Shown: positions 1 to 64,000 of the stretch, piece after piece | How positions within the stretch are numbered: the first letter of the stretch is position 1 | Layout: every line of letters begins with the position of its first letter | Source: Nonlabens xiamenensis | GTDB taxonomy: Bacteria; Bacteroidota; Bacteroidia; Flavobacteriales; Flavobacteriaceae | DNA: 64,000 nt | Assembly: GCF_003865345.1 (NCBI RefSeq) | Contig: NZ_RMVE01000001.1 | Span: forward strand, 620,001-684,000 | Reading direction: 5' to 3' | Program-made: the position numbers and the translations under genes | Notes under the pieces: generated by a model | Database searches by the model: none | What the model saw: only the letters and a program-made list of their open reading frames with translations | What the model was told of the DNA's origin: nothing

Positions 1-521
1 CGAGCTATGGGTTGGGCGATCAATTTACCCAGGCCGAAGAGATTGTCACTGAACAATATGCTGGTCAAGGACTGACAGAACAAGAGTTGGATCAAAAAAT
101 CGCTTCTCACCAGCTAGAATATAGTTTTATAGGATATATCGGTAAAGGAATCGAGCCTGCGGTGCGCCCCTTGGGTTATGATTGGAAAATAGGTATCGCC
201 ATTTTGAGTTCGTTTGCAGCCCGTGAGGTGTTTGTGGGAACACTGGCGACCATTTACAGTGTGGAAAGTGATGGCGGTGACGAGCAGACCATTAAAAAGC
301 GCATGGCCGCTGAACAAAATCCGATTTTGGGCGGACCATTGTTTAATTTTGCCAGTGGTATTTCCTTGCTGTTGTTCTATGCTTTTGCCATGCAGTGCAT
401 GAGTACGCTGGCCATTGTTAAAAGAGAAACTAACGGCTGGAAGTGGCCAGCACTTCAATTTTTCTTTATGACTGCCATCGCTTATTTTGCTGCCTTGGGA
501 GCCTTTCAATTATTGAAATAA
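1..521 (+). CDS. feoB: Ferrous iron transport protein B, C-terminal part (5' truncated by window)
   Basis: C-terminal ~172 residues of the inner-membrane Fe(II) transporter FeoB. The frame is already open at base 3 (S-Y-G-L-G-D...), so the gene begins before the window; the TTG at 12 is not its start. The FeoB core membrane signature is seen around GKGIEPAVRPLGYDWKIGIA followed by SSFAAREVFVGTLATIYSV, with the family's AARE-F-V segment between hydrophobic helices. A last hydrophobic stretch (FFFMTAIAYFAALGAFQLL) ends the protein. The N-terminal G-protein domain lies outside the window. The stop codon overlaps the ATG of the small Cys-rich protein by one base, so the two are probably translationally coupled. 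Confidence 0.93.
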   Translation, partial: SYGLGDQFTQAEEIVTEQYAGQGLTEQELDQKIASHQLEYSFIGYIGKGIEPAVRPLGYDWKIGIAILSSFAAREVFVGTLATIYSVESDGGDEQTIKKRMAAEQNPILGGPLFNFASGISLLLFYAFAMQCMSTLAIVKRETNGWKWPALQFFFMTAIAYFAALGAFQLLK

Positions 522-649
522 TGTATCTACTTCAATACATCATCGTCGGAATCTTGGTATTGGCAGCCTTGGGCTGGCTGCTCCGCAAATGGCTTTTCCC
601 TACAAAATTCAATTCGTCTTGTGGCGATGGAGATTGTGGCTGTCACTAA
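521..649 (+). CDS. FeoB-associated Cys-rich membrane protein (42 aa)
   Basis: Small membrane protein starting at the ATG that overlaps the feoB stop (TAATG). One hydrophobic helix (about residues 3-22, LLQYIIVGILVLAALGWLL) is followed by a basic stretch and a Cys-rich tail, SSCGDGDCGCH. This is the usual build of the FeoB-associated Cys-rich protein family, found directly downstream of feoB in many bacteria and presumed to help FeoB assembly or metal handling. The reading frame extends upstream to 443, but that part overlaps feoB and is not membrane-like, so 521 is preferred. Confidence 0.85.
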   Translation: MYLLQYIIVGILVLAALGWLLRKWLFPTKFNSSCGDGDCGCH

Positions 650-662
650 TTGGGTGTGGTAC

Positions 663-676
663 GCTTTCGCGAAAGC
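663..676. repeat. Palindromic repeat, site 1 (14-bp core)
   Basis: GCTTTCGCGAAAGC, a perfect palindrome, in the gap between the feoB cluster and murI. The outermost base pair of the 16-bp form is broken on the right side (A at 677). Confidence 0.9.
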
Positions 677-720
677 ATTGAGACAATGGGTTCTAAAACG
701 AAAGCTTTACTTTTACTTAT

Positions 721-1506
721 ATGAATGAAAATCCCATAGGTTTTTTTGATTCGGGTGTGGGCGGCACCAGCGTTTGGAAGGAAGTGGTGCAGCTATTACC
801 CCATGAGCATACCATCTACTTGGCTGATTCCAAACATGCTCCTTACGGTAGAAAACCCAAGGAAGAGATCATTCAACTTTGTGTGAAAAACACCGAATTT
901 TTGTTGGAAAGGGGTTGTAAATTGATTGCCATTCCTTGCAATACTGCTACGACTAATGCAATTGCCTATTTACGCTCCCACTATGATGTACCATTTATCG
1001 GTATTGAGCCAGCTATAAAACCGGCTGCCTTGCAAAGTGATTCCAAGAAGATAGGTATTCTGGCGACGCAGGGGACATTATCCAGCGAACTTTTTAATCA
1101 AACACAACAAGAATTTGCTCGGGATGTAGAGTCTATTGAGGTGGTAGGTACAGGGATCGTGGAATTGATCGAATCTGGACAACGCAACAGCCCAGAAATG
1201 GTTGAACTCCTTCAATCGATCTGCCAACCCTTTATGACTTCAGGCATTGATTTTTTAGTGTTGGGCTGTAGCCACTACCCCTATATCAAAGAGCACTTGC
1301 AGGTCATTCTGCCAGAGAATGTCCGCATCATTGATTCTGGCGCAGCCGTCGCCCGGCAAACATTGAGCATACTTAAACAGCACCAATTGCTCAATCCCAA
1401 TCAGCAACCAGGCTCTCACCAACTTTATTCCAATTTACAGATTCAGGTTTTGGAAGAATTGACCTCTACCGTCCAGCACAGGGAAGTGGCTTTGGCTGAT
1501 TTTTGA
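721..1506 (+). CDS. murI: Glutamate racemase
   Basis: Cytoplasmic enzyme interconverting L- and D-glutamate for peptidoglycan. At 261 aa it is of normal family length. The N-terminal IGFFDSGVGGTSV loop holds the catalytic-site Asp-Ser. The two catalytic cysteines are C73 in PCNTATTNA and C183 in LGCSHYPYI, in the usual spacing. The start is the ATG at 721; an in-frame upstream extension is not needed, since FFDSGVGG sits near the N-terminus as in the family. It is followed tail-to-tail by the LytTR regulator with only 3 nt between. Confidence 0.95.
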   Translation: MNENPIGFFDSGVGGTSVWKEVVQLLPHEHTIYLADSKHAPYGRKPKEEIIQLCVKNTEFLLERGCKLIAIPCNTATTNAIAYLRSHYDVPFIGIEPAIKPAALQSDSKKIGILATQGTLSSELFNQTQQEFARDVESIEVVGTGIVELIESGQRNSPEMVELLQSICQPFMTSGIDFLVLGCSHYPYIKEHLQVILPENVRIIDSGAAVARQTLSILKQHQLLNPNQQPGSHQLYSNLQIQVLEELTSTVQHREVALADF

Positions 1507-1509
1507 TGT

Positions 1510-2244
1510 TCAGGTAAAATACCCAAACAATTCCAATTTGCGACTGGGGCTCACAGGCAATTCCGTTTGTCCGAGCATTACACTGCCTCCTTTTCCTTTT
1601 TTATAAGCGGTCACATGGCTGGCATTGATCAAATAGGATTTGTGGATTCTGGCAAAACCCTTGTCAGTAAGCATATCCTCAAAATGTTTTAAGGTTTTGC
1701 TGACCAACTTTGTGTCCTGTGCCAAATAAATATGCGTGTAATTGTCATCAGCTTTACAGTAGATGATGTCTTTGATGGGCAGTACCTCAAAACCTTCCTG
1801 GGTAGGAATAGTGATCTTTTCCGTGAGCTGAGAATGATCTTGTTTTTTGATACCTAACTCGACCGGAATTTGCTGTTCCTTTTGTTTGATCGCTTTGACG
1901 ATATCCACCGCTTTAATCAACTCGTCAATATCAATGGGTTTGGTCAGGTAATAGGCGGCTTGTTGATTGAGAGCATCTTTGGCATATTGATCATAGGCGG
2001 TAACAAAAACCGTTTCAAAGGAACGTTCGCCCAACTTGTCCAGTAAATCAAAGGCAGTTCCATAAGGCATTTCAACATCCAGAAACAATAAGTCTATCTC
2101 GGTTCGTCTCAGTAATTGTAAAGCATCATCGACATTGGTAGCTTCGCCTACCAGCTCAACACTAGGGCAATATTTGGTGAGATAATTGGCCAAAATTTCC
2201 CTGGAAATCTGCTCGTCTTCTACGATTATTGCTTTTAGTATCAT
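1510..2244 (-). CDS. LytTR-family response regulator
   Basis: 244-aa DNA-binding response regulator. The receiver domain covers about residues 1-120, with the acidic pair near E9-D10-E11, phosphoacceptor D56 (LLFLDVEMP) and K102 (LTKPID). A linker is followed by a C-terminal LytTR domain (about 145-244, with DIIYCKADDNYTHIYL and FARIHKSYLINASHV). It lies 10 nt downstream of the LytS-type histidine kinase on the same strand, so the two form a two-component system. The targets are not evident from the sequence. Confidence 0.93.
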   Translation of the reverse strand: MILKAIIVEDEQISREILANYLTKYCPSVELVGEATNVDDALQLLRRTEIDLLFLDVEMPYGTAFDLLDKLGERSFETVFVTAYDQYAKDALNQQAAYYLTKPIDIDELIKAVDIVKAIKQKEQQIPVELGIKKQDHSQLTEKITIPTQEGFEVLPIKDIIYCKADDNYTHIYLAQDTKLVSKTLKHFEDMLTDKGFARIHKSYLINASHVTAYKKGKGGSVMLGQTELPVSPSRKLELFGYFT

Positions 2245-2254
2245 AAGCTGTGAA

Positions 2255-4618
2255 TTAGGGTTTGAGATTGACCTCTTGTTTTGGGCATTTGATCCAAAGT
2301 TCTACCTGGGTACCTACGTCTGGTGAGAGCCCGGCATCTCCAACCTGCATTTGAATATCGCAATCATGTAGCGCATTGAGCAGCGCAACCCTGTTCTTGA
2401 TATTGCCCAGTCCTTTTGAATCCCGTTTCTTTTGATGTTTAGTCTTGATGGCTTTGGATTTTTCCCTTCCTATTCCGTCATCCACTATTTTCACATAAAT
2501 GCCGTGATCTGTTGGTCTACCTGTAGCTGCCGCGAGGGGTTCCATCTTTATTTGCAGTTGACCTTTTTCTTCTTTGTAGCGCAATCCATGCCAAACGGCA
2601 TTTTCTATAATGGGTTGCAGCAACATGGGAGGCACTTGTAGATTGGCTTGAGCCAATGCTGGGTCCACTTGTAGCTGATAATCAAATTTATCTTTAAAGC
2701 GCTCGTGTTCCAATTTGAGGTAAAGCCCAATCAGTTCCACTTCCTTTTCCAGGCTAATGAAATCCAGCTCGCTGTTTTCCAAAACACTCCGCATGAGCTT
2801 GGAAAAGTCGGCCAGGTATTTATTGGCTGCACGTTCATCGTTTTTGGCGATATAGCTGTTCACTGAATTCAAAGCATTGAAAATAAAATGCGGATTCATC
2901 TGGCTCTTGAGTGATTTGAGGGCGAGCAGTCGGTTATTGATACGTTGTTGCTGGTTGGCCCGATACATCCAATACGCTAATGCAATCAGCAGCAAGCTCA
3001 GTGCGACCAATGAATAGATTACCCAACGCTGACGCTGATTGACCTGCTGGCTGAGTTCGCGTTCCGTACTGATCAGCGCAAGCTTATTTTCTGTGAGTTC
3101 GCGATCCTTTTCCAGAGTCAGGACGCGTGTTTGTTTATTCAGTAATTCACGTGACTTCCTGCTAGCCACTTCCAGTTGTCTTTCCTTCTCCTCAAAAAGT
3201 GCATTGAGGGCATTGGTATAAATTTCATTATAGGCCAGGGCTTTACTGGCATTTCCATTTTCCTTATTGAGGTTATAGAGGGCAAAAGCTGCATCTTTTT
3301 TGACTTCCAGGTCACCTTGGGATTCAGCTTCAGATAAACTGGTCTCATAATAATTCATGGCTTCACGCAGCTTGTTTTGCGCTTTGAGTGCCTCTGCAAT
3401 TTTAAGTTGTTCTTTTTGCTTGGACAATACTTTGGGATCCAGCTCATTGTCGGCAAAATTGGCTGAACTTTTTTTCTCCGTGTTTGCTGCAGGTTCGGTT
3501 GCTAATATTTCTTCAGCGATCTCAATGTCGTCCATATCAGATTCGATAACCACGTTGGATTCCTGCGCTTTCAATCTATCTGATGTTCTGGTGTTGTTTT
3601 GCATGTCCAGGCTATCCAATAAGTAGATGTTCATCTTGCGCAAAGCAATTTCCTTATCGTACTGATTATTACTGTTGTAAAAGTCGGCTGTTGCGGATTG
3701 TGTAATGGCGTTGGCTACAGGACTCTGACTTTTTGATTTGATTATCGCATTATTGTAGAAATTTTCTGCCTCTTCAATGCGTCCCATTTCGTTTAATAAA
3801 TTGGCAATACTGGCGTTGAGGGCAGTTGCCTGAGCGGTATCGCCTATTTCTTCGGCTTTATTTAAAGCCTTTTGAAAGCTATTGAGGGCTTGTTGGTTTT
3901 TGTTGCTCTTTTGTTGGGAGCTCGCCAATCCCTTCAGTCGTTGTAATTCTTTGGCTGGGGTTAAACCGCCGATAGATTGATACAGGCCTATCGCCTGTTG
4001 ATAATTGCCGTTGGCCCTCAGTGCCTCTGCTTTTTTGAGTTGTAGTTCTGGACTTCTACTTTTTTCAATGGCCAGCCCAAAATTATCCACCGCCAGATCG
4101 TATTGCGCATTGTACATATACAGGTCGCCTAACTTTTCATAAGCCCTGGCTTCTTGGTCGGGCGATAACGACTTGGGGTTATTGGATAATGCAGCGATGA
4201 GGAAATCGGCAGTTTTTTCGGCATCTTTTTTTAGATATAAGGATGCACTGTCCATTGCGGTGGCATAGGAAAGGCCCGCCAGGTTTTTCTTATCTTGTTC
4301 TTCGTCAACCACCCTTATTTCTATATCGTCATAGCTATTGATGCGGTAGTAAACTGTTTCAAAATCCAAGCCTCTTACCGTCACCTCGTCCCCCATATTG
4401 GCAGGTAATTTAAAGTATCCCAAGGCGTTAGTTGAGGTATATTGACCGTTTCTGCCTTCTACATCTGCACCTGAAATTGGTCGGCCATCTTCTGTCACGA
4501 CACGGCCTTCCAATATCATAGTAGTACCCTCAGTGCGATTGGGGACAGAGGCATTGTTCTGGGCCACAGCATTAAGGCTGCACAAGCATAATATGAGGAT
4601 CAGCAATTGTTTGATCAT
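2255..4618 (-). CDS. LytS-type sensor histidine kinase with carboxypeptidase-like and TPR domains
   Basis: 787-aa membrane sensor. It has a signal peptide (1-19, ending AVAQ) and a carboxypeptidase-regulatory-like beta domain (about 34-108, LEGRVVTEDGRPISGADVEG). A long helical region of TPR-like repeats follows (about 120-480). One membrane helix (WVIYSLVALSLLLIALAYWMY, about 530-550) leads to a His_kinase domain with H577 in QMNPHFIFNAL and an ATPase N-box (PMLLQPIIENAVWHGL). The TPRs therefore appear to be periplasmic. The kinase gene is first in a leftward operon with the LytTR regulator. This domain order is common in Bacteroidota; the ligand is unknown. Confidence 0.92.
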   Translation of the reverse strand: MIKQLLILILCLCSLNAVAQNNASVPNRTEGTTMILEGRVVTEDGRPISGADVEGRNGQYTSTNALGYFKLPANMGDEVTVRGLDFETVYYRINSYDDIEIRVVDEEQDKKNLAGLSYATAMDSASLYLKKDAEKTADFLIAALSNNPKSLSPDQEARAYEKLGDLYMYNAQYDLAVDNFGLAIEKSRSPELQLKKAEALRANGNYQQAIGLYQSIGGLTPAKELQRLKGLASSQQKSNKNQQALNSFQKALNKAEEIGDTAQATALNASIANLLNEMGRIEEAENFYNNAIIKSKSQSPVANAITQSATADFYNSNNQYDKEIALRKMNIYLLDSLDMQNNTRTSDRLKAQESNVVIESDMDDIEIAEEILATEPAANTEKKSSANFADNELDPKVLSKQKEQLKIAEALKAQNKLREAMNYYETSLSEAESQGDLEVKKDAAFALYNLNKENGNASKALAYNEIYTNALNALFEEKERQLEVASRKSRELLNKQTRVLTLEKDRELTENKLALISTERELSQQVNQRQRWVIYSLVALSLLLIALAYWMYRANQQQRINNRLLALKSLKSQMNPHFIFNALNSVNSYIAKNDERAANKYLADFSKLMRSVLENSELDFISLEKEVELIGLYLKLEHERFKDKFDYQLQVDPALAQANLQVPPMLLQPIIENAVWHGLRYKEEKGQLQIKMEPLAAATGRPTDHGIYVKIVDDGIGREKSKAIKTKHQKKRDSKGLGNIKNRVALLNALHDCDIQMQVGDAGLSPDVGTQVELWIKCPKQEVNLKP

Positions 4619-4695
4619 GGGGTAAACTTAATCATTAAAATTTACTTGGTTCCAGCGATAAGGCAGGATTCCAGCGATTTTAACCTTGTTTTTGT

Positions 4696-4711
4696 CGCTT
4701 TCGCGAAAGCG
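4696..4711. repeat. Palindromic repeat, site 2 (16 bp)
   Basis: Perfect CGCTTTCGCGAAAGCG in the divergent gap between the histidine kinase and the SIMPL-like gene. Confidence 0.95.
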
Positions 4712-4815
4712 TACTCAATCAGCCCAGCATTTGGCTCATTCAGATAAGCACTGCACTCATTTGCCCTGTCATCGACCGCTGTAAGCCAATAGTTTTGGTA
4801 CAAATCCCAAAAATC

Positions 4816-5844
4816 ATGAAGATGAAGAAGACAATACTTAGCCTTTTGATCGTATTAGTATGCGCTCAACTCCATGGGCAACATCTAGGTAATTTCAACA
4901 ACCAGGCAGCGACAATGAAGATTTCCAGAGCCAATATAGCTACGTCTGACAATGCGATAGTTTATGGCAAACAAAGTACGTATGCCTCACCACCACTGCA
5001 ACCTAGTAATATATTGTCACTTAACCTGAGGTCATTGTATAATGTTGAAGCCACAGATTATACCGCCGTTTTTAATGTGGTTCAAGTAGGAAATACTGCC
5101 GAGGAAACTACCCAATTGATGAATGAAAAAATCGATAGGGTCAAAAGCAGACTTAAGGCCGATGGTTTTCAAGGACAATTTGCCCTCGATATGATCTCTT
5201 TTGTTCCCCAATATGAAATTGAAGTCACCAAAAAACTTTTTTCCAAGACTTATACCGAAGTTCCGGTAGGCTTTGAATTACAGCAAAACTTGATGATCAG
5301 CTATCGCGATGATGCCGATTTTCACAAGATTCTTAATGCCTGTGCTTCGGCCGAAATCTATAACCTGGTTAAAGTGGATTATTATGTCAAAAATCTGGAA
5401 GCCATTTATGAAGATCTACAGAAAAAGCTCCTGGCCGAAGTGGAAAAGAAAAAGGAATATTACAAAAACTTGGGTTTTGAAATGGCGCAGATGAATGTGG
5501 CGATGGCCGATAAGAAGTATTATCACATGCCCAAGGATTTTTATAAAAGCTATCTCGCTGCAGAAAACGTAAGCATGGAATCCATTAAAGGCAAGAAAAA
5601 CGTGACCTCAGTCCGCAAACCTACCTCTTATTATTACGATCCCATTCCCTATTCAGGCTACGACATTGTGGTGAATGCGGCTATCACAAAACCAGTGATT
5701 CAATTGGGTATGGATTTGAGTTTGCGATATACCCCAAAACCAGAGGAAAAGAAACCTGTTCCCGTACCTGAAAAACCAGATCCCAAGGTATATGTAGTTA
5801 GTCCGACAGGACCGATCGATATCAAACAGCTACCGCAGAATTAA
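4816..5844 (+). CDS. SIMPL/DUF541-like secreted protein
   Basis: About 342 aa. The start is placed at the ATG at 4816 (MKMKKTILSLLIVLVCAQLHGQ), which gives a clean signal peptide; the longer TTG start at 4795 would add residues that do not fit. The middle part (DYTAVFNVVQVGNTAEETTQ, then an Asn/Asp-rich helix with repeated K-R-L) resembles the SIMPL (DUF541) fold, in which paired beta strands flank a helix annotated ATxKLNxKV in the family. The C-terminal tail is proline-rich (PEEKKPVPVPEKPDPK) and probably extends away from the domain. It lies 39 nt upstream of the VWA lipoprotein and may share its transcript. Role unknown. Confidence 0.65.
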   Translation: MKMKKTILSLLIVLVCAQLHGQHLGNFNNQAATMKISRANIATSDNAIVYGKQSTYASPPLQPSNILSLNLRSLYNVEATDYTAVFNVVQVGNTAEETTQLMNEKIDRVKSRLKADGFQGQFALDMISFVPQYEIEVTKKLFSKTYTEVPVGFELQQNLMISYRDDADFHKILNACASAEIYNLVKVDYYVKNLEAIYEDLQKKLLAEVEKKKEYYKNLGFEMAQMNVAMADKKYYHMPKDFYKSYLAAENVSMESIKGKKNVTSVRKPTSYYYDPIPYSGYDIVVNAAITKPVIQLGMDLSLRYTPKPEEKKPVPVPEKPDPKVYVVSPTGPIDIKQLPQN

Positions 5845-5883
5845 TAGCGAAACAAATTAAACCGCAATCAATTAAAAACCAGA

Positions 5884-7071
5884 ATGATGAAAAATGTAAA
5901 ATTTTGGGCAATGGCCGTTGGACTCGCTGCGACCTTGTCTTGTAAAACCGCTGCCGAGGAATCTGATCATTTCAATCCAGAATTCGTTTGTGTAAACGAA
6001 AACACTCCAACGCCTCTGGTCAACAATACTTCGGCTACGATTCAAATGGCTTTGCTGCTGGACACCAGCTCTAGTATGGATGGCTTGATCGACCAAGCCA
6101 AAACTCAATTGTGGGACATCGTCAATAAAATGTCTGGCGCCCATTGTCAGGATCAGCAAGCCGTTTTGGAGATCGCCCTTTATGAGTACGGAAATAGTAG
6201 GCTGAGTGCTGAGAGCGCCTATGTGAGACAAGTTTTGGGTTTCAGCAGAGATCTGGATCAAATCAGCGCATCACTGTTTGGTTTGACCACAGAAGGCGGA
6301 GACGAATACTGCGGGACAGTGATTGATAAATCTCTAAAGGAGCTGGAATGGCGGGATGGAAAAAATGATTTGAAGATGTTGTTTATCGCTGGAAATGAAA
6401 GTTTCAATCAAGGGAATATACCTTATGCTTCCAGTATTGCACAAGCTATTGAAGAGGATGTGGTGGTGAATACCATTTTCTGTGGCGACTGGAATACAGG
6501 GGTGCAACTTAAATGGAAAGAAGGAGCAATTCTGGGCAAGGGTGAGTACATGAACCTGGATCACAACCAGAAGTCGGCCTACGTATCTACTCCTTATGAT
6601 GATCAAATACTTCAATGCAACACCAGGCTCAATGACACCTATGTGGCGTTTGGAAGCCACGGCGAAATAAGTAAGGCTCAACAAATGGAGGTGGATAATG
6701 ATGTACAGGAAGTTTCTATACAGGCCAATGTGAATCGCACGTTGTCCAAAACCAGTCAGAATTATTACAATGCCTCATGGGACCTGGTTGATGCGATGGA
6801 TCAACCCGAATCCAAAAAGAAGTTGCTACAACCTGCCAACAGGGTGCATCTACCAAAATATTTGCAAGATAAGAGCAAAGAAGAAATTATTGCCTTCACT
6901 CAGGCCAAAAAACAGGAACGTTTAAAAATCCAACAACAGATTCAAAAGTTAAATCAACAACGTGAGGCCTATATCGCCCAGCATTCTAACACTGAGGGCA
7001 ATGCCCTAGAGTCTGCAATGTTTCAAGCGGTTAAAAAACAGGCAGCGACCAAAAACTACCATTGGAAATAG
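5884..7071 (+). CDS. VWA-domain lipoprotein
   Basis: 395-aa predicted lipoprotein with lipobox LSC at C20 (GLAATLSCKT). A von Willebrand factor A domain begins near residue 53. Its metal-ion-dependent adhesion site starts D60-T-S-S-S64, matching DxSxS, and GGDEYCG and LFIAGNESF come at the positions expected for the other metal loops. The C-terminal third (about 330-395) is a charged Gln/Lys-rich helix, probably coiled coil (KKQERLKIQQQIQKLNQQRE). Likely surface or periplasmic protein binding; partner unknown. The next gene begins within 60 nt. Confidence 0.82.
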   Translation: MMKNVKFWAMAVGLAATLSCKTAAEESDHFNPEFVCVNENTPTPLVNNTSATIQMALLLDTSSSMDGLIDQAKTQLWDIVNKMSGAHCQDQQAVLEIALYEYGNSRLSAESAYVRQVLGFSRDLDQISASLFGLTTEGGDEYCGTVIDKSLKELEWRDGKNDLKMLFIAGNESFNQGNIPYASSIAQAIEEDVVVNTIFCGDWNTGVQLKWKEGAILGKGEYMNLDHNQKSAYVSTPYDDQILQCNTRLNDTYVAFGSHGEISKAQQMEVDNDVQEVSIQANVNRTLSKTSQNYYNASWDLVDAMDQPESKKKLLQPANRVHLPKYLQDKSKEEIIAFTQAKKQERLKIQQQIQKLNQQREAYIAQHSNTEGNALESAMFQAVKKQAATKNYHWK

Positions 7072-7130
7072 GGTTCAATATCATTGGACAGTCTTATGCC
7101 GGCCTTATTCAGGATTATCGCATTGATGTT

Positions 7131-7988
7131 ATGAAAAGTACTCAAATAAGCTATAGCGGATTTCATTTACACCTACATCAAATATTAATGTGGATTTGTT
7201 TAGGCATGGGTTATGTTTCCTTTTCACAGGCTTCCTCGGTGGGTAAATTTGAGTTTGAGATCCAATTTGATCGTGAAACTTCAGCTTTTTATGAAGTTTC
7301 GTACTTGCCTCGATCTGGACACGTATTAAAAAATGTTTCTGGTTATAGTGATCAGAAACAGAACAAACTCATTCTAAAGGGGGAAAGTCATTTCATCGTA
7401 AGAAATGATTTTCCTTTGTTTTTAATAAAAATAACTAAGGGTGGAAGGCAAGATGTAGAGAAAACTGTGGTACTAAATTTTAATGATTTTCAGCGTCATT
7501 TTGATCAGCGACCTAGGATCGTCTTAAGTCCTGGTTGTACTTATTTTGAGGTACAATATGAGACCAGTCCACCAGCCACAGTACCCAAAATCATGTGTAA
7601 GCCATCCCAGGAAGTAGATCAGTATCTGGAGATGTCATATGTTCCAGAATCAGACCTATTGGTGGCATCTCTGTTTCTTGAAAAATTGGATAAGGCAGGT
7701 GTTCTCGCAAGATTTACTCCGTATTTTATTTGTCCGCTTTCCCAGTTGGATCTTCCTGAAAAACGATCTGTATTTACCGACAGGTACGGCGTTGAGTTTA
7801 GATTTATAAGGATGGACTCGGGTGTATCAGCTTCAGTGCTTCAGTCTTCCGTTTACCCTGCTTCCCTGAAGTCCGCTTTCGCGAAAGCGGTACAACACAA
7901 CAAAAACATCGCCCAAGGCTTATTTAAGAAATACGGAGCGGAATGGTACCATCAATTGCCATTTAACATTCCTGGCGTCGTTCTGTAG
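7131..7988 (+). CDS. Secreted protein of unknown function
   Basis: About 285 aa from the ATG at 7131; the frame is open to 7062 and overlaps the VWA gene, but the signal-like hydrophobic segment (ILMWICLGMGYVSFSQA) fits the later start. I do not recognise a family. The body is rich in beta-strand-like segments (GKFEFEIQFDRETSAFYEVSYLP). The palindromic repeat is read in frame near the C-terminus as S-A-F-A-K-A-V, so the end of this protein has absorbed a copy. mutS follows after 84 nt. Confidence 0.6.
   Translation: MKSTQISYSGFHLHLHQILMWICLGMGYVSFSQASSVGKFEFEIQFDRETSAFYEVSYLPRSGHVLKNVSGYSDQKQNKLILKGESHFIVRNDFPLFLIKITKGGRQDVEKTVVLNFNDFQRHFDQRPRIVLSPGCTYFEVQYETSPPATVPKIMCKPSQEVDQYLEMSYVPESDLLVASLFLEKLDKAGVLARFTPYFICPLSQLDLPEKRSVFTDRYGVEFRFIRMDSGVSASVLQSSVYPASLKSAFAKAVQHNKNIAQGLFKKYGAEWYHQLPFNIPGVVL
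7874..7889. repeat. Palindromic repeat, site 3 (16 bp, in CDS)
   Basis: Perfect CGCTTTCGCGAAAGCG inside the secreted unknown gene, read as AFAKA. Palindromy extends one more base pair on each side (CCGC..GCGG). Confidence 0.95.
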
Positions 7989-8040
7989 AAACTGTTGAAA
8001 AAGGAAGCTTGACAAAGGCATGATGGCCGAGACTTAATTG

Positions 8041-8048
8041 TATTTTTG
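8041..8048 (+). promoter_or_regulatory. Candidate -7 element for mutS
   Basis: TATTTTTG matches the Bacteroidota TAnnTTTG -7 consensus, 24 nt before the mutS start. No well-placed -33 TTG is seen (the nearest is 29 nt upstream). Confidence 0.45.
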
Positions 8049-8072
8049 GAGTTTTACTAAATCCGAACAATT

Positions 8073-10691
8073 TTGGCCGCCAAAGCAAAGAAAGTCACGC
8101 CTTTAATGCAACAGTACAACAAGATCAAGGCAAAGTATCCCGATGCCCTGTTGTTGTTTCGTGTGGGGGATTTTTATGAAACCTTTGGAGAAGATGCCGT
8201 ACGCACGGCCCGTATTCTCAATATTGTGCTTACCAACAGAAACAATGGTGGGGAGCGCACAGAGCTGGCGGGCTTTCCACACCACTCCCTGAATACCTAT
8301 TTACCCAAATTGGTCAAGGCAGGAGAGCGCGTGGCTATATGCGACCAATTAGAGGATCCCAAACAGACCAAAACCATCGTTAAGCGTGGGGTCACAGAGC
8401 TCATAACTCCTGGGGTAGCGCTCAATGATGAGGTGTTGCAATCCAAATCCAATAATTTTCTAGCGGCTTTATCGGTTCAGCGTCAGTCCTATGGGGTTTC
8501 TTTTTTGGATATTTCTACAGGCGAATTTCTGGTGTCAGAAGGTAGCAAGGAAGAAGTGGACAAACTGTTGCAAAACTTCAATCCAAGTGAGTTGCTTGTG
8601 CGCCGCAGTGATAAAAAAACATTGGCCAGTGAATTCCCATATGATTTACCCTTTTTCCATTTGGAAGACTGGGTATTTCAGATCGATTATGCCCAGGAAT
8701 CGTTGCTCAAACACTTCAAGGTAAAATCTTTGAAGGGGTTTGGTGTCGAGCAAATGGATCAAGCCTTGATCGCTGCTGGGGCAGTATTGCATTATTTGGA
8801 AGAAACCCAGCACGACAAAGTAGATCACATTGTCAATATTTCAAGAGTTGAAGATGAGCACTATGTTTGGATGGACAGGTTTACAGTGCGCAACCTGGAA
8901 TTATACACGCCGCTTAGTCAGGGTGCTGTGACCCTGATCGATATCATCGACAAGACAACCACCGCGATGGGAGGTAGATTGATGAAAAGATGGATGGCGT
9001 TTCCGTTAAAGGATCCTATTCAAATCTGCAAGCGACATGATGTAGTCTCTTATTTTGTGTCAGAGCGAGAGGTCAGGGAATCCATCATGTCACAGCTTAA
9101 ACAAATGAGTGATCTGGAGCGACTGATCTCCAAGGTCGCCGTAGGCAAGATTTGTCCGCGGGAAGTGATCCAACTCAAAAACAGTCTGGAGGCCATTGTT
9201 CCGGTAAAGCAACAAGCCGAAACGGCAAATGACCGTTCCCTGAAAAGCATGGGTGAACGCTTGAATGCCTGCCAGCACCTGATTGATTTGATCAAACAGG
9301 CCATCGATGAGGAAGCTCCAGTCAATATTCTAAAAGGGAATACCATTGCGCAAGGCTATCACAACGAATTGGACGAGTTGAGGGGGTTGGCCACTTCGGG
9401 TAAGGAATACCTGGATCAAATGCTACAACGCCATTGCGATGAAACCGGGATTGGAAGTCTAAAAATTTCCAGCAACAATGTCTTTGGCTACTATATCGAA
9501 GTGCGTAATACCCACAAAGACAAGGTTCCTGAAAGCTGGATACGCAAACAGACATTGGTCAATGCCGAGCGTTATATCACCGAAGAGCTCAAGGAGTACG
9601 AAGCCAAGATCTTGGGCGCAGAGGAACGCATCCAAAGTTTACAACAGGAATTGTTTGATCAGGTGGTGCAGGAAATCATGCCTTATATTAAAACTATACA
9701 GGAAAACGCTCAATTGATAGGCCAGCTGGATTGTTTAATTTCTTTTGCAGAGCAAGCGACCATTTCTAGGTATGTGCGCCCAGAAATTATGGAGGATGAG
9801 GTATTAGAGATCAATGGTGGAAGACATCCTGTGATTGAAAAGATGTTACCTGCAGATGAACCCTTTATACCCAATGATCTTCATCTAGATAGGGACGAAC
9901 AACAGATCATCATGATTACGGGTCCCAATATGAGTGGAAAAAGTGCCATTTTAAGACAAACTGCGCTGATCGTGCTATTGGCACAAATGGGAAGTTTTGT
10001 TCCGGCCGAGCGTGTGCGCATGGGTGTAGTAGATAAGATTTTTACCCGGGTAGGTGCCAGCGACAATATTTCTCAGGGTGAGTCCACCTTTATGACTGAA
10101 ATGAATGAGAGTGCTAGCATTCTTAATAATATCAGTGCACGCAGTTTAGTGTTACTGGATGAGATAGGCAGGGGGACAAGTACGTATGATGGTATCTCCA
10201 TCGCCTGGGCCATCACTGAATATCTGCACGAGCACCCCTCTCATCCCAAGACGCTTTTTGCTACTCATTATCACGAACTCAACGAGATGACCAACCAGTT
10301 TGATCGCATCAAGAACTTTAATGTTGAGGTCAAAGAGTTAAAGGATAAGGTGCTGTTCATGCGTAAACTAGTCTCAGGAGGAAGCCACCACAGTTTTGGT
10401 ATTCACGTAGCTAAAATGGCGGGAATGCCACAGCAGGTCATTTCCAAGGCGCGTAAAATGTTAAAACGTTTGGAACAGACCCATAGACAGGAAGATTCCC
10501 AGGAAGCCATGAGGTCTCTGCAAGAAGAGGAGATGCAACTCAGCTTTTTTAATCTGGACGATCCCTTATTGGAAGAAATTAAAGATGAGATTCTTATGGT
10601 GGATATTGATACCCTGACTCCTGTGGAGGCTTTGATGAAGCTAAATGAGATCAAGCGTATGCTGGTAGGAAAAGCAGGAAAGGCGCAATAA
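8073..10691 (+). CDS. mutS: DNA mismatch repair protein MutS
   Basis: 872-aa mismatch-recognition ATPase, full family length. The mismatch-reading F34-Y-E36 lies in VGDFYETFG. Connector, lever and clamp regions follow. The ATPase domain has Walker A GPNMSGKS (617-624), Walker B LLDEIGRGTSTYDG and the ATHYHEL motif. The start is a TTG at 8073, giving M-A-A-K-A-K-K-V-T-P-L-M, the usual flavobacterial N-terminus; no in-frame ATG before M12 would preserve it. No mutL is adjacent. It is followed by a probable terminator and two tRNA genes. Confidence 0.97.
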   Translation: MAAKAKKVTPLMQQYNKIKAKYPDALLLFRVGDFYETFGEDAVRTARILNIVLTNRNNGGERTELAGFPHHSLNTYLPKLVKAGERVAICDQLEDPKQTKTIVKRGVTELITPGVALNDEVLQSKSNNFLAALSVQRQSYGVSFLDISTGEFLVSEGSKEEVDKLLQNFNPSELLVRRSDKKTLASEFPYDLPFFHLEDWVFQIDYAQESLLKHFKVKSLKGFGVEQMDQALIAAGAVLHYLEETQHDKVDHIVNISRVEDEHYVWMDRFTVRNLELYTPLSQGAVTLIDIIDKTTTAMGGRLMKRWMAFPLKDPIQICKRHDVVSYFVSEREVRESIMSQLKQMSDLERLISKVAVGKICPREVIQLKNSLEAIVPVKQQAETANDRSLKSMGERLNACQHLIDLIKQAIDEEAPVNILKGNTIAQGYHNELDELRGLATSGKEYLDQMLQRHCDETGIGSLKISSNNVFGYYIEVRNTHKDKVPESWIRKQTLVNAERYITEELKEYEAKILGAEERIQSLQQELFDQVVQEIMPYIKTIQENAQLIGQLDCLISFAEQATISRYVRPEIMEDEVLEINGGRHPVIEKMLPADEPFIPNDLHLDRDEQQIIMITGPNMSGKSAILRQTALIVLLAQMGSFVPAERVRMGVVDKIFTRVGASDNISQGESTFMTEMNESASILNNISARSLVLLDEIGRGTSTYDGISIAWAITEYLHEHPSHPKTLFATHYHELNEMTNQFDRIKNFNVEVKELKDKVLFMRKLVSGGSHHSFGIHVAKMAGMPQQVISKARKMLKRLEQTHRQEDSQEAMRSLQEEEMQLSFFNLDDPLLEEIKDEILMVDIDTLTPVEALMKLNEIKRMLVGKAGKAQ

Positions 10692-10799
10692 TTTTTCTCT
10701 TTTTTCCTTTGTGGAAAAAGGAAAGTTGTTAAATTTGCATCCGCTTCAAAAAATGATTTGAAGTTTTGACATATTGTAAATCGCTTTTCTATCAGGAGC

Positions 10800-10833
10800 A
10801 AAGCAACATCACCACAAGTGATTTAGCTTTTTT
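10800..10833 (+). terminator. Probable terminator after mutS
   Basis: Interrupted stem: AAAGC then ATCAC, paired with GTGAT then GCTTT, followed by a T-run; 110 nt after the mutS stop. Confidence 0.5.
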
Positions 10834-10907
10834 CTCATAGGAACAAGGAACGAGAGGCTGGCACAGCATAAACTGGCTATCTAACTTTCATTCTTATCAA
10901 TATTTAC

Positions 10908-10979
10908 GCGAAAGTAGCTCAGGGGTAGAGCATCACCTTGCCAAGGTGAGGGTCGCGGGTTCAAATCCCGTCTTTCGCT
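10908..10979 (+). tRNA. tRNA-Gly (GCC)
   Basis: Cloverleaf visible: acceptor GCGAAAG/CTTTCGC, D-stem GCTC/GAGC, anticodon stem TCACC/GGTGA with loop TTGCCAA (anticodon GCC), T-arm GCGGG-TTCAAAT-CCCGT, discriminator T. The 3' CCA is not encoded. Confidence 0.96.
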
Positions 10980-10981
10980 CT

Positions 10982-11010
10982 AAAAGAGCCGATGATTAAT
11001 CGGCTTTTTT
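10982..11010 (+). terminator. Rho-independent terminator after tRNA-Gly
   Basis: Perfect 7-bp stem AGCCGAT / ATCGGCT (10987-10993 with 10999-11005), A-run before and six Ts after. It lies between the tRNA-Gly and tRNA-Leu genes, so these may be separate transcripts. Confidence 0.85.
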
Positions 11011-11042
11011 GATCGTACCAATGAGGTGTCGCTGACACAATC

Positions 11043-11128
11043 GCTCGAGTGGTGGAATTGGTAGACACGTTGGACTTAAAATCCAATGGACAGTAATGTC
11101 CGTACGGGTTCAAGTCCCGTCTCGAGTA
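11043..11128 (+). tRNA. tRNA-Leu (TAA)
   Basis: 86-nt class II tRNA with acceptor GCTCGAG/CTCGAGT, anticodon stem TTGGA/TCCAA around loop with anticodon TAA, a long variable arm (TGGACAGTAATGTCCGT region) and T-arm ACGGG-TTCAAGT-CCCGT. Confidence 0.95.
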
Positions 11129-11137
11129 CAACGAGAG

Positions 11138-11162
11138 AACCCTGCGCGAGCAGGGTTTTTTT
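11138..11162 (+). terminator. Rho-independent terminator after tRNA-Leu
   Basis: 8-bp stem AACCCTGC / GCAGGGTT with GCGA tetraloop, then a T-run, 9 nt after the tRNA. Confidence 0.9.
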
Positions 11163-11241
11163 ATGGAAAAAAAAGTCCGTGTGTTCACTATTGCAAGATG
11201 TTTGCTACCCCTCTATAGTGCACTGTACGGACTGATCAATA

Positions 11242-11472
11242 TTATTCCAAGACCTTACTTGAAATTCCAAATGCTTCAATGAAAACACTGGAGCTGGATG
11301 GGTTCGCTTTCGCGAAAGCGAACTTATCTAAACATATTTCAAAATGGACGGCTTGGTCTGGATATGAACCAGAATGAGTTTGAATTTTTTTTTCAAAACC
11401 TCTGGTCGTAAGTTTTCCAAGGAGGATTCTACTAAAAGTTTTAGACCATAATTCATACTTGCGTATATTCAT
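11242..11472 (-). CDS. Doubtful small ORF (76 aa)
   Basis: Leftward ATG-started frame with no recognisable family. The central part reads SYPDQAVHFEICLDKF and then crosses the palindromic repeat as F-A-F-A-K-A-N. It could be a degenerate gene remnant between the tRNA genes and the PUL, or chance. No good promoter or neighbour relation supports it. Confidence 0.2.
   Translation of the reverse strand: MNIRKYELWSKTFSRILLGKLTTRGFEKKIQTHSGSYPDQAVHFEICLDKFAFAKANPSSSSVFIEAFGISSKVLE
11305..11320. repeat. Palindromic repeat, site 4 (16 bp, extended)
   Basis: Perfect CGCTTTCGCGAAAGCG; pairing continues outward (GTTCGC..GCGAAC, 11302-11323), making a 22-bp palindrome. Confidence 0.95.
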
Positions 11473-11580
11473 CCGGATGAACAGGCCAAATTTACTACCT
11501 TACCAATGAGTTTTGACGACCTTTTCTATCGATGCTACCCATTTGTAGGCATGTTAAAATTAGGATTCAAAAAAAGCCAT

Positions 11581-13215
11581 GTGAAAAGACAATGCTACTT
11601 TTTTTTGTTTTTTTTCTCGACGATTTTGTTGGGAAATGGTCAAGAATTGGATTCCCTAATTCTGGAATTGGAATCCAACATGGCCAAAAGGACGTACTAC
11701 GACAGTCAAAAGGAAGCCTCTATCCAGCGTCTGTTGGAACAAGTCAATGAGAATACCGATCCGGTAGCTGCCTATAACATCTACGATGAGGTCATTGAGG
11801 AGTACAGATATTATAGTTTTGATAAAGCCCTCGAATATCTTGAAAAAAATATCGCTATTGCTGATGATTTGGGACGCGCCGACTTAAGTAATAAAGCCAA
11901 ACTGTCACTGAGCACACTTTTGTTGGAAACAGGTCGCTATAAAGAGTCGATCGATGCCCTCAATGAAATATCCAAGTCATCCCTGGGGGAAGAATTGATA
12001 GATGATTACTATATCGCTTTGAAGGAGGGCTACGGCGGACTTTCTTACAACACCACTGTCCAAAGTAGCAAAAAGGTATATTCTAACTTTTATCAGGCTT
12101 ATCAGGATACACTGTATAACAGGCTTTCGCCCAATTCTGAGGAGAGCTTGAGATTAAGGGAAAAACAATTGCGTGACCAACGATTGCTCGATGAAGCATT
12201 TGTTGTCAATCAACAACGCCTTGATAAAGTGGATATGGGTTCACGGAACTATTCGCTGGTTACTTTTGAACGCTCCTTGCTTCACGAACTGGAAGGAAAT
12301 ACTACTGCCCAAAAAAAATATCTGATTCTTTCTGCCATTTCTGACATTCGTGCTTCGGTCAAGGACAATGCCTCCATTGGTTCTTTGGCGCGTATCATGT
12401 TTGCAGAAAAGGATTTGGACCGGGCTCACCGATACATCAACTTTTCTTTTGATGATGCCGAATTTTACAATTCGCAATTGAGATTTGTCAATATCGCCAA
12501 CAGCCTGCCCATGATTACAAAAGCCTATGAGCAACGCAGTGAAAGGCAAAAGGATCAATTAAAGAAATCGCTGGTCTATATCAGCATATTGGTCATGTTT
12601 TTGCTCGTGGCCATTTATATGGTTTTTAGACAGTTGAAAAAACTTAGGGTGGCCAGAAATAAATTAAAAGAAGCCAACGACAAGCTCAACCAAGTCAATC
12701 AACAACTGAATCTTTCCAATGATGATTTAAAGCGATTGTATACAGAACTTTCTGAAGTTGATAAAATCAAGGAAAGATACATCGGTACATTCCTGAATCT
12801 ATACTCAGAATATATCACCAAGTTGGACGTCTATAGAAAGCTGGTAAGGAAATATACCAATGCCAATCAGACACAAGCCTTATTAGAGCTGTCTAAATCA
12901 AAGCAGTTTATTGATGAGGAACTTCAAATCTTCAATAAGAATTTTGATGAGTCCTTTCTGCACATCTATCCGGATTTTGTAGACAACGTCAACCAGCTTC
13001 TTAAAGAAGAGGAACAAATATCTTTAGAAAATAAAGGCCAATTGAACACAGAGTTACGCATTCTAGCACTCATCAAATTGGGGATTACCAATAGCTCGCG
13101 AATAGCCAAAATTCTTAGGTATTCTGTTAATACTATTTATAACTATCGGGCCAAAATTAAAAGCGCTGCTCAAGACCGTGACTCGTTTGAGGAAAACATA
13201 AAAAACATACAGTAG
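11581..13215 (+). CDS. SusR-like membrane-spanning transcriptional regulator (DUF6377-type)
   Basis: About 544 aa. A GTG at 11581 gives a normal signal peptide (KRQCYFFLFFFSTILLGNGQ); the frame is open back to an ATG at 11506, which would put 25 atypical residues in front. A helical TPR-like region follows. One membrane helix (YISILVMFLLVAIYMVF, near residue 350) leads to a coiled coil (ARNKLKEANDKLNQVNQQL). The C-terminus reads ELRILALIKLGITNSSRIAK then ILRYSVNTIYNYRAKIKSAA, a LuxR-like helix-turn-helix. I infer sensing outside and DNA binding inside, as proposed for SusR-type regulators. It stands directly upstream of the susC gene and is its likely activator. Confidence 0.82.
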   Translation: MKRQCYFFLFFFSTILLGNGQELDSLILELESNMAKRTYYDSQKEASIQRLLEQVNENTDPVAAYNIYDEVIEEYRYYSFDKALEYLEKNIAIADDLGRADLSNKAKLSLSTLLLETGRYKESIDALNEISKSSLGEELIDDYYIALKEGYGGLSYNTTVQSSKKVYSNFYQAYQDTLYNRLSPNSEESLRLREKQLRDQRLLDEAFVVNQQRLDKVDMGSRNYSLVTFERSLLHELEGNTTAQKKYLILSAISDIRASVKDNASIGSLARIMFAEKDLDRAHRYINFSFDDAEFYNSQLRFVNIANSLPMITKAYEQRSERQKDQLKKSLVYISILVMFLLVAIYMVFRQLKKLRVARNKLKEANDKLNQVNQQLNLSNDDLKRLYTELSEVDKIKERYIGTFLNLYSEYITKLDVYRKLVRKYTNANQTQALLELSKSKQFIDEELQIFNKNFDESFLHIYPDFVDNVNQLLKEEEQISLENKGQLNTELRILALIKLGITNSSRIAKILRYSVNTIYNYRAKIKSAAQDRDSFEENIKNIQ

Positions 13216-13476
13216 AATTCATAATCTGACTTTTTGAGGCTTTTATACTATGAATTTTGCATAATAAGGCCTGTGTTTTGCCAAAAATTGACTCCAATTA
13301 TCCACTTTTTACGTTTTGTTAAAAAAAGATAATATACTGACAAACAAATATATAAATGATTCGTCTATGAATTAATGTCCACTTTTTCTGTCGACTGGGT
13401 TGATCAGGCTGTTTTAAGCGACTACTTTGCTACAACGTTTTCGCTATCATTAATTAATGTGAATATCAGTAAAACA

Positions 13477-16422
13477 ATGAACGACAATATCCGACCATAT
13501 TTTTCCCTGATCTGCCTTTTGACGGCATCTTACTTCAGTTTGGCTCAATCTGTTATCACAGGAAAAGTAACAGATGTAGACAATCAGCCTGTATTTGGGG
13601 CTTCGGTAATCTTACAAGGTACCACTTCAGGTACGACGACTGATTTAGAAGGTAATTACCGTCTCGAAGCCGATATTCAACCTGAATCTGTGCTGGTTTT
13701 CAGTTATCTTGGGTACGAGACTATCAATGTAACGATCGACGGTAGAACCGAAATCAATGTCAGCCTCGAGGAGAGTGCGGAGTCTTTAGAAAAAATTGTC
13801 CTGGTCGGCTATGGGTCGCAATTAAAAAAGGATATCACAGGATCTGTAGCTACAGTTGATGGTGATTCGTTTGAATCAAGACCAAATACGCAAGTAGGTG
13901 CGTTGATTCAGGGACAGGCAGCCGGAGTCCAAGTATTATCCAGCTCAGGGAAACCCTCTCAGGGTTTTAGTATACGTATCAGGGGTACCAATTCCATCAA
14001 TGCAGGAAGCGAACCTTTATATGTAGTAGATGGGGTCCCTACAACAGATACACGTTCCATCAATCCATCTGATGTCGATACCATTACTATCTTAAAAGAC
14101 GCCTCCTCTACTGCTATATATGGAGCGCAAGGCGCTAATGGTGTTGTTTTGATTACCACTAAGCGCGGTACCACCGCAAAACCAAAAGTGAGCTTGGACA
14201 TGTATGCAGGAGTATCTCAAGTATGGAACACATTAGAAGTACTCAATGGAGAACAGTACAGAGACTTGATGGAAGAACTGGGCTTGACTACAGATTGGGA
14301 TAGTTTTGACGCTCGTACAGACTGGCAGGATGAAATATTTCAAAATGGTTTTTCCCAGAACTATCAAGTTTCAGTTTCTGGCCGATCCGGATCCACCAAT
14401 TATTTTGTGTCGGCGGGTTATGTAGCACAAGAAGGGGCAGTACGTAGTGCTGAACTAGAACGTACCAACTTCAAGATCAATCTGGATCAAAAGATCGATG
14501 ATTGGTTGAGGGTAGGAACCAGAATAAGCTATACCGACTACAGTGATGTTGACATCAATGATAATAACAATGTCAATCAGGGAGGCGTTTTATTAGGAGC
14601 CCTAACTACACCATCCATCATTGGTGTTTTTAATGAGGATGGCATGTTTACCAGTAACCCTTTTCAAAATTGGGAAAATCCGCTGGCCAGTACAGATGGA
14701 TTGGATCGCCAATTTAACAATAGACGCTTTTTGGGGAACCTCTATGCCGAGGCAGAATTCTTAGAATATTTTACCTATAAAATCAATTACGGAATTGATC
14801 ATAGTAATGGCGTATTTGATTCCTTCTTGGATCCATTCCGGACTGGTTTCGGCGTGGCCATTGGGGGGCAATCCATCAACAATACCAACAAGAACTCATA
14901 TTACATTTTTGAAAATACGCTCAAATTTAATCGCCAGTTAGGCAAACACAAGATTGAAGCTTTGGTAGGAAGCGTGAACCAAAAGTTCAGATTTGAAAAT
15001 AGTTCCATTCAAACCAGAAATTTTGCCAGCGCAGCAGTAACTACACCTAACGGAGGTTCCGAATTATTTGCCGCTACCGCCTCAAAATCCGAAAAGGCCA
15101 ACGCATCATTCATCAGCAGGCTCAATTATGACTATGATGATAAGTATTTAGTAACGGCCAACTTCAGAGCTGATGGATCCAGTGCTTTTGGCCCTAACAC
15201 ACGCTGGGGGTATTTCCCATCTTTTTCGTTGGGGTGGCGAATTTCCAATGAAGGCTTTTTTGCAGAAGATTCTTTCATTGATGACCTCAAACTTCGCGTA
15301 GGTTGGGGTGTTGTGGGGAATGATCAAATTGCCAACTACGCGTATTTAGGACGTATAGGTACGGGCGCTAATTATCCCTTTGGTGGGTCTGTGCAACCAG
15401 GAACATTCCCTGCTTCGCTTGAAAACCTGGATTTGAAATGGGAAGAATCAGAGCAAACCAACTTAGGTGTAGACCTGAGTTTACTGGACAATAAGATCAG
15501 ATTCACTGCAGATGCCTATATCAAAAATACCAGGGATCTATTGCTGAATGCTCCTTTACCTACGTCAACTGGATTTAGCAGTGCCATCCAAAATATTGGA
15601 GAATTACAGAATAAAGGTTTGGAATTTGCTTTAAATACGACTAACATATCTACTGAGCAATTTTCATGGACTACAGGTTTCAATATTTCGTTCAATAGAA
15701 ATGAGGTGATCAATCTGGTAGGACAGGAATTACTACAGGGTGGTATTGCTGGTGGTCGTGGTGAGGCGAGTCTTGTTAGGGAAGGCGCCGCGCTGGGGAG
15801 TTTGTTCGGTTATGTTTATGGTGGAGTTGATCCCAGGACGGGAAATGCTTTTTATATAGATAACGATGGTAATTCAACCTTTACCCCTTCTGCAGATGAC
15901 CGCAGAATTATAGGTGATGCTAATCCAGATTTTTATTATGGGTTCACCAATACGCTTAATTATAAAGGATTTGGCCTGTTCGTATTTATTCAAGGATCGC
16001 AAGGAAATGATATGTTGAATGCTACTCGCATCGAAACGGAAGGTATGTTGGATCCTAAAAATCAATCTACTGCGGTACTGAACCGATGGCGTCAGCCTGG
16101 GGATATTACTGATATTCCAAGAGCCAGTTTTGGAAACAGCGACAATTCCAGGGTCTCTACCAGGTTTATTGAAGACGCCTCCTATCTGCGCTTTAAAACC
16201 ATCACCCTCAGCTATAACCTTGGGGAAAACTTATTGAACACGCTTCATTTGTCGGCTATGAAAATTTATGCGACAGGTGAAAACATTTTTACCATCACCG
16301 ATTATTCTGGATTTGACCCAGAGGTAAACGCATTTGGCGGTAGTAATACCATACGAGGAATTGATTTTGGTACGTATCCGCAGACGCGAAATTTAATTTT
16401 TGGTATTAATGCTACTTTTTAA
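13477..16422 (+). CDS. susC: SusC/RagA-family TonB-dependent outer-membrane transporter
   Basis: About 981 aa. The start is the ATG at 13477 (MNDNIRPYFSLICLLTASYF...LAQ), which gives a signal peptide; the open frame upstream to 13375 does not. A carboxypeptidase-like domain (about 28-100, ITGKVTDVDNQPVFGASVIL) is followed by a complete SusC plug (about 104-232: VLVGYGSQLKK, GVQVLSSSG, IRIRGTNSINAG, PLYVVDGVP, ANGVVLITTKRG). A long beta barrel ends RNLIFGINATF with the expected terminal Phe. It imports oligosaccharides with SusD as lid and is first gene of the structural operon. Confidence 0.96.
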   Translation: MNDNIRPYFSLICLLTASYFSLAQSVITGKVTDVDNQPVFGASVILQGTTSGTTTDLEGNYRLEADIQPESVLVFSYLGYETINVTIDGRTEINVSLEESAESLEKIVLVGYGSQLKKDITGSVATVDGDSFESRPNTQVGALIQGQAAGVQVLSSSGKPSQGFSIRIRGTNSINAGSEPLYVVDGVPTTDTRSINPSDVDTITILKDASSTAIYGAQGANGVVLITTKRGTTAKPKVSLDMYAGVSQVWNTLEVLNGEQYRDLMEELGLTTDWDSFDARTDWQDEIFQNGFSQNYQVSVSGRSGSTNYFVSAGYVAQEGAVRSAELERTNFKINLDQKIDDWLRVGTRISYTDYSDVDINDNNNVNQGGVLLGALTTPSIIGVFNEDGMFTSNPFQNWENPLASTDGLDRQFNNRRFLGNLYAEAEFLEYFTYKINYGIDHSNGVFDSFLDPFRTGFGVAIGGQSINNTNKNSYYIFENTLKFNRQLGKHKIEALVGSVNQKFRFENSSIQTRNFASAAVTTPNGGSELFAATASKSEKANASFISRLNYDYDDKYLVTANFRADGSSAFGPNTRWGYFPSFSLGWRISNEGFFAEDSFIDDLKLRVGWGVVGNDQIANYAYLGRIGTGANYPFGGSVQPGTFPASLENLDLKWEESEQTNLGVDLSLLDNKIRFTADAYIKNTRDLLLNAPLPTSTGFSSAIQNIGELQNKGLEFALNTTNISTEQFSWTTGFNISFNRNEVINLVGQELLQGGIAGGRGEASLVREGAALGSLFGYVYGGVDPRTGNAFYIDNDGNSTFTPSADDRRIIGDANPDFYYGFTNTLNYKGFGLFVFIQGSQGNDMLNATRIETEGMLDPKNQSTAVLNRWRQPGDITDIPRASFGNSDNSRVSTRFIEDASYLRFKTITLSYNLGENLLNTLHLSAMKIYATGENIFTITDYSGFDPEVNAFGGSNTIRGIDFGTYPQTRNLIFGINATF

Positions 16423-16434
16423 ATAACAAAAGCA

Positions 16435-17910
16435 ATGAAAACTATTAAAATATTTCTGAGCATTTTCATTTTGACAGCTTTGATCTCTTGCGAGGATTAT
16501 TTGGATCTTCAGCCGATTTCAGAGGAAACAAGTGGGAATGCATATGATACAGCAAGTCAGCTAGAGGCTGCCCTGGTAGGTGCCTACGAATCCTTTCAAT
16601 CTTCTGAATATTATGTGTGGGATAATATTCTATTCCAAGATGTACGTTCAGACAATTGTTATGCCGGTGGAGATAATCCTGAAATCTTTCAGATTGACTA
16701 TTTGGACATCGGACCCACGCATTCCAGATTATTTACCCATTGGTCTAATATTTACAACGCCATTGCCAAAGCTAATCTAGTATTGGACCGAGCAGACGGA
16801 ATAACCGATCAACAACTTACTGAAGATCGACGAGCACAGATCAAAGGAGAAGCTTACTTTTTAAGGGCTTATCATTATTTTACACTCGTGAAGCTCTGGG
16901 GTGGTGTTCCATTGATATTAGAGTCTACCACTTCGGCCGATCCAGAAAATGTAAACATCCCTAGGTCTACGGTTGAGGAGGTTTATGATCAAATCTATGC
17001 GGATCTACTCATGGCCATCAGCATGTTGCCGGATACCTATGGAAATGATGCCAGCGTAAATAAAGCCAGAGCTACTTCAGGAGCTGCCAATGCGTTAGCA
17101 GCCAAAATTCTAGCGCAACAACCTGTTCCAGATTATACCAATGTCTTGGCGCACATCGAGGCTGTTGAAGCCAGTTCAGCCAATTACACCCTAATTAACT
17201 ACCCTGAACTATTCGATGGAAATAACTACAATAATGCAGAATCCATTATTGAGGTACAATATCTGGGAGGGAATGAAGGGAACTACGGGCCGCAATTATT
17301 GCTGCCACCTTCCATCAGCGGCGATACCTGGAGAAAATTTGTGACGCCTTCTGTGGATCTGGTGACCGCCTTTGATGATGAAGGAGATACGGTAAGAAAG
17401 AATGCCTCCATCCTTTTTGAACAAGTACAATGGGTGGATGAATTTTGGGGTAATGCCCAGGGAAGTTCGATCCCCTTCAGTTATAAATGGAAAAATGCCA
17501 ATGGATTTGCTAGTGCTGACCGACAGTATTTGTTAAGATATGGTGACATGGTTCTGCTCAAGGCAGAAGCCTACAATGAGTTGGACCGACTGCCAGAAGC
17601 TATCACCGAAGTCAATCGAATCAGAAACAGGGCTAGTTTACCTGACTTGCGCCCTGACCAAAGCAGCTCAAAAGAAGTAATGAGGATGTCCATACTAAAG
17701 GAAAGACGCCTCGAATTATTTCAGGAGGGTCAGCGCTGGGATGATTTGGCCAGGTACGATGTACTAGTATCTACCATGAACGAGTTGGTAGAAATTGATT
17801 TGCGTACTGGCAGCCCGGTCAATTACAATATGACTGCCGCCAAAAAACTACTGCCTTTGCCTCAACAAGAATTGGATAGAAATCCTGCTTTAGAACAAAA
17901 CCCTTTATAA
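16435..17910 (+). CDS. susD: SusD/RagB-family substrate-binding lipoprotein
   Basis: 491-aa lipoprotein (lipobox ISC in LTALISCEDYLDL) with the SusD start CEDYLDLQPISEETSGNAY and TPR-like helices typical of the family. The C-terminal SusD domain includes YLLRYGDMVLLKAEAYNEL and ILKERRLELFQEGQRWDDLARY. It forms the lid of the SusC barrel and binds glycan at the surface. It starts 12 nt after susC, and the SusE/F-like gene follows after 7 nt. Confidence 0.96.
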   Translation: MKTIKIFLSIFILTALISCEDYLDLQPISEETSGNAYDTASQLEAALVGAYESFQSSEYYVWDNILFQDVRSDNCYAGGDNPEIFQIDYLDIGPTHSRLFTHWSNIYNAIAKANLVLDRADGITDQQLTEDRRAQIKGEAYFLRAYHYFTLVKLWGGVPLILESTTSADPENVNIPRSTVEEVYDQIYADLLMAISMLPDTYGNDASVNKARATSGAANALAAKILAQQPVPDYTNVLAHIEAVEASSANYTLINYPELFDGNNYNNAESIIEVQYLGGNEGNYGPQLLLPPSISGDTWRKFVTPSVDLVTAFDDEGDTVRKNASILFEQVQWVDEFWGNAQGSSIPFSYKWKNANGFASADRQYLLRYGDMVLLKAEAYNELDRLPEAITEVNRIRNRASLPDLRPDQSSSKEVMRMSILKERRLELFQEGQRWDDLARYDVLVSTMNELVEIDLRTGSPVNYNMTAAKKLLPLPQQELDRNPALEQNPL

Positions 17911-17917
17911 AATTGTC

Positions 17918-19645
17918 ATGAAATCAATATCAATACGTTACTGGATACTGTTGCTACCCTTATTTTTTGGCGTAGCCTCATGTGAATTGGAAGAAAACCT
18001 TCAGCCTGAAGGCAATTGGGACTTAAGTGCTCCAACAATTCTATCCCCAAACTCTGGTGAAGCTATCGAACTAGAACAGGACACGCCTGGAGAAACTATT
18101 ACTTTTCAATGGGAGCCTGCTGTATCCTCTGCTGGCTATCGTGTTTCCTATGAAGTTGTGATTGACAGCGCAGGCACTACAGATTTTAGCAGTCCGATCT
18201 TAATCAAGGAGTCTGCTGATAATGGTGAAGCCACCTCAGTTTCTTTAAGTTTTGAAGAAATTGATCAGGCATTGGCCTTCGCTGGCTACACAGCAAATAC
18301 AGAATCCGAAATAGCTTTTGCCGTAAGAGCCCAAAGCTTAAGTAAAACTAATGAATCATCAAGTAGCCTTAGAGTAAAACGATTTGAGAACGACCGGATT
18401 CCGGTGACTCTCTTTCTTTCTGGCAGAGGCGCTGAAAATAATGACGACCTATCCAATGCTATTAAAATGAAGCGCCTCAATGATGATAATGGAAGCCCAT
18501 CCAATATTCATGAAATTTATACTGAGTTAACCGCTGGAGAACCTTTTAAATTCTACAGCGAGCAATCGCTACCTGCCCTTCAATACGGTGGCGAAAATGG
18601 TACATTGACTAATTTTGGTCAGGCTTTAAGTGTTTCTGATACTGGTACTTACCGAGTTAGGGTGGATCTAGACAATGCCACTTATGATTTTTTACCCATC
18701 GATTTTTGGAGTATGGTGGGCACGCCTATACAAGGTGGATGGGGTGGAGATCAACCGCTTATGTACGAAGGAAACAGCCTTTGGAAAGCCTCAATTGATC
18801 TGATGGCAACAGGTGGATTTGCATTTCGTGCTAATGGTGACTGGTCTTACTTGCTCAAACAAATTGTTGGATCTAACAACCGAATTGTCATGGAAAGCGA
18901 CGCTGCCGCGCAAGGGGTAGCCGTAGAAGATATTCCTTCCAATCTGATCGGTAGATATTTTGTCACTTTAGATTTATCTGCAGACGCCTATACTTATTCC
19001 TTTGAGGAAGATAATACTGTGGTGTTACCGATTCCAACGCCCAACGAACTCTTTCTGTTTGAAAACGGTACCATGATTCAGGAGTTTGTGAAAAATGGCG
19101 ATGTTTTTTCCAGCGATAACTTTATTCCCATGCAATCCAATGCTACTTATGCTTTAAACAGCGCAATGGATGGAACAGGTATTTCCTATTCCGTTAACGG
19201 TAGTTTGGCGCAAAGTGTAACCCCAGACGGAGACAGCGTTTCGGATGTGGTCACCTTGTTGGAAAGCAATGCCACTTTCAGTCCTGCTAATGACAGAGCC
19301 CTGCGCCTTTCCATTGATTTCAGCGCACCACAGCTTACTTGGACCTATTATAATTTTAAACTATTTCATTGGCAAGTTTGGGATACCAGAGTGGAGCATC
19401 AAATGACATACACTCACCCCAATACTTATACCCTCACCACAACACTTAATGCTGGGTATGACAGTAAGTTCATCAGTCCGTGGGACTTTGATCTGGGTAG
19501 CGATAGTCCTTCGGCTTTAACTGGAAGTCTAATCAACGGAGGTGGATCCAACCTCGTCAACATACCTACTGATGCCAATTATAGGGTAACCATGGTTCTT
19601 AATCAAGATTATCAATCCGGCACCTATGAATTTGTTCAACAATAA
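17918..19645 (+). CDS. SusE/SusF-family surface glycan-binding lipoprotein
   Basis: 575-aa lipoprotein (VASCELEENLQPEGNWDL) with an N-terminal SusE-type Ig-like domain (about 35-150: APTILSPNSGEAIELEQDTP, ITFQWEPAVSSAGYRVSYEV). Several beta-rich modules follow, one containing FWSMVGTPIQGGWGGDQPLM, the motif of SusE/F carbohydrate-binding modules. At 575 aa it is longer than SusE of Bacteroides and is best read as a multi-module glycan binder. It is third in the operon; the next start is 15 nt downstream. Confidence 0.88.
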   Translation: MKSISIRYWILLLPLFFGVASCELEENLQPEGNWDLSAPTILSPNSGEAIELEQDTPGETITFQWEPAVSSAGYRVSYEVVIDSAGTTDFSSPILIKESADNGEATSVSLSFEEIDQALAFAGYTANTESEIAFAVRAQSLSKTNESSSSLRVKRFENDRIPVTLFLSGRGAENNDDLSNAIKMKRLNDDNGSPSNIHEIYTELTAGEPFKFYSEQSLPALQYGGENGTLTNFGQALSVSDTGTYRVRVDLDNATYDFLPIDFWSMVGTPIQGGWGGDQPLMYEGNSLWKASIDLMATGGFAFRANGDWSYLLKQIVGSNNRIVMESDAAAQGVAVEDIPSNLIGRYFVTLDLSADAYTYSFEEDNTVVLPIPTPNELFLFENGTMIQEFVKNGDVFSSDNFIPMQSNATYALNSAMDGTGISYSVNGSLAQSVTPDGDSVSDVVTLLESNATFSPANDRALRLSIDFSAPQLTWTYYNFKLFHWQVWDTRVEHQMTYTHPNTYTLTTTLNAGYDSKFISPWDFDLGSDSPSALTGSLINGGGSNLVNIPTDANYRVTMVLNQDYQSGTYEFVQQ

Positions 19646-19660
19646 TAATTGCAAGCTCCT

Positions 19661-21100
19661 ATGAAAATGAATGTATTGAATCAAATATTAATTTTTGGGC
19701 TATTGGGATTGGGTGTGCTTCAAGCATGTCAAGAAGATGAGCTTCCCAATTACTCACCACCAGAGGCAGCTGAGGTAGGTGTTGACTTCTACCTCACTAC
19801 ACCAGATCAATCCAATTTGGTCAGCCTTCAAGAGAATATGGTCTTTCCATTGACCGAAAACAATAATTTTACCATCGCTGTCAATGAGAATGAGGTATAC
19901 CAATCCATGGATGGATTCGGTTTTTGCCTTACCGGAGGAAGCGCACTGGTCATTAATGGGATGTCTTCTTCAGCCAGGAGCGGCCTGTTGAATGAAGTAT
20001 TTGGTTCGCAAGAGGGTGAATTAGCCAGTTCCTATTTGCGCATCAGCATCGGAGCCTCTGATCTTGATACATCAGTTTTTACCTATAATGACCTTTCTTC
20101 TGGACAAACAGATCCTAATCTTACACAATTTTCAATCGATCCTGATCGGGCTAATTTAATCCCGGTGCTCAAGGAAATCCTGATGATTCAGCCAGAGCTT
20201 AAGATCCTCGCAACACCTTGGACTGCCCCCAGCTGGATGAAGACCAACGGTAGTTCTATTGGAGGAGAGTTACAGCCTCAGTATTATGATACCTACGCCC
20301 AATATTTTGTGCGCTATATCCAAGCTATGCAAGCCGAAGGCATCCGTATTGATGCCATTACAGTGCAGAATGAACCAGAAAATCCATTTAACAATCCGAG
20401 TATGCTGATGACAGCTGCCCAACAAGTCGATTTTGTGGGTAATCATTTGGGTCCGGCATTCGCGGGCGCTGGGATTGATACTAAAATCATCGCCTTTGAC
20501 CACAACCCAGATAATACGGGCTATCCTATTGCCGTATTGAATGATCCTACAGCCAACTCATACATAGACGGCTCTGCTTTTCATTTGTATGCTGGTCAAA
20601 TCGATAATCTAAGTTTGGTACACAACGCACATCCTGACAAGAATATTTATTTTACTGAACAATGGGTTCAGGCTCCTGGTAATTTTGAGGAAGATATCAG
20701 ATGGCATTTTAGAGAATTAGTTATCGGCGCAACTAGAAATTGGAGTAAGACCGTATTAGAATGGAATTTAGCCGCTAATCCCAACAACGGACCGTTTACT
20801 CCAGGAGGATGTACAGAATGTCTGGGTGCAGTCACAATTGATGGGAACAATGTATCGCGCAATCCCGCCTATTATATCATCGCTCAAGCCTCAAGATTTA
20901 TTCCACCCGGATCACAGCGTATTGCATCCAACGATGTAAATGACCTTCCCAACGTAGCCTTTAAAACCCCAGAGGGAAAAGTTGTAGTTATTGTCTTAAA
21001 CAATTCAGATTCACAAAGAACATTTAATATCAATAGTAGTCAAGAACCTATTACGACAAGTCTGCCTGCGGGTGCAGCCGGTACCTTCGTTTGGCAATAA
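19661..21100 (+). CDS. GH30-family glycoside hydrolase lipoprotein (first of two)
   Basis: 479 aa from the ATG at 19661; a TTG at 19649 would add four residues. The lipobox is LQAC (GVLQACQEDELP). The (beta/alpha)8 catalytic domain shows MDGFGFCLTGGSAL near the start, ATPWTAPSWMKTNGS, acid/base E238 in TVQNEPE and nucleophile E333 in YFTEQW, then a C-terminal beta domain (VFKTPEGKVVVIVLNN-like). GH30 members cleave beta-glucosyl bonds, often beta-1,6. Being a lipoprotein with the Sus proteins it probably acts at the outer membrane. Substrate is an inference. Confidence 0.9.
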   Translation: MKMNVLNQILIFGLLGLGVLQACQEDELPNYSPPEAAEVGVDFYLTTPDQSNLVSLQENMVFPLTENNNFTIAVNENEVYQSMDGFGFCLTGGSALVINGMSSSARSGLLNEVFGSQEGELASSYLRISIGASDLDTSVFTYNDLSSGQTDPNLTQFSIDPDRANLIPVLKEILMIQPELKILATPWTAPSWMKTNGSSIGGELQPQYYDTYAQYFVRYIQAMQAEGIRIDAITVQNEPENPFNNPSMLMTAAQQVDFVGNHLGPAFAGAGIDTKIIAFDHNPDNTGYPIAVLNDPTANSYIDGSAFHLYAGQIDNLSLVHNAHPDKNIYFTEQWVQAPGNFEEDIRWHFRELVIGATRNWSKTVLEWNLAANPNNGPFTPGGCTECLGAVTIDGNNVSRNPAYYIIAQASRFIPPGSQRIASNDVNDLPNVAFKTPEGKVVVIVLNNSDSQRTFNINSSQEPITTSLPAGAAGTFVWQ

Positions 21101-21113
21101 TTCCACCGTTTAT

Positions 21114-22601
21114 ATGAAATTTCAACATCTATATATCATTTTCTTTGTTATGCTTTGCTGCTCCTGTGTTGACCAGGACAACCAAAGTCCAGACCTGGCT
21201 GTCAATGACACAAAGACTGATTATCGTCCTGACTCGTTTTTAGGTAAACAAGCCAAGGTGTTTGTCACCGCAGAAAATACGGATCTTAAAATGGCTGCGC
21301 AGGGGGAGGTCGAATTCGTTTCCTCTCGACAGCCGCTGGAAACTGAAGTGGCTATAATAGTCAATCCAGAGAAAAAATTCCAAGAATATTTAGGAATGGG
21401 TGGGGCTATAACAGACGCCTCTGCCGAGGTTTTTTCACAGCTTTCTAAGGACAAAAAGGAAGAGTTGTTGCAAGCCTACTTTTCTGATGAAGGAATTGGC
21501 TACAATATAATTCGTACAAGTATTCACAGCAGTGATTTTGGTTTAGGTAGCTATACTTATATCGATGAGGGAGACGCTAGTCTTTCCAGTTTTTCAATTG
21601 ATAAGGATCGTGAAAAACGCATACCCATGATCAAAAGGGCCCAGGATCTTATCGGCCAGGAGTTGGTTTTTTATGCCAGTCCGTGGAGTCCGCCGGCATT
21701 TATGAAATCCAATAATCATATGCTTCAGGGTGGTAAATTGCTGCCTGAATACTATCAAACCTGGGCAGATTATTTTGTGAAATTTGTCAAATCTTATGAA
21801 GCCGAAGGAATTCCAGTTTGGGGAGTTACCATCCAGAATGAACCTATGGCCACTCAGCGATGGGAATCCTGTATTTACACCGCTGAAGAGGAGCTCAACT
21901 TCTTAAAAAATAATTTGGGACCTACCTTTGAGCGACAAGGTCTGGGTGATAAAAATATAGTGGTTTGGGATCACAACAGAGACTTAATTTCTCATCGTGC
22001 ACATACCATTTTTGAAGATCCTGCTGCATCAAAATATGCTTGGGGTATTGGTTTTCATTGGTATGAAACCTGGACTGGAGGCGAGCCCAAATACGACAAT
22101 CTCAAAAACATTAACGCTGCCTTTCCAGACAAGAAATTGCTCTTTACCGAAGGATGTCAAGAAAAATTTGACCCAGCACATTATGAACGCTGGTCCAACG
22201 CAGAGCGCTACGGCAATTCCATCATTAACGATTTCAATAGTGGTACTGTAGGATGGACTGATTGGAATATTTTGCTCAATGAAAACGGAGGTCCCAATCA
22301 CGTACAAAACTTTTGTTTTGCTCCCATTCATGCCGATACCAGGAACAATGAATTGATTTATACCCCCACTTACTATTACTTGGGTCATTTTTCCAAGTTT
22401 ATTCAGCCTGGTGCCCATCGAATCAGTACAACCACCAGCAGAAGCACGTTGGAAAGTACATCCTTCCAAAACGAGGACGGCTCCATCACCTCTGTAGTCA
22501 TGAATAGAACAGACAATCCTATTCAGTACAAATTGATGCTAGCAGATGCTGAACTTCAACTAGAGATACCTCCGCACGCTATTCAATCTATCATTTATTA
22601 A
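21114..22601 (+). CDS. GH30-family glycoside hydrolase lipoprotein (second, beta-1,6-glucanase-like)
   Basis: 495 aa from the ATG at 21114; the open frame upstream overlaps the preceding gene. The lipobox is CCSC (FVMLCCSCVDQ). Family signatures are EYLGMGGAITDASAEVF, YASPWSPPAFMKSN, acid/base E243 in TIQNEPMAT and nucleophile E346 in LFTEGCQE, then a C-terminal beta domain. The GGAxTDAxA stretch is closer to endo-beta-1,6-glucanase-type GH30 than in the first copy, so the two paralogues may differ in specificity. It begins 13 nt after the first GH30. Confidence 0.92.
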   Translation: MKFQHLYIIFFVMLCCSCVDQDNQSPDLAVNDTKTDYRPDSFLGKQAKVFVTAENTDLKMAAQGEVEFVSSRQPLETEVAIIVNPEKKFQEYLGMGGAITDASAEVFSQLSKDKKEELLQAYFSDEGIGYNIIRTSIHSSDFGLGSYTYIDEGDASLSSFSIDKDREKRIPMIKRAQDLIGQELVFYASPWSPPAFMKSNNHMLQGGKLLPEYYQTWADYFVKFVKSYEAEGIPVWGVTIQNEPMATQRWESCIYTAEEELNFLKNNLGPTFERQGLGDKNIVVWDHNRDLISHRAHTIFEDPAASKYAWGIGFHWYETWTGGEPKYDNLKNINAAFPDKKLLFTEGCQEKFDPAHYERWSNAERYGNSIINDFNSGTVGWTDWNILLNENGGPNHVQNFCFAPIHADTRNNELIYTPTYYYLGHFSKFIQPGAHRISTTTSRSTLESTSFQNEDGSITSVVMNRTDNPIQYKLMLADAELQLEIPPHAIQSIIY

Positions 22602-22620
22602 TAGACCAAAATTTCTAATT

Positions 22621-23418
22621 ATGAAAAAAAACTACTTTATCCCACTCCTTTCAACAGCTTTTATCTTGGGTTGCAGTATGCTCGCATCGGCCCAGATCAT
22701 TGCTGATGGTACCTACCAAATATACAATACGGTACACAATGAGGTGATGACTACCGAAACCTCCATGGATTATGATGCCAATATGACCACTCCCGACCAA
22801 AACGATGCATTTCAACTTTGGACTTTTACCCACCAGGGAAATGATGTTTACAAAATCGTAAACAGTGGATCTGGAAATACATTGGGAATCAACGATGGTT
22901 GGTGCGGTCAATTTGGTGACGTCAAGGCCAATTTCAGCAATTCAGACCTGAATGTAGAATTTAAAGTAGCACCAGCAGCAGCGACTGGAACCTATGTTTT
23001 TGAAATCGCTTTTACCAATTGTAGTTTTGGTTCGGTCAATATGCCGGTTAAAGCATTTGATATTCAGGATGGAAATCCAGGGGCCCAGATTCAAACTTTT
23101 GATGTGGATATTACTAATCCAAATCAACAGTTCGAAATTGTTACTCCAGGCAGCCTAGGTATTGCTGATAAGATCTCAGATAACTTTAGGGTGTTCTATC
23201 AGCCACAGCCCAGACAAGTCTATATAGAAGCGCTGACGGCAAATCCTCAATTCTCGGTTCAGCTTTACAACCTAAATGGTCAATTGGTGGCAAAGGACTC
23301 CTACAGTCTACAAAACCCAGCCACAGCATTGGATCTCAACCAAATCAACGATGGAATCTATTTCTTGAGGTTGACCCAGGGACCAAATACCTGGAGCAAG
23401 AAAATCCTGGTACATTAA
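22621..23418 (+). CDS. Secreted ricin-type beta-trefoil protein with T9SS sorting domain
   Basis: 265 aa with a signal peptide cleaved after ASAQ. The N-terminal half resembles a ricin-type/CBM13-like beta-trefoil (GTYQIYNTVHNEVMTTET, LWTFTHQGNDVYKIVNSGSG, GWCGQFGDVKA). The C-terminal about 75 residues form a type A T9SS sorting domain (VQLYNLNGQLVAKDS, INDGIYFLRLTQG, KKILVH). No catalytic motif is seen. I infer a carbohydrate-binding protein exported by the type IX system, part of the same PUL. Confidence 0.78.
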   Translation: MKKNYFIPLLSTAFILGCSMLASAQIIADGTYQIYNTVHNEVMTTETSMDYDANMTTPDQNDAFQLWTFTHQGNDVYKIVNSGSGNTLGINDGWCGQFGDVKANFSNSDLNVEFKVAPAAATGTYVFEIAFTNCSFGSVNMPVKAFDIQDGNPGAQIQTFDVDITNPNQQFEIVTPGSLGIADKISDNFRVFYQPQPRQVYIEALTANPQFSVQLYNLNGQLVAKDSYSLQNPATALDLNQINDGIYFLRLTQGPNTWSKKILVH

Positions 23419-23627
23419 GTCAGATCACTTTCATCGATCCATATCAAAAAAAGTAAGAATGTCCAATTTAAGAATCATTGGACTTGTATAAATACAAAAA
23501 GAATATACATGGAATAATCTAAAAAATCTTTGTTGTAGTCACATTTTGTCTGAGCCAACTGTTGTTGAATCATTCTCCGCTTGCTGACTATGATCCCTCA
23601 CCCCCTTAACCTTTAAAACTATTTATT
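23419..23627. other. Spacer between the ricin-like gene and GH5 gene
   Basis: About 209 nt without a gene; AT-rich with A-runs. I see no clear terminator, so the GH5 gene may be a second transcript or an extended one. Confidence 0.4.
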
Positions 23628-25517
23628 ATGAAAACACTCTTCAAATTATCAGATTTACGCCAATCACCGCTCCTATGGCTCGTGATCTTTTGTTGCCTCA
23701 ACTTTGGGTATTCCCAAGAGTTAACCGTTTCGTCTACTGGAGGCCAAATTCTTAAGGACGGTAATCCGATCACCTTGAGAGGTGTCAATTTTGGAAATTG
23801 GCTGCTTTGGGAGGGTTATATGCTGAACCTGGATCAAGATGGGATCAAAACCCACACACAAATTCGCAACGGAATCAAAGGTTTGTTAAATAATAATGAA
23901 TCCAAAACTCAAGCTTTCGAGACAGACTGGAGAAACACCTACATTACCAATGACGACTTTGCCGAAGCAAAACAGTTGGGATTCAATGTGATCAGGATTC
24001 CATTTCATTACAATATGTTCTGGAATACTTCCAACGGGACACTTAAAAACGATGGTTTTCAATGGTTGGACAAGGCTGTCAATTGGGCCCAGAATAACAA
24101 CATTTACGTGATTTTTTGTATGCATGCTGCACCAGGATACCAGAACCCTGATCATCATTCAGACAACCCTGGAACAACGGTAGATTTTTGGAATACCAAC
24201 AACTCCAACGTCAATATTGCCAGTTCTGTGTGGAAACATATCGCCAATCGATATAAAAATTATCCGGGCAACAAATGGATCGCAGGATATGATCTACTCA
24301 ACGAACCGGTACTTGAAACCAATAAATACCGATTGATATATGGCTACAAACAGCTTACCGCAGCCATTCGTTCAGAAGATCCCAATCATCTGATATTTGC
24401 AGAAGGGAATTATTATGGCAGCGACTTCTACGACATGCTAGAACGTTGGGACAATAACCTGGTTTTTTCCAACCATTACTACGGCGCTCAAGGCGAAAGT
24501 AATCCTAATCCTCAGCTTCAAACCATCATGTCACAAGCCTCCCAGTTGAACATTCCGATATTCGTGGGCGAATTTGGAGAAAATACACTGGACTGGGTCA
24601 ACAGCGCGAGGACTGATTATGACACCCAAAACCTCAATTGGGCATTTTGGGCGTGGAAGCGTCATGAAACCACCCGTTCCATCTACTCTTTTGATGGGTT
24701 TTATGGTTGGTGGAGAATCACTCAATACCTGAAATTTGGTGAGAATCGGCCTAATCTTCAAGAAACCGAAACCTGGCTGGCAGAGCTGCTCAATAAAATC
24801 AAGTTATCAAACAGTCATTTGCAGCAACCCTTGAAGGATAGATTATTACCTCCTCAACCCATAGGCAGATACATCTGGTTGAGAAACAGCAATAAATACG
24901 TTTCTTCAAACAACGGTAGCGGACCAGTAACTTGCGATAGGAGCAGCCGTGGTCAATGGGAGCGTTTCCGGGTTGTGAGCGCAGGGGATCGCAAGATTGC
25001 CCTCAAGGGAAATAACCGTCGTTATATTAATTCACAAAATGGGAACTCTGCTATGACATGTACCAGCACCAGTGTTCAAGGTTGGGAATCTTTTGAATGG
25101 ATTGATGTTTATGGAAACGTAGCTTTAAAAGGTTTTAATGGCAAGTATGTTTCCTCAGAAGGGGGCAGTAGTAATGGTATGAACTCTAATAGAGATACCG
25201 CCTCTGGCTGGGAAGTTTTTGAATGGCAGGATCTTTCAAAAAATGGGGAGTTGTCTGGAACCTTTGAAAGTAACGAGAACAGCGCTCTGGTAGATGTTTA
25301 TCCTAACCCAGCATCCGACCGACTTTACATCAATCTAGCTGAAGATCAATCGCCCATTCTTCGGTTGGAGGTGTATAACCTGCAAGGCCAACGTATTTCT
25401 GAATCACAGTCCGCTAAGGAGGGCATAGACATTCAGGAATTGGCCCAAGGAACTTACATACTCTCCATTGAGTTGCAGGACGGCCAGCAGCTGCATCAGC
25501 GGTTTCTTAAAGAATAG
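23628..25517 (+). CDS. GH5-family beta-glucanase with fascin-like beta-trefoil and T9SS sorting domain
   Basis: 629 aa, signal peptide at the N-terminus. The GH5 (beta/alpha)8 domain (about 35-390) starts with LRGVNFGNWLLWEGYML, resembling exo-beta-1,3-glucanase-type GH5. It has acid/base E226 (DLLNEPV) and nucleophile E315 (FVGEFGE). A beta-trefoil of three similar repeats follows (about 415-540: GRYIWLRNSNKYVSSNNGS, KIALKGNNRRYINSQNG, NVALKGFNGKYVSSEGG) of the fascin-like carbohydrate-binding type. The end is a type A T9SS sorting domain (VDVYPNPASDRLYINL ... FLKE). I infer a secreted or surface glucanase; exact linkage is not provable here. Confidence 0.9.
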   Translation: MKTLFKLSDLRQSPLLWLVIFCCLNFGYSQELTVSSTGGQILKDGNPITLRGVNFGNWLLWEGYMLNLDQDGIKTHTQIRNGIKGLLNNNESKTQAFETDWRNTYITNDDFAEAKQLGFNVIRIPFHYNMFWNTSNGTLKNDGFQWLDKAVNWAQNNNIYVIFCMHAAPGYQNPDHHSDNPGTTVDFWNTNNSNVNIASSVWKHIANRYKNYPGNKWIAGYDLLNEPVLETNKYRLIYGYKQLTAAIRSEDPNHLIFAEGNYYGSDFYDMLERWDNNLVFSNHYYGAQGESNPNPQLQTIMSQASQLNIPIFVGEFGENTLDWVNSARTDYDTQNLNWAFWAWKRHETTRSIYSFDGFYGWWRITQYLKFGENRPNLQETETWLAELLNKIKLSNSHLQQPLKDRLLPPQPIGRYIWLRNSNKYVSSNNGSGPVTCDRSSRGQWERFRVVSAGDRKIALKGNNRRYINSQNGNSAMTCTSTSVQGWESFEWIDVYGNVALKGFNGKYVSSEGGSSNGMNSNRDTASGWEVFEWQDLSKNGELSGTFESNENSALVDVYPNPASDRLYINLAEDQSPILRLEVYNLQGQRISESQSAKEGIDIQELAQGTYILSIELQDGQQLHQRFLKE

Positions 25518-25537
25518 AACAATAAAATAAAATAACT

Positions 25538-25590
25538 AACCCCAAAGGCAAACATTCTTAAAAGATATGTGATGCCTTTGGGGTTAAATT
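25538..25590 (+). terminator. Terminator of the PUL transcript
   Basis: 13-bp perfect stem AACCCCAAAGGCA / TGCCTTTGGGGTT (25538-25550 with 25573-25585), 22-nt loop, then an AT-rich tail. About 20 nt after the GH5 stop. Confidence 0.8.
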
Positions 25591-25617
25591 TTTAGTTCCT
25601 TTTATACTTAAACGTAT

Positions 25618-25633
25618 CGCTTTCGCGAAAGCG
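25618..25633. repeat. Palindromic repeat, site 5 (16 bp)
   Basis: Perfect CGCTTTCGCGAAAGCG between the PUL terminator and the convergent ABC gene. Confidence 0.95.
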
Positions 25634-25736
25634 GTGCTATCTCCCTCATTTCAGCAGCAGAGTAGGGTGATAAAACGCAATTCATCATTGTTTTTTGCTA
25701 AGGCAATTATAAAACATCACGCAGTAGGTCAAGCCG

Positions 25737-27440
25737 TCAGCCAGCATCTGGAATGGAGGCGATAAGTTTTTGCGTATATGCCGACTGTGGGTTGTTGTAA
25801 AGCTCATCGGCTTCGTTGACCTCTTCAACCCGTCCTTGATTCATCACCATGACGCGATCACAGAAATATTTCACCACCGCCAGATCGTGGGAAATAAATA
25901 GGTAACTAAAACCAAAGTCCTCTTTAAGTTCGTTCAATAGGTTCAAAACTTGAGCCTGCACCGAAATGTCAAGGGCGCTCACACTTTCATCACAAACGAT
26001 TAATTCTGGCTCCATGGCAATGGTTCTGGCGATACCGATGCGTTGACGCTGTCCACCGCTGAATTCATGGGGATATCGGTCATAATGTTCAGGTAACAGA
26101 CCTACCCGATCCAATAAACTGAGGACACGTTCTTTCCGGTCTGTCTTATCCTTACCTATACCATGCCATTTCATAGGCTCGACGATCGCTTGTCCGACTG
26201 TCAACCGTGGATTCAGCGACGCAAAAGGATCTTGGAAGATGATTTGTAGTTTTTTGCGCCATTTACGCAGTTTGCCCCCTTTTAAATGTGTGATATCTAT
26301 ACCATCGTATATGATCTTTCCAGAAGTGCTGGGTAAAAGTCTGAGGATAAGGTTTCCCAGTGTGCTTTTTCCGCAACCGCTCTCACCAACTAAACCTAGA
26401 CTTTCGCCTGGATATAATTGAAAGTTGACGCCGTCTACCGCCCTAAAAACGCTTTTTTTCTTAAAAAGACTTGTTTTGATAGGATATTCCTTGACCAGGT
26501 CCACTACTTCAAGTAAAGGAGCGGATGCATACATTTTGATCAATCTGCTTTTCCGATCAGCAGGAGATATGACCTCCTGAGACATTTGTCCCTGCAAAAA
26601 GTCGGCTATGGTAGGCAATCGTTTGAGTCTGTATTCTGTGCTTGGTCTGGCCGCAATCAAAGCTTTAGTGTAATCTTCCCTGGGGTTGTCAAAAATATCC
26701 GTGGTGCTGGCTTGTTCTACGATTCGTCCCTTATACATGACCAGAATTCGATCTGCAATATTGCGCACGAGGGACAGGTCGTGTGAGATAAACAACACAC
26801 TCATACCTGATTCTTGCTGTAAATCCTTCAGCAGCTTAATGATTTCGTTTTGCACTGTGACATCCAGAGCGGTGGTAGGTTCGTCAGCAATTAATAATTG
26901 AGGTTTACAGGCGATGGCCATGGCAATCATGACCCGCTGCATTTGTCCGCCACTGATCTCATGCGGGTATTTATCATAAGTGGTTGTCGGCAGGGGTAAA
27001 CGCACTTTTTCAAACAAGTCCAAAACTCGTTTTTCGATCTCACGAGGGCTTGCCCGACGATGTTGGTGCAATATTTCGGCCACCTGCTTTCCACAGGTGA
27101 TTGTGGGATTGAGACTGCTCATGGGTTCTTGGAAAATCATGCTGACTACGCTTCCGCGAAAGCGAGCCCAATCAGCTGAATCGAACGCCAAGATGTTTTC
27201 TTTCACCACTTCCAGACGTTTTGCAGTTATGGAGGCTGTAGCTTTAGGAAGCAATCCCATCAACACCTTGCTGGTCACTGATTTTCCGCTGCCAGATTCA
27301 CCTACTACAGCGACAAACTCATTAGCTTTCACCTCAAATGAAACTTTTTCCAGCACCTGCACGGAATCCTTTCCGTGGTCAAAGCTCAAGTCCAGGTCCT
27401 GGACCACTACCAGTGGGTTATTTGGAGATGATGTTTTCAT
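25737..27440 (-). CDS. ABC transporter ATP-binding protein, DppD-DppF fusion type
   Basis: 567 aa with two nucleotide-binding domains. Each has Walker A (GESGSGKS near 45; GESGCGKS near 360), the signature (ISGGQMQR; FSGGQRQR), and Walker B with D-E (LLIADEPTTALD; LIVCDESVSALD). Between them is the oligopeptide-transporter linker. It powers a dipeptide/oligopeptide or nickel-type importer, as the fused family does. The palindromic-like variant is read as R-F-R-G-S in the first domain. No permease or binding protein is adjacent; it overlaps the upstream exonuclease gene by 23 nt and is last in the leftward operon. Confidence 0.9.
   Translation of the reverse strand: MKTSSPNNPLVVVQDLDLSFDHGKDSVQVLEKVSFEVKANEFVAVVGESGSGKSVTSKVLMGLLPKATASITAKRLEVVKENILAFDSADWARFRGSVVSMIFQEPMSSLNPTITCGKQVAEILHQHRRASPREIEKRVLDLFEKVRLPLPTTTYDKYPHEISGGQMQRVMIAMAIACKPQLLIADEPTTALDVTVQNEIIKLLKDLQQESGMSVLFISHDLSLVRNIADRILVMYKGRIVEQASTTDIFDNPREDYTKALIAARPSTEYRLKRLPTIADFLQGQMSQEVISPADRKSRLIKMYASAPLLEVVDLVKEYPIKTSLFKKKSVFRAVDGVNFQLYPGESLGLVGESGCGKSTLGNLILRLLPSTSGKIIYDGIDITHLKGGKLRKWRKKLQIIFQDPFASLNPRLTVGQAIVEPMKWHGIGKDKTDRKERVLSLLDRVGLLPEHYDRYPHEFSGGQRQRIGIARTIAMEPELIVCDESVSALDISVQAQVLNLLNELKEDFGFSYLFISHDLAVVKYFCDRVMVMNQGRVEEVNEADELYNNPQSAYTQKLIASIPDAG
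27149..27164. repeat. Palindromic repeat variant, site 6 (in CDS)
   Basis: CGCTTCCGCGAAAGCG, one mismatch from the perfect form; on the minus strand it reads CGCTTTCGCGGAAGCG and is translated R-F-R-G-S. It is the exact reverse complement of site 13. Confidence 0.75.
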
Positions 27441-28128
27441 CGGTCAATAGAGGTTCATCACGCAGTCGCAGTAGGATTTGTGCTACGGCAATGGTGTCTT
27501 TTTCACAATAGGTGGCAATGCGCTGTATATCTTTTTCTTTATAATATACGTCTCTCACTTGGGATCCGTCGATATCATCTTTGGGTGAGGGGATGCCCAG
27601 TATACGTGTCAGGAGTTTCAAGCTGGTAAAGTGCTTATAATCACCAAACTTCCACAGTTCCATGGTATCTAAATGTGGTACTTCCCAAGGTTTTTTTCCA
27701 AAGAGATTGAGCTTTTCTGGCAAGGGAATTTCATGGATCACCATACGTCTGGCGATATATGGAAAATCAAATTCCTTACCGTTATGTGCACAAAGCAGGT
27801 GCATCCGCCCTGAGAAATGCTCGTTCAGCATATCGGCAAAATCAAGTAACAATTGATGTTCTGTTCCTGTGAAACTCTTGGTACGAAATTCCCGCTGGCC
27901 ACGCTGTACAAAATAGCCTACAGATATACAGACAATCTTGCCAAATTCTGCCCAGATGCCGGCACGATCGTAGAATTCTTCAGGATCAAATTCGTCTTTG
28001 CGCTGATATTTGGTCTTATCGGCATAGAGTTGTTGGTCGATCAGGTCAAGATCATCAAAATGGGAATATTGCGGAACAGTCTCGATATCCAGAAACAGGA
28101 TATGCTCCAGGCCTATTTTTTTGATCAT
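27418..28128 (-). CDS. DEDDy 3'-5' exonuclease (PolB-like)
   Basis: 236 aa. The three exonuclease motifs are visible: LFLDIETVP (DxE) near residue 13, AHNGKEFDFPYIARR with Asp near 120, and YCEKDTIAVAQ (Y-x3-D) near 215. It matches the predicted 3'-5' exonuclease family related to the PolB proofreading domain, seen as a stand-alone protein in flavobacteria. It sits 17 nt downstream of the pbp1A gene and overlaps the ABC ATPase, so it is in the same leftward operon. Target, DNA or RNA, is unknown. Confidence 0.85.
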   Translation of the reverse strand: MIKKIGLEHILFLDIETVPQYSHFDDLDLIDQQLYADKTKYQRKDEFDPEEFYDRAGIWAEFGKIVCISVGYFVQRGQREFRTKSFTGTEHQLLLDFADMLNEHFSGRMHLLCAHNGKEFDFPYIARRMVIHEIPLPEKLNLFGKKPWEVPHLDTMELWKFGDYKHFTSLKLLTRILGIPSPKDDIDGSQVRDVYYKEKDIQRIATYCEKDTIAVAQILLRLRDEPLLTDENIISK

Positions 28129-28145
28129 ATGTTAGGTTTTAGCGA

Positions 28146-30503
28146 TTACATATCCAATTCGCCCGCTCCATCCTTGTCACCACCGTCCTCATCCAGGCCA
28201 TTCCCCTGAGCCTCTTCATATACCTCACAATTCACTTCAATGGATAAATTCTCTGGAGCCTCAAAAGCTTCCTGAGAAATTTCTAGGCTCTCGTCCTCAT
28301 AGACGTGTTTCATATAGCTTCCCCATAGTGGTAAAGCCATGGCAGCACCCTGACCATATTTGGTGGACTTGAAGTGCACTGAGCGATCATCGGCACCTAC
28401 CCAAACACCTGTAACCAAATTAGGTACCATACCCATAAACCAGCCATCAGAATTATTTTGGGTCGTTCCTGTTTTACCAGCAATAGGGTTTTTAAAGTCA
28501 TAAGGATAATCCGTCATGATTTCTTTATAATAATCTGTACCCGCGAGGTATTTGCTATTGCCCCTGAGTCTTACGCCACTACCAATTTTGGTGACTCCTT
28601 CCATGAGATTAACCGTGACATAAGCCGTTTCAGGATTCATGACATCCTTACCATCTGGTCTGTATTGGTACAGGACGGTTCCGTTTTTATCTTCTATACT
28701 GGTGACCAATACTGGTTCATTGCGTATACCTGCGTTGGCAAAAACACCATAAGCACCAACCATTTCATAAAGACTTACATCGGCCGTTCCCAGGGCCAAT
28801 GAAGGCACGGCATCAATGTTTTTGGTGTTGATACCCAACTGCGCCACCCGATCGATCACAGGTTGTGGACCTACTTCATCCATCAAGCGGGCGGAAATAG
28901 TATTTTTTGATTTGGCCAAAGCCTCCTGTAAAGTCAGGATGTTACCATAGTCTCCGCCGGAATCTTTTGGGGTCCAATCTTTGGTGTTCCCGTGTTTTCC
29001 AGCAGGAATTGTATACTCACCGTCCGGGTATTTTTTACAAGGACTATAATGCAACAAATCAACCGCAGTGGAATACAGGAAAGGTTTAAAGGTAGATCCG
29101 GCCTGACGCCTTCCTTTTTTCACATGATCAAACTTAAAATGTTTGTGATTGATCCCTCCTACCCAAGCCTTGACATGACCTGTTTGTGGTTCCATGGACA
29201 TCAAACCTACATGTAGGAATTGTTTGTGATACCTAATGGAGTCCATCGGAGTCATGATAGTATCCCGCTCCTTATGTTCTGCATTCCAATCAAAGACGGT
29301 CATCTCTGTTTCTGTGTTGAAGCTTTCAACGACTTCTTCTTCAGAAAGGCCTTTTTGTTTTAATTGCCTCCATCTTTCAGAGCGTTTCATAGCAGATTTT
29401 AAAGTGCGCTCTATTTCCTTTTCAGATAAATCGGTAAAAGGAGCTGTTTTGTTGCGCTTCATCTGGTGGTCAAATTCATTTTGCAGATTGGTCATATGAC
29501 GTACCATGGAGTTTTCTGCAATCTTTTGCAAACGGTAATCGATGGTGACGTTCACCTTCAGTCCATCGTTGTAAAGATTGTAATTCTTACCTGTCTCTGG
29601 GTTTTCATGTTCACTGGCCCAATTTTTCAGCCAATCCCTTAAGTACTCCCTAAAATAAGTTCCCATTCCGTCATTGTGGCCTTCTGGATTCCAGTCCAGG
29701 ACAATCGGTTGTTCCCTTAGGCTGTCCTTTACCGATTCTTTCATCTTTCCATTGCGCACCATTTGAACAAACACCTGATTACGTCTTTGCGTCACATTTT
29801 TAACGGAGTTACTATTTCTTTTTGGGTTATAAAGCGCAGGGTTTTTGAGCATGGATACCAGAACTGCGCTTTCTTCTACTGTAAGTTGGCTAGGCTCTTT
29901 ACCAAAATAAATATTAGAAGCAGAACGAATACCAATTGCCTGATACAGGAAATCAAATTCGTTCAGGTATTGGGTAATGATTTCCTCTTTGGTATATTGT
30001 TTTTCCAGTCGTGTAGCGATGATCCATTCTCTGATCTTCTGGATGACCCGCTCCACTCGATTGGTGCTGGCGTCTTCAGTAAAATAGAGTTTGGCCAGCT
30101 GTTGGGTAATTGTACTGGCTCCTCCTTTTGTTCCTAAAAAAACCGCAGCCCGGGTGGTTCCGTAACCATCAATACCACTGTGTTCAAAAAACCTTTCATC
30201 TTCGGTAGAAACCAGAGCATCGATCAGATGTTTGGGCAGATCGTCATATTTTATAGGTTTCCTGTTGTCAGTATAGAAACTACCTAATGTTTTTCCATCG
30301 GCGGTTACGATCTCGGTGGCCAGTTCTGTTTGCGGATTCTCCAAACTGGTATGATCAGGAAGATCTCCAAAAATACCCCAAGCGGCCAAAAGGAATAATA
30401 GGATGATTAACCCCACGCCTATGGCATAGAGTTTCCAAAAAAACTTGATATTACTTTTTTTATCGGCCGTTTCGCTGACCTTTTTAGATTTAGTCTTTGC
30501 CAT
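28146..30503 (-). CDS. Class A penicillin-binding protein 1A (glycosyltransferase/transpeptidase)
   Basis: About 785 aa from the ATG at 30503 (MAKTKSKKVS); an ATG at 30521 is possible. A cytoplasmic basic tail and one membrane helix (YAIGVGLIILLFLLAAWGIFG) are followed by the glycosyltransferase domain (VSTEDERFFEHSGID, GGASTITQQLAKLYF). The transpeptidase domain has the active-site S-x-x-K (RQAGSTFKPFLY), S-x-N (SKNTISARL) and KTG (AGKTGTTQNNSDGWFMG). The C-terminus is acidic. It polymerises and cross-links peptidoglycan in the periplasm. It overlaps gldH by 14 nt. Confidence 0.95.
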   Translation of the reverse strand: MAKTKSKKVSETADKKSNIKFFWKLYAIGVGLIILLFLLAAWGIFGDLPDHTSLENPQTELATEIVTADGKTLGSFYTDNRKPIKYDDLPKHLIDALVSTEDERFFEHSGIDGYGTTRAAVFLGTKGGASTITQQLAKLYFTEDASTNRVERVIQKIREWIIATRLEKQYTKEEIITQYLNEFDFLYQAIGIRSASNIYFGKEPSQLTVEESAVLVSMLKNPALYNPKRNSNSVKNVTQRRNQVFVQMVRNGKMKESVKDSLREQPIVLDWNPEGHNDGMGTYFREYLRDWLKNWASEHENPETGKNYNLYNDGLKVNVTIDYRLQKIAENSMVRHMTNLQNEFDHQMKRNKTAPFTDLSEKEIERTLKSAMKRSERWRQLKQKGLSEEEVVESFNTETEMTVFDWNAEHKERDTIMTPMDSIRYHKQFLHVGLMSMEPQTGHVKAWVGGINHKHFKFDHVKKGRRQAGSTFKPFLYSTAVDLLHYSPCKKYPDGEYTIPAGKHGNTKDWTPKDSGGDYGNILTLQEALAKSKNTISARLMDEVGPQPVIDRVAQLGINTKNIDAVPSLALGTADVSLYEMVGAYGVFANAGIRNEPVLVTSIEDKNGTVLYQYRPDGKDVMNPETAYVTVNLMEGVTKIGSGVRLRGNSKYLAGTDYYKEIMTDYPYDFKNPIAGKTGTTQNNSDGWFMGMVPNLVTGVWVGADDRSVHFKSTKYGQGAAMALPLWGSYMKHVYEDESLEISQEAFEAPENLSIEVNCEVYEEAQGNGLDEDGGDKDGAGELDM

Positions 30504-30987
30504 TTTGACTTTGTTTTTCAATGCTGTACCCTACATCTAATATGCCATTAAGGAAAGCGTCTCCGTTAACGGATCCATTTTTTCTCATGGCATGGCGTAG
30601 GGAAAGTTGGTAAGTGCCGCTTTCGCGAAAGCGAACACCTTCCTTCAGCCATAATTTATTCTCAAAGACGTCACCAGACCCGCTTCCTAAAAACTCGCCT
30701 TGTGGATTTGTCATTTGGTATTGTAATGTATCTGTAACGGTTTTTCCTTGTGGAAATTTCATTTGTGAGATGATCCACAGATTGTTATAAGGATAATCGT
30801 GTGTATTGCGCAAGTGGACATATAAATCGTACACCTGGGTGGTATCTGGTGAAATAATCTCAAAAACCTTTTCCTCATCCAGGGGCCAGCCCTGTTCGGG
30901 CATGGTTGCATAACCAGATGCCACTAGTTGGTCATCGCAAGAGACACAAATAAGTACGACAAAGAAAAGTAAGATCAATCTTTTCAC
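30490..30987 (-). CDS. gldH: Gliding motility lipoprotein GldH
   Basis: 165 aa with lipobox VSC (FFVVLICVSCDDQLV). The body matches flavobacterial GldH, including the VYDLYVHLRNTHDYPYNNLW and QMKFPQG-type strands. GldH is needed for gliding and affects T9SS-linked functions in Flavobacterium johnsoniae. Its place between ricT and pbp1A is the usual flavobacterial order. The palindromic repeat is read in frame as R-F-R-E-S. The start overlaps the ricT stop by 4 nt. Confidence 0.93.
   Translation of the reverse strand: MKRLILLFFVVLICVSCDDQLVASGYATMPEQGWPLDEEKVFEIISPDTTQVYDLYVHLRNTHDYPYNNLWIISQMKFPQGKTVTDTLQYQMTNPQGEFLGSGSGDVFENKLWLKEGVRFRESGTYQLSLRHAMRKNGSVNGDAFLNGILDVGYSIEKQSQNGKD
30618..30633. 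repeat. Palindromic repeat, site 7 (16 bp, in gldH)
   Basis: Perfect CGCTTTCGCGAAAGCG; translated R-F-R-E-S in GldH. Confidence 0.95.
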
Positions 30988-32330
30988 TTGGATTCAGGTT
31001 TTGGCGGTTTGTTATTGGACTGAGGTTTTCTGGGTTTACCAGAGCGGTTGCCAGGTTTTGAATTCTTGTTTGATTTGGCCGCAGTATTCTTATTGTTTTT
31101 ACCGCTGTTGCCTTTAGGGTTGCCGGACTTTGGCTTCCTGGAGTTTTGATTGGCCGATTGCTCTTTTTTCTGCTGTTGTGGGGCAGCTGATTTGTCACGA
31201 TTGCGATTGTTGCGACGTTTTTTCTTCCGACGCCCTCTGGATTTGGGTTGGTCAAAACGGGTCAGGCTATCCTGGCCTACCACATTTTCAAAACTGGTAG
31301 TCTCTTCCACGTAGAGTTCGCTGGCATACTCTTCTATACTGGCAACTTTTTCCTTGGCCTTGTTTTTGGCTACGATTTCATGTACCTGGTCCGTGGTGAG
31401 CGTGTGCCAATTCATCCATTCCCCTTCATAGCAATACCACATTAAGCCTTTAAAGATGTCAACCTTTTGGCAAAGAGCGGTACCTTTTTCTGTATAGAGT
31501 TTTTGGTTTTGTTTAGGGAAATCACTGAGGGCATCGAGATAGGTGTCGAGTTCGTAATTCAGACAACATTTGAGCTTTCCACATTGTCCTGCCAATTTTT
31601 GCGGATTAAGTGAAAGGTTTTGGTATCGTGCCGCGCCAGTGGTTACTGATCTGAAATCAGTCAACCAGGTTGAACAACAGAGTTCGCGTCCACAAGATCC
31701 AATGCCCCCTAATCTGGCAGCTTCTTGGCGCAGGCCGATCTGTCGCATCTCAATTCTGGTTTTAAATTCAGAAGCGTATTCTCTGATCAATTCTCTGAAA
31801 TCCACGCGTTCATCGGCGGTATAATAAAAGGTAGCTTTGGACGCATCACCTTGAAACTCAATATCTGAGATTTTCATTTTGAGATTCAATCTGATGGCGA
31901 TTTCTCTAGCCCGGACCTTCATAGGTTCCTCCTTTTCCCGTGCACTCACCCATTTGTCTACATCATTTTGACTTGCAATGCGGTAGATCACGGGTATATC
32001 ATCATTGATTTTGACGCGTTTGCGTTTCATCTGCACGCGTACGAGTTCGCCAGTCAGGGTCACGATACCTATATCATGTCCGTTTTGGGATTGGGTGGCG
32101 ACCACATCGCCTATTTTGAGGGGGAGATTTTCCTTGTTATGGAAATATTCTTTCCGACTATTTTTAAAACGTACCTCGACATAGTCAAAGGCTTGTTGTC
32201 CATCTGGTAGTTCCATATTGCCCAGCCAGTCAAAGACGGTCAATTTGTTACATCCAGAGGTGCCGCAGGTTCCATTATTCCTACATCCGCCCGGGGTACT
32301 GCCACCGGTTCCACAACTGCTACAGCTCAT
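30984..32330 (-). CDS. ricT: PSP1/RicT-family protein
   Basis: 448 aa. A Cys-rich N-terminus (MSCSSCGTGGSTPGGC...GTCGTSGC) precedes the PSP1 domain (about 50-330). This carries the cysteine clusters expected for the iron-sulfur RicT group: GSCGRELCCSTWL and GQCGKLKCCLNYELDTY. The C-terminal 100 residues are a low-complexity basic tail rich in Arg, Lys, Asn and Pro, unusual for Bacillus RicT and probably RNA-binding or disordered. It is first gene of the leftward operon with gldH, pbp1A, exonuclease and ABC ATPase. Confidence 0.88.
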   Translation of the reverse strand: MSCSSCGTGGSTPGGCRNNGTCGTSGCNKLTVFDWLGNMELPDGQQAFDYVEVRFKNSRKEYFHNKENLPLKIGDVVATQSQNGHDIGIVTLTGELVRVQMKRKRVKINDDIPVIYRIASQNDVDKWVSAREKEEPMKVRAREIAIRLNLKMKISDIEFQGDASKATFYYTADERVDFRELIREYASEFKTRIEMRQIGLRQEAARLGGIGSCGRELCCSTWLTDFRSVTTGAARYQNLSLNPQKLAGQCGKLKCCLNYELDTYLDALSDFPKQNQKLYTEKGTALCQKVDIFKGLMWYCYEGEWMNWHTLTTDQVHEIVAKNKAKEKVASIEEYASELYVEETTSFENVVGQDSLTRFDQPKSRGRRKKKRRNNRNRDKSAAPQQQKKEQSANQNSRKPKSGNPKGNSGKNNKNTAAKSNKNSKPGNRSGKPRKPQSNNKPPKPESK

Positions 32331-32491
32331 GTTTTGATTCTTATATAGTGACGCTTAAGGAGTTGTCTCCAAAAGCGGAAAGTTTACTCAATGATGTAAA
32401 TATAGGAATTATACCGCTAGGGAATAAGGTTGGTTAAAATTGTTGGGTTGTGATGCGACTCAAGGGTTTGAAGTTTCCCAATAGAGGGATT
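32331..32491. other. Spacer between A2M operon and ricT operon
   Basis: 160 nt with no gene. It must hold the A2M operon's end and the ricT promoter; I see no perfect TAnnTTTG element and no strong terminator hairpin. Confidence 0.4.
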
Positions 32492-35400
32492 TTATTCAGC
32501 GAGGATTTTGATTTTTACTCCCTGTTGCCAATTTTTGAATTCGTCGGTATAATAGAGATAGACTGAACTCGCTGGCGCATTAAAAGTTCCAGGGATTTCT
32601 GTCTTGAGATCTAGGAATATGGTTTTTTTGTCATTTGGCCCCATCTCCCTCCAATACAAAACCAAAAACTGATCAAAAATTTCATAGTAATCTACCTGTT
32701 TTTTATCCAAGAGTTCCTTTAGTTGCCATAATTGCAACGAGCTACCTGAAGGAATACCAATTTTTGCGGTGGTCATGGGTACTGGTGTATCAAGCTTATT
32801 TTCCACCTCTACCATGATCCTAAAGGTTTCACCTACTACTGCAGTGGGATTTTGAATATTGGTTTTTAGTTGTACATCACAGTTTTCGGCAGACTGAGGT
32901 AGCTCGGTGTTCCAAAAGGCTTGAACGGTAAAAGGAAATTGAGCGTTGGAGTCAGCAAAAGTGATAGAAAGATCCTGCACGCCAGTTGACATATATTTTT
33001 CCAGTCCCGGGAGCATCACTTTGCCATTGATGGCCGAGCTTAAGTCAACAAATATTTTTTTGTCATTTATAAATAAGTAGGATTCCGTTAGGTTTTCCGA
33101 TACTAATTGTTTTCGCTTTTTGGTGTATTCAATAAGAGCTTTTAAAGCCATAGAGGTAGATTGGGTATTTCCAAATTTTCCGTTACGTCGTTGTGAGACA
33201 ATATATTCGATTCCTTTTGCTTCAATAACTGGATTTTCTGCATCTCTTGATAATGCCATCACGGTGAAAGCGGCAGTTTCTACAGCCATCGCATTTCCAT
33301 TTGATCTTGTAATAGTAGCAGTTACGGGTAATTCTCCGAATCCATATTGATCAATGTTATCTTTGATTAATTTCATGAGAAACTTGCGATCTTCCTGCAA
33401 ATTCATCTTCATACTGAATAGCGCTAACATTGCCAATCTATAGGAATCATTTTGGGCTATGGCCAAAGATTTGGCGACTTGGTATTCACGCATAACTTCT
33501 TTACCAAAGCCGGATTCTCCCAAGACATAGGTGATATAAGCATTATTCACTTCTTGAGGTGCTGCTGAGAAACCATATTTTCCATGATTCTGTTTGAAAC
33601 CTCCTCGACCGTCTCTTCTATTCAGTAAAAATTCTTTAGTACGCTTTAGCATTTGTTGATCGACTCCGTTATATACTTCCTGCATTTCCATGAATTCCAT
33701 CAAACCATAAGCACTTAATGCCTCGTGGGGAGGGGTGTCTCCATACCATTCAAATCCGTTTTGCGAAGTCTCGTAGGCGGCAAGTTTTTTATATCCTTTC
33801 TTAATATAGGCTAATGCTTGTGCCTCTACTTTAGGATAGGAAGTTTCAGTTTCCCTAAGATATTTTAAAACCAGTATATTAGGATAGGTGGTAGATGAAA
33901 CCTGTTCAAAACAACCATGGGGCTCCCTAAGTATAGACGCTATGCCGTCCATCGTCTCTCCAATGATGTTGGTATAAACGATAAGTTCTGCCTTTAAGGT
34001 TCCTGGTATTGGCTGTCCAACATCAAATTTCTTTACTCCACTTTTAAGTCCGCTCCAGGAGTTTTGGGCAGGGAAATAAGGAGTTAATACCTGAATGGGT
34101 CGCTCTGTTCTGTCTTGCAGGTCTCCAGCTTCTAGGGAAACCTTTATTTTTCCTGTTGTGGTTTTTGCGGTTGGAGTGACCGTAATCTCACGATAGTTAT
34201 AGCTATTACTAGGTATGTTTGCAGTCCAATGCGTGTCATTTTGTTCCAGTAGCTTGATTTGGTTGGGGAGGTCAATTTGAACTTTCGCTTCTAAGGATTT
34301 ATTTGTAGTATTTAAGATTCTAATGGGCAGCTGCAAGGTGTCGTTTAGGGTAAGATAAGAAGGTAGTTTCAAGTCTAGTCCCAACGGTTTATTGGTGGCA
34401 AACAAGGTGGTATCCCTTCCCACTAATCCATTAACTCCTATACCTTCAGTCGTGATGGCAAAAGAAGTCAATTCGTCTGAGGTGTAGAAATCAAAATCTG
34501 ATCTCCCGTTGATATCAGTCTGGATTACTGGGTTCCAGTATAATGTCTTTCTAAAATCGGTACGTTTTTCAGATAACTCTGTATTTTGATATACAGGCAT
34601 GTAAAACGCTTTTGGGGAGTAAAGTTGCTGGTTGTCGATTGTATGAAAAAGAGCGGTTGAGTAATTATTGAATTTTTTTTGTTTAAATAAGACTTTTCCT
34701 TCACCCGTCAATGGATCTAACTTTTTTGTATTTACGATGATCACCCCATTGGTTCCACCCTCGCCAAACATAGCGCTGGCTGAGGCACCTTTGATCACCG
34801 TTAAGCTATATATGTCTTCAAAATCAAGGAGGTGCGTCCTAGAGATTAAACCGGCATCGGCATTGATGGGAAATCCATCTACTACCAATAAAGGAGCGGT
34901 ATTTGATTTGATGGAGGATATTCCTCTCAATGAGATCATTGCCTTTGCATTAGGAGTATTTTCGGCAGCAGTGATTTGTACTCCAGGAATAAGACCTTGT
35001 AGCGCTTGAAGATAATTGTTATAAAGTTCGTTTTTAATCGTATAATTTGCTATGGTCGTGACTCTAACCATACTGGAGCTACTTGTACTATATCCAACCA
35101 CAACTACCTGATCAAGAGATGAGCTCAAGGATAAATTTGCATTGCTTACTACCTCGCCGGTTAGGGGTGGATCAGTGGGTTCAAGATTGGGTAATTCATA
35201 CACGTTTGGTGTTTCATCAATAGCAAGAGCGCCAATTTCTTCTTTAGTAAGTTGGGAAAAGGTTTTATAATCTCCTTTGGTAATTCTAAGCGGCTGGGCG
35301 TCTTTTGTATAGGCCATAAGCAGCAGTCGAGAATTTTTAGTGACCTGAAAAGAAAAATATCCTGATTCATCAGTCTGTAAATCAAGTACCTTATTGATGA

Positions 35401-37057
35401 GGGGATCAAAAAGTAAAAGTTGCGCTTTCACCGGTTTACCTGTAATGTCAGTCACCCTTCCGTACTGCACGTTCAAACGCTCTGGAATAGTAGGGTTGTT
35501 GAGGTTTTTATGATTCAAATACGTACGCCAGCCATGAGTGAGCATGACTAAATCCAAATACTCAAATGCTTTCTCTTCTTCTGGGTTAAAATAGAATTGA
35601 GGATTATGAACTTTTCCGCTTAGTTCAGACGATACAAGTAGTTGGGATAGTATGTGATCATCCTCATTTTCGACAAAAGTCAACAAATTATTGTCTGTGA
35701 TAGCAAGAGAAAGATTAGAAGGGACGGGAAAGCCATTCTGGTCCAAAGTTTTGATTTCTACGTGCACTTTTTCCCTTGTTTTAAAAAAACTTTTTTCCAA
35801 GTCAATTTGAATGTCCAACTGATTGCTGGGGTTAAGGAATAAGAGGCGTTCTGCGACCTTTACGTCACTCTTATTGATCAATGTAGTTTTAACGATTCCA
35901 GATTCCTGGATTTGTTTAGGCAATTGAAATGTCGCCTTATTCTCTTCTATCGGTAGTGTAGTGGTAAGCAGTTTAGAATTTGCGTTTTCCACAATCATGA
36001 GCAAGGTATCCTCATTGTTTGAAAAAACCTGAAATTCAATGAATTTTCCTTTTTCCTGACAGGTAAAACTGGTACCGAATTGTGCTGTCTCAGGAAGTGG
36101 AATCAGACTGTCGGATACTACAGGTTGAATGAGTCGGGCAAAGTATTTATTAGTTCTAGGTGTCCAATTGAACCAGCCCATTCCATCGTGCGCACTCTCA
36201 AAATTAACTACTTTCGTTCCGTTTTGGTCTAGAATCTCTCCAGCTACATCAACGGGCTTACCGAATTCGTTGATGGCTTTGAATGCCATCTTCCCTGGAT
36301 TGTTCTGTATGGCGGTACCACTTTCTGGCATGAATTGAAGATCAATTTTATTCAGGGTAACCGGAATACTTTTTGAAATGGATTCCCTGCTACCTTGATA
36401 GGGAATCTGTATGTTCAAAATGGCGTCGGTGGTATTTAAATTCGGGGGGAGTTCAAAATTGATTATTGTATCACCATTACTGTCGGATAGGCTTTCATCC
36501 TGCTGGATGATCCTTCCAGCTATTTTGATCTGGTATTCAACTTTTTGATTCGGCAAGCTTCTGTTTTGAAGGTCTCGAAGTGCTAATGTGGCTTGAACGT
36601 CGCTACCTGGCCCGTAGGCGGTTTTTTCAAAGTCCAGGGTCATCAGTAATCTTGGTTGAACAATTTTTTGAATGATGATTTCCTTTTCAAAATAATCATT
36701 GACATTGGATATCATCATATTGGTATATGTTCTCAGTTTATAAATTCCACCGGGCCACTCTTTTTGGATATGGAAATCTCCTATTGAATAGCCCTGATTA
36801 ATACTTAATTTTATTTGTTTGGCTATGTTGCCTTCAGGAGATATGAGTTGAGCATGTAGGATCTCGCTCAAACGGGTAGGTTGGTTTTTTCCATCTGTGA
36901 TATAAGTCTTGAACCATATTGTCTCTTCAGGCATGTAAAGTGGTCGATCCGTTTGGGTATATATCTTTTCCAGTTGTTTTTGATTTTCAAGGGATTGACC
37001 GCTCAAAAGAATGGAAAACATGAGTAGAATCAAGAGCGTATTTTTCTTAAGAGACAT
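32492..37057 (-). CDS. Alpha-2-macroglobulin-family protein carrying a SusC-type TonB plug domain
   Basis: 1521 aa with a signal peptide (1-20). MG2-type start (about 31-135: EKIYTQTDRPLYMPEETIWF), further MG domains to about 520, then a carboxypeptidase-like domain (about 528-600, GRVTDITGKPVKAQLLL). A complete plug follows at 648-779 (QVVVVGYSTSS, LQGLIPGVQI, ISLRGISSIKSN, PLLVVDGFP, ASASAMFGEGGTNGVIIVNTK). Next comes the A2M region (WNPVIQTDINGRSDFDFY), the thioester motif PHGCFEQ with C1049 and Q1052, and an alpha/alpha toroid. The 3-nt gap to the barrel gene upstream implies one operon. A2M proteins trap proteases; coupling to a barrel is an inference. By eye its base composition is AT-rich in places. 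Confidence 0.88.
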   Translation of the reverse strand: MSLKKNTLLILLMFSILLSGQSLENQKQLEKIYTQTDRPLYMPEETIWFKTYITDGKNQPTRLSEILHAQLISPEGNIAKQIKLSINQGYSIGDFHIQKEWPGGIYKLRTYTNMMISNVNDYFEKEIIIQKIVQPRLLMTLDFEKTAYGPGSDVQATLALRDLQNRSLPNQKVEYQIKIAGRIIQQDESLSDSNGDTIINFELPPNLNTTDAILNIQIPYQGSRESISKSIPVTLNKIDLQFMPESGTAIQNNPGKMAFKAINEFGKPVDVAGEILDQNGTKVVNFESAHDGMGWFNWTPRTNKYFARLIQPVVSDSLIPLPETAQFGTSFTCQEKGKFIEFQVFSNNEDTLLMIVENANSKLLTTTLPIEENKATFQLPKQIQESGIVKTTLINKSDVKVAERLLFLNPSNQLDIQIDLEKSFFKTREKVHVEIKTLDQNGFPVPSNLSLAITDNNLLTFVENEDDHILSQLLVSSELSGKVHNPQFYFNPEEEKAFEYLDLVMLTHGWRTYLNHKNLNNPTIPERLNVQYGRVTDITGKPVKAQLLLFDPLINKVLDLQTDESGYFSFQVTKNSRLLLMAYTKDAQPLRITKGDYKTFSQLTKEEIGALAIDETPNVYELPNLEPTDPPLTGEVVSNANLSLSSSLDQVVVVGYSTSSSSMVRVTTIANYTIKNELYNNYLQALQGLIPGVQITAAENTPNAKAMISLRGISSIKSNTAPLLVVDGFPINADAGLISRTHLLDFEDIYSLTVIKGASASAMFGEGGTNGVIIVNTKKLDPLTGEGKVLFKQKKFNNYSTALFHTIDNQQLYSPKAFYMPVYQNTELSEKRTDFRKTLYWNPVIQTDINGRSDFDFYTSDELTSFAITTEGIGVNGLVGRDTTLFATNKPLGLDLKLPSYLTLNDTLQLPIRILNTTNKSLEAKVQIDLPNQIKLLEQNDTHWTANIPSNSYNYREITVTPTAKTTTGKIKVSLEAGDLQDRTERPIQVLTPYFPAQNSWSGLKSGVKKFDVGQPIPGTLKAELIVYTNIIGETMDGIASILREPHGCFEQVSSTTYPNILVLKYLRETETSYPKVEAQALAYIKKGYKKLAAYETSQNGFEWYGDTPPHEALSAYGLMEFMEMQEVYNGVDQQMLKRTKEFLLNRRDGRGGFKQNHGKYGFSAAPQEVNNAYITYVLGESGFGKEVMREYQVAKSLAIAQNDSYRLAMLALFSMKMNLQEDRKFLMKLIKDNIDQYGFGELPVTATITRSNGNAMAVETAAFTVMALSRDAENPVIEAKGIEYIVSQRRNGKFGNTQSTSMALKALIEYTKKRKQLVSENLTESYLFINDKKIFVDLSSAINGKVMLPGLEKYMSTGVQDLSITFADSNAQFPFTVQAFWNTELPQSAENCDVQLKTNIQNPTAVVGETFRIMVEVENKLDTPVPMTTAKIGIPSGSSLQLWQLKELLDKKQVDYYEIFDQFLVLYWREMGPNDKKTIFLDLKTEIPGTFNAPASSVYLYYTDEFKNWQQGVKIKILAE
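34721..35116 (-). other. Plug domain region inside the A2M gene
   Basis: Codes for residues 648-779 of the A2M protein, about 132 residues, equal in length to the plug of the SusC at 13477-16422 and with each of its landmark strands. Confidence 0.85.
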
Positions 37058-37060
37058 AGG

Positions 37061-39943
37061 TCAGAGTTTTATTTGAATCTGGCCACCTATCTCCCGTACG
37101 ATTGGCGTATTGAAAAAATCGAGCCCTCTGCCATTGGTAAAACCAAAAAGGCTAGAATTAGGAGATATACCTTTTGAACTGGTGTAAGACATTAAATTAT
37201 TAGCGTAAAAACCTACTTTGAGATTCTGAAAAATTTTATTGATCCCAAAGTCAAATTTATAAGAAAGTCCTATCGACCTTAACAAGAGGTAGCTGGCGTC
37301 AGTGATGGCATCTTCATCCACGCCGTCGTATCCATACCTTACCCATCTGTTGCTTGTGATTGGTTGACTGGGGTCAGAAAAATCTACTGGCGTTGTATTG
37401 ACATTTCCTTGTGTATCCACTCCAGGATAAACAAATCCGCTGACCTCTCGCAACCTGGAAGATTCTTCAGAGCGACCCAAATAGTTCAACAAATTTTGCG
37501 TTCCATTCCAGACATCACCTCCATGCTGATAATCGAGTACAAAATCAAAGGTCCAGCCTTTAAATTTGAGTGTATTAGCAAAGGCCAATTTAAAATCAGG
37601 TGTGGTATTTCCAATAATTTGATTTTCTGGATCCACCAGTGGGAATCCATCTTGTCCAATTAACAACTGACCGTCTTCGGTCCTCTGATAAGCCGAGCCA
37701 ACAATGCTTCCTGTCAGTTGGCTGGGAATCATGCGGATTGAAACGTTGTTAAATCCAGCGATGGGTAAACTGTTTAGACCTTGCCTTAGTTTTTTCACAC
37801 GAGCTCGATTGACAGAAAAATTCAATTTGGTAGTGAGTTTCAGACCCTCCCCATAATAACCACCGACATCCAGGGAAGCCGATACCTCAAATCCCTTATT
37901 GTGAATATCCACCGTATTTCTCAAAACAAATGAACCTGAATCAAGCACCGGAAATATCCCATCCTTCATGTGGGAACTAAAATAAGTACCATTCAATCGT
38001 AGCCGATGATTAAACAAAATCAATTGGAGACCGATTTCAAAATTGGTTGATTTTTCCAATGCCAAGCTTGAGTTATTGAAAAGATCGGCATTGGTCAAAA
38101 GACTTTGAGATTGTTCTGGGGCCAAGGTCAGGGAATTATGGCTGCGATTTGAATAGAACAGTGGCATCTCAGAGGCTTCTTCTGCGTATTCAGCTGAAAT
38201 TATTAGATCGTTTAAAAATGAATCGTAGGAGGTAAGTTCATTAAAGTCAAGCTGAAACCCGACACCTGGCATCCAGAGGTCATTGCCCTGTAATCCTGAA
38301 ATGATGGCGTTATGATGTAAATAAAAATTTGCATCTATACTTCCTCTGCTCTCTAATTTGGCGCTGTTTGAAAGCCTGTATACACCATTGGTAGAATTTT
38401 GAATGTTCAAGGAAGTATTAGCTGGATTGGTAAAATTCGTACCCTGAAATTGAAAAGATTCTGTAAGCGAATAATCTAAACTGCGCCGAACATAATCTGC
38501 CTTAACCGCAAAATCTATATCGGTTTCATAAGATAATTCTATGCGTTCAGAGAAATCTGCCCCAAAGAGAAAGGCTTGGTCTTGAATGGACTTTTGTGCC
38601 AGATATCCATTTGTAAAACCTACACTACCGTTAGGGAGACCATAGTTTGTCGATATTTCATCCAATTGATATTGAGCTCGTAGCTCAAGTTCCGTTGTAG
38701 ACTTAAAGTCAAATTTATAAGACGTACCCATGGAATAGCCGTCATTTTGTTGATTATTCCGGCTACGAGCCAAAGTCCACAAGGGATTGTTGAATTCATC
38801 GGGACTAAAACTGCGTTGGAGACCTGCGTTGACAGAAATACCTTGATTGTTCTGAAAAGAGATAGGTGTGACAAAATTCTGCAGGAATAGATTGTTTTGA
38901 AATCCATTTAAATTTTTCTGGTTCAACTGATCTGTAGAATGGCTAAAGAATAATTTCAACCTTCTTTTCCAATGGTAATCCGTATGAAAAACCGTTTGGC
39001 GGCTATCATTTTGACCATAGAAATTTTCTTGTTGAGCATGTTTCAACCTAAATTTTATAGCATGGTCCTTACGAGCTAGCGCCAGTTGGTAATCATTTTT
39101 GTAGATCAGTCCGTGCTCGAACAATTCGTTGGTATAAGGTAAAGGTGTTGTTCCTGATCCAGGTATCAGTCGCCCATTAGTATCATATAAATAGTTGGAT
39201 CCATCAAAAACAAGACTTCTTTGATCTGGACCATATGAAAAGATTTCTCCTGTTTCAGGACCTCGCCAAATATATTGACCATTTTGTGGCCGTCCTTGTA
39301 CATATTTGTGTTGCAGCTCAGGTAACTTTGACCGATCTATGGACCTGGTTCCGATTGAGCCGATATATTCAATATTGAAATAAATTTTTGGGCCATGCTT
39401 CACTAAGATAAGTGTATCCTTATCTCCAATCCATTGCAATGATTTAATGTTGCTTAAATCTGTGTGTCCGTCTTTCATTTTGAACGGTTTTCCATGAAAA
39501 TCCAACTGAAGATTAAGAGGAGGCTGTAGGCTATCTAGTGCTTTCTGATAATCAGATGATTTGATTTGTTGTACAGGTATACTTATGCTCTCTTCGTCCC
39601 CAAGAGAAACGCTCAGCATTTCTTGGGTCACCCTGACTTCCCTGGTTTCCATTCCGACATAGCTATATATTAGAGTGTCGCCAACCCTACATTTGATGCT
39701 GTAATTGCCATCAAAATCAGTGGTTGTTACCCTGTTGGTACCTTTGACTAAAATTGTTGCTCTAAACAATGGTGTATCACTGTCACTGAGCTGTCCGGAA
39801 ACGATAGTTTCTTGCGCCATTAATTGTTGGCCAAGAGTGAATAAAATAAGGATAAGGAATTGGCGTGTTTTCAAAATACTTGGTTGGTGGATATCAAAGA
39901 TAAGTTTTTGTGTGGTGTCAAACAGGGTCAATGAGTGAATCAC
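37061..39943 (-). CDS. SusC-like outer-membrane barrel with a reduced plug
   Basis: 960 aa from the ATG at 39943; a TTG at 39874 would give a cleaner signal peptide (KTRQFLILILFTLGQQLMAQ). A carboxypeptidase-like domain (about 45-120) is followed not by a normal plug but by a stub at 141-184. In the stub LQLDFHGKPF, NIKSLQWIGD and DTLILVKHG look like the last strands of a plug, while the N-terminal plug half (VVGYG, GV, IRG) is missing. The usual post-plug segment follows (KLPELQHKYVQGRPQNG, 206-222), then about 690 residues of beta barrel ending VREIGGQIQIKL. It is first gene of the operon with the plug-bearing A2M protein. Confidence 0.85.
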   Translation of the reverse strand: MIHSLTLFDTTQKLIFDIHQPSILKTRQFLILILFTLGQQLMAQETIVSGQLSDSDTPLFRATILVKGTNRVTTTDFDGNYSIKCRVGDTLIYSYVGMETREVRVTQEMLSVSLGDEESISIPVQQIKSSDYQKALDSLQPPLNLQLDFHGKPFKMKDGHTDLSNIKSLQWIGDKDTLILVKHGPKIYFNIEYIGSIGTRSIDRSKLPELQHKYVQGRPQNGQYIWRGPETGEIFSYGPDQRSLVFDGSNYLYDTNGRLIPGSGTTPLPYTNELFEHGLIYKNDYQLALARKDHAIKFRLKHAQQENFYGQNDSRQTVFHTDYHWKRRLKLFFSHSTDQLNQKNLNGFQNNLFLQNFVTPISFQNNQGISVNAGLQRSFSPDEFNNPLWTLARSRNNQQNDGYSMGTSYKFDFKSTTELELRAQYQLDEISTNYGLPNGSVGFTNGYLAQKSIQDQAFLFGADFSERIELSYETDIDFAVKADYVRRSLDYSLTESFQFQGTNFTNPANTSLNIQNSTNGVYRLSNSAKLESRGSIDANFYLHHNAIISGLQGNDLWMPGVGFQLDFNELTSYDSFLNDLIISAEYAEEASEMPLFYSNRSHNSLTLAPEQSQSLLTNADLFNNSSLALEKSTNFEIGLQLILFNHRLRLNGTYFSSHMKDGIFPVLDSGSFVLRNTVDIHNKGFEVSASLDVGGYYGEGLKLTTKLNFSVNRARVKKLRQGLNSLPIAGFNNVSIRMIPSQLTGSIVGSAYQRTEDGQLLIGQDGFPLVDPENQIIGNTTPDFKLAFANTLKFKGWTFDFVLDYQHGGDVWNGTQNLLNYLGRSEESSRLREVSGFVYPGVDTQGNVNTTPVDFSDPSQPITSNRWVRYGYDGVDEDAITDASYLLLRSIGLSYKFDFGINKIFQNLKVGFYANNLMSYTSSKGISPNSSLFGFTNGRGLDFFNTPIVREIGGQIQIKL
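39392..39523 (-). other. Plug stub region of the barrel gene
   Basis: Codes for residues 141-184 of the barrel protein. It aligns by eye with only the C-terminal part of a normal SusC plug (compare PLYVVDGVP ... VVLITTKRG in the PUL SusC). Confidence 0.6.
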
Positions 39944-40246
39944 CTCTGCGGATGAGTGAATGGTGTATCACAGAAGTTTTAATGATAATCTTTAATGACG
40001 ATAGTTTAAACTACGGAGGTAGTAGATATTGATATTTTACCGTAATTTTTTCATTAACTACGGAAAAGTAATAGTGGTTTAAACACGCGTTGTAAAAGCC
40101 CGACACTTAAAAATTTAATCGGCGGTTGACATCACTGGTCTCGCCAGTATAGTATTTACCTAGCTTCTCAGAAAACAATATGTAAACGAAATGTGCCATA
40201 AATCAAAAAAGCCACTCAATTGCTTGAATGGCTTTCTGTTATATTG
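39944..40246. other. Upstream region of the barrel/A2M operon
   Basis: About 300 nt without a gene. It contains two copies of AACTACGGA (40009-40017, 40056-40064), two of GTTTAAAC (40004-40011, 40077-40084) and two of ATGAGTGAAT (39931-39940, 39952-39961, the first inside the gene), and ends in a tRNA terminator. These may be regulator sites; no consensus promoter is evident. Confidence 0.4.
40203..40236 (-). terminator. Terminator of tRNA-Asn
   Basis: Read leftward: 11-bp stem with one mismatch, AAGCCATTCAA / TTGAGTGGCTT (+ strand 40224-40234 with 40209-40219), then an uninterrupted U-run (As at 40205-40210). Confidence 0.85.
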
Positions 40247-40320
40247 CTCCCCCTCTTGGGCTCGAACCAAGGACCCTCTGATTAACAGTCAGATGCTCTA
40301 ACCAACTGAGCTAAGGAGGA
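40247..40320 (-). tRNA. tRNA-Asn (GTT)
   Basis: Leftward 74-nt tRNA: acceptor TCCTCCT/AGGGGGA, D-arm AGCTCAGTTGGTTAGAGC, anticodon stem CTGAC..TCAG with anticodon GTT, T-arm CTTGG-TTCGAGC-CCAAG, discriminator G. Confidence 0.96.
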
Positions 40321-40457
40321 CTGTGATATACACAAACTTAAGTTTTGCACTGAGCATTGTCCAAGTGCTATTTGCTTAAGCGAGGGCAAATTTAAAAGGT
40401 TTTTTAATTACACCAAACATTTTAACCCTAATTTTTTAAAAATTATAGACGGACTCT

Positions 40458-41795
40458 TTAGCCGAATACAGCCCGGAACAAATCGTTACCATTGGCATAC
40501 AGCAATAATGCCAGCAGCAATACGATTCCGATGATCTGCGCTCGCTCTAGGAATTTATCGCCTGGCTTGCGACCTGTGATGATTTCATACAGCAAAAACA
40601 TCACATGCCCACCGTCCAGCGCGGGTATCGGTAGGATGTTCATGATGGCCAAAACAAAGGAGATAAAGGCGGTGGTTCCCCAAAAAGCTGCCCAGTCAAA
40701 ACTGTCGGGATACATTTTGGCAATCGTTCCAAAACCACCCAATTTGCTCGCTCCTTTACCAGTGAAAATATATTTGAATTGGGCGATATAGTCATTCATG
40801 GTATAATAGCCTTTGGCTAGACCTTCCTTAACCGCCTCTCCCAAACTATAGTTTGATCTTGAAACATTCGCGTGAGCCGGATCGGTCGAGGTCCAATATG
40901 CCCCAATGGTCTTGACTTCATCTGCGTTGTAGGTGGCTGTCTTGGTAGTGGATTGTCCGTCTTTTTCTACGGTAAATTCAAAGGGAACACTATCCTGAAC
41001 GTTGTTGCGTAGCGCATAAGAAACATCCGTATTAAAATCAATCTGGCGACCGGCCAGGCTGGTGATGGTCATCCCTTTTTCTAATCCGATTTTCTCGGCA
41101 TACGAGCCTGGTTCTACACTATCGATCACAAAAGGAAAACGTGGTGTAGATATACCCTTGACATCATTGTCAAACATGGTACGTCCAAAATCTTCAGGAA
41201 TAGCGATCTCTACTGGTTGTCCCTTTCTCAAGACCGTGACTTTTTCCACATCCCGGAACAACAACATGTGGTTAAGCATGGGAGCATAACCTATGCTATC
41301 ATTATCGGCCATCAAGATCTGATCTCCCTGTTCAAAGCCTATCTCTTCCAGCGTCTTTGAATATCCAAAACCGTATTTATAGTCGGTTCCTGCGGCCTCA
41401 TTAACCCCAGAGAAGTACATTAATCCGATATAGATCACAAAACCTACGATCACATTGACGATCACACCACCCAGCATGATGATCAGGCGCTGCCAGGCAG
41501 GCTTAGAACGAAATTCCCAAGGTTTGGGTTCTTGTGCCATCTGCTCCTTATCCATGCTTTCATCAATCATTCCGGAAATCTTGACGTATCCTCCCAAAGG
41601 CAACCAGCCTATCCCATAAACAGTTTCCCCAATTTTCTTTTTAAACAGGGAATACTTGATGTCAAAAAACAAGTAAAATTTCTCTACCCTGGTCTTGAAC
41701 AGCCGAGCGGGAATAAAATGACCCAATTCATGCAGTACAATGAGTAGCGATAGACTCAGTAAAAAATTAATGATCAGAACAAGCGTAGGATGCAT
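40458..41795 (-). CDS. rseP: RIP metalloprotease RseP
   Basis: 445 aa from the ATG at 41795 (MHPTLVLIINFLLSLSLL); the frame is open 8 residues further. Inner-membrane site-2 protease with zinc motif H22-E-L-G-H26 in the first helix, tandem PDZ regions (about 110-330, with LEKGMTITSLAG) and the last catalytic segment MNILPIPALDGGHVMF. It cuts anti-sigma factors within the membrane in the family. It is monocistronic here, with a good promoter 20 nt upstream. Confidence 0.95.
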   Translation of the reverse strand: MHPTLVLIINFLLSLSLLIVLHELGHFIPARLFKTRVEKFYLFFDIKYSLFKKKIGETVYGIGWLPLGGYVKISGMIDESMDKEQMAQEPKPWEFRSKPAWQRLIIMLGGVIVNVIVGFVIYIGLMYFSGVNEAAGTDYKYGFGYSKTLEEIGFEQGDQILMADNDSIGYAPMLNHMLLFRDVEKVTVLRKGQPVEIAIPEDFGRTMFDNDVKGISTPRFPFVIDSVEPGSYAEKIGLEKGMTITSLAGRQIDFNTDVSYALRNNVQDSVPFEFTVEKDGQSTTKTATYNADEVKTIGAYWTSTDPAHANVSRSNYSLGEAVKEGLAKGYYTMNDYIAQFKYIFTGKGASKLGGFGTIAKMYPDSFDWAAFWGTTAFISFVLAIMNILPIPALDGGHVMFLLYEIITGRKPGDKFLERAQIIGIVLLLALLLYANGNDLFRAVFG

Positions 41796-41816
41796 ACATT
41801 TAGTAATTAAGAGCCG

Positions 41817-41848
41817 CAAAAATAGCTCATTCCATACAGTTCACACAA
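41817..41848 (-). promoter_or_regulatory. rseP promoter
   Basis: Leftward TATTTTTG (41817-41824) matches TAnnTTTG, with a TTG at 41846-41848 separated by 21 nt, the spacing typical of Bacteroidota promoters. The start codon lies 22 nt downstream of the -7 element. Confidence 0.65.
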
Positions 41849-42078
41849 CCTTACAAAGCTTTATAACTTTACTCCCATAGAACTAAGCTTCAACCGATGG
41901 ATAACTGTAGTTCCAGGCTGCGTTGAACTGAACTAATTTCAAGACGATTTTTAACACTCCTATTCAATATAACTTACTTTAAACAGAGCGCTAAGCTTGA
42001 CTTTTAAGTAAAAAAACGATCACATAAGATAATAAATTACCATTCAACAGGTTTTTTTATCAGCAAGGTGGTAGTGAT

Positions 42079-42094
42079 CGCTTTCGCGAAAGCG
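42079..42094. repeat. Palindromic repeat, site 8 (16 bp)
   Basis: Perfect CGCTTTCGCGAAAGCG upstream of the SCO gene, 100 nt before its -7 element. Confidence 0.95.
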
Positions 42095-42193
42095 GACTTT
42101 CTTTACTGGGATTCCCTAAAAAAATGAAAGAAATCAGAAAGATTATGGGGTAATTATCTCCCAAAACCTCCTGCTATTATGGCTGCTGAATCG

Positions 42194-42201
42194 TAATTTT
42201 G
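42194..42201 (+). promoter_or_regulatory. -7 element of the SCO gene
   Basis: TAATTTTG, a TAnnTTTG match; the ATG at 42217 is 16 nt downstream, so the leader is very short. Confidence 0.5.
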
Positions 42202-42216
42202 CATAAATCAATTGAC

Positions 42217-42897
42217 ATGCGGGACTTTCTGATCAAACACAAATGGCGCATACTTTTCATGTTGGTGCTTTGCGGAGTCATCCTGGCATCTTTTCAATAC
42301 GCCCTTACACCAGATCGCAATTTGCGTATCCTTCAGCCTGACGAATTTGATCCCTCACTGGTAGACGATAGCATGCTTTTTATTAAAAAATACCACAAAG
42401 TCGCCCCATGGGAGCTGATCAACCAAAATGGAGATACCATCACCCACTCAGATTATGAGGGCAAGATCTATGTAGCGGATTTTTTCTTTACCACTTGTCC
42501 CACGATCTGTCCTGTTATGACCAAAAATATGGCCACTATTCAGGAAGAGTTTAAAAACGACCCTGAGGTCCTGCTGCTTTCCCACAGTGTTACCCCAGAA
42601 ATTGACAATGTTGAAATTTTACGCCAATACGCTGACAAGAAAGGCGTGGTCGATGATAAGTGGAATCTTGTCACCGGTGATCGACAACAAATCTACGACC
42701 TGGCTAGAAAATCTTACCTGGCGGCCAAAAAAAAGGAAAATGGCGATGATTATGGATTGATCCATACAGAGAATTTCCTGCTGGTGGACAAAGAAGGCCG
42801 ATTGAGGGAGCGTTCCTATGATGGCACGAACACCGAGGATGTAGAAGCCCTGATTCAGGATATTTATGTGCTCAAGGAAAGCTATCAGGAGGATTAA
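42217..42897 (+). CDS. SCO1/SenC-family protein
   Basis: 226 aa from the ATG at 42217; an open TTG at 42199 lies before it. One N-terminal membrane helix (WRILFMLVLCGVILASFQYA) anchors a thioredoxin-fold domain with the copper site C94-x3-C98 (TTCPTICPVM) and H183 (LIHTENF), which are the SCO ligands. SCO proteins deliver copper to cytochrome oxidase or act in redox maintenance. No oxidase genes are adjacent. The DUF3078 gene follows 65 nt later with its own -7 element. Confidence 0.92.
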   Translation: MRDFLIKHKWRILFMLVLCGVILASFQYALTPDRNLRILQPDEFDPSLVDDSMLFIKKYHKVAPWELINQNGDTITHSDYEGKIYVADFFFTTCPTICPVMTKNMATIQEEFKNDPEVLLLSHSVTPEIDNVEILRQYADKKGVVDDKWNLVTGDRQQIYDLARKSYLAAKKKENGDDYGLIHTENFLLVDKEGRLRERSYDGTNTEDVEALIQDIYVLKESYQED

Positions 42898-42933
42898 CGG
42901 AATTTTAGCTGGGGTAGATTTAAGGGATATTGC

Positions 42934-42941
42934 TAAATTTG
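42934..42941 (+). promoter_or_regulatory. -7 element of the DUF3078 gene
   Basis: TAAATTTG, a TAnnTTTG match, 22 nt before the ATG at 42963. Confidence 0.5.
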
Positions 42942-42962
42942 CAGAATCCCAAAAACTACAAC

Positions 42963-43895
42963 ATGAAAAAGACCTTATTGCTGTTGGCCCTTCTGCTGGC
43001 AACAAGTTTATCCTTTGCCCAAACTGAAGAGGAACTCAAGGCCATGAAAAAGGCCAAGCAAGATTCTATTGCGCAGATCCAATCTAGACTCAACAAGATA
43101 CAAGCCCAAATCGATGCCCTGCCGGGTTGGAAATACGGAGCCTTTGGAACCGTAGGGATTAATCTATCCGAGTTCAATAATTGGTATTCCCAGGGAACTC
43201 CTAATGTTTCTTCTGGAAATATTGCAGCCACTTTCAATGGATTTGCCAACCTCAAACAACCTAAATATTTTTGGAGGAATTCCCTCAATGTCAATCTGGG
43301 ATGGGTCAAGTTTGACGATAAAGATGATCCTACAGACGACGACAGCTTCCAGGAGGCAACCGATGTATTCAACATCTCTTCCCTTTATGGTAGAAAGCTT
43401 TCTGAAAAAATCGCTATTTCTGCCCTAGCAGAATACAGAACAACTATTCTAAACAATTTTAACGACCCAGGTTATCTGGATGTGGGTGTGGGAGCCACCT
43501 GGACGCCATTGGAAAATTTAGTGGTGGTTGTGCATCCGTTGAACTACAACTTTGTATTTGCCGATAATGATGCAGTATTTGAATCTTCCCTCGGAGCAAA
43601 AATTGTAGCCGACTATACCCGTAGCATTGGTAAAGTAAGTTTTAAATCTAATTTATCTGCTTTTTACAGCTATGAGAGCAGTGATTTGTCCAACTATACT
43701 TGGATCAACTCCTTTGGTTATACCTTATGGAAAAACATTGGTATCGGTTTTGAATTTGGCCTAAGGGGCAACAAGCAGGAAGCTCTTAATTTTGCCAATA
43801 ATAACCTAGAAGACGGACAGGATCCCTTTACGTTTGATACGGTGGACAATGAGCTACAAACCTACTACTTGCTAGGTATAACCTATAAGTTCTAG
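42963..43895 (+). CDS. DUF3078 outer-membrane beta-barrel-like protein
   Basis: 310 aa from the ATG at 42963, with a clean signal peptide (KKTLLLLALLLATSLSFAQ). A charged helical stretch (EELKAMKKAKQDSIAQIQSR) precedes a region of beta strands rich in aromatic ends (GAFGTVGINLSEFNNWYSQG, YFWRNSLNVNLGWVKFDD), ending YYLLGITYKF as outer-membrane barrels do. This matches the Bacteroidota DUF3078 family. Role unknown. Confidence 0.85.
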   Translation: MKKTLLLLALLLATSLSFAQTEEELKAMKKAKQDSIAQIQSRLNKIQAQIDALPGWKYGAFGTVGINLSEFNNWYSQGTPNVSSGNIAATFNGFANLKQPKYFWRNSLNVNLGWVKFDDKDDPTDDDSFQEATDVFNISSLYGRKLSEKIAISALAEYRTTILNNFNDPGYLDVGVGATWTPLENLVVVVHPLNYNFVFADNDAVFESSLGAKIVADYTRSIGKVSFKSNLSAFYSYESSDLSNYTWINSFGYTLWKNIGIGFEFGLRGNKQEALNFANNNLEDGQDPFTFDTVDNELQTYYLLGITYKF

Positions 43896-43966
43896 TTCGC
43901 AATTAAAGGTATAGCTGCCTGATACATAAAATTAAGGCATCTTAGAAGTCCGATCACTTTACAGCT

Positions 43967-44035
43967 GTCAATTTGAGCTTGTCGAAAGCATTTAGAAAAT
44001 CAAGAAGTTAAAAACTACGACAGGCTCAGTTTGAC
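43967..44035. repeat. Imperfect inverted repeat
   Basis: GTCAATTTGAGCTTGTCG (43967-43984) and CGACAGGCTCAGTTTGAC (44018-44035) are inverted copies matching at 15 of 18 positions, in the gap between DUF3078 and the convergent TonB gene. Such TGAGCYTGTCG units are widespread intergenic repeats in flavobacteria; it may also act as a transcript-end hairpin. Confidence 0.6.
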
Positions 44036-44148
44036 CTTTGTTAGTTGCTTGTTAGACGATCTCATTTTTCCTTCTTTACTGCACTGGACGAGAGGAGCTG
44101 GTAAGTATCCAAATTGTCCTTGCATAAATGGAGAATCGCTACCTCCGA

Positions 44149-46575
44149 TTAAAAGCCCACGCTCTTTTGATTTGTTCTTTCTTCCTCTTCCGGGGCGGTC
44201 ACCTCGTTATTATCCAATCTGAAGTTCCCGAATTTATAGGTAAAACCTACAGCAATGGTTTGGGTTTCTGGTAAGGCCAGGTAGAAGTTGTCCTGATTCA
44301 AATAACGGCTACTTAGTGGCTGGTTCTGACTTAAAAAGATGTCGTTGAACTCAAGTGTCAGTAAGGCTCGGTCGTCCCACAGGCGTTTGGCAAAACTCAG
44401 GTTGGTGGTCAGCATATTTTCAAACTTATATGAGCCTACCAGTATACTGGATAAATAGCCTACTTGCAAATCCATACTCAGACTGCGATCGTCGGCCAGG
44501 TTAAATCGGTTAAAAGCATTTAAGTAGATACCTGTGGTATTTAACTGTTGGTCTACTCCTCCAGACTGTTGGGCGACAAATTCATTTTCCATATAAAAAA
44601 GACTACCACTGGCTCCCAGGTACCAACTATTATTCACATAGCTGTAGTAGGCAGCGTCTACACTGTACTGCAGCTCATAGTTCAGGTTGGCATTCTGTGA
44701 GTTCAATTCATTGGTCGTATTATTTTGGAAAGGCAGTATGGCCAGCATATCCTCTGTATGTAGGAAATAGGCATCCACAAACCAGGTGTTTTTGTGGTTC
44801 CAGCCCACATTGACCTTATTACTAAAGGCCGGCTGCAAATTTGGATTTCCTGTGCTGAAGTTAGCGTCATTTACAAAAAAGCTGAAGGGATTCAAACTCC
44901 CGTACCTGGGTCGTTCAATACTCCTGCGATAGCTTAAAGTATAGGAATTGTTGGCATTGGCGGTTTTGGTCAAGGCAATGTTGGGGAAGAATTCGAGGTA
45001 TTCCTGTGTATTGACCAATCCCAATGACCTTGAATCTCCTTCAACATCGGTTTGTTCTACCCGCAGTCCAGCGGCCAGTGACCAAGATGACCAGCTACGG
45101 TCAATTTGAGCGTAGGCTGAATAAATAGTTTCATCGTACAAGAATAGATCCGATTGGGCTGGGTTGATCACCTGACCGTTGTCGGTGTCAAAGAATTCCT
45201 GCTCACTGCTGGAATCTACCCTGGAATATTTAAGTCCGCCCTTGAAGTCATAACTGCCCAATGCTGTACTGAAATCCAATTTTCCTGTATAGATATCAAT
45301 ATCTTGCAAGATGTCAGTAAAAAAGCTGTTGGTGCCGGTAGTATTCTGGTTTTCATCAAAAAAGGTACTGAACAAATCTTGGGTGATATCTCGGTTGTTG
45401 AATATATAATTTCCTTCTAGACTTAGACTGGCGCCTTGGTCGTTAAGTTGGCTGTTCCAGGCGGCGTTGATAAAACCATTGGTGCGGTCTCTTTCTAAAT
45501 CTGTCTGCGTATCAAAACCGCTAAAACTGGTTGCGTCATTTTCCAAGATCAGGGTTTGGTTGTTCGTATTAGCTTCATTGTTTTGGTTGCTGTTCAGGTT
45601 ACCCGAGAAACTGATACTGTTTTTATCATTCAGGCTGATGTCTACAATCGCGTTGAGGTTGTGGGCATCACTGCGGTCCACGTTTTCAAACTCCATGAAC
45701 CAGCGCTCTGACCGTGTACCATCTGGATTGAAAAATCCGATTTGGGATTCCTCCCGCTTGAAATCTTTGCGCGGGTTGTAATTGTAATTAGCATAGACAT
45801 TCAGCCAATCATTTTTATAGAACTGGGAGAGTCCGATCTGGTATTTGGCAAATTTGTCAATGGTATATTTGCCTTGAACACTTCCTTTATAGCCCAAAGA
45901 AATACCTTTGGAAGTGTTAATGTTGATCACGGCAACACCTTCGGCATCATATTGGGCTGGCGGGTTGGTAATCACTTCTACACTTTTGACATTATCAGCG
46001 CTATAGCCACTGAGCAGAGCGTTGAGTTCAGAAGAGGTGAGGTAAACACGTTTGTTGTTGATATAAATGATGGCCGGCGAATTTTGCACCATATAACTGC
46101 CGTTCATTTCTACCACACCTGGGGTGCGTTTGAGTATGTTATCTGCCATTCCTGTACTGAGTACCGTATTCTCTACTTGAAACACCAATCGATCCGGACG
46201 TTTTTCTACCGTAGGTTTGATCGCGGTCAATGTAATTTCATCCAAAGATTGTTGGTCGGTGGCCATTTCGAGAATTCCTAAGTCGGTGTCAGCGGTCAGG
46301 GATAGCTTTCGCGAAAGCGTAACATAACCTACCGAACTGGCAAGCAACTGATAGTCTCCAGAGGGAAGGGAAGCAAAGGCAAATTTTCCCTTTTCATCAG
46401 AAATTGTAGCTTGGTAAAAAGTGCTGTCCGGCATTTTAAGTAGGACAATATTGGCATATTCAATGGGTTGAGTTGTCTGACTTTGGGAAAGACTTTCACG
46501 CAATTGTCCTGTTAGATCATTTTGCGCGTTTGAATGCAGAAAAATAAAGAGGAAAAAGTAAGGGAAATATTTCAT
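44149..46575 (-). CDS. TonB-type outer-membrane receptor with carboxypeptidase-like domain
   Basis: 808 aa. A signal peptide (KYFPYFFLFIFLHSNAQ) is followed by a carboxypeptidase-regulatory-like domain (about 35-105, EYANIVLLKMPDSTFYQATI) and a plug-like region (about 115-235: LDEITLTAIKPTVEKRPDRL, NILKRTPGVVEMNG). An outer-membrane barrel of the OMP_b-brl_3 type (about 400-790) follows, ending VGFTYKFGNFR and a charged tail. The palindromic repeat is read in frame as L-S-R-K-L. Substrate unknown; it is a lone gene. Confidence 0.9.
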   Translation of the reverse strand: MKYFPYFFLFIFLHSNAQNDLTGQLRESLSQSQTTQPIEYANIVLLKMPDSTFYQATISDEKGKFAFASLPSGDYQLLASSVGYVTLSRKLSLTADTDLGILEMATDQQSLDEITLTAIKPTVEKRPDRLVFQVENTVLSTGMADNILKRTPGVVEMNGSYMVQNSPAIIYINNKRVYLTSSELNALLSGYSADNVKSVEVITNPPAQYDAEGVAVININTSKGISLGYKGSVQGKYTIDKFAKYQIGLSQFYKNDWLNVYANYNYNPRKDFKREESQIGFFNPDGTRSERWFMEFENVDRSDAHNLNAIVDISLNDKNSISFSGNLNSNQNNEANTNNQTLILENDATSFSGFDTQTDLERDRTNGFINAAWNSQLNDQGASLSLEGNYIFNNRDITQDLFSTFFDENQNTTGTNSFFTDILQDIDIYTGKLDFSTALGSYDFKGGLKYSRVDSSSEQEFFDTDNGQVINPAQSDLFLYDETIYSAYAQIDRSWSSWSLAAGLRVEQTDVEGDSRSLGLVNTQEYLEFFPNIALTKTANANNSYTLSYRRSIERPRYGSLNPFSFFVNDANFSTGNPNLQPAFSNKVNVGWNHKNTWFVDAYFLHTEDMLAILPFQNNTTNELNSQNANLNYELQYSVDAAYYSYVNNSWYLGASGSLFYMENEFVAQQSGGVDQQLNTTGIYLNAFNRFNLADDRSLSMDLQVGYLSSILVGSYKFENMLTTNLSFAKRLWDDRALLTLEFNDIFLSQNQPLSSRYLNQDNFYLALPETQTIAVGFTYKFGNFRLDNNEVTAPEEEERTNQKSVGF
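46305..46318. repeat. Palindromic repeat, site 9 (14-bp core, in CDS)
   Basis: GCTTTCGCGAAAGC; outer pair broken on the left. Read as L-S-R-K-L in the TonB-type receptor. Confidence 0.85.
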
Positions 46576-46638
46576 GGTAAGTGGTATGGAGTGGCTAAAA
46601 TAGCAAAGCCCAAAGAATTTTCCCGATCCGATTTAGAT

Positions 46639-46646
46639 TATATTTG
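46639..46646 (+). promoter_or_regulatory. -7 element of lepA
   Basis: TATATTTG, a TAnnTTTG match, 19 nt before the ATG. Confidence 0.55.
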
Positions 46647-46664
46647 CAGCCTATTGACAGGAAT

Positions 46665-48464
46665 ATGAAGAACATACGTAACTTTTGTATCATCGCCCAT
46701 ATCGACCACGGTAAGAGTACGCTGGCAGACAGACTGTTAGACGCTACCCAGACCGTAACCAAGCGGGAGTCTCAGGCCCAGTTGTTGGACAATATGGACT
46801 TGGAACGCGAGCGCGGGATAACGATCAAATCCCATGCGATACAAATGAATTATAAGGCGCCGGATGGAGAGGAGTATATTTTGAATTTGATCGATACACC
46901 GGGTCACGTTGATTTTAGTTATGAAGTTTCTCGTTCGATCGCTGCCTGTGAAGGTGCGCTGCTAATTGTAGATGCGGCCCAAAGTATTCAGGCCCAAACC
47001 ATTTCTAATTTATACTTGGCGTTGGAGAACGACCTAGAAATTATACCTGTATTGAACAAAGTGGACTTGCCTAGTGCAAATCCAGAAGAAGTGACTGATG
47101 ATATCGTGGATTTGTTGGGTTGTGACGCCAGTGAGGTCATTCCAGCCAGTGCCAAAACCGGATTGGGAATTCAAGATATCCTGGATGCCATCATAGAGCG
47201 TATTCCAGCCCCTAAAGGAAATCCAGATGAGCCGCTACAAGCATTGATTTTTGATTCTCATTACAACCAATTCCGTGGGGTAGAAACTATCTTTAGGGTG
47301 ATCAATGGCCGGATTAGAAAAGGTCAACACATTAGGTTTGTCAATACGGGTGAAGATTATTATGCCGACGAAGTAGGAACCCTGAAATTGAACCAGGTTC
47401 CGAAAAAGGAAATCAGTGCCGGAGACGTAGGGTATTTGATTACTGGTATCAAAGAGGCCAAAGAAGTAAAAGTTGGAGATACCATCACTGATCACGAGGA
47501 CCCTACCAAAAATGCTATTTCTGGATTTGAAGATGTGAAACCAATGGTATTTGCGGGAATTTATCCAGTAGATACTGAAGACTACGAAGATTTACGGGCC
47601 AGTATGGAAAAGCTTCAGCTTAACGATGCTTCCTTGGTCTTTCAGGCAGAAAGTAGTGCCGCTCTGGGTTTTGGATTTCGATGCGGATTCCTGGGCATGT
47701 TGCATTTGGAAATCATTCAGGAGCGTTTGGAACGCGAATTTGACATGACTGTGATTACGACGGTGCCTAACGTGTCATATTTTGCTTATACCAACAAGGA
47801 ACCGGATGAGCCAATTATCGTAAACAATCCTAGTGATTTGCCCGAGCCTTCTACTTTGAATAGGGTAGAAGAGCCATTTATCAAGGCTACCATTATTACC
47901 AAAGCCGATTTTGTAGGGAATGTCATGTCTTTATGTATTGAAAAGCGCGGTGTGGTGACCAACCAAACTTACTTGACGACTGAGCGTGTAGAATTGACTT
48001 TTGACATGCCTTTGGCAGAAATTGTTTTTGATTTTTACGATCGTCTAAAAACGGTTTCTAAAGGTTATGCTTCTTTTGATTACTCACCGATCGGAATGCG
48101 CTCTTCCAAACTCGTGCGTCTGGATGTACTGCTCAACGGGCAAACTGTAGATGCCTTGAGTGCTTTGATCCACTTTGATAATGCATATAACATCGGGAAA
48201 AAGATGGTGGAAAAATTACGCGAACTGATTCCGCGACAGCAATTTGATATCCCGGTGCAGGCGGCTATTGGTGCCAAGATTATCGCGAGGGAAACCATCA
48301 AGGCCTTGCGTAAGGATGTGACGGCCAAATGTTATGGTGGGGATATTTCGCGAAAGCGTAAACTCCTGGAAAAACAGAAAAAAGGTAAAAAGCGTATGCG
48401 TCAGGTTGGGAATGTGGAGATTCCGCAACAAGCTTTTATGGCAGTGCTCAAGCTGAACGACTAG
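46665..48464 (+). CDS. lepA: Elongation factor 4 (LepA)
   Basis: 599 aa from the ATG at 46665; the frame is open 7 residues earlier but [20 protein letters not shown] is the normal start. GTPase domain with P-loop AHIDHGKST, switch [20 protein letters not shown] and NKVDLP. Domains II and III, the LepA-specific C-terminal domain ([15 protein letters not shown]) and the basic tail ([17 protein letters not shown]) follow. It back-translocates or remodels the ribosome. It converges with the antiporter gene 180 nt away. Confidence 0.97.
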
Positions 48465-48643
48465 TTCTTATCCACCATCCTCATACTTGTCCTGATCCTT
48501 GTTCATTTGAATCAAGTCAGTTTTGGCAGGGGATGCTGCAGGTTAATCAAGAGAGAGGTGTTTTACTCGTCCCACCTATTGAAACATGCCTAGTTAGAAC
48601 CAGCAAAAATTGCTTTCAAGAGCAAACGATTGATGATCGGGTA

Positions 48644-50497
48644 TTACTCCGTGATATCGGTGGTGATTTCGCCAGTAGCCTTTTCTTTAATTTCTTTACC
48701 CATATATGCCAGGTAGCTGCCTTCCTCTACATTTACTTTGAGGGACAAAGAGGGGACGATTTCGATTTTGTTTTCATGCCTTAGGAACAAGGGTATGATA
48801 TCCTCATCAGTTTTGGTAATCTCGATCAGGCCTTCATAATGTTCTTGATTGCGCACCTCTATCTCGTGAATTTTCCCGTGATTGCGCGCGACTTCCATCA
48901 TATTGACATAATCATCGGTTGCAGAAAACAATCCAGTATTCGGATTCTTATTGGGATTACTGACCTCATTGGAATGTACCAGTCTATAAGCACCATTTTC
49001 ACCAAATCGCTTACCGAATCGCTCGATGGCGTAATCGTTGATCTGTGAGTTTCCGGTTAGCGCCAGTAAAAATCCGATATTGTTGAACTCGATATCATTA
49101 GAGATGGAGTCAGAGTAAATATCTGCGACGGTGGCTTCTAAACCTTGTTCTTGGGCTACTTTGACATTGCTGGCATTGGTATCCACCAAGACCACGCTGC
49201 GACCATTATGCTGGAGGTATTTTGCAATTAGGCGAGAGAATTTGGAAGCCCCTACAATCATGATACCATTGGACTGTTTCAAGAATACACCCACGATTTG
49301 TGCAAAAAGTCTGGCTGTAGTTGCATTGAGTAATACAGTTCCTAGTACGATCATAAACACCAGAGGAGTGATGTACTCGGCACCTTCCACCCCTTGAAGA
49401 ACTAATTTTGTTCCAAAAAGTGAGGCGATACCAGCGGCGACGATTCCTCTAGGACCTACCCAAGAAATAAACAGTTTTTCGTTGGTCTTTAAGCTACTAT
49501 TGGTCGAACTCGCAAAAACACTCAGCGGTCTTAATACAAAGGCGACAATCACAAACAATACGGCAGTTTCCCATCGGTAGATCAAGTAAAGATCTTCCAT
49601 ATTGATATTGGCGGCCAGTAGAATAAACAGAATAGAAATAAGTAAAACACTCAGGGATTCTTTAAAATAGAGCAATTCCTTGATATTGGGCAAGTTGATG
49701 TTTCCCAGTACCATTCCCATCACTACAACGGCGAGTAGACCAGATTCGTGGGCAAAAGCATCACTAAGAACAAAAACACCCAGTACGGCTGCTAGGGTAA
49801 ATACGTTGAGTAAATAGTGTGGAATAAGTTTCTTCTTGATGGAAAAAGCCAAAGCATGGGCAAAGGAAAATCCAAAGGTGAATCCAAAGAGCACAATTTT
49901 GGCAAACTCCTCCAGCGCTACCAGAGTAAATTCTCCTCCTGCACTCGAACTGATAAATTCAAATACCAATACCGCAAACAAGGCACCGATAGGGTCAATC
50001 AGAATTCCTTCCCACTTCAAAATAGAACTCACATCTTTAGTCAACGGAATATTGCGCAGGATAGGGGTAATCACGGTGGGACCGGTAACAATGATTAAAG
50101 CCGAAAATAATAGGGCAATTTGCCAAGAAAACCCAAAGAGATAGTGCGTCGCAATTCCCGCTCCTATAAAGGTGATAATCACACCTACAGAAATCAATTT
50201 ACCAATGACAGGTCCAGTGGTCAGAATCTCTGCTTTTTTCAAGGTCAGACCACCCTCAAACAGAATCACACTGATCGCAAGTGATACAAAATAAAACAGC
50301 CCCTCTCCTGGAAACAACCCATTATCTCCGTTCCAAATGGGTTCGATTATTTTTGAAGCATCCTCTGTGTACAAGGTTGCAAGGGGGCCGACCAGTAATC
50401 CAATAATGATCAATGGCAAGATGGCAGGGATCTTGAACCTCCAGGCCATCCATTGGGCAAGTATTCCTAAAATGATGATTCCGGCGAGTTCTAGCAT
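48644..50497 (-). CDS. Cation:proton antiporter, CPA1/NhaP type with TrkA domain
   Basis: 617 aa. A transmembrane antiporter domain of about a dozen helices covers residues 1-390 (ILAQWMAWRFKIPAILPLIIIGLLVGPL, VLFEGGLTLK, GPTVITPILR with membrane polar site). It is followed by a TrkA-N Rossmann domain (about 402-520, GIMIVGASKFSRLIAKYLQ) and a TrkA-C-like end (about 540-617). This build is typical of K+ or Na+:H+ antiporters regulated by nucleotide binding. A lone leftward gene. Confidence 0.92.
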   Translation of the reverse strand: MLELAGIIILGILAQWMAWRFKIPAILPLIIIGLLVGPLATLYTEDASKIIEPIWNGDNGLFPGEGLFYFVSLAISVILFEGGLTLKKAEILTTGPVIGKLISVGVIITFIGAGIATHYLFGFSWQIALLFSALIIVTGPTVITPILRNIPLTKDVSSILKWEGILIDPIGALFAVLVFEFISSSAGGEFTLVALEEFAKIVLFGFTFGFSFAHALAFSIKKKLIPHYLLNVFTLAAVLGVFVLSDAFAHESGLLAVVVMGMVLGNINLPNIKELLYFKESLSVLLISILFILLAANINMEDLYLIYRWETAVLFVIVAFVLRPLSVFASSTNSSLKTNEKLFISWVGPRGIVAAGIASLFGTKLVLQGVEGAEYITPLVFMIVLGTVLLNATTARLFAQIVGVFLKQSNGIMIVGASKFSRLIAKYLQHNGRSVVLVDTNASNVKVAQEQGLEATVADIYSDSISNDIEFNNIGFLLALTGNSQINDYAIERFGKRFGENGAYRLVHSNEVSNPNKNPNTGLFSATDDYVNMMEVARNHGKIHEIEVRNQEHYEGLIEITKTDEDIIPLFLRHENKIEIVPSLSLKVNVEEGSYLAYMGKEIKEKATGEITTDITE

Positions 50498-50862
50498 GCT
50501 TTAATTTTCAGTGAAATTACAATCTTTTTTATTTCTATAACCCAAGGCGCTAACCGAGAGTTTTTAACACTTGTATACCTAAATATACAAGTTGACTAAA
50601 TTAAGCACAAATCCTAGCCTTGTAAAATGCTTTAACCCAGCTTTAGAATTTGAATAGATGAATAGGTAGGAATATGACAAAGGCAACTACCAAATTTTCA
50701 GTCAATACGACCAGACTGAGTTGCAGAATTGTCAAAATATGCTGCATTGGGATAAAAACTGGACAACAGATCAGGCATTTAACTAAAATTAACGCATTTA
50801 CCACCAAAAATGCTCTTTCACTGGTTCAACGGTAATCGGGCTATTTTGTATTTTCGTGTTTC
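50498..50862. other. Divergent spacer antiporter / MBL hydrolase
   Basis: About 365 nt without a gene. The MBL start has a near -7 match (TATTTTCG, 50849-50856) only 7 nt before the ATG, which would mean an almost leaderless mRNA. No palindromic repeat or hairpin seen. Confidence 0.4.
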
Positions 50863-51717
50863 ATGAAATTACATGCTATAGAGGCCGGAAATTTTAAGTT
50901 GGATGGAGGCGCCATGTTTGGTGTGGTTCCTAAAAGTTTGTGGCAACGTACCAACCCACCTGATGCGAATAATATGATCGATATGGCTGCCAGATGTCTT
51001 CTGGTAGAAAATAGCGATCGACTTACCTTGATCGATACCGGGATGGGTAACAAACAATCCGAAAAGTTTTTTGGTTACTATTATATGGACCACAGGTTTG
51101 ATCTGGACTCTTCCCTTCAGCAAAAAGGGTTTTCCAGAGATGATATTACTGACGTGTTTTTAACCCACTTACATTTTGACCATTGTGGCGGAGTCATCCA
51201 GAAAAGTGATAAGGGAGATTATTTTGAGCCCGCTTTCGCGAAAGCGGTATGCCACTCCAATGCCAGCCACTGGAATTGGGCGACTGATCCCAATGCCAGG
51301 GAGAAAGCTAGTTTTCTCAAGGAAAACATTTTACCAATCAAAGAAAGCGGTCAGCTGAATTTTATCCAGCAAAACAGCACGTATGAAACAGCGGCGGAGA
51401 TGGATTTTGACATTCTTTTTGTCGACGGTCATACCGAAAAGATGATGATTCCACATTTTCATATCGATGGTAAGACTTTCGTGTATATGGCCGATCTGCT
51501 TCCAACTGCTGGTCACGTTCCACTACCTTATGTCATGGGATACGACACTCGGCCTTTATTAACACTGGATGAAAAAGCAAAATTTCTGGATAAAGCAGCT
51601 TCTAATAACTATTATTTGATTTTAGAACACGATCCGCATCATGAAATTATTACAGTAAAGCATACGGAGAGAGGTGTAAGGCACGATAAAACTTTTACAT
51701 TTGAAGAATTATTATAA
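50863..51717 (+). CDS. Metallo-beta-lactamase-fold hydrolase
   Basis: 284 aa. Zinc motif H102-x-H104-x-D106-H107 in THLHFDHCGG, plus later His ligands (VDGHTEKM, LEHDPHHEI). It belongs to the broad MBL hydrolase group that includes lactonases acting on quorum signals; the exact substrate is not provable. The palindromic repeat is read in frame as P-A-F-A-K-A-V. It is 16 nt upstream of the subtilase gene and may be co-transcribed. Confidence 0.87.
   Translation: MKLHAIEAGNFKLDGGAMFGVVPKSLWQRTNPPDANNMIDMAARCLLVENSDRLTLIDTGMGNKQSEKFFGYYYMDHRFDLDSSLQQKGFSRDDITDVFLTHLHFDHCGGVIQKSDKGDYFEPAFAKAVCHSNASHWNWATDPNAREKASFLKENILPIKESGQLNFIQQNSTYETAAEMDFDILFVDGHTEKMMIPHFHIDGKTFVYMADLLPTAGHVPLPYVMGYDTRPLLTLDEKAKFLDKAASNNYYLILEHDPHHEIITVKHTERGVRHDKTFTFEELL
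51231..51246. repeat. Palindromic repeat, site 10 (16 bp, in CDS)
   Basis: Perfect CGCTTTCGCGAAAGCG in the MBL gene, read as AFAKA, the same frame as site 3; flanks extend the palindrome (CCGC..GCGG). Confidence 0.95.
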
Positions 51718-51733
51718 ATAACAATAAGAAACT

Positions 51734-53362
51734 ATGAAATATACATTTTTAAAACATTTGGCTCTGGGAGTAGCCGCCACGGGAATGCTTGTGGGTTGTG
51801 GAAGCGGTTCAGCTATCGTTTCCCCACCGATTGAAAACATCGATCAGATGCCACTCAAAACTCAGGAGCTTACTGAATATGAAAAACAAAACTGGAAAGA
51901 CCTGGATTTGATAGCTGATACTATTCCGGGAATGAGTGTCAATAAAGCTTATGAAGAAATTTTAAAAGACAGAAAAGGTAAAGATGTTATTGTTGCCGTT
52001 ATCGACTCAGGTGTAGATACTGAGCACGAAGATCTTGATGACGTGCTTTGGGTCAATGAAGATGAAATTCCAGGTAACGGTAAGGATGATGATAACAATG
52101 GCTATATCGATGATGTTCACGGTTGGAATTTCTTGGGAGACATCGTAGAAGAAAATTTAGAATACGAGCGAATTCTGAGGGATAAAGATAGGTTGCCAGC
52201 AGATATGGTTGCCAAGGCTCAGAAGGAATACGATGAGAAATTGGCTAGCGCCGAGAAGGAAAAAGCATTTTATGAGGGAATCTTACAGCAGGTAAGAGCA
52301 GTCGATGCCATTTTGGAAAAATCCACGGGTAAAGAAGATTATACTGATGAAGATGTCAAGGCAATTACTAAAGATGACCAAGAAACTCAACAGGCTGCGA
52401 TGTTTTACAACAGACTTAGAGCCAATGGCCTAGAAAGTCTAGACGATGCCGAAGAGCAGGTCACAACCTTGATCAATGAGAGCGCGGCTTTGCTGAATGG
52501 GGAAAAACTCAAAACCAATTTCCGAAAGGATATTTTGAATGATGATCCTTATGTATGGGATACCGGAGTGTATGGAAACAATGAGTATGCTGGACCAGAC
52601 CCAGAAAAAGCGGACGCCTTTCACGGAACCCACGTTGCTGGAATCATCGCCGCTGAACGAGATAACGATAAAGGAGTTAATGGTGTAGCAGATCACGCTA
52701 AAATAATGGTGTTGCGCGCTGTTTCTTCAGCCGATGAGTACGACAAAGATGTTGCAAAGGCCATCAGATATGCGGCAGACAATGGCGCAAAGGTTATCAA
52801 TACCAGCTTTGGGAAATACCACTCCACCAATCCAGAGTGGGTATGGGATGCGATCAAATATGCGGCTAGTAAAGATGTATTAATCGTAAATGCCGCTGGA
52901 AATGAGGGCACCGATACGGACACCACCCAAGTGTATCCTCAAGATCAAGAGTTGGCTGGCGCTGAGATCAGTTCAAACTTCCTGACTGTAGGTGCGTTAA
53001 ATTTTACCTATGGCTCTGATCTGCCCGCAACATTCTCTAATTATGGTAAATCCTCGGTGGATGTATTTGCACCAGGTGTAGCAATTTATTCTACAGCACC
53101 GTTGAATGAATATCGTAACGCCAGCGGTACTTCCATGGCTTCACCAGCGGTAGCCGGTGTGGCTGCTGTGATTCGTTCTTACTTTCCTAAGCTGACTGCG
53201 GCTCAAGTAAAGCAAGTCATCATGGACAGTGGTTTAACTACACAGGCTAGAGTCAACTTAGGTGGTGGCGAACAAGGTGAATTTAAAGCCTTTCAGGACG
53301 CCACTGTTTCTGGTAAAATGGCTAACCTATACAATGCCTTGATACTCGCATCAAAGATGTAA
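51734..53362 (+). CDS. Subtilisin-like (S8) serine protease lipoprotein
   Basis: 542 aa with lipobox VGC (GMLVGCGSGS). Catalytic triad D91 (VIDSGVDTEHED), H297 (FHGTHVAGI) and S467 (SGTSMASPAVAG), with the oxyanion Asn in VNAAGNEG. D and H are 206 residues apart instead of about 35 because a charged, partly coiled-coil insertion (EEKLASAEKEKAF-like, about 145-280) separates them, a layout common in Bacteroidota. Likely anchored at the cell surface or periplasm. It ends before a strong terminator. Confidence 0.92.
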   Translation: MKYTFLKHLALGVAATGMLVGCGSGSAIVSPPIENIDQMPLKTQELTEYEKQNWKDLDLIADTIPGMSVNKAYEEILKDRKGKDVIVAVIDSGVDTEHEDLDDVLWVNEDEIPGNGKDDDNNGYIDDVHGWNFLGDIVEENLEYERILRDKDRLPADMVAKAQKEYDEKLASAEKEKAFYEGILQQVRAVDAILEKSTGKEDYTDEDVKAITKDDQETQQAAMFYNRLRANGLESLDDAEEQVTTLINESAALLNGEKLKTNFRKDILNDDPYVWDTGVYGNNEYAGPDPEKADAFHGTHVAGIIAAERDNDKGVNGVADHAKIMVLRAVSSADEYDKDVAKAIRYAADNGAKVINTSFGKYHSTNPEWVWDAIKYAASKDVLIVNAAGNEGTDTDTTQVYPQDQELAGAEISSNFLTVGALNFTYGSDLPATFSNYGKSSVDVFAPGVAIYSTAPLNEYRNASGTSMASPAVAGVAAVIRSYFPKLTAAQVKQVIMDSGLTTQARVNLGGGEQGEFKAFQDATVSGKMANLYNALILASKM

Positions 53363-53387
53363 GTTGCTCAGATACAAGAAATATTAT

Positions 53388-53416
53388 AAGAGACCGAGCA
53401 ATCGGTCTCTTTTTTA
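53388..53416 (+). terminator. Terminator after the subtilase
   Basis: 9-bp perfect stem AGAGACCGA / TCGGTCTCT with GCAA loop, then a T-run, about 25 nt after the stop. Confidence 0.92.
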
Positions 53417-53469
53417 TTCACAAGCCCAATCAATTTTAAAAAGGCGGAACACATTTTGCTAAATGTCAG

Positions 53470-53477
53470 TATATTTG
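53470..53477 (+). promoter_or_regulatory. -7 element, possible promoter of the small membrane protein
   Basis: TATATTTG, a TAnnTTTG match, but 148 nt before the ATG at 53625, so the leader would be long. Confidence 0.35.
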
Positions 53478-53624
53478 CGGGCTATAATAATCACGGCTTT
53501 TGGACGTTAGAAAATGTGAATTATCGATAAAATGCACGTTTTTGAAATTTAATACAAAGTTGTCATGGGTTTTTTGCCCCGTTTGAGTTTAATTTTTACA
53601 TTCGCACCCAACCTAGAGATAAAT

Positions 53625-53816
53625 ATGTTGTTGAATCAGATACCCCTATCCTGCCTTGCGCTCATCCAGCAAGTTGCTCCACCTGAGCCTACTGGAAAGA
53701 TGGGACCTCCGGGTCCTCCAGGATTGCCTGTAGATACACATGTATGGGTGTTATTCTTGGCTGCTTTTTTAATCATGGGATGGGTATTTTTCCGCTCCCG
53801 CAAGCAACAGGCCTAA
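53625..53816 (+). CDS. Small secreted/membrane protein with Pro-rich motif and C-terminal helix
   Basis: 63 aa from the ATG at 53625 (frame open to 53565). An N-terminal hydrophobic stretch is followed by a proline-rich linker (APPEPTGKMGPPGPPGLPVD) and a C-terminal membrane helix (WVLFLAAFLIMGWVFF) with a basic end (RSRKQQA). This resembles the short Bacteroidota proteins whose tails carry a P-x-D motif, one helix and basic residues, as in CTERM-type sorting signals. The match is by eye. Its stop overlaps that of ribE by 3 nt, tail to tail. Confidence 0.6.
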   Translation: MLLNQIPLSCLALIQQVAPPEPTGKMGPPGPPGLPVDTHVWVLFLAAFLIMGWVFFRSRKQQA

Positions 53817-54403
53817 GATATTGGCTGCATTAATCTTTTGATATACTTTCCGATCACGTCAAACTCCAAGTTGACCACATCCCCTTTCTTCATTTCCTGA
53901 AAGCCTGTATGCTCATAAGTATAGGGTATGATAGCCACAGAAAAATTATGCTGTCCTGCATCGAAAACTGTAAGGCTGACTCCATTGATACAAATGCTGC
54001 CTTTTTCTATGGTAACATTGCCTAATGCTGGATCGTATTCAAAGCTAAAAACCCAAGAGCCGTCTTTATGAAGGATAGAAGTACAGACGCCTTTCTGGTC
54101 TACATGCCCTTGAACGATATGGCCGTCTAGCCTCGCATCCATCTTCATGGCACGTTCCAAATTTACCCTGTTGCCGACTTCCAGAAGACTTAAATTGGTT
54201 TTTTGAAGTGTTTCGTCAATGGCGGTAACGGTATATTCTAATCCGTCGATAGCTACAACTGTAAGACAAACACCATTATGAGCCAGGCTCTGGTCAATTT
54301 TTAATTCTGGCGTAATGTCGCATTTCAGGCGCAGGTTCAAGTTGCTGTTTTCTTTTTCAATCGCTGTAATGATTCCTATATTCTCAATGATTCCTGTAAA
54401 CAT
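53813..54403 (-). CDS. ribE: Riboflavin synthase alpha subunit
   Basis: 196 aa from the ATG at 54403 (MFTGIIENIGIITAIEKENS); the longer frame start at 54478 overlaps pdxA. Two lumazine-binding repeats are seen, the first with MFTGIIE and HNGVCLTVVAID, the second with MDARLDGHIVQGHVD and ICINGVSLTVFDA. It dismutates two lumazines to riboflavin in the cytoplasm. Length and ends fit the family. Confidence 0.94.
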   Translation of the reverse strand: MFTGIIENIGIITAIEKENSNLNLRLKCDITPELKIDQSLAHNGVCLTVVAIDGLEYTVTAIDETLQKTNLSLLEVGNRVNLERAMKMDARLDGHIVQGHVDQKGVCTSILHKDGSWVFSFEYDPALGNVTIEKGSICINGVSLTVFDAGQHNFSVAIIPYTYEHTGFQEMKKGDVVNLEFDVIGKYIKRLMQPIS

Positions 54404-54415
54404 ATACTGGGTGAA

Positions 54416-54435
54416 AAAGGTTATTTTTAACCTTT
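54416..54435. promoter_or_regulatory. Inverted repeat between ribE and pdxA
   Basis: AAAGGTTA-TTTT-TAACCTTT, a perfect 8-bp inverted repeat immediately downstream of the leftward ribE -7 element (TATTTTTG, 54436-54443). It may be an operator or a leader hairpin for ribE or pdxA. Confidence 0.4.
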
Positions 54436-54443
54436 CAAAAATA
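54436..54443 (-). promoter_or_regulatory. -7 element of ribE
   Basis: TATTTTTG read leftward, a TAnnTTTG match, 33 nt upstream of the ribE ATG. No -33 TTG in good position. Confidence 0.45.
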
Positions 54444-54466
54444 CAGCTTAAAACGAGGCTATTACC

Positions 54467-55516
54467 ATGAGTAAACAAAAGATTATTAAAGTAGGAATAT
54501 CAATAGGTGACCCAAACGGTATAGGAGGGGAGTTGATCCTCAAAGCTTTTGAAGATACTCGTATGCTGGAAACAATCACGCCAGTAATCTTTGCTGGTAC
54601 CAAGTTATTGTCCTATTATGTAAAGACCTTTGGGTTAAATACAAAAATCCACGGGATCAATTCGCTGGACGATGTGGTGCCTGGAAAATTCAATGTTTTA
54701 CGTTTACTCAAGGAACCTTTTGACGTAGAATGGGGAAAGGTGGATCCGCAGGCCGGTGCCATTGCTGTGCAAAGCCTGAAAGCTGCGGTAAATGCTTTAA
54801 AGGAAAATCAGATCGATGTTTTGGTGACTGCCCCAATTCATAAGGAGTCCATACAATCCAATGATTTTAAGTTTCCTGGACATACAGATTATCTCAATCA
54901 GGAGTTGGAGGGCGAAAGCTTGATGTTCATGGTAGGAGATGACTTAAAAGTAGGTTTGCTCACTGATCATGTTCCGATCAAAGATGTGCCAGAGCAGATC
55001 AGTGCTAAGCTTATCAAGACAAAGATCGGTACCATCAAAGAGTCATTAAAAAGAGACTTTGGGATTACCAAACCCAAAATAGCTGTGTTGGGAATTAATC
55101 CGCATGTAGGAGATAATGGCGTGATAGGTGACGATGACCAGCAAAAACTCATTCCTGCCTTGGAAGATTTACGCCAGGATGGAAATATTATATTTGGTCC
55201 TTACGCAGCAGATTCGTTTTTTGGAAATAAAAAATACAAAGAGTTTGATGCCATTTTAGCCAGTTACCACGATCAGGGATTGGTGCCGTTTAAGACGCTT
55301 ACTTTTGGTAGAGGCGTGAATTATACAGCAGGTCTCAGTCATGTTAGGACCAGTCCAGATCACGGAACAGGCTTTGACATCGCAGGTAAAGGGGATGCAG
55401 ATCCTAGTTCGTTGATCGCTGCCATACATCAGGCAGTAGATATTTTTTACAAGCGTCAGGAGTACGAGAAGTTGAATAAAAATCCGCTCAAAAAAGTTTC
55501 TCGCAAACGCAGGTGA
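54467..55516 (+). CDS. pdxA: 4-hydroxythreonine-4-phosphate dehydrogenase
   Basis: 349 aa. PdxA starts VGISIGDPNGIGGELILKAF, as in the family. Metal and substrate motifs include TAPIHKESIQSNDFKFPGHT, LGINPHVGDNG, and ASYHDQGLVPFKTLTFG with the conserved His, ending RTSPDHGTGFDIAGKG. It makes the pyridoxal 5'-phosphate precursor 3-amino-2-oxopropyl phosphate. Divergent from ribE, so two vitamin genes share a spacer. The DUF177 gene follows after 63 nt with its own -7 element. Confidence 0.96.
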   Translation: MSKQKIIKVGISIGDPNGIGGELILKAFEDTRMLETITPVIFAGTKLLSYYVKTFGLNTKIHGINSLDDVVPGKFNVLRLLKEPFDVEWGKVDPQAGAIAVQSLKAAVNALKENQIDVLVTAPIHKESIQSNDFKFPGHTDYLNQELEGESLMFMVGDDLKVGLLTDHVPIKDVPEQISAKLIKTKIGTIKESLKRDFGITKPKIAVLGINPHVGDNGVIGDDDQQKLIPALEDLRQDGNIIFGPYAADSFFGNKKYKEFDAILASYHDQGLVPFKTLTFGRGVNYTAGLSHVRTSPDHGTGFDIAGKGDADPSSLIAAIHQAVDIFYKRQEYEKLNKNPLKKVSRKRR

Positions 55517-55546
55517 TATTAACACTAGGTTTTTAATAACTTTTAT

Positions 55547-55554
55547 TATCTTTG
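55547..55554 (+). promoter_or_regulatory. -7 element of the yceD-rpmF cluster
   Basis: TATCTTTG, a TAnnTTTG match, 26 nt before the ATG at 55580. Confidence 0.5.
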
Positions 55555-55579
55555 CCCGCTCTTTGAAAGAGGAAAGATT

Positions 55580-56119
55580 ATGGAACTCAAGGCTTTTACG
55601 ATTGCCTTTGCAGGATTGAAGCAAGGTGAACATCAGTTTAAATACGAGATCCATGATGAGTTTTTTGAAAATTTTGGTTACGAGGAATTCCACGATGCTT
55701 CCTTAAATGTCACTGCTGTGTTGGACAAACGATCTACCCTGATGGATTTGTCTCTGGAGGCTCAAGGAACCGTGAACGTAAATTGCGATCTGACCAACGA
55801 GCCATTTGACCTCCCAGTCGAGGCGCAAATGGAGCTGGTTGTTAAGTTCGGCCCTGAGTTCAATGATGAGAATGAAGATCTTCTTGTCTTGCCACACGGG
55901 GAGTTTGAGTTCAATATCGCTCAGTACGTCTATGAAATGATTGTATTGTCGATCCCACAAAAAAGGATACATCCTGGGGTGGAAGACGGTACGTTGGATT
56001 CAGACGTATTGGATAAGTTGGATGAGCTGAGTGTGACAATTCCCGATGACCAAGAAGACAAAGAAAATACCGATCCCAGATGGGACGCATTAAAAAAATT
56101 AAAAACGGATAATAATTAA
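55580..56119 (+). CDS. YceD/DUF177 protein
   Basis: 179 aa. N-terminal part reads [22 protein letters not shown]; the middle holds [20 protein letters not shown], where related proteins have a pair of metal-type Cys (only one C in this segment). An acidic C-terminal half follows. YceD proteins act with ribosomal protein L32 and 23S rRNA. It precedes rpmF by 5 nt, the conserved YceD-RpmF-fatty acid gene order. Confidence 0.85.
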
Positions 56120-56124
56120 TAGCC

Positions 56125-56322
56125 ATGGCGCATCCTAAGAGAAAAATCTCAAAAACAAGAAGAGACAAAAGAAGAACGCACTATAAAGCCAGCGTTCCGC
56201 AAATCGCTACAGACTCCACTACTGGTGAGGCACATCTGTACCACAGAGCCCACTGGCATGAAGGAAAGTTGTACTACCGAGGTAATGTCTTGATCGATAA
56301 GACGGAAACCGCCGAGGCTTAA
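56125..56322 (+). CDS. rpmF: 50S ribosomal protein L32
   Basis: 65 aa, normal length. Starts [20 protein letters not shown], which is the typical L32 basic N-terminus, and has no zinc-type Cys pairs, as in the Cys-free L32 forms. It is within the transcript yceD-rpmF-fabH. Confidence 0.96.
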
Positions 56323-56373
56323 TTTTTCTATTATCAAATTACTAGAAAAGAGTACTTTTCTATGTAAAATCAT

Positions 56374-56412
56374 AAAAAATGACACGTTTTACTAAAAATG
56401 TGTCATTTTTTG
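56374..56412. terminator. Hairpin between rpmF and fabH
   Basis: Perfect 12-bp stem AAAAAATGACAC / GTGTCATTTTTT (56374-56385 with 56400-56411), a bidirectional terminator shape. It suggests some transcripts stop after rpmF; fabH begins 61 nt later. Confidence 0.75.
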
Positions 56413-56472
56413 TGGTATTAAGCGCTTTTTTAGTAGCTTTCCCAGCTCTAATAAATCATTAGAATCTCCAGT

Positions 56473-57468
56473 ATGAGTCAAATCAAAGCGGCGATAACGG
56501 CAGTAGGAGCTTATGTTCCTGAATATAGGCTTACCAACGCTATCCTGGAAACCATGGTGGATACCAATGATGAATGGATCGTCACCAGAACAGGGATCAA
56601 AGAACGTCGTATTCTTAAGGAAAAAGGAAAGGGATCTTCTTTCCTGGCCATTAAGGCTGCACAAGATCTTATTGATCAAAAACAACTGGATCCTAAAACA
56701 ATCGATCTGGTCATCGTGGCCACTGCGACACCTGATATGCCTGTGGCTTCAACGGCAGCTTATGTGGCTACCGAAATTGGTGCGACCAACGCTTTTAGTT
56801 ACGACTTAATGGCGGCTTGTTCCAGCTTTTTATATGGAATGAGTACAGCTAGCAGCTATATTGAATCTGGACGGTATAAAAAGGTTCTGCTGATTGGAGC
56901 CGATAAGATGTCGTCCATCATAGATTATGAAGACCGCGCTACATGCATCATTTTTGGAGATGCGGGTGGCGCGGTTCTTTTTGAACCCAATCAAGAAGGA
57001 TACGGATTAGTGGACGAAATACACCGTTCAGACGGTATCGGTCGAAATTTTCTTAAAATTGATGCCGGCGGATCCATACTTCCTGCATCTCATGAGACCA
57101 TTGACCTCAAACAACATTATGTTTTTCAAGATGGGAAAAATGTTTTCAAATATGCAGTTTCCAATATGGCCGAGGTATCAGAACAAGTGGTGCGCCGTAA
57201 TGGGTTGGACAATGACCAGATCGATTGGTTAGTTCCACACCAAGCCAATAAGCGCATCATCGATGCTACCGCAAGACGCATTGAATTACCGGAAGAAAAG
57301 GTAATGGTCAACATCCATAAATATGGTAATACGACCAGTGCCACATTACCGCTTTGTCTCAAAGAATATGAATCCCAATTGAAGAAAGGGGATCGTCTGG
57401 TATTTGCTGCCTTTGGTGGTGGTTTTACCTGGGGATCTATACTGCTCACATGGGCTTATGATAGTTAA
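56473..57468 (+). CDS. fabH: 3-oxoacyl-ACP synthase III (KAS III)
   Basis: 331 aa. Condenses acetyl-CoA with malonyl-ACP to start fatty acid chains. The catalytic triad is C116 (MAACSSFLYG), H256 (PHQANKRII) and N286 (YGNTTSATL), each in its usual context. Normal length. It heads the fabH-accB-accC group; accB starts 24 nt downstream. Confidence 0.96.
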   Translation: MSQIKAAITAVGAYVPEYRLTNAILETMVDTNDEWIVTRTGIKERRILKEKGKGSSFLAIKAAQDLIDQKQLDPKTIDLVIVATATPDMPVASTAAYVATEIGATNAFSYDLMAACSSFLYGMSTASSYIESGRYKKVLLIGADKMSSIIDYEDRATCIIFGDAGGAVLFEPNQEGYGLVDEIHRSDGIGRNFLKIDAGGSILPASHETIDLKQHYVFQDGKNVFKYAVSNMAEVSEQVVRRNGLDNDQIDWLVPHQANKRIIDATARRIELPEEKVMVNIHKYGNTTSATLPLCLKEYESQLKKGDRLVFAAFGGGFTWGSILLTWAYDS

Positions 57469-57491
57469 ACTTTATAATAACCTCCCTTAAT

Positions 57492-57983
57492 ATGGAACTT
57501 AAAGAAATACAGAATCTTATCAAATTTGTCGCCAAATCAGGTGCCAGCGAAGTGAAACTTGAAATGGATGACGTTAAGATCACCATCAAAACCGGTTCCG
57601 AACCTGGTGAAGTGACCTACGTATCACAAGCTGCACCTATGCAGATGGCTGCTCCGCAAATGCAGGCGCCACCGGCACAAGCTCCAGCTGCACCAACTCC
57701 CGAAGCTGCTCCAGCCGCTCCTGCCAGTAGCGACGATGATAAATATGTGACCGTCAAGTCACCCATCATTGGAACATTCTATAGAAAACCAGCCCCAGAC
57801 AAACCATTGTTCTGCGAGGTAGGAGATACCGTAAAGGAAGGAGATACACTTTGTATCATCGAGGCAATGAAATTGTTTAACGAGATTGAAAGCGAGGTCT
57901 CTGGTAAGATTGTCAAGGTCTTGGTAGACGATTCTTCTCCAGTGGAGTTTGACCAACCATTGTTTTTGGTAGATCCTTCGTAA
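57492..57983 (+). CDS. accB: Acetyl-CoA carboxylase biotin carboxyl carrier protein
   Basis: 163 aa. N-terminal region MELKEIQNLIKFVAKSGASEVKLEM is followed by a proline/alanine-rich linker (about 50-80). The C-terminal biotinyl domain has K127 in IEAMKLFNEIES, the biotinylated lysine. It carries CO2 between biotin carboxylase and carboxyltransferase. accC is 93 nt downstream, separated by a palindromic repeat. Confidence 0.96.
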   Translation: MELKEIQNLIKFVAKSGASEVKLEMDDVKITIKTGSEPGEVTYVSQAAPMQMAAPQMQAPPAQAPAAPTPEAAPAAPASSDDDKYVTVKSPIIGTFYRKPAPDKPLFCEVGDTVKEGDTLCIIEAMKLFNEIESEVSGKIVKVLVDDSSPVEFDQPLFLVDPS

Positions 57984-58023
57984 GTAAGAGAAGGATTCTT
58001 TTTTCAAGTGTTCTTGGTAGGGC

Positions 58024-58039
58024 CGCTTTCGCGAAAGCG
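58024..58039. repeat. Palindromic repeat, site 11 (16 bp)
   Basis: Perfect CGCTTTCGCGAAAGCG in the accB-accC gap, with one more paired base each side (CCGC..GCGG). Confidence 0.95.
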
Positions 58040-58075
58040 GACAGATCAACAACACCTTAACTAAAAAGACAAATC

Positions 58076-59425
58076 ATGTTTAAAAAAATACTGATTGCCA
58101 ACCGTGGTGAAATTGCCTTGAGGGTTATACGTACCTGTAAGGAAATGGGAATTAAAACAGTAGCCGTTTACTCGACTGCGGATGCCGACTCTCTTCATGT
58201 TAAATTTGCGGATGAAGCGGTGTGTATTGGGCCACCACCCAGTAACTTGTCCTACCTCAAGATGTCCAACATCATCAGCGCTGCCGAAATTACCAATGCC
58301 GATGCCATTCACCCTGGTTACGGTTTCCTGTCCGAAAATGCCGATTTCTCGCGTATTTGTGAGGAACACGAAATCAAATTTATCGGAGCCAGTGCAGAGA
58401 TGATCGCCAAAATGGGAGATAAAGCCACAGCCAAAGCTACCATGAAGGCCGCTGGTGTGCCTTGCGTGCCCGGATCTGACGGAATCATTGAAGACTTTGA
58501 GGCTTGTAAAAAAATAGCTAAGGAAACTGGTTATCCCGTCATGCTTAAAGCTACTGCTGGTGGTGGAGGAAAGGGAATGCGTGCCGTATGGAACGAGGAA
58601 GACCTGGAAGATGCCTGGAACAGTGCCCGTACAGAGTCAAAGGCAGCATTCGGCAACGATGATATGTATATGGAAAAGCTGATAGAAGAGCCACGCCATA
58701 TCGAAATTCAAGTCGTAGGAGATAGTTATGGAAAAGCCTGTCACCTGAGTGAAAGGGATTGTAGCGTGCAGAGACGTCACCAAAAGTTGACGGAAGAAGT
58801 ACCTTCTCCTTTCATGACCAAAAAATTACGCAAAGAAATGGGAGAAGCAGCCGTACGTGCTGCCGAGTTTATTTCTTATGAGGGAGCTGGAACAGTGGAG
58901 TTTTTGGTGGATAAGCATCGCAACTTCTATTTTATGGAGATGAATACGCGTATCCAGGTGGAACACCCGATTACTGAACAGGTGATCGACTTTGACTTGA
59001 TCCGCGAGCAGATTCTTGTCGCTGCTGGTGTCAAGATTTCTGGAAAGAATTATGAGCCTGCATTACATTCCATCGAGTGCCGTATCAACGCCGAGGATCC
59101 TTATAACGGATTCCGACCATCCCCTGGAAAGATTACCGTGCTTCATGCACCTGGTGGACATGGTGTGCGTTTGGATACCCACGTTTATGCAGGATATTCC
59201 ATACCGCCCAATTATGATTCGATGATCGCTAAGCTTATCACAACTGCGCGTACACGTCAGGAAGCTATCGATAAAATGAAACGCGCGTTGGATGAATTTG
59301 TAATCGAGGGTATCAAAACCACCATTCCATTCCATAGACAACTCATGGATGAGCCGGCGTATGTTTCTGGAAACTATACCACGGCCTTTATGAATGATTT
59401 TAAGATGAAACCCATAGAATCTTAA
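58076..59425 (+). CDS. accC: Biotin carboxylase
   Basis: 449 aa, complete. Starts [25 protein letters not shown]-grasp with [10 protein letters not shown], substrate loop [25 protein letters not shown] (catalytic Arg/Glu region) and the C-terminal domain [19 protein letters not shown]. It carboxylates the biotin of AccB using ATP and bicarbonate in the first step of fatty acid synthesis. Confidence 0.97.
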
Positions 59426-59452
59426 AAGGTTTTATTTCACTTTGATCAATAC

Positions 59453-59485
59453 CAAGCCCTTCCGATTTTTCGGGAGGGTTTTTAG
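59453..59485 (+). terminator. Terminator after accC
   Basis: Hairpin AAGCCCTTCCGA / TCGGGAGGGTTT with one G-T pair in the middle and one near the base, then Ts, about 30 nt after the stop. Confidence 0.8.
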
Positions 59486-60008
59486 TATCTGATGTAAGAT
59501 AGATAGAACTATTTAAGGTTTGTTTTCCCACATGCATAAAAATGAATGATGCCTATAAAAATGCCACCATCTGTTTACCATTCATTTCAATATTGGATCT
59601 ACCAAAAAAACGAAGTAGATAAGTATAAATGAAAGAATTAATGATTTGGCAATACGAGATGAATAGGGGTTGTTATTCTTTCTTGCAAACAATATCAGGT
59701 AATAACTGTGCGGTTTATATCCAAACCATGATTAAGGATTCGAGGTATGATCTGGGTTCAAAATAACTTCCTATGGCCAATTTAGTGGCTGCTCAAGAGA
59801 AAGTATTGGTATTTTAGGAGAAAATTGTTGATGGTAAAACCCTGGTTGTACCTCCATCGATCTTGTGAATGAAAGTTATATGATAGTCGAAGTCGACCAC
59901 CTTTACCCCAGTCCAAATCGTAAAAATTTATTTCGATAAAAACCGCCTTATGTGCATTGATATTTCTTTTTTCCGTAACTTCATATTTTAAACCTAAATT
60001 TTCCCTGT
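59486..60008. other. Gene-poor stretch after accC
   Basis: About 520 nt without a supported gene. A 45-codon frame starts at 59629 but has no recognisable features. It may hold a decayed gene, since parts read like short coding stretches broken by stops; I cannot support this. The only clear element is the accC terminator before it. Confidence 0.4.
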
Positions 60009-60563
60009 ATGAGAACTATTTTTTACTCTTTAAGTGCGCTATTTTTAAGTCTTGCTGCCTGTAGTACCAGTGAGCCGAATGCCTTGACTTTTGAAGATCT
60101 GGAAGCCAAATTCCAGATGAAGGAACCTTTTACCGAAGCTGGTAAAAAGAACATTATTGATAGATATGGCTCTGTAGAGCAGTACCTAGCAGTTGTTGAA
60201 TCTAGAAGAGAAGCCATCGCTGAAAACAAAGAAAAACGCAATCAACAGGCCACTGCCAAAGATTTCCCCATGTTTGTGGTAGAGGTGTATAATTATAGCG
60301 AAGGTCTAGATGACTATTTCTTATGCTCGGCCGGTCATTATATTCTGGATCGTGCTGAAGAAGAGGGTATTGAATTGCCTTATTCTGACAGGGCTGGAGC
60401 AGGAAGTTCATGTGCTGGTATAGTGAAGGCTGGAAGTGTTGACCAGTCAGAGCAAACCTTTTTGACAGACCAACAAGTGGCTGACGGATGGGTGTTGTTA
60501 TGCGTGGCATATCCTTCCAGTAGTGTTAAGATACTTACCCATCAGGAAGAAGAATTATATTGA
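60009..60563 (+). CDS. Lipoprotein with ferredoxin-like domain lacking two cluster cysteines
   Basis: 184 aa. Lipobox AAC ([10 protein letters not shown]18). A helical middle part (about 27-80) leads into a plant-type [2Fe-2S] ferredoxin fold at 88-184: [82 protein letters not shown]. In a ferredoxin the four ligands are C-x4-C-x2-C-x29-C; here the spaced positions are D127, G132, C135 and C165, so two ligands are replaced. C106 is an extra cysteine. A cluster is therefore unlikely unless other ligands serve. The next gene overlaps its stop by one base (TGATG). Confidence 0.85.
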
Positions 60564-61186
60564 TGAAATCATCCTTACAAAGAACATCTTTTTTTATATT
60601 ACTGCTGGCCTTACTTTGTTCACTACAGAGTAGGGCCCAGCAAATCTCTGATTTTACCAAGGCACAGCGGGACAGCATTGCGGCCATGGATTTCATCAAT
60701 AGAGATTATCAATTTATTTCAGATGATTTTAAATTGCTGCGTGAGGAAATTGACTGTGATGCCTCTCAACAGCTCAAAAACAAGCTATCTCATCGCATAG
60801 CTTACAAGGATAGTCTCTTTGAATTGTTACGATATAATTTAGGCGGTGAATATCAAGCTTACCTGGCTTTTCATCGCATTCTTAAAAAGTGGGAAAATAT
60901 TGGGTTCTATCTGTGGATGGACTCAGAATCTACCAAGACATTGGCATGCAAATTTGATATAGAGCACCCACATCTATTCTATGAATTCCTGGCTAGTGAA
61001 GAGAGTTCTGCCGATAAAAGAAAAATTTTTAATAGGCTTAAGAACAAACTTAAGGAGGCAGATGTCGAGAGTCTGGAGCCTTCAGCGAGCTATAGGGATT
61101 GGATGTACCACGCATTTGAACATAATCCGGCCCGTGTCTATGTGCAAAAAAACTATTTAAAGAAAAACAGCCGGCATAAACATTAA
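60563..61186 (+). CDS. Secreted protein of unknown function, coupled to the ferredoxin-like lipoprotein
   Basis: 207 aa from the ATG at 60563, overlapping the preceding stop by one base. Signal peptide (FFILLLALLCSLQSRAQ). Mainly helical, charged, with no family I recognise (DFTKAQRDSIAAMDFINRDY, then LSHRIAYKDSLFELLRYN). Translational coupling suggests a shared job with the ferredoxin-like lipoprotein. Confidence 0.65.
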   Translation: MKSSLQRTSFFILLLALLCSLQSRAQQISDFTKAQRDSIAAMDFINRDYQFISDDFKLLREEIDCDASQQLKNKLSHRIAYKDSLFELLRYNLGGEYQAYLAFHRILKKWENIGFYLWMDSESTKTLACKFDIEHPHLFYEFLASEESSADKRKIFNRLKNKLKEADVESLEPSASYRDWMYHAFEHNPARVYVQKNYLKKNSRHKH

Positions 61187-61287
61187 AGGAGTTTGGGTTT
61201 GAACCCGTTCATTTTAGCTTGAGCTAACTGATTTCTCGCTCCTGCCTTGATCTTCACCTGATCCACTGCATTCTAGGACAAATAAAA

Positions 61288-61295
61288 TATTTTTG
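61288..61295 (+). promoter_or_regulatory. -7 element of the last gene
   Basis: TATTTTTG, a TAnnTTTG match, 23 nt before the ATG at 61318. Confidence 0.5.
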
Positions 61296-61317
61296 CGTTT
61301 AACTTGTTTGCCTATAC

Positions 61318-64000
61318 ATGCGCATCTGTCTTTTTATTTTATTTTTCTGCTGGGCTCAGTTTCACATGGCCCAGGGATATGCTAATACCCGACAGAAAAA
61401 ATTGGCAGTGGCCGACACGCTTCAATTGGAGGAAACGGCTATCAATCCGTATTACTTTAAATTGACAGATAAAAGTGGTATGCCTATCGATAGCACCGCT
61501 TACAAGATGGACTATCAGAATGCTAGATTGATCATTTTAAATCGGCAAGCCATTCTTACAGACAGTATTCAGGTCAGCTATCTTCCTCTACCAGATTTTA
61601 TCACCAAAACCTACAATGTTTATGATCCAAAAATAATTCTACAAAATGACAGTAGACAGGAAGAAGTTGTATCTCTGCGTCAACCCACTATCAGAAATAC
61701 ATTCATTCCCTTTGATGGTCTTCAAACGACAGGCAGCATTTCTAGAGGAGTCAGGGTGGGAAATAATCAAAATAGTGTAGTGGATGCCGAATTGGATTTG
61801 CGTATTACTGGTAAGCTCAACGATAAGGTTTCGCTGAGAGCCTCTATCCAAGATGCTAACGTACCTCAGACCCAAAACGGTTATTCCCAACGCCTTGATG
61901 AATTTGATCAAATTTTTATTGAGATCTTTAGTGAAGACTGGAATATCAGGGCTGGTGATGTGGATCTCATCCAACAAAATTACCAATTCAACAATTTTAC
62001 CAAACGGGTACAAGGAATCTCTGGACAGGTCAAGTTTGATGGCGAGCAAACAGATTCCTACGTGGGAGCAGCTGGAGCCCTGGTGCGAGGGACTTTTAAT
62101 ATCTCCAGATTTACGGGTCAGGAAGGGAATCAAGGACCGTATAAATTGACGGGCCAGAACGGCGAACTTTTCATTTTGGTGGTTTCGGGAAGTGAACGGG
62201 TCTATGTCAATGGGGTTCCGCTCATTCGAGGAGAAAACGCTGATTATATTATTGATTACAACGCTGGTGAAGTAAGATTCAACCCCACATATCCCATTAC
62301 TAGCGAGATGCGTATATCTATCGAATACCAGTATAGCGAGCGGAATTTTACAAGATTTATTGGTTATGGAAATGCTGGATTTGCCTCCCAAAAGCTACAA
62401 GTAGATACCTACGTCTATACTGAAACCGATGCCAAAAATCAACCCCTCCAACAAAACCTCTCTGAGGAACAAGTGACTATTCTTGCAGAAGCTGGCGATG
62501 ATCCAGAATTGGCCATAGCACCCAGTGCCATTTCTGCCGACTTTTCTGAAAATCAGATTCTTTATCGCCGTCAATTTGTTGCTGGACGGGAAGTTTTTAT
62601 TTTTTCCCAAGATCCAGATGAACAGTTGTTTAGTGTGAGGTTTAGTTTTGTGGGAGAAGGCAACGGTGATTATCAACTGGTCAATGATCAAGCGATCGCC
62701 AATATCTATGAATACGTATCGCCAGTAAATGGCGTTCCTCAAGGGAATTACGCGCCAGTCATACAGTTGTTTACACCTGAAATACTTACCATCGCTGGTG
62801 CTAAGGCCCAATACCAACCTACGAATTCTACCCGATTATTTACTGAATTGGCCGCCAGTAATAAGGATCTCAACAAATTCTCAGAATTGGATGATGGAGA
62901 TAATAAAGGAGCTGCAGTTAAATTAGCTGTAGAGCAAAATCTACTGAAGAAAGACTCTCTAAAATCCCTCACTGTGCGCTTGAATACAGATTACATTCAA
63001 AGCGAATTCAGAAACGTAGAACGTGTGTACAACATTGAATTCAATAGGGATTGGAACCTAGAATCCACCGTTGGAGATCAATGGTTTACTACTGCTGGTG
63101 TAAAATATCAAAACGATACGATTCTCGCTGCGGCTTATGAGTTTGAACACTTAGAGTTTAGTGACCGATACACAGGCAACAGGCATAATTTTACTACTTC
63201 TTATGATAGGAATGGATGGTTGGCACGCTTTCGCGGAAGCGCACTTACTACCAATTCTGATGTTCAGGAATCAGATTTTTTAAGAATGCAAGCCGATGTG
63301 CTGAAGCGCATTGCCAAGTATTATGCTGGCTTGCGTGTAGAAGGTGAAGATAACCAGCAGCGACTAAAGCCTACAGAGGAACTTACACCACTTTCTCAGC
63401 GCTTTTTAGGCTATGAAGTCTATGCTGGTAGAGGTGACACCACCAGCACTTATGTTGAGATAGGCTATCGGCATCGGGTCAATGACAGTTTGAGAGACAA
63501 CCGTTTAGCACGTGTCAATAATTCTAATAATTATTATGTAAAAGCTCAACCCATTAAAACAGACAATAGTCAGCTAAGGGTGTATGCCAATTACAGGCGT
63601 CTTGAGGATATGATTGGAGATCGGCCGGATGAGGTAAGTCTGAATTCCAGATTGCAATACCAACATAAATTTTTTGATAAAAAGTTGTTATGGAACACTA
63701 CCTACGAGACCAACAGTGCCAGTATTCCAAGGCAGGATTTTACCTACGTGGCGGTCAACCCTGGTCAGGGAAGCTTTACCTGGATCGATTATAATAATGA
63801 CGGTATCCAAGACCTCAACGAATTTGAACAGGCGCAATTTCAAGATCAGGCTAGTTTTGTTAGGGTGCTGCTACCCAATCAGATATTCTTGCCTACCCAC
63901 CAAAATAAATTTTCCCAAACCTTGACCTTAAATCCTATCGGATGGTCTGATCAACAGGGGCTTAAAAAGTTGTTTTCTCAATTTTATAACCAGACCAGTT
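61318..64000 (+). CDS. Large secreted outer-membrane/surface protein (3' cut by window end)
   Basis: Open from the ATG at 61318 to the last base; about 894 residues visible with no stop. Signal peptide (RICLFILFFCWAQFHMAQ). Many aromatic beta strands, with TTGSISRGVRVGNNQNSVV, ELDLRITGKLNDKVSLRASI and LDEFDQIFIEIFSEDWNIRAG, and a later WIDYNNDGIQDLNEFE segment, an Asp-rich loop like a calcium site. It resembles unnamed large flavobacterial outer-membrane proteins. The palindromic variant is read as R-F-R-G-S. I do not assign a function. Confidence 0.8.
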   Translation, partial: MRICLFILFFCWAQFHMAQGYANTRQKKLAVADTLQLEETAINPYYFKLTDKSGMPIDSTAYKMDYQNARLIILNRQAILTDSIQVSYLPLPDFITKTYNVYDPKIILQNDSRQEEVVSLRQPTIRNTFIPFDGLQTTGSISRGVRVGNNQNSVVDAELDLRITGKLNDKVSLRASIQDANVPQTQNGYSQRLDEFDQIFIEIFSEDWNIRAGDVDLIQQNYQFNNFTKRVQGISGQVKFDGEQTDSYVGAAGALVRGTFNISRFTGQEGNQGPYKLTGQNGELFILVVSGSERVYVNGVPLIRGENADYIIDYNAGEVRFNPTYPITSEMRISIEYQYSERNFTRFIGYGNAGFASQKLQVDTYVYTETDAKNQPLQQNLSEEQVTILAEAGDDPELAIAPSAISADFSENQILYRRQFVAGREVFIFSQDPDEQLFSVRFSFVGEGNGDYQLVNDQAIANIYEYVSPVNGVPQGNYAPVIQLFTPEILTIAGAKAQYQPTNSTRLFTELAASNKDLNKFSELDDGDNKGAAVKLAVEQNLLKKDSLKSLTVRLNTDYIQSEFRNVERVYNIEFNRDWNLESTVGDQWFTTAGVKYQNDTILAAAYEFEHLEFSDRYTGNRHNFTTSYDRNGWLARFRGSALTTNSDVQESDFLRMQADVLKRIAKYYAGLRVEGEDNQQRLKPTEELTPLSQRFLGYEVYAGRGDTTSTYVEIGYRHRVNDSLRDNRLARVNNSNNYYVKAQPIKTDNSQLRVYANYRRLEDMIGDRPDEVSLNSRLQYQHKFFDKKLLWNTTYETNSASIPRQDFTYVAVNPGQGSFTWIDYNNDGIQDLNEFEQAQFQDQASFVRVLLPNQIFLPTHQNKFSQTLTLNPIGWSDQQGLKKLFSQFYNQTS
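63226..63241. repeat. Palindromic repeat variant, site 12 (in CDS)
   Basis: CGCTTTCGCGGAAGCG, one mismatch from the perfect form, the exact reverse complement of the variant at 27149-27164, and likewise read R-F-R-G-S. Confidence 0.75.

Follow-up and report, generated by a model that had tools for sequence, protein, structure and literature searches.

According to the excerpts of PMC6434023, all TonB-dependent transporters (TBDTs) contain a barrel and a plug by definition. The SusC/RagA transporters (NCBIfam TIGR04056) are among the known systems closest to the locus described here. They share with it a 22-strand barrel and the same type of plug, and the CarboxypepD_reg domain is also found in the barrel protein of our window, i.e. 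the whole stretch of 64,000 nucleotides of Nonlabens xiamenensis DNA that was analysed. In contrast to SusC/RagA, the plug is here located on a separate protein, an alpha-2-macroglobulin (A2M), and there is no SusD among the six window neighbours scanned. Another TonB-dependent barrel, Oar of Myxococcus xanthus, is similar in being tied to a protease, but it carries the plug in the same chain and exports the protease, and the excerpts of PMC6434023 mention no A2M.

Bacterial A2Ms fall close to the second protein of the locus. The type I protein of E. coli, ECAM, which is PBP1c-linked, has the same macroglobulin (MG) domains, CxEQ thioester motif and thioester domain (TED), and the type I gene is often juxtaposed to that of PBP1c (excerpts of PMC3328433). 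In the same excerpts, ECAM is a protein of 1653 aa with a lipobox, whereas the A2Ms that we found paired with a barrel are about 1500 aa long; a hydrophobic signal-like N-terminus is present in 91/93 of them and a lipobox pattern in 3/93. They also differ from type I A2Ms by a plug before MG7 and by their barrel partner. MagD, a type II A2M of Pseudomonas aeruginosa, is likewise a periplasmic A2M held by operon partner proteins, but has no thioester, and the abstract of PMC5764988 names neither a plug nor a barrel partner for it.

Bacteroidota also encode MG2-plug proteins of 800–900 aa, with an MG2-type start and a plug region before MG7, as in our A2M. They differ in that they end after MG7 without a TED match, in their often partial plug and in the absence of an adjoining plug-less barrel. 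In the 19 loci of this kind that we read (L073-L091), most of the proteins had the MG7 end, some stood in tandem, and no match to a plug-less barrel was found. A barrel closed by another polypeptide is known from SprA of the type 9 secretion system, which has a separate Plug protein. Compared with the barrel/A2M pair, SprA is a larger channel, is not TonB-dependent and has no A2M.

Among the matches listed from open-licence PMC papers (a collection with few subscription papers and no preprints), we found no description of an A2M tied to a plug or to a SusC barrel. The sole listed paper in which macroglobulin, plug domain and TonB occur together concerns ZnuD. The preliminary description of the locus knew of no system built this way, and none turned up among these matches. 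A split gate made of a SusC barrel and a complement-like A2M therefore appears to be new as an architecture, while each half has a known fold. By definition, plug and barrel of a TonB-dependent gate fold together in a single chain; here, the plug has apparently moved to a different, very large protein, and the split is kept across several orders of one phylum.

A barrel gene and a plug-bearing A2M gene

The two genes are located on the minus strand in the order barrel, A2M (Table 1). The gap between them is 3 nt, and the ORF positions thus agree with what had been stated for the pair before. The six scanned neighbours encode a PBP, GldH, PSP1/RicT, an RseP-type M50 protein, SCO1 and a DUF3078 protein, and no SusD partner was found among these six. 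A PBP1c gene adjoining the A2M gene was not found in the window either; the PBP, encoded three genes downstream, gets its highest score from the PBP1A model, a score that stays under the cut-off of that model. Neither the barrel nor the A2M matched the PADLOC defence library. A third gene common to all loci was not found: among the 14 largest clusters of neighbours within 4.5 kb that were listed, the largest covers 15/93 loci. In one of the other loci, an ECF sigma factor adjoins the pair on the opposite strand (L041:13094-13588). As an internal control, we used an ordinary plug-containing SusC located elsewhere in the window next to a SusD-family protein, which follows it (13375-17910).

Table 1. 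Features of the barrel/A2M locus (positions in the window, residues of the respective protein)
Feature	Position	Strand	Residues	Basis or remark
Gene 1: plug-less SusC-type 22-strand outer-membrane barrel	37061..39943	-	960 aa	GTG start uncertain
CarboxypepD_reg domain of barrel protein	39620..39802	-	48-108	Pfam CarbopepD_reg_2, 5e-12
Linker of barrel protein	39386..39619	-	109-186	predicted model, mostly low confidence
22-strand barrel	37064..39385	-	187-960	predicted model; structural alignment from about protein residue 186
Gene 2: A2M with plug	32492..37057	-	1521 aa	
Signal-like hydrophobic N-terminus of A2M	36998..37057	-	1-20	no lipobox pattern
MG2 domain	36731..36970	-	30-109	Pfam
A2M linker	35108..35242	-	606-650	low model confidence, block means 25-63
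TonB-box-like DQVVVVGY	35090..35113	-	649-656	pattern
SusC-type plug	34721..35128	-	644-779	plug profile 7e-32; Pfam Plug; TIGR04056
MG7 (Pfam A2M)	34280..34549	-	837-926	Pfam
TED	33128..33982	-	1026-1310	Pfam
Thioester motif GCFEQ	33902..33916	-	1048-1052	motif
Receptor-binding-like domain (A2M_recep)	32537..32779	-	1427-1507	below curated cut-off

The preliminary description had credited the barrel protein with a plug stub of about 44 residues. This was not borne out, as the region proved to be the CarboxypepD_reg domain. It is followed by about 78 mostly low-confidence residues, which occupy the place of the TonB box and plug in an ordinary SusC, and then by the barrel, with no plug match. 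Pfam Plug did not match the barrel protein at E up to 1, and TIGR04056 matched it in three stretches, the best of them at residues 609-960.

An AlphaFold2 model of the barrel (60 aligned barrels, mean pLDDT 89.6) contains 22 long strands, counted by hand. This is the number typical for TonB-dependent barrels. From residues 144-149 to its end, the model aligns with solved SusC-family chains (Z 20-27, 636-709 residues), and the closest solved relatives are SusC importers, including the peptide transporter RagA. The alignment starts at about model residue 145, which is protein residue 186, and the aligned part of the solved chains begins at residues 170-262, approximately where their plug ends. 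In 5fq6, for example, the A2M-matched plug region extends to residue 168 and the barrel alignment begins at 170. The protein thus has the 22-strand beta barrel of a TonB-dependent transporter and no plug in the same chain.

The absence of a plug could be tested in 92/93 barrels (>700 aa), the remaining one (L159) being a 210-aa barrel fragment. A plug profile built from 29 SusC proteins found nothing below E 3.9 in these 92 sequences; there were three weak matches (E 3.9, 4.7 and 10). A complete divergent plug within the barrel, the finding that the preliminary description had named as speaking against its proposal, was detected neither by model nor by profile, and a hidden plug of this kind was rejected on the barrel model, the SusC structure alignment and the profile search. 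In the organism's own genome, the family model is covered from end to end by 11 SusC proteins. A search of that genome covering SusC-family barrels (E up to 1e-5) returned the window barrel as the sole match to the barrel end of the SusC model without the plug part. Since the pair also recurs in 93 loci, window included, the split is not a chance feature of the window.

The CarboxypepD_reg domain cannot be a general closure of the barrel, because 40/93 barrels show no match to that of the window (Pfam finds none in 9/9 of those tested). An 8-letter TonB-box pattern found no hit in the 93 barrels, but the same pattern also misses many A2Ms. With a looser pattern, 13/92 plug-less barrels match, that of the window not being among them, and 11 of these 13 matches lie inside the CarboxypepD_reg match. 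Mean conservation was not higher for lumen-facing than for outward barrel positions (0.346 vs 0.358), whereas positions conserved at 0.8 or more are lumen-facing in 11 cases and outward in 4.

The second protein has the MG2, MG7 and TED domains of the A2M superfamily as well as the CxEQ thioester motif, which reads GCFEQ in 93/93 paired A2Ms. A2M_recep (MG8) reached 19.4 bits vs a cut-off of 21.7. Pfam Plug matches residues 661-771 (4e-14). The plug part of TIGR04056 (positions 75-235 of 981) aligns with residues 644-810 at 1e-35, and residues 747-777 show a match to the SusC_RagA signature below its cut-off. The full plug claimed before for residues 648-779 is therefore present as a complete SusC-type plug, although the profile gives its span as about 644-779.

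A model of A2M residues 25-960 (mean pLDDT 79.6) matches the structures of C5, C3, CD109, human A2M and E. coli A2M. Its residues 1-492 align with C3 chains (631-642 residues long) to residue 605-606, and past the C3-aligned part the sequence continues with the plug and then MG7. We take the interval in which the plug sits to be that of the anaphylatoxin domain in C3 and of the bait region in A2M, and going by the model, the plug appears to be inserted there. The linker in front of the plug is a possible bait-like segment. In the plug region, the confidence of the model is low (block means 25-71). The isolated FepA plug behaved as unfolded (excerpts of PMC11658791). The low confidence would be in keeping with a plug that needs its barrel in order to fold, but a failed prediction looks the same.

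Pairing and shared history of plug and barrel

We compared 98 loci: the window, 3 relatives and 1 outlier from a phylum sample, 80 from a species-level collection and 13 from the window's order. From 473 confirmed database loci, the 80 most similar to a query in which 4/5 rows carry a plug were taken, and they therefore lean towards plug-bearing A2Ms. A plug was found in 97/98 A2Ms, 96 times at E below 1e-15 and more weakly in L162. A plug-less barrel on the same strand lies beside the A2M in 93/98 loci, upstream of it in 92 and downstream in one (L150). Most upstream barrels (89/92) are at a distance of 50 nt or less or overlap the A2M gene; the others are 165 nt (L167), 286 nt (L116) and 1199 nt (L163) away. 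Overlaps, such as the one of 269 nt in L125, arise from choosing the first start codon. In the other five loci, no barrel was found. In three of them (L124, L133, L137), the A2M frame starts at or near a contig end; L168 and L072 are discussed below.

The loci are distributed over families of Flavobacteriales, Cytophagales, Chitinophagales, Sphingobacteriales and Bacteroidales (orders presumed from the family names). One pair comes from a MAG named Limnohabitans (Pseudomonadota; L165). Its A2M groups with Flavobacterium, and the contig is thus probably mis-binned. When searched with the part after the plug (E below 1e-40), the A2M clade was present in 5/395 Bacteroidota genomes, four with plug and barrel and one (G133) with neither. 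In the window's order it was present in 17/296 genomes, all 17 with plug and barrel; these comprise the window's own genome, the 3 relatives from the phylum sample and 13 new ones. The reverse search used a profile of 60 barrels against 296 Bacteroidota genomes and scored the two best candidates per genome. It yielded 4 clade barrels, all beside plug-bearing A2Ms, with 964 bits or more and matches from position 1-5, while the next-best candidate, part of a longer frame, reached 614 bits with a match beginning at position 136.

The preliminary description had proposed to see whether barrels of this type sit beside plug-bearing A2M genes, and this was the case in 93/98 loci and 4/4 times in reverse. 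It had also held that independent occurrence of the two would count against its proposal. We did not find them apart, the one doubtful case being L168, whose A2M has no upstream barrel and whose downstream side is cut off. On the genomic side, its idea that the A2M may supply the plug in trans is well supported by the pairing at 93 loci, which by itself would not show physical contact. Judged by their sequences, the two proteins divide one SusC over two chains, and they form a real, conserved two-protein system of Bacteroidota.

The A2M of L072 (L072:8174-12880, genome G133) belongs to the clade, but has neither plug nor barrel. Between the MG part and MG7, it contains two CarboxypepD_reg domains and no plug, whereas the other A2Ms have a CarboxypepD_reg-like part and the plug in this stretch. 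No barrel was found in the 20 kb read around this gene, and G133 had no match to the barrel profile at 1e-40. In an unrooted A2M tree of the part after the plug (38 pairs plus L072 and L168), L072 is placed next to L168 (support 94) and both beside L131 (97), inside the paired A2Ms. Because of this position, plug and barrel were most likely lost together in the L072 lineage, as far as an unrooted tree can suggest. L168 has a plug-bearing A2M, no barrel in the 2.7 kb upstream and a contig end on the downstream side; it may be a half-way case towards loss. Among 98 genomes of its order, G133 was the only one with a plug-less A2M of the clade.

Trees of plug and barrel were calculated for 43/93 pairs (two separate alignments comprised the window and 59 of the 92 other pairs). 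The 43 plug-less barrels form one clade (support 100) against 18 SusC barrels. In the plug tree, which is poorly resolved (139 columns, 47/81 inner branches open), the 43 A2M plugs are in one set (99) with 8 SusC plugs and 0/12 plugs of MG2 proteins. Seven of these 8 SusC plugs are from the window's own genome, 6 of them fetched for a plug matching the window A2M, and the set leaves out 21/29 SusC plugs, most of which belong to the nearest barrels; 12/29 SusC plugs filled under half of the columns because their loci were cut. The conserved columns are in line with the grouping. In 26 columns, one residue is found in 80% or more of SusC plugs; 50% or more of the A2M plugs retain that residue in 24/26 of these columns, vs 17/26 in MG2 plugs. 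From the 23 MG2 ORFs with any plug match, 12 plugs entered the tree and 14 the column test, weak ones being excluded. A TonB-box-like pattern was present in 84/97 A2Ms, 1/14 MG2 plugs and 9/16 SusC plugs, with a rough pattern that misses 13/97 A2Ms and 7/16 SusC plugs and also matches 13/92 barrels. The A2M plug is of SusC type. The view that it is an ordinary MG2-protein plug was rejected, since both the plug tree, poorly resolved and biased as it is, and the conserved columns are against it.

Plug and barrel distances also vary together. In partial Mantel tests on 91/93 pairs, plug and barrel distances correlated with MG and TED removed (r 0.19, 0/500 permutations as high), vs r -0.06 for plug and MG distances with barrel and TED removed. 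Residue coupling between plug and barrel showed no excess over controls in the same 91/93 pairs, which are few for this purpose. Pairing and shared history show that plug and barrel belong together, but do not indicate the mode of contact.

A putative split gate and other explanations

The presence of a plug is in itself no proof, since plugs are found in many Bacteroidota proteins that have no plug-less barrel as neighbour. Taking the pairing into account, we propose that the products of the two genes form a single TonB-dependent gate in two parts, with the A2M serving as a cork in trans on the periplasmic side of the barrel; we put the probability of this reading at roughly 0.65. The barrel would sit in the outer membrane without a plug of its own. 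Something must close it, since a large hole is to be expected from a 22-strand SusC barrel that has no plug. The A2M would be exported to the periplasm, where its plug domain would fill the barrel lumen from the periplasmic side, and we regard physical insertion of the plug into the lumen as likely. In TonB-dependent proteins, both plug ends face the periplasm, so that the A2M, with its macroglobulin domains and TED, would hang beneath the pore. Its periplasmic topology is what we infer from the plug flanks of the family. By pulling on the TonB box just before the plug, TonB would open the pore; this kind of opening is plausible because a TonB-box-like strand came along with the plug. The A2M would then be ready to capture an incoming molecule, probably a protease or a peptide, by its thioester. 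Protease trapping was reported for both bacterial A2M types (excerpts of PMC3328433, abstract of PMC5764988). Here, the possible link to protease or peptide capture is based on the thioester motif and the fold family, and a protease as cargo is a guess. We can also only guess that cleavage of the linker in front of the plug, at the bait/anaphylatoxin position, fires the thioester and dislodges the plug.

The plug of the A2M could also be one more Bacteroidota plug module that works outside any barrel, the neighbouring barrel being closed by its own loops or N-terminal domain. Such modules exist, as MG2 plug proteins of 800-900 aa are common and none of their 19 loci matches a plug-less barrel, and the lack of residue coupling would fit as well. 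However, the pair stays together in 93 loci and in 4/4 cases of the reverse search, the A2M plugs retain more of the SusC columns and far more often the TonB-box pattern than the MG2 plugs do, and closure by the N-terminal domain fails as a general solution in the 40/93 barrels without CarboxypepD_reg match. The joint absence of plug and barrel in L072 also speaks against this reading, and we consider a module independent of the barrel improbable. Alternatively, the pair may take up proteins or peptides as a nutrient importer similar to RagAB, with the A2M as periplasmic receiver. The nearest solved relatives of the barrel, SusC importers with RagA among them, are compatible with this, but a single-use thioester would be a costly nutrient receiver, the GCFEQ motif in 93/93 A2Ms would fit defence or capture better, and the six window neighbours include no SusD. 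Nutrient import thus seems unlikely.

The barrel might instead be the export channel of the A2M, which would be carried through it or displayed on the surface and act outside the cell, with the plug as an address tag as in two-partner secretion. This would explain one dedicated barrel per A2M, with the barrel gene first in 92/93 pairs. In Myxococcus, the TonB-dependent Oar is needed for secretion of the PopC protease, and its TonB box matters (excerpts of PMC6434023). On the other hand, the TonB-box-like strand before the A2M plug points to the usual seating with both flanks in the periplasm. Moreover, no folded A2M of about 1500 residues is known to us to leave the cell through a 22-strand barrel, and we regard this explanation as quite unlikely.

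The gate corked in trans by the A2M can be extended to a complement-like outer-membrane tripwire, an idea that we offer tentatively and consider doubtful. The plug would replace the bait/anaphylatoxin element of the A2M, and gate and trap would be a single switch: one linker cut or one TonB pull would move the plug and fire the thioester at the contents of the channel. The barrel would perhaps be a general socket for plugs in trans, and plug-bearing partners may be exchanged, as a second plug protein beside the barrel of one family (f2, see below) might indicate.

With the split arrangement, nature provides a system for studying the entry of a plug into a barrel that is already complete, its possible exit in one piece and the opening of the pore by TonB. 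For bacterial thioester proteins, the arrangement would mean a defined place to dock at the outer membrane, and hence a testable function. It also suggests that the many "orphan" plug domains of Bacteroidota may be functional components of other barrels.

Several other plug-bearing proteins were noticed on the way. In family f2 of the window's order (L040, L216-L227), probably Weeksellaceae, the gene immediately upstream of that for the barrel encodes a protein with a SusC-type plug in 8/13 loci. In L040, a vWA domain and a type 9 sorting tail accompany the plug in this protein, and an ECF sigma gene lies before its gene. Judging from this arrangement, the upstream plug could also serve the barrel, which may accept more than one plug. 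Together, the ECF sigma genes of L041 and f2 hint at sigma-factor control in some lineages. The window's own genome contains a 714-aa frame (G000:C7:406496-407092) that matches the CarboxypepD_reg and plug parts of SusC (model positions 1-207), not the barrel. Finally, a 156-aa protein encoded just upstream of the barrel in another locus (L039:8623-9093) contains two repeats resembling C-terminal plug halves.
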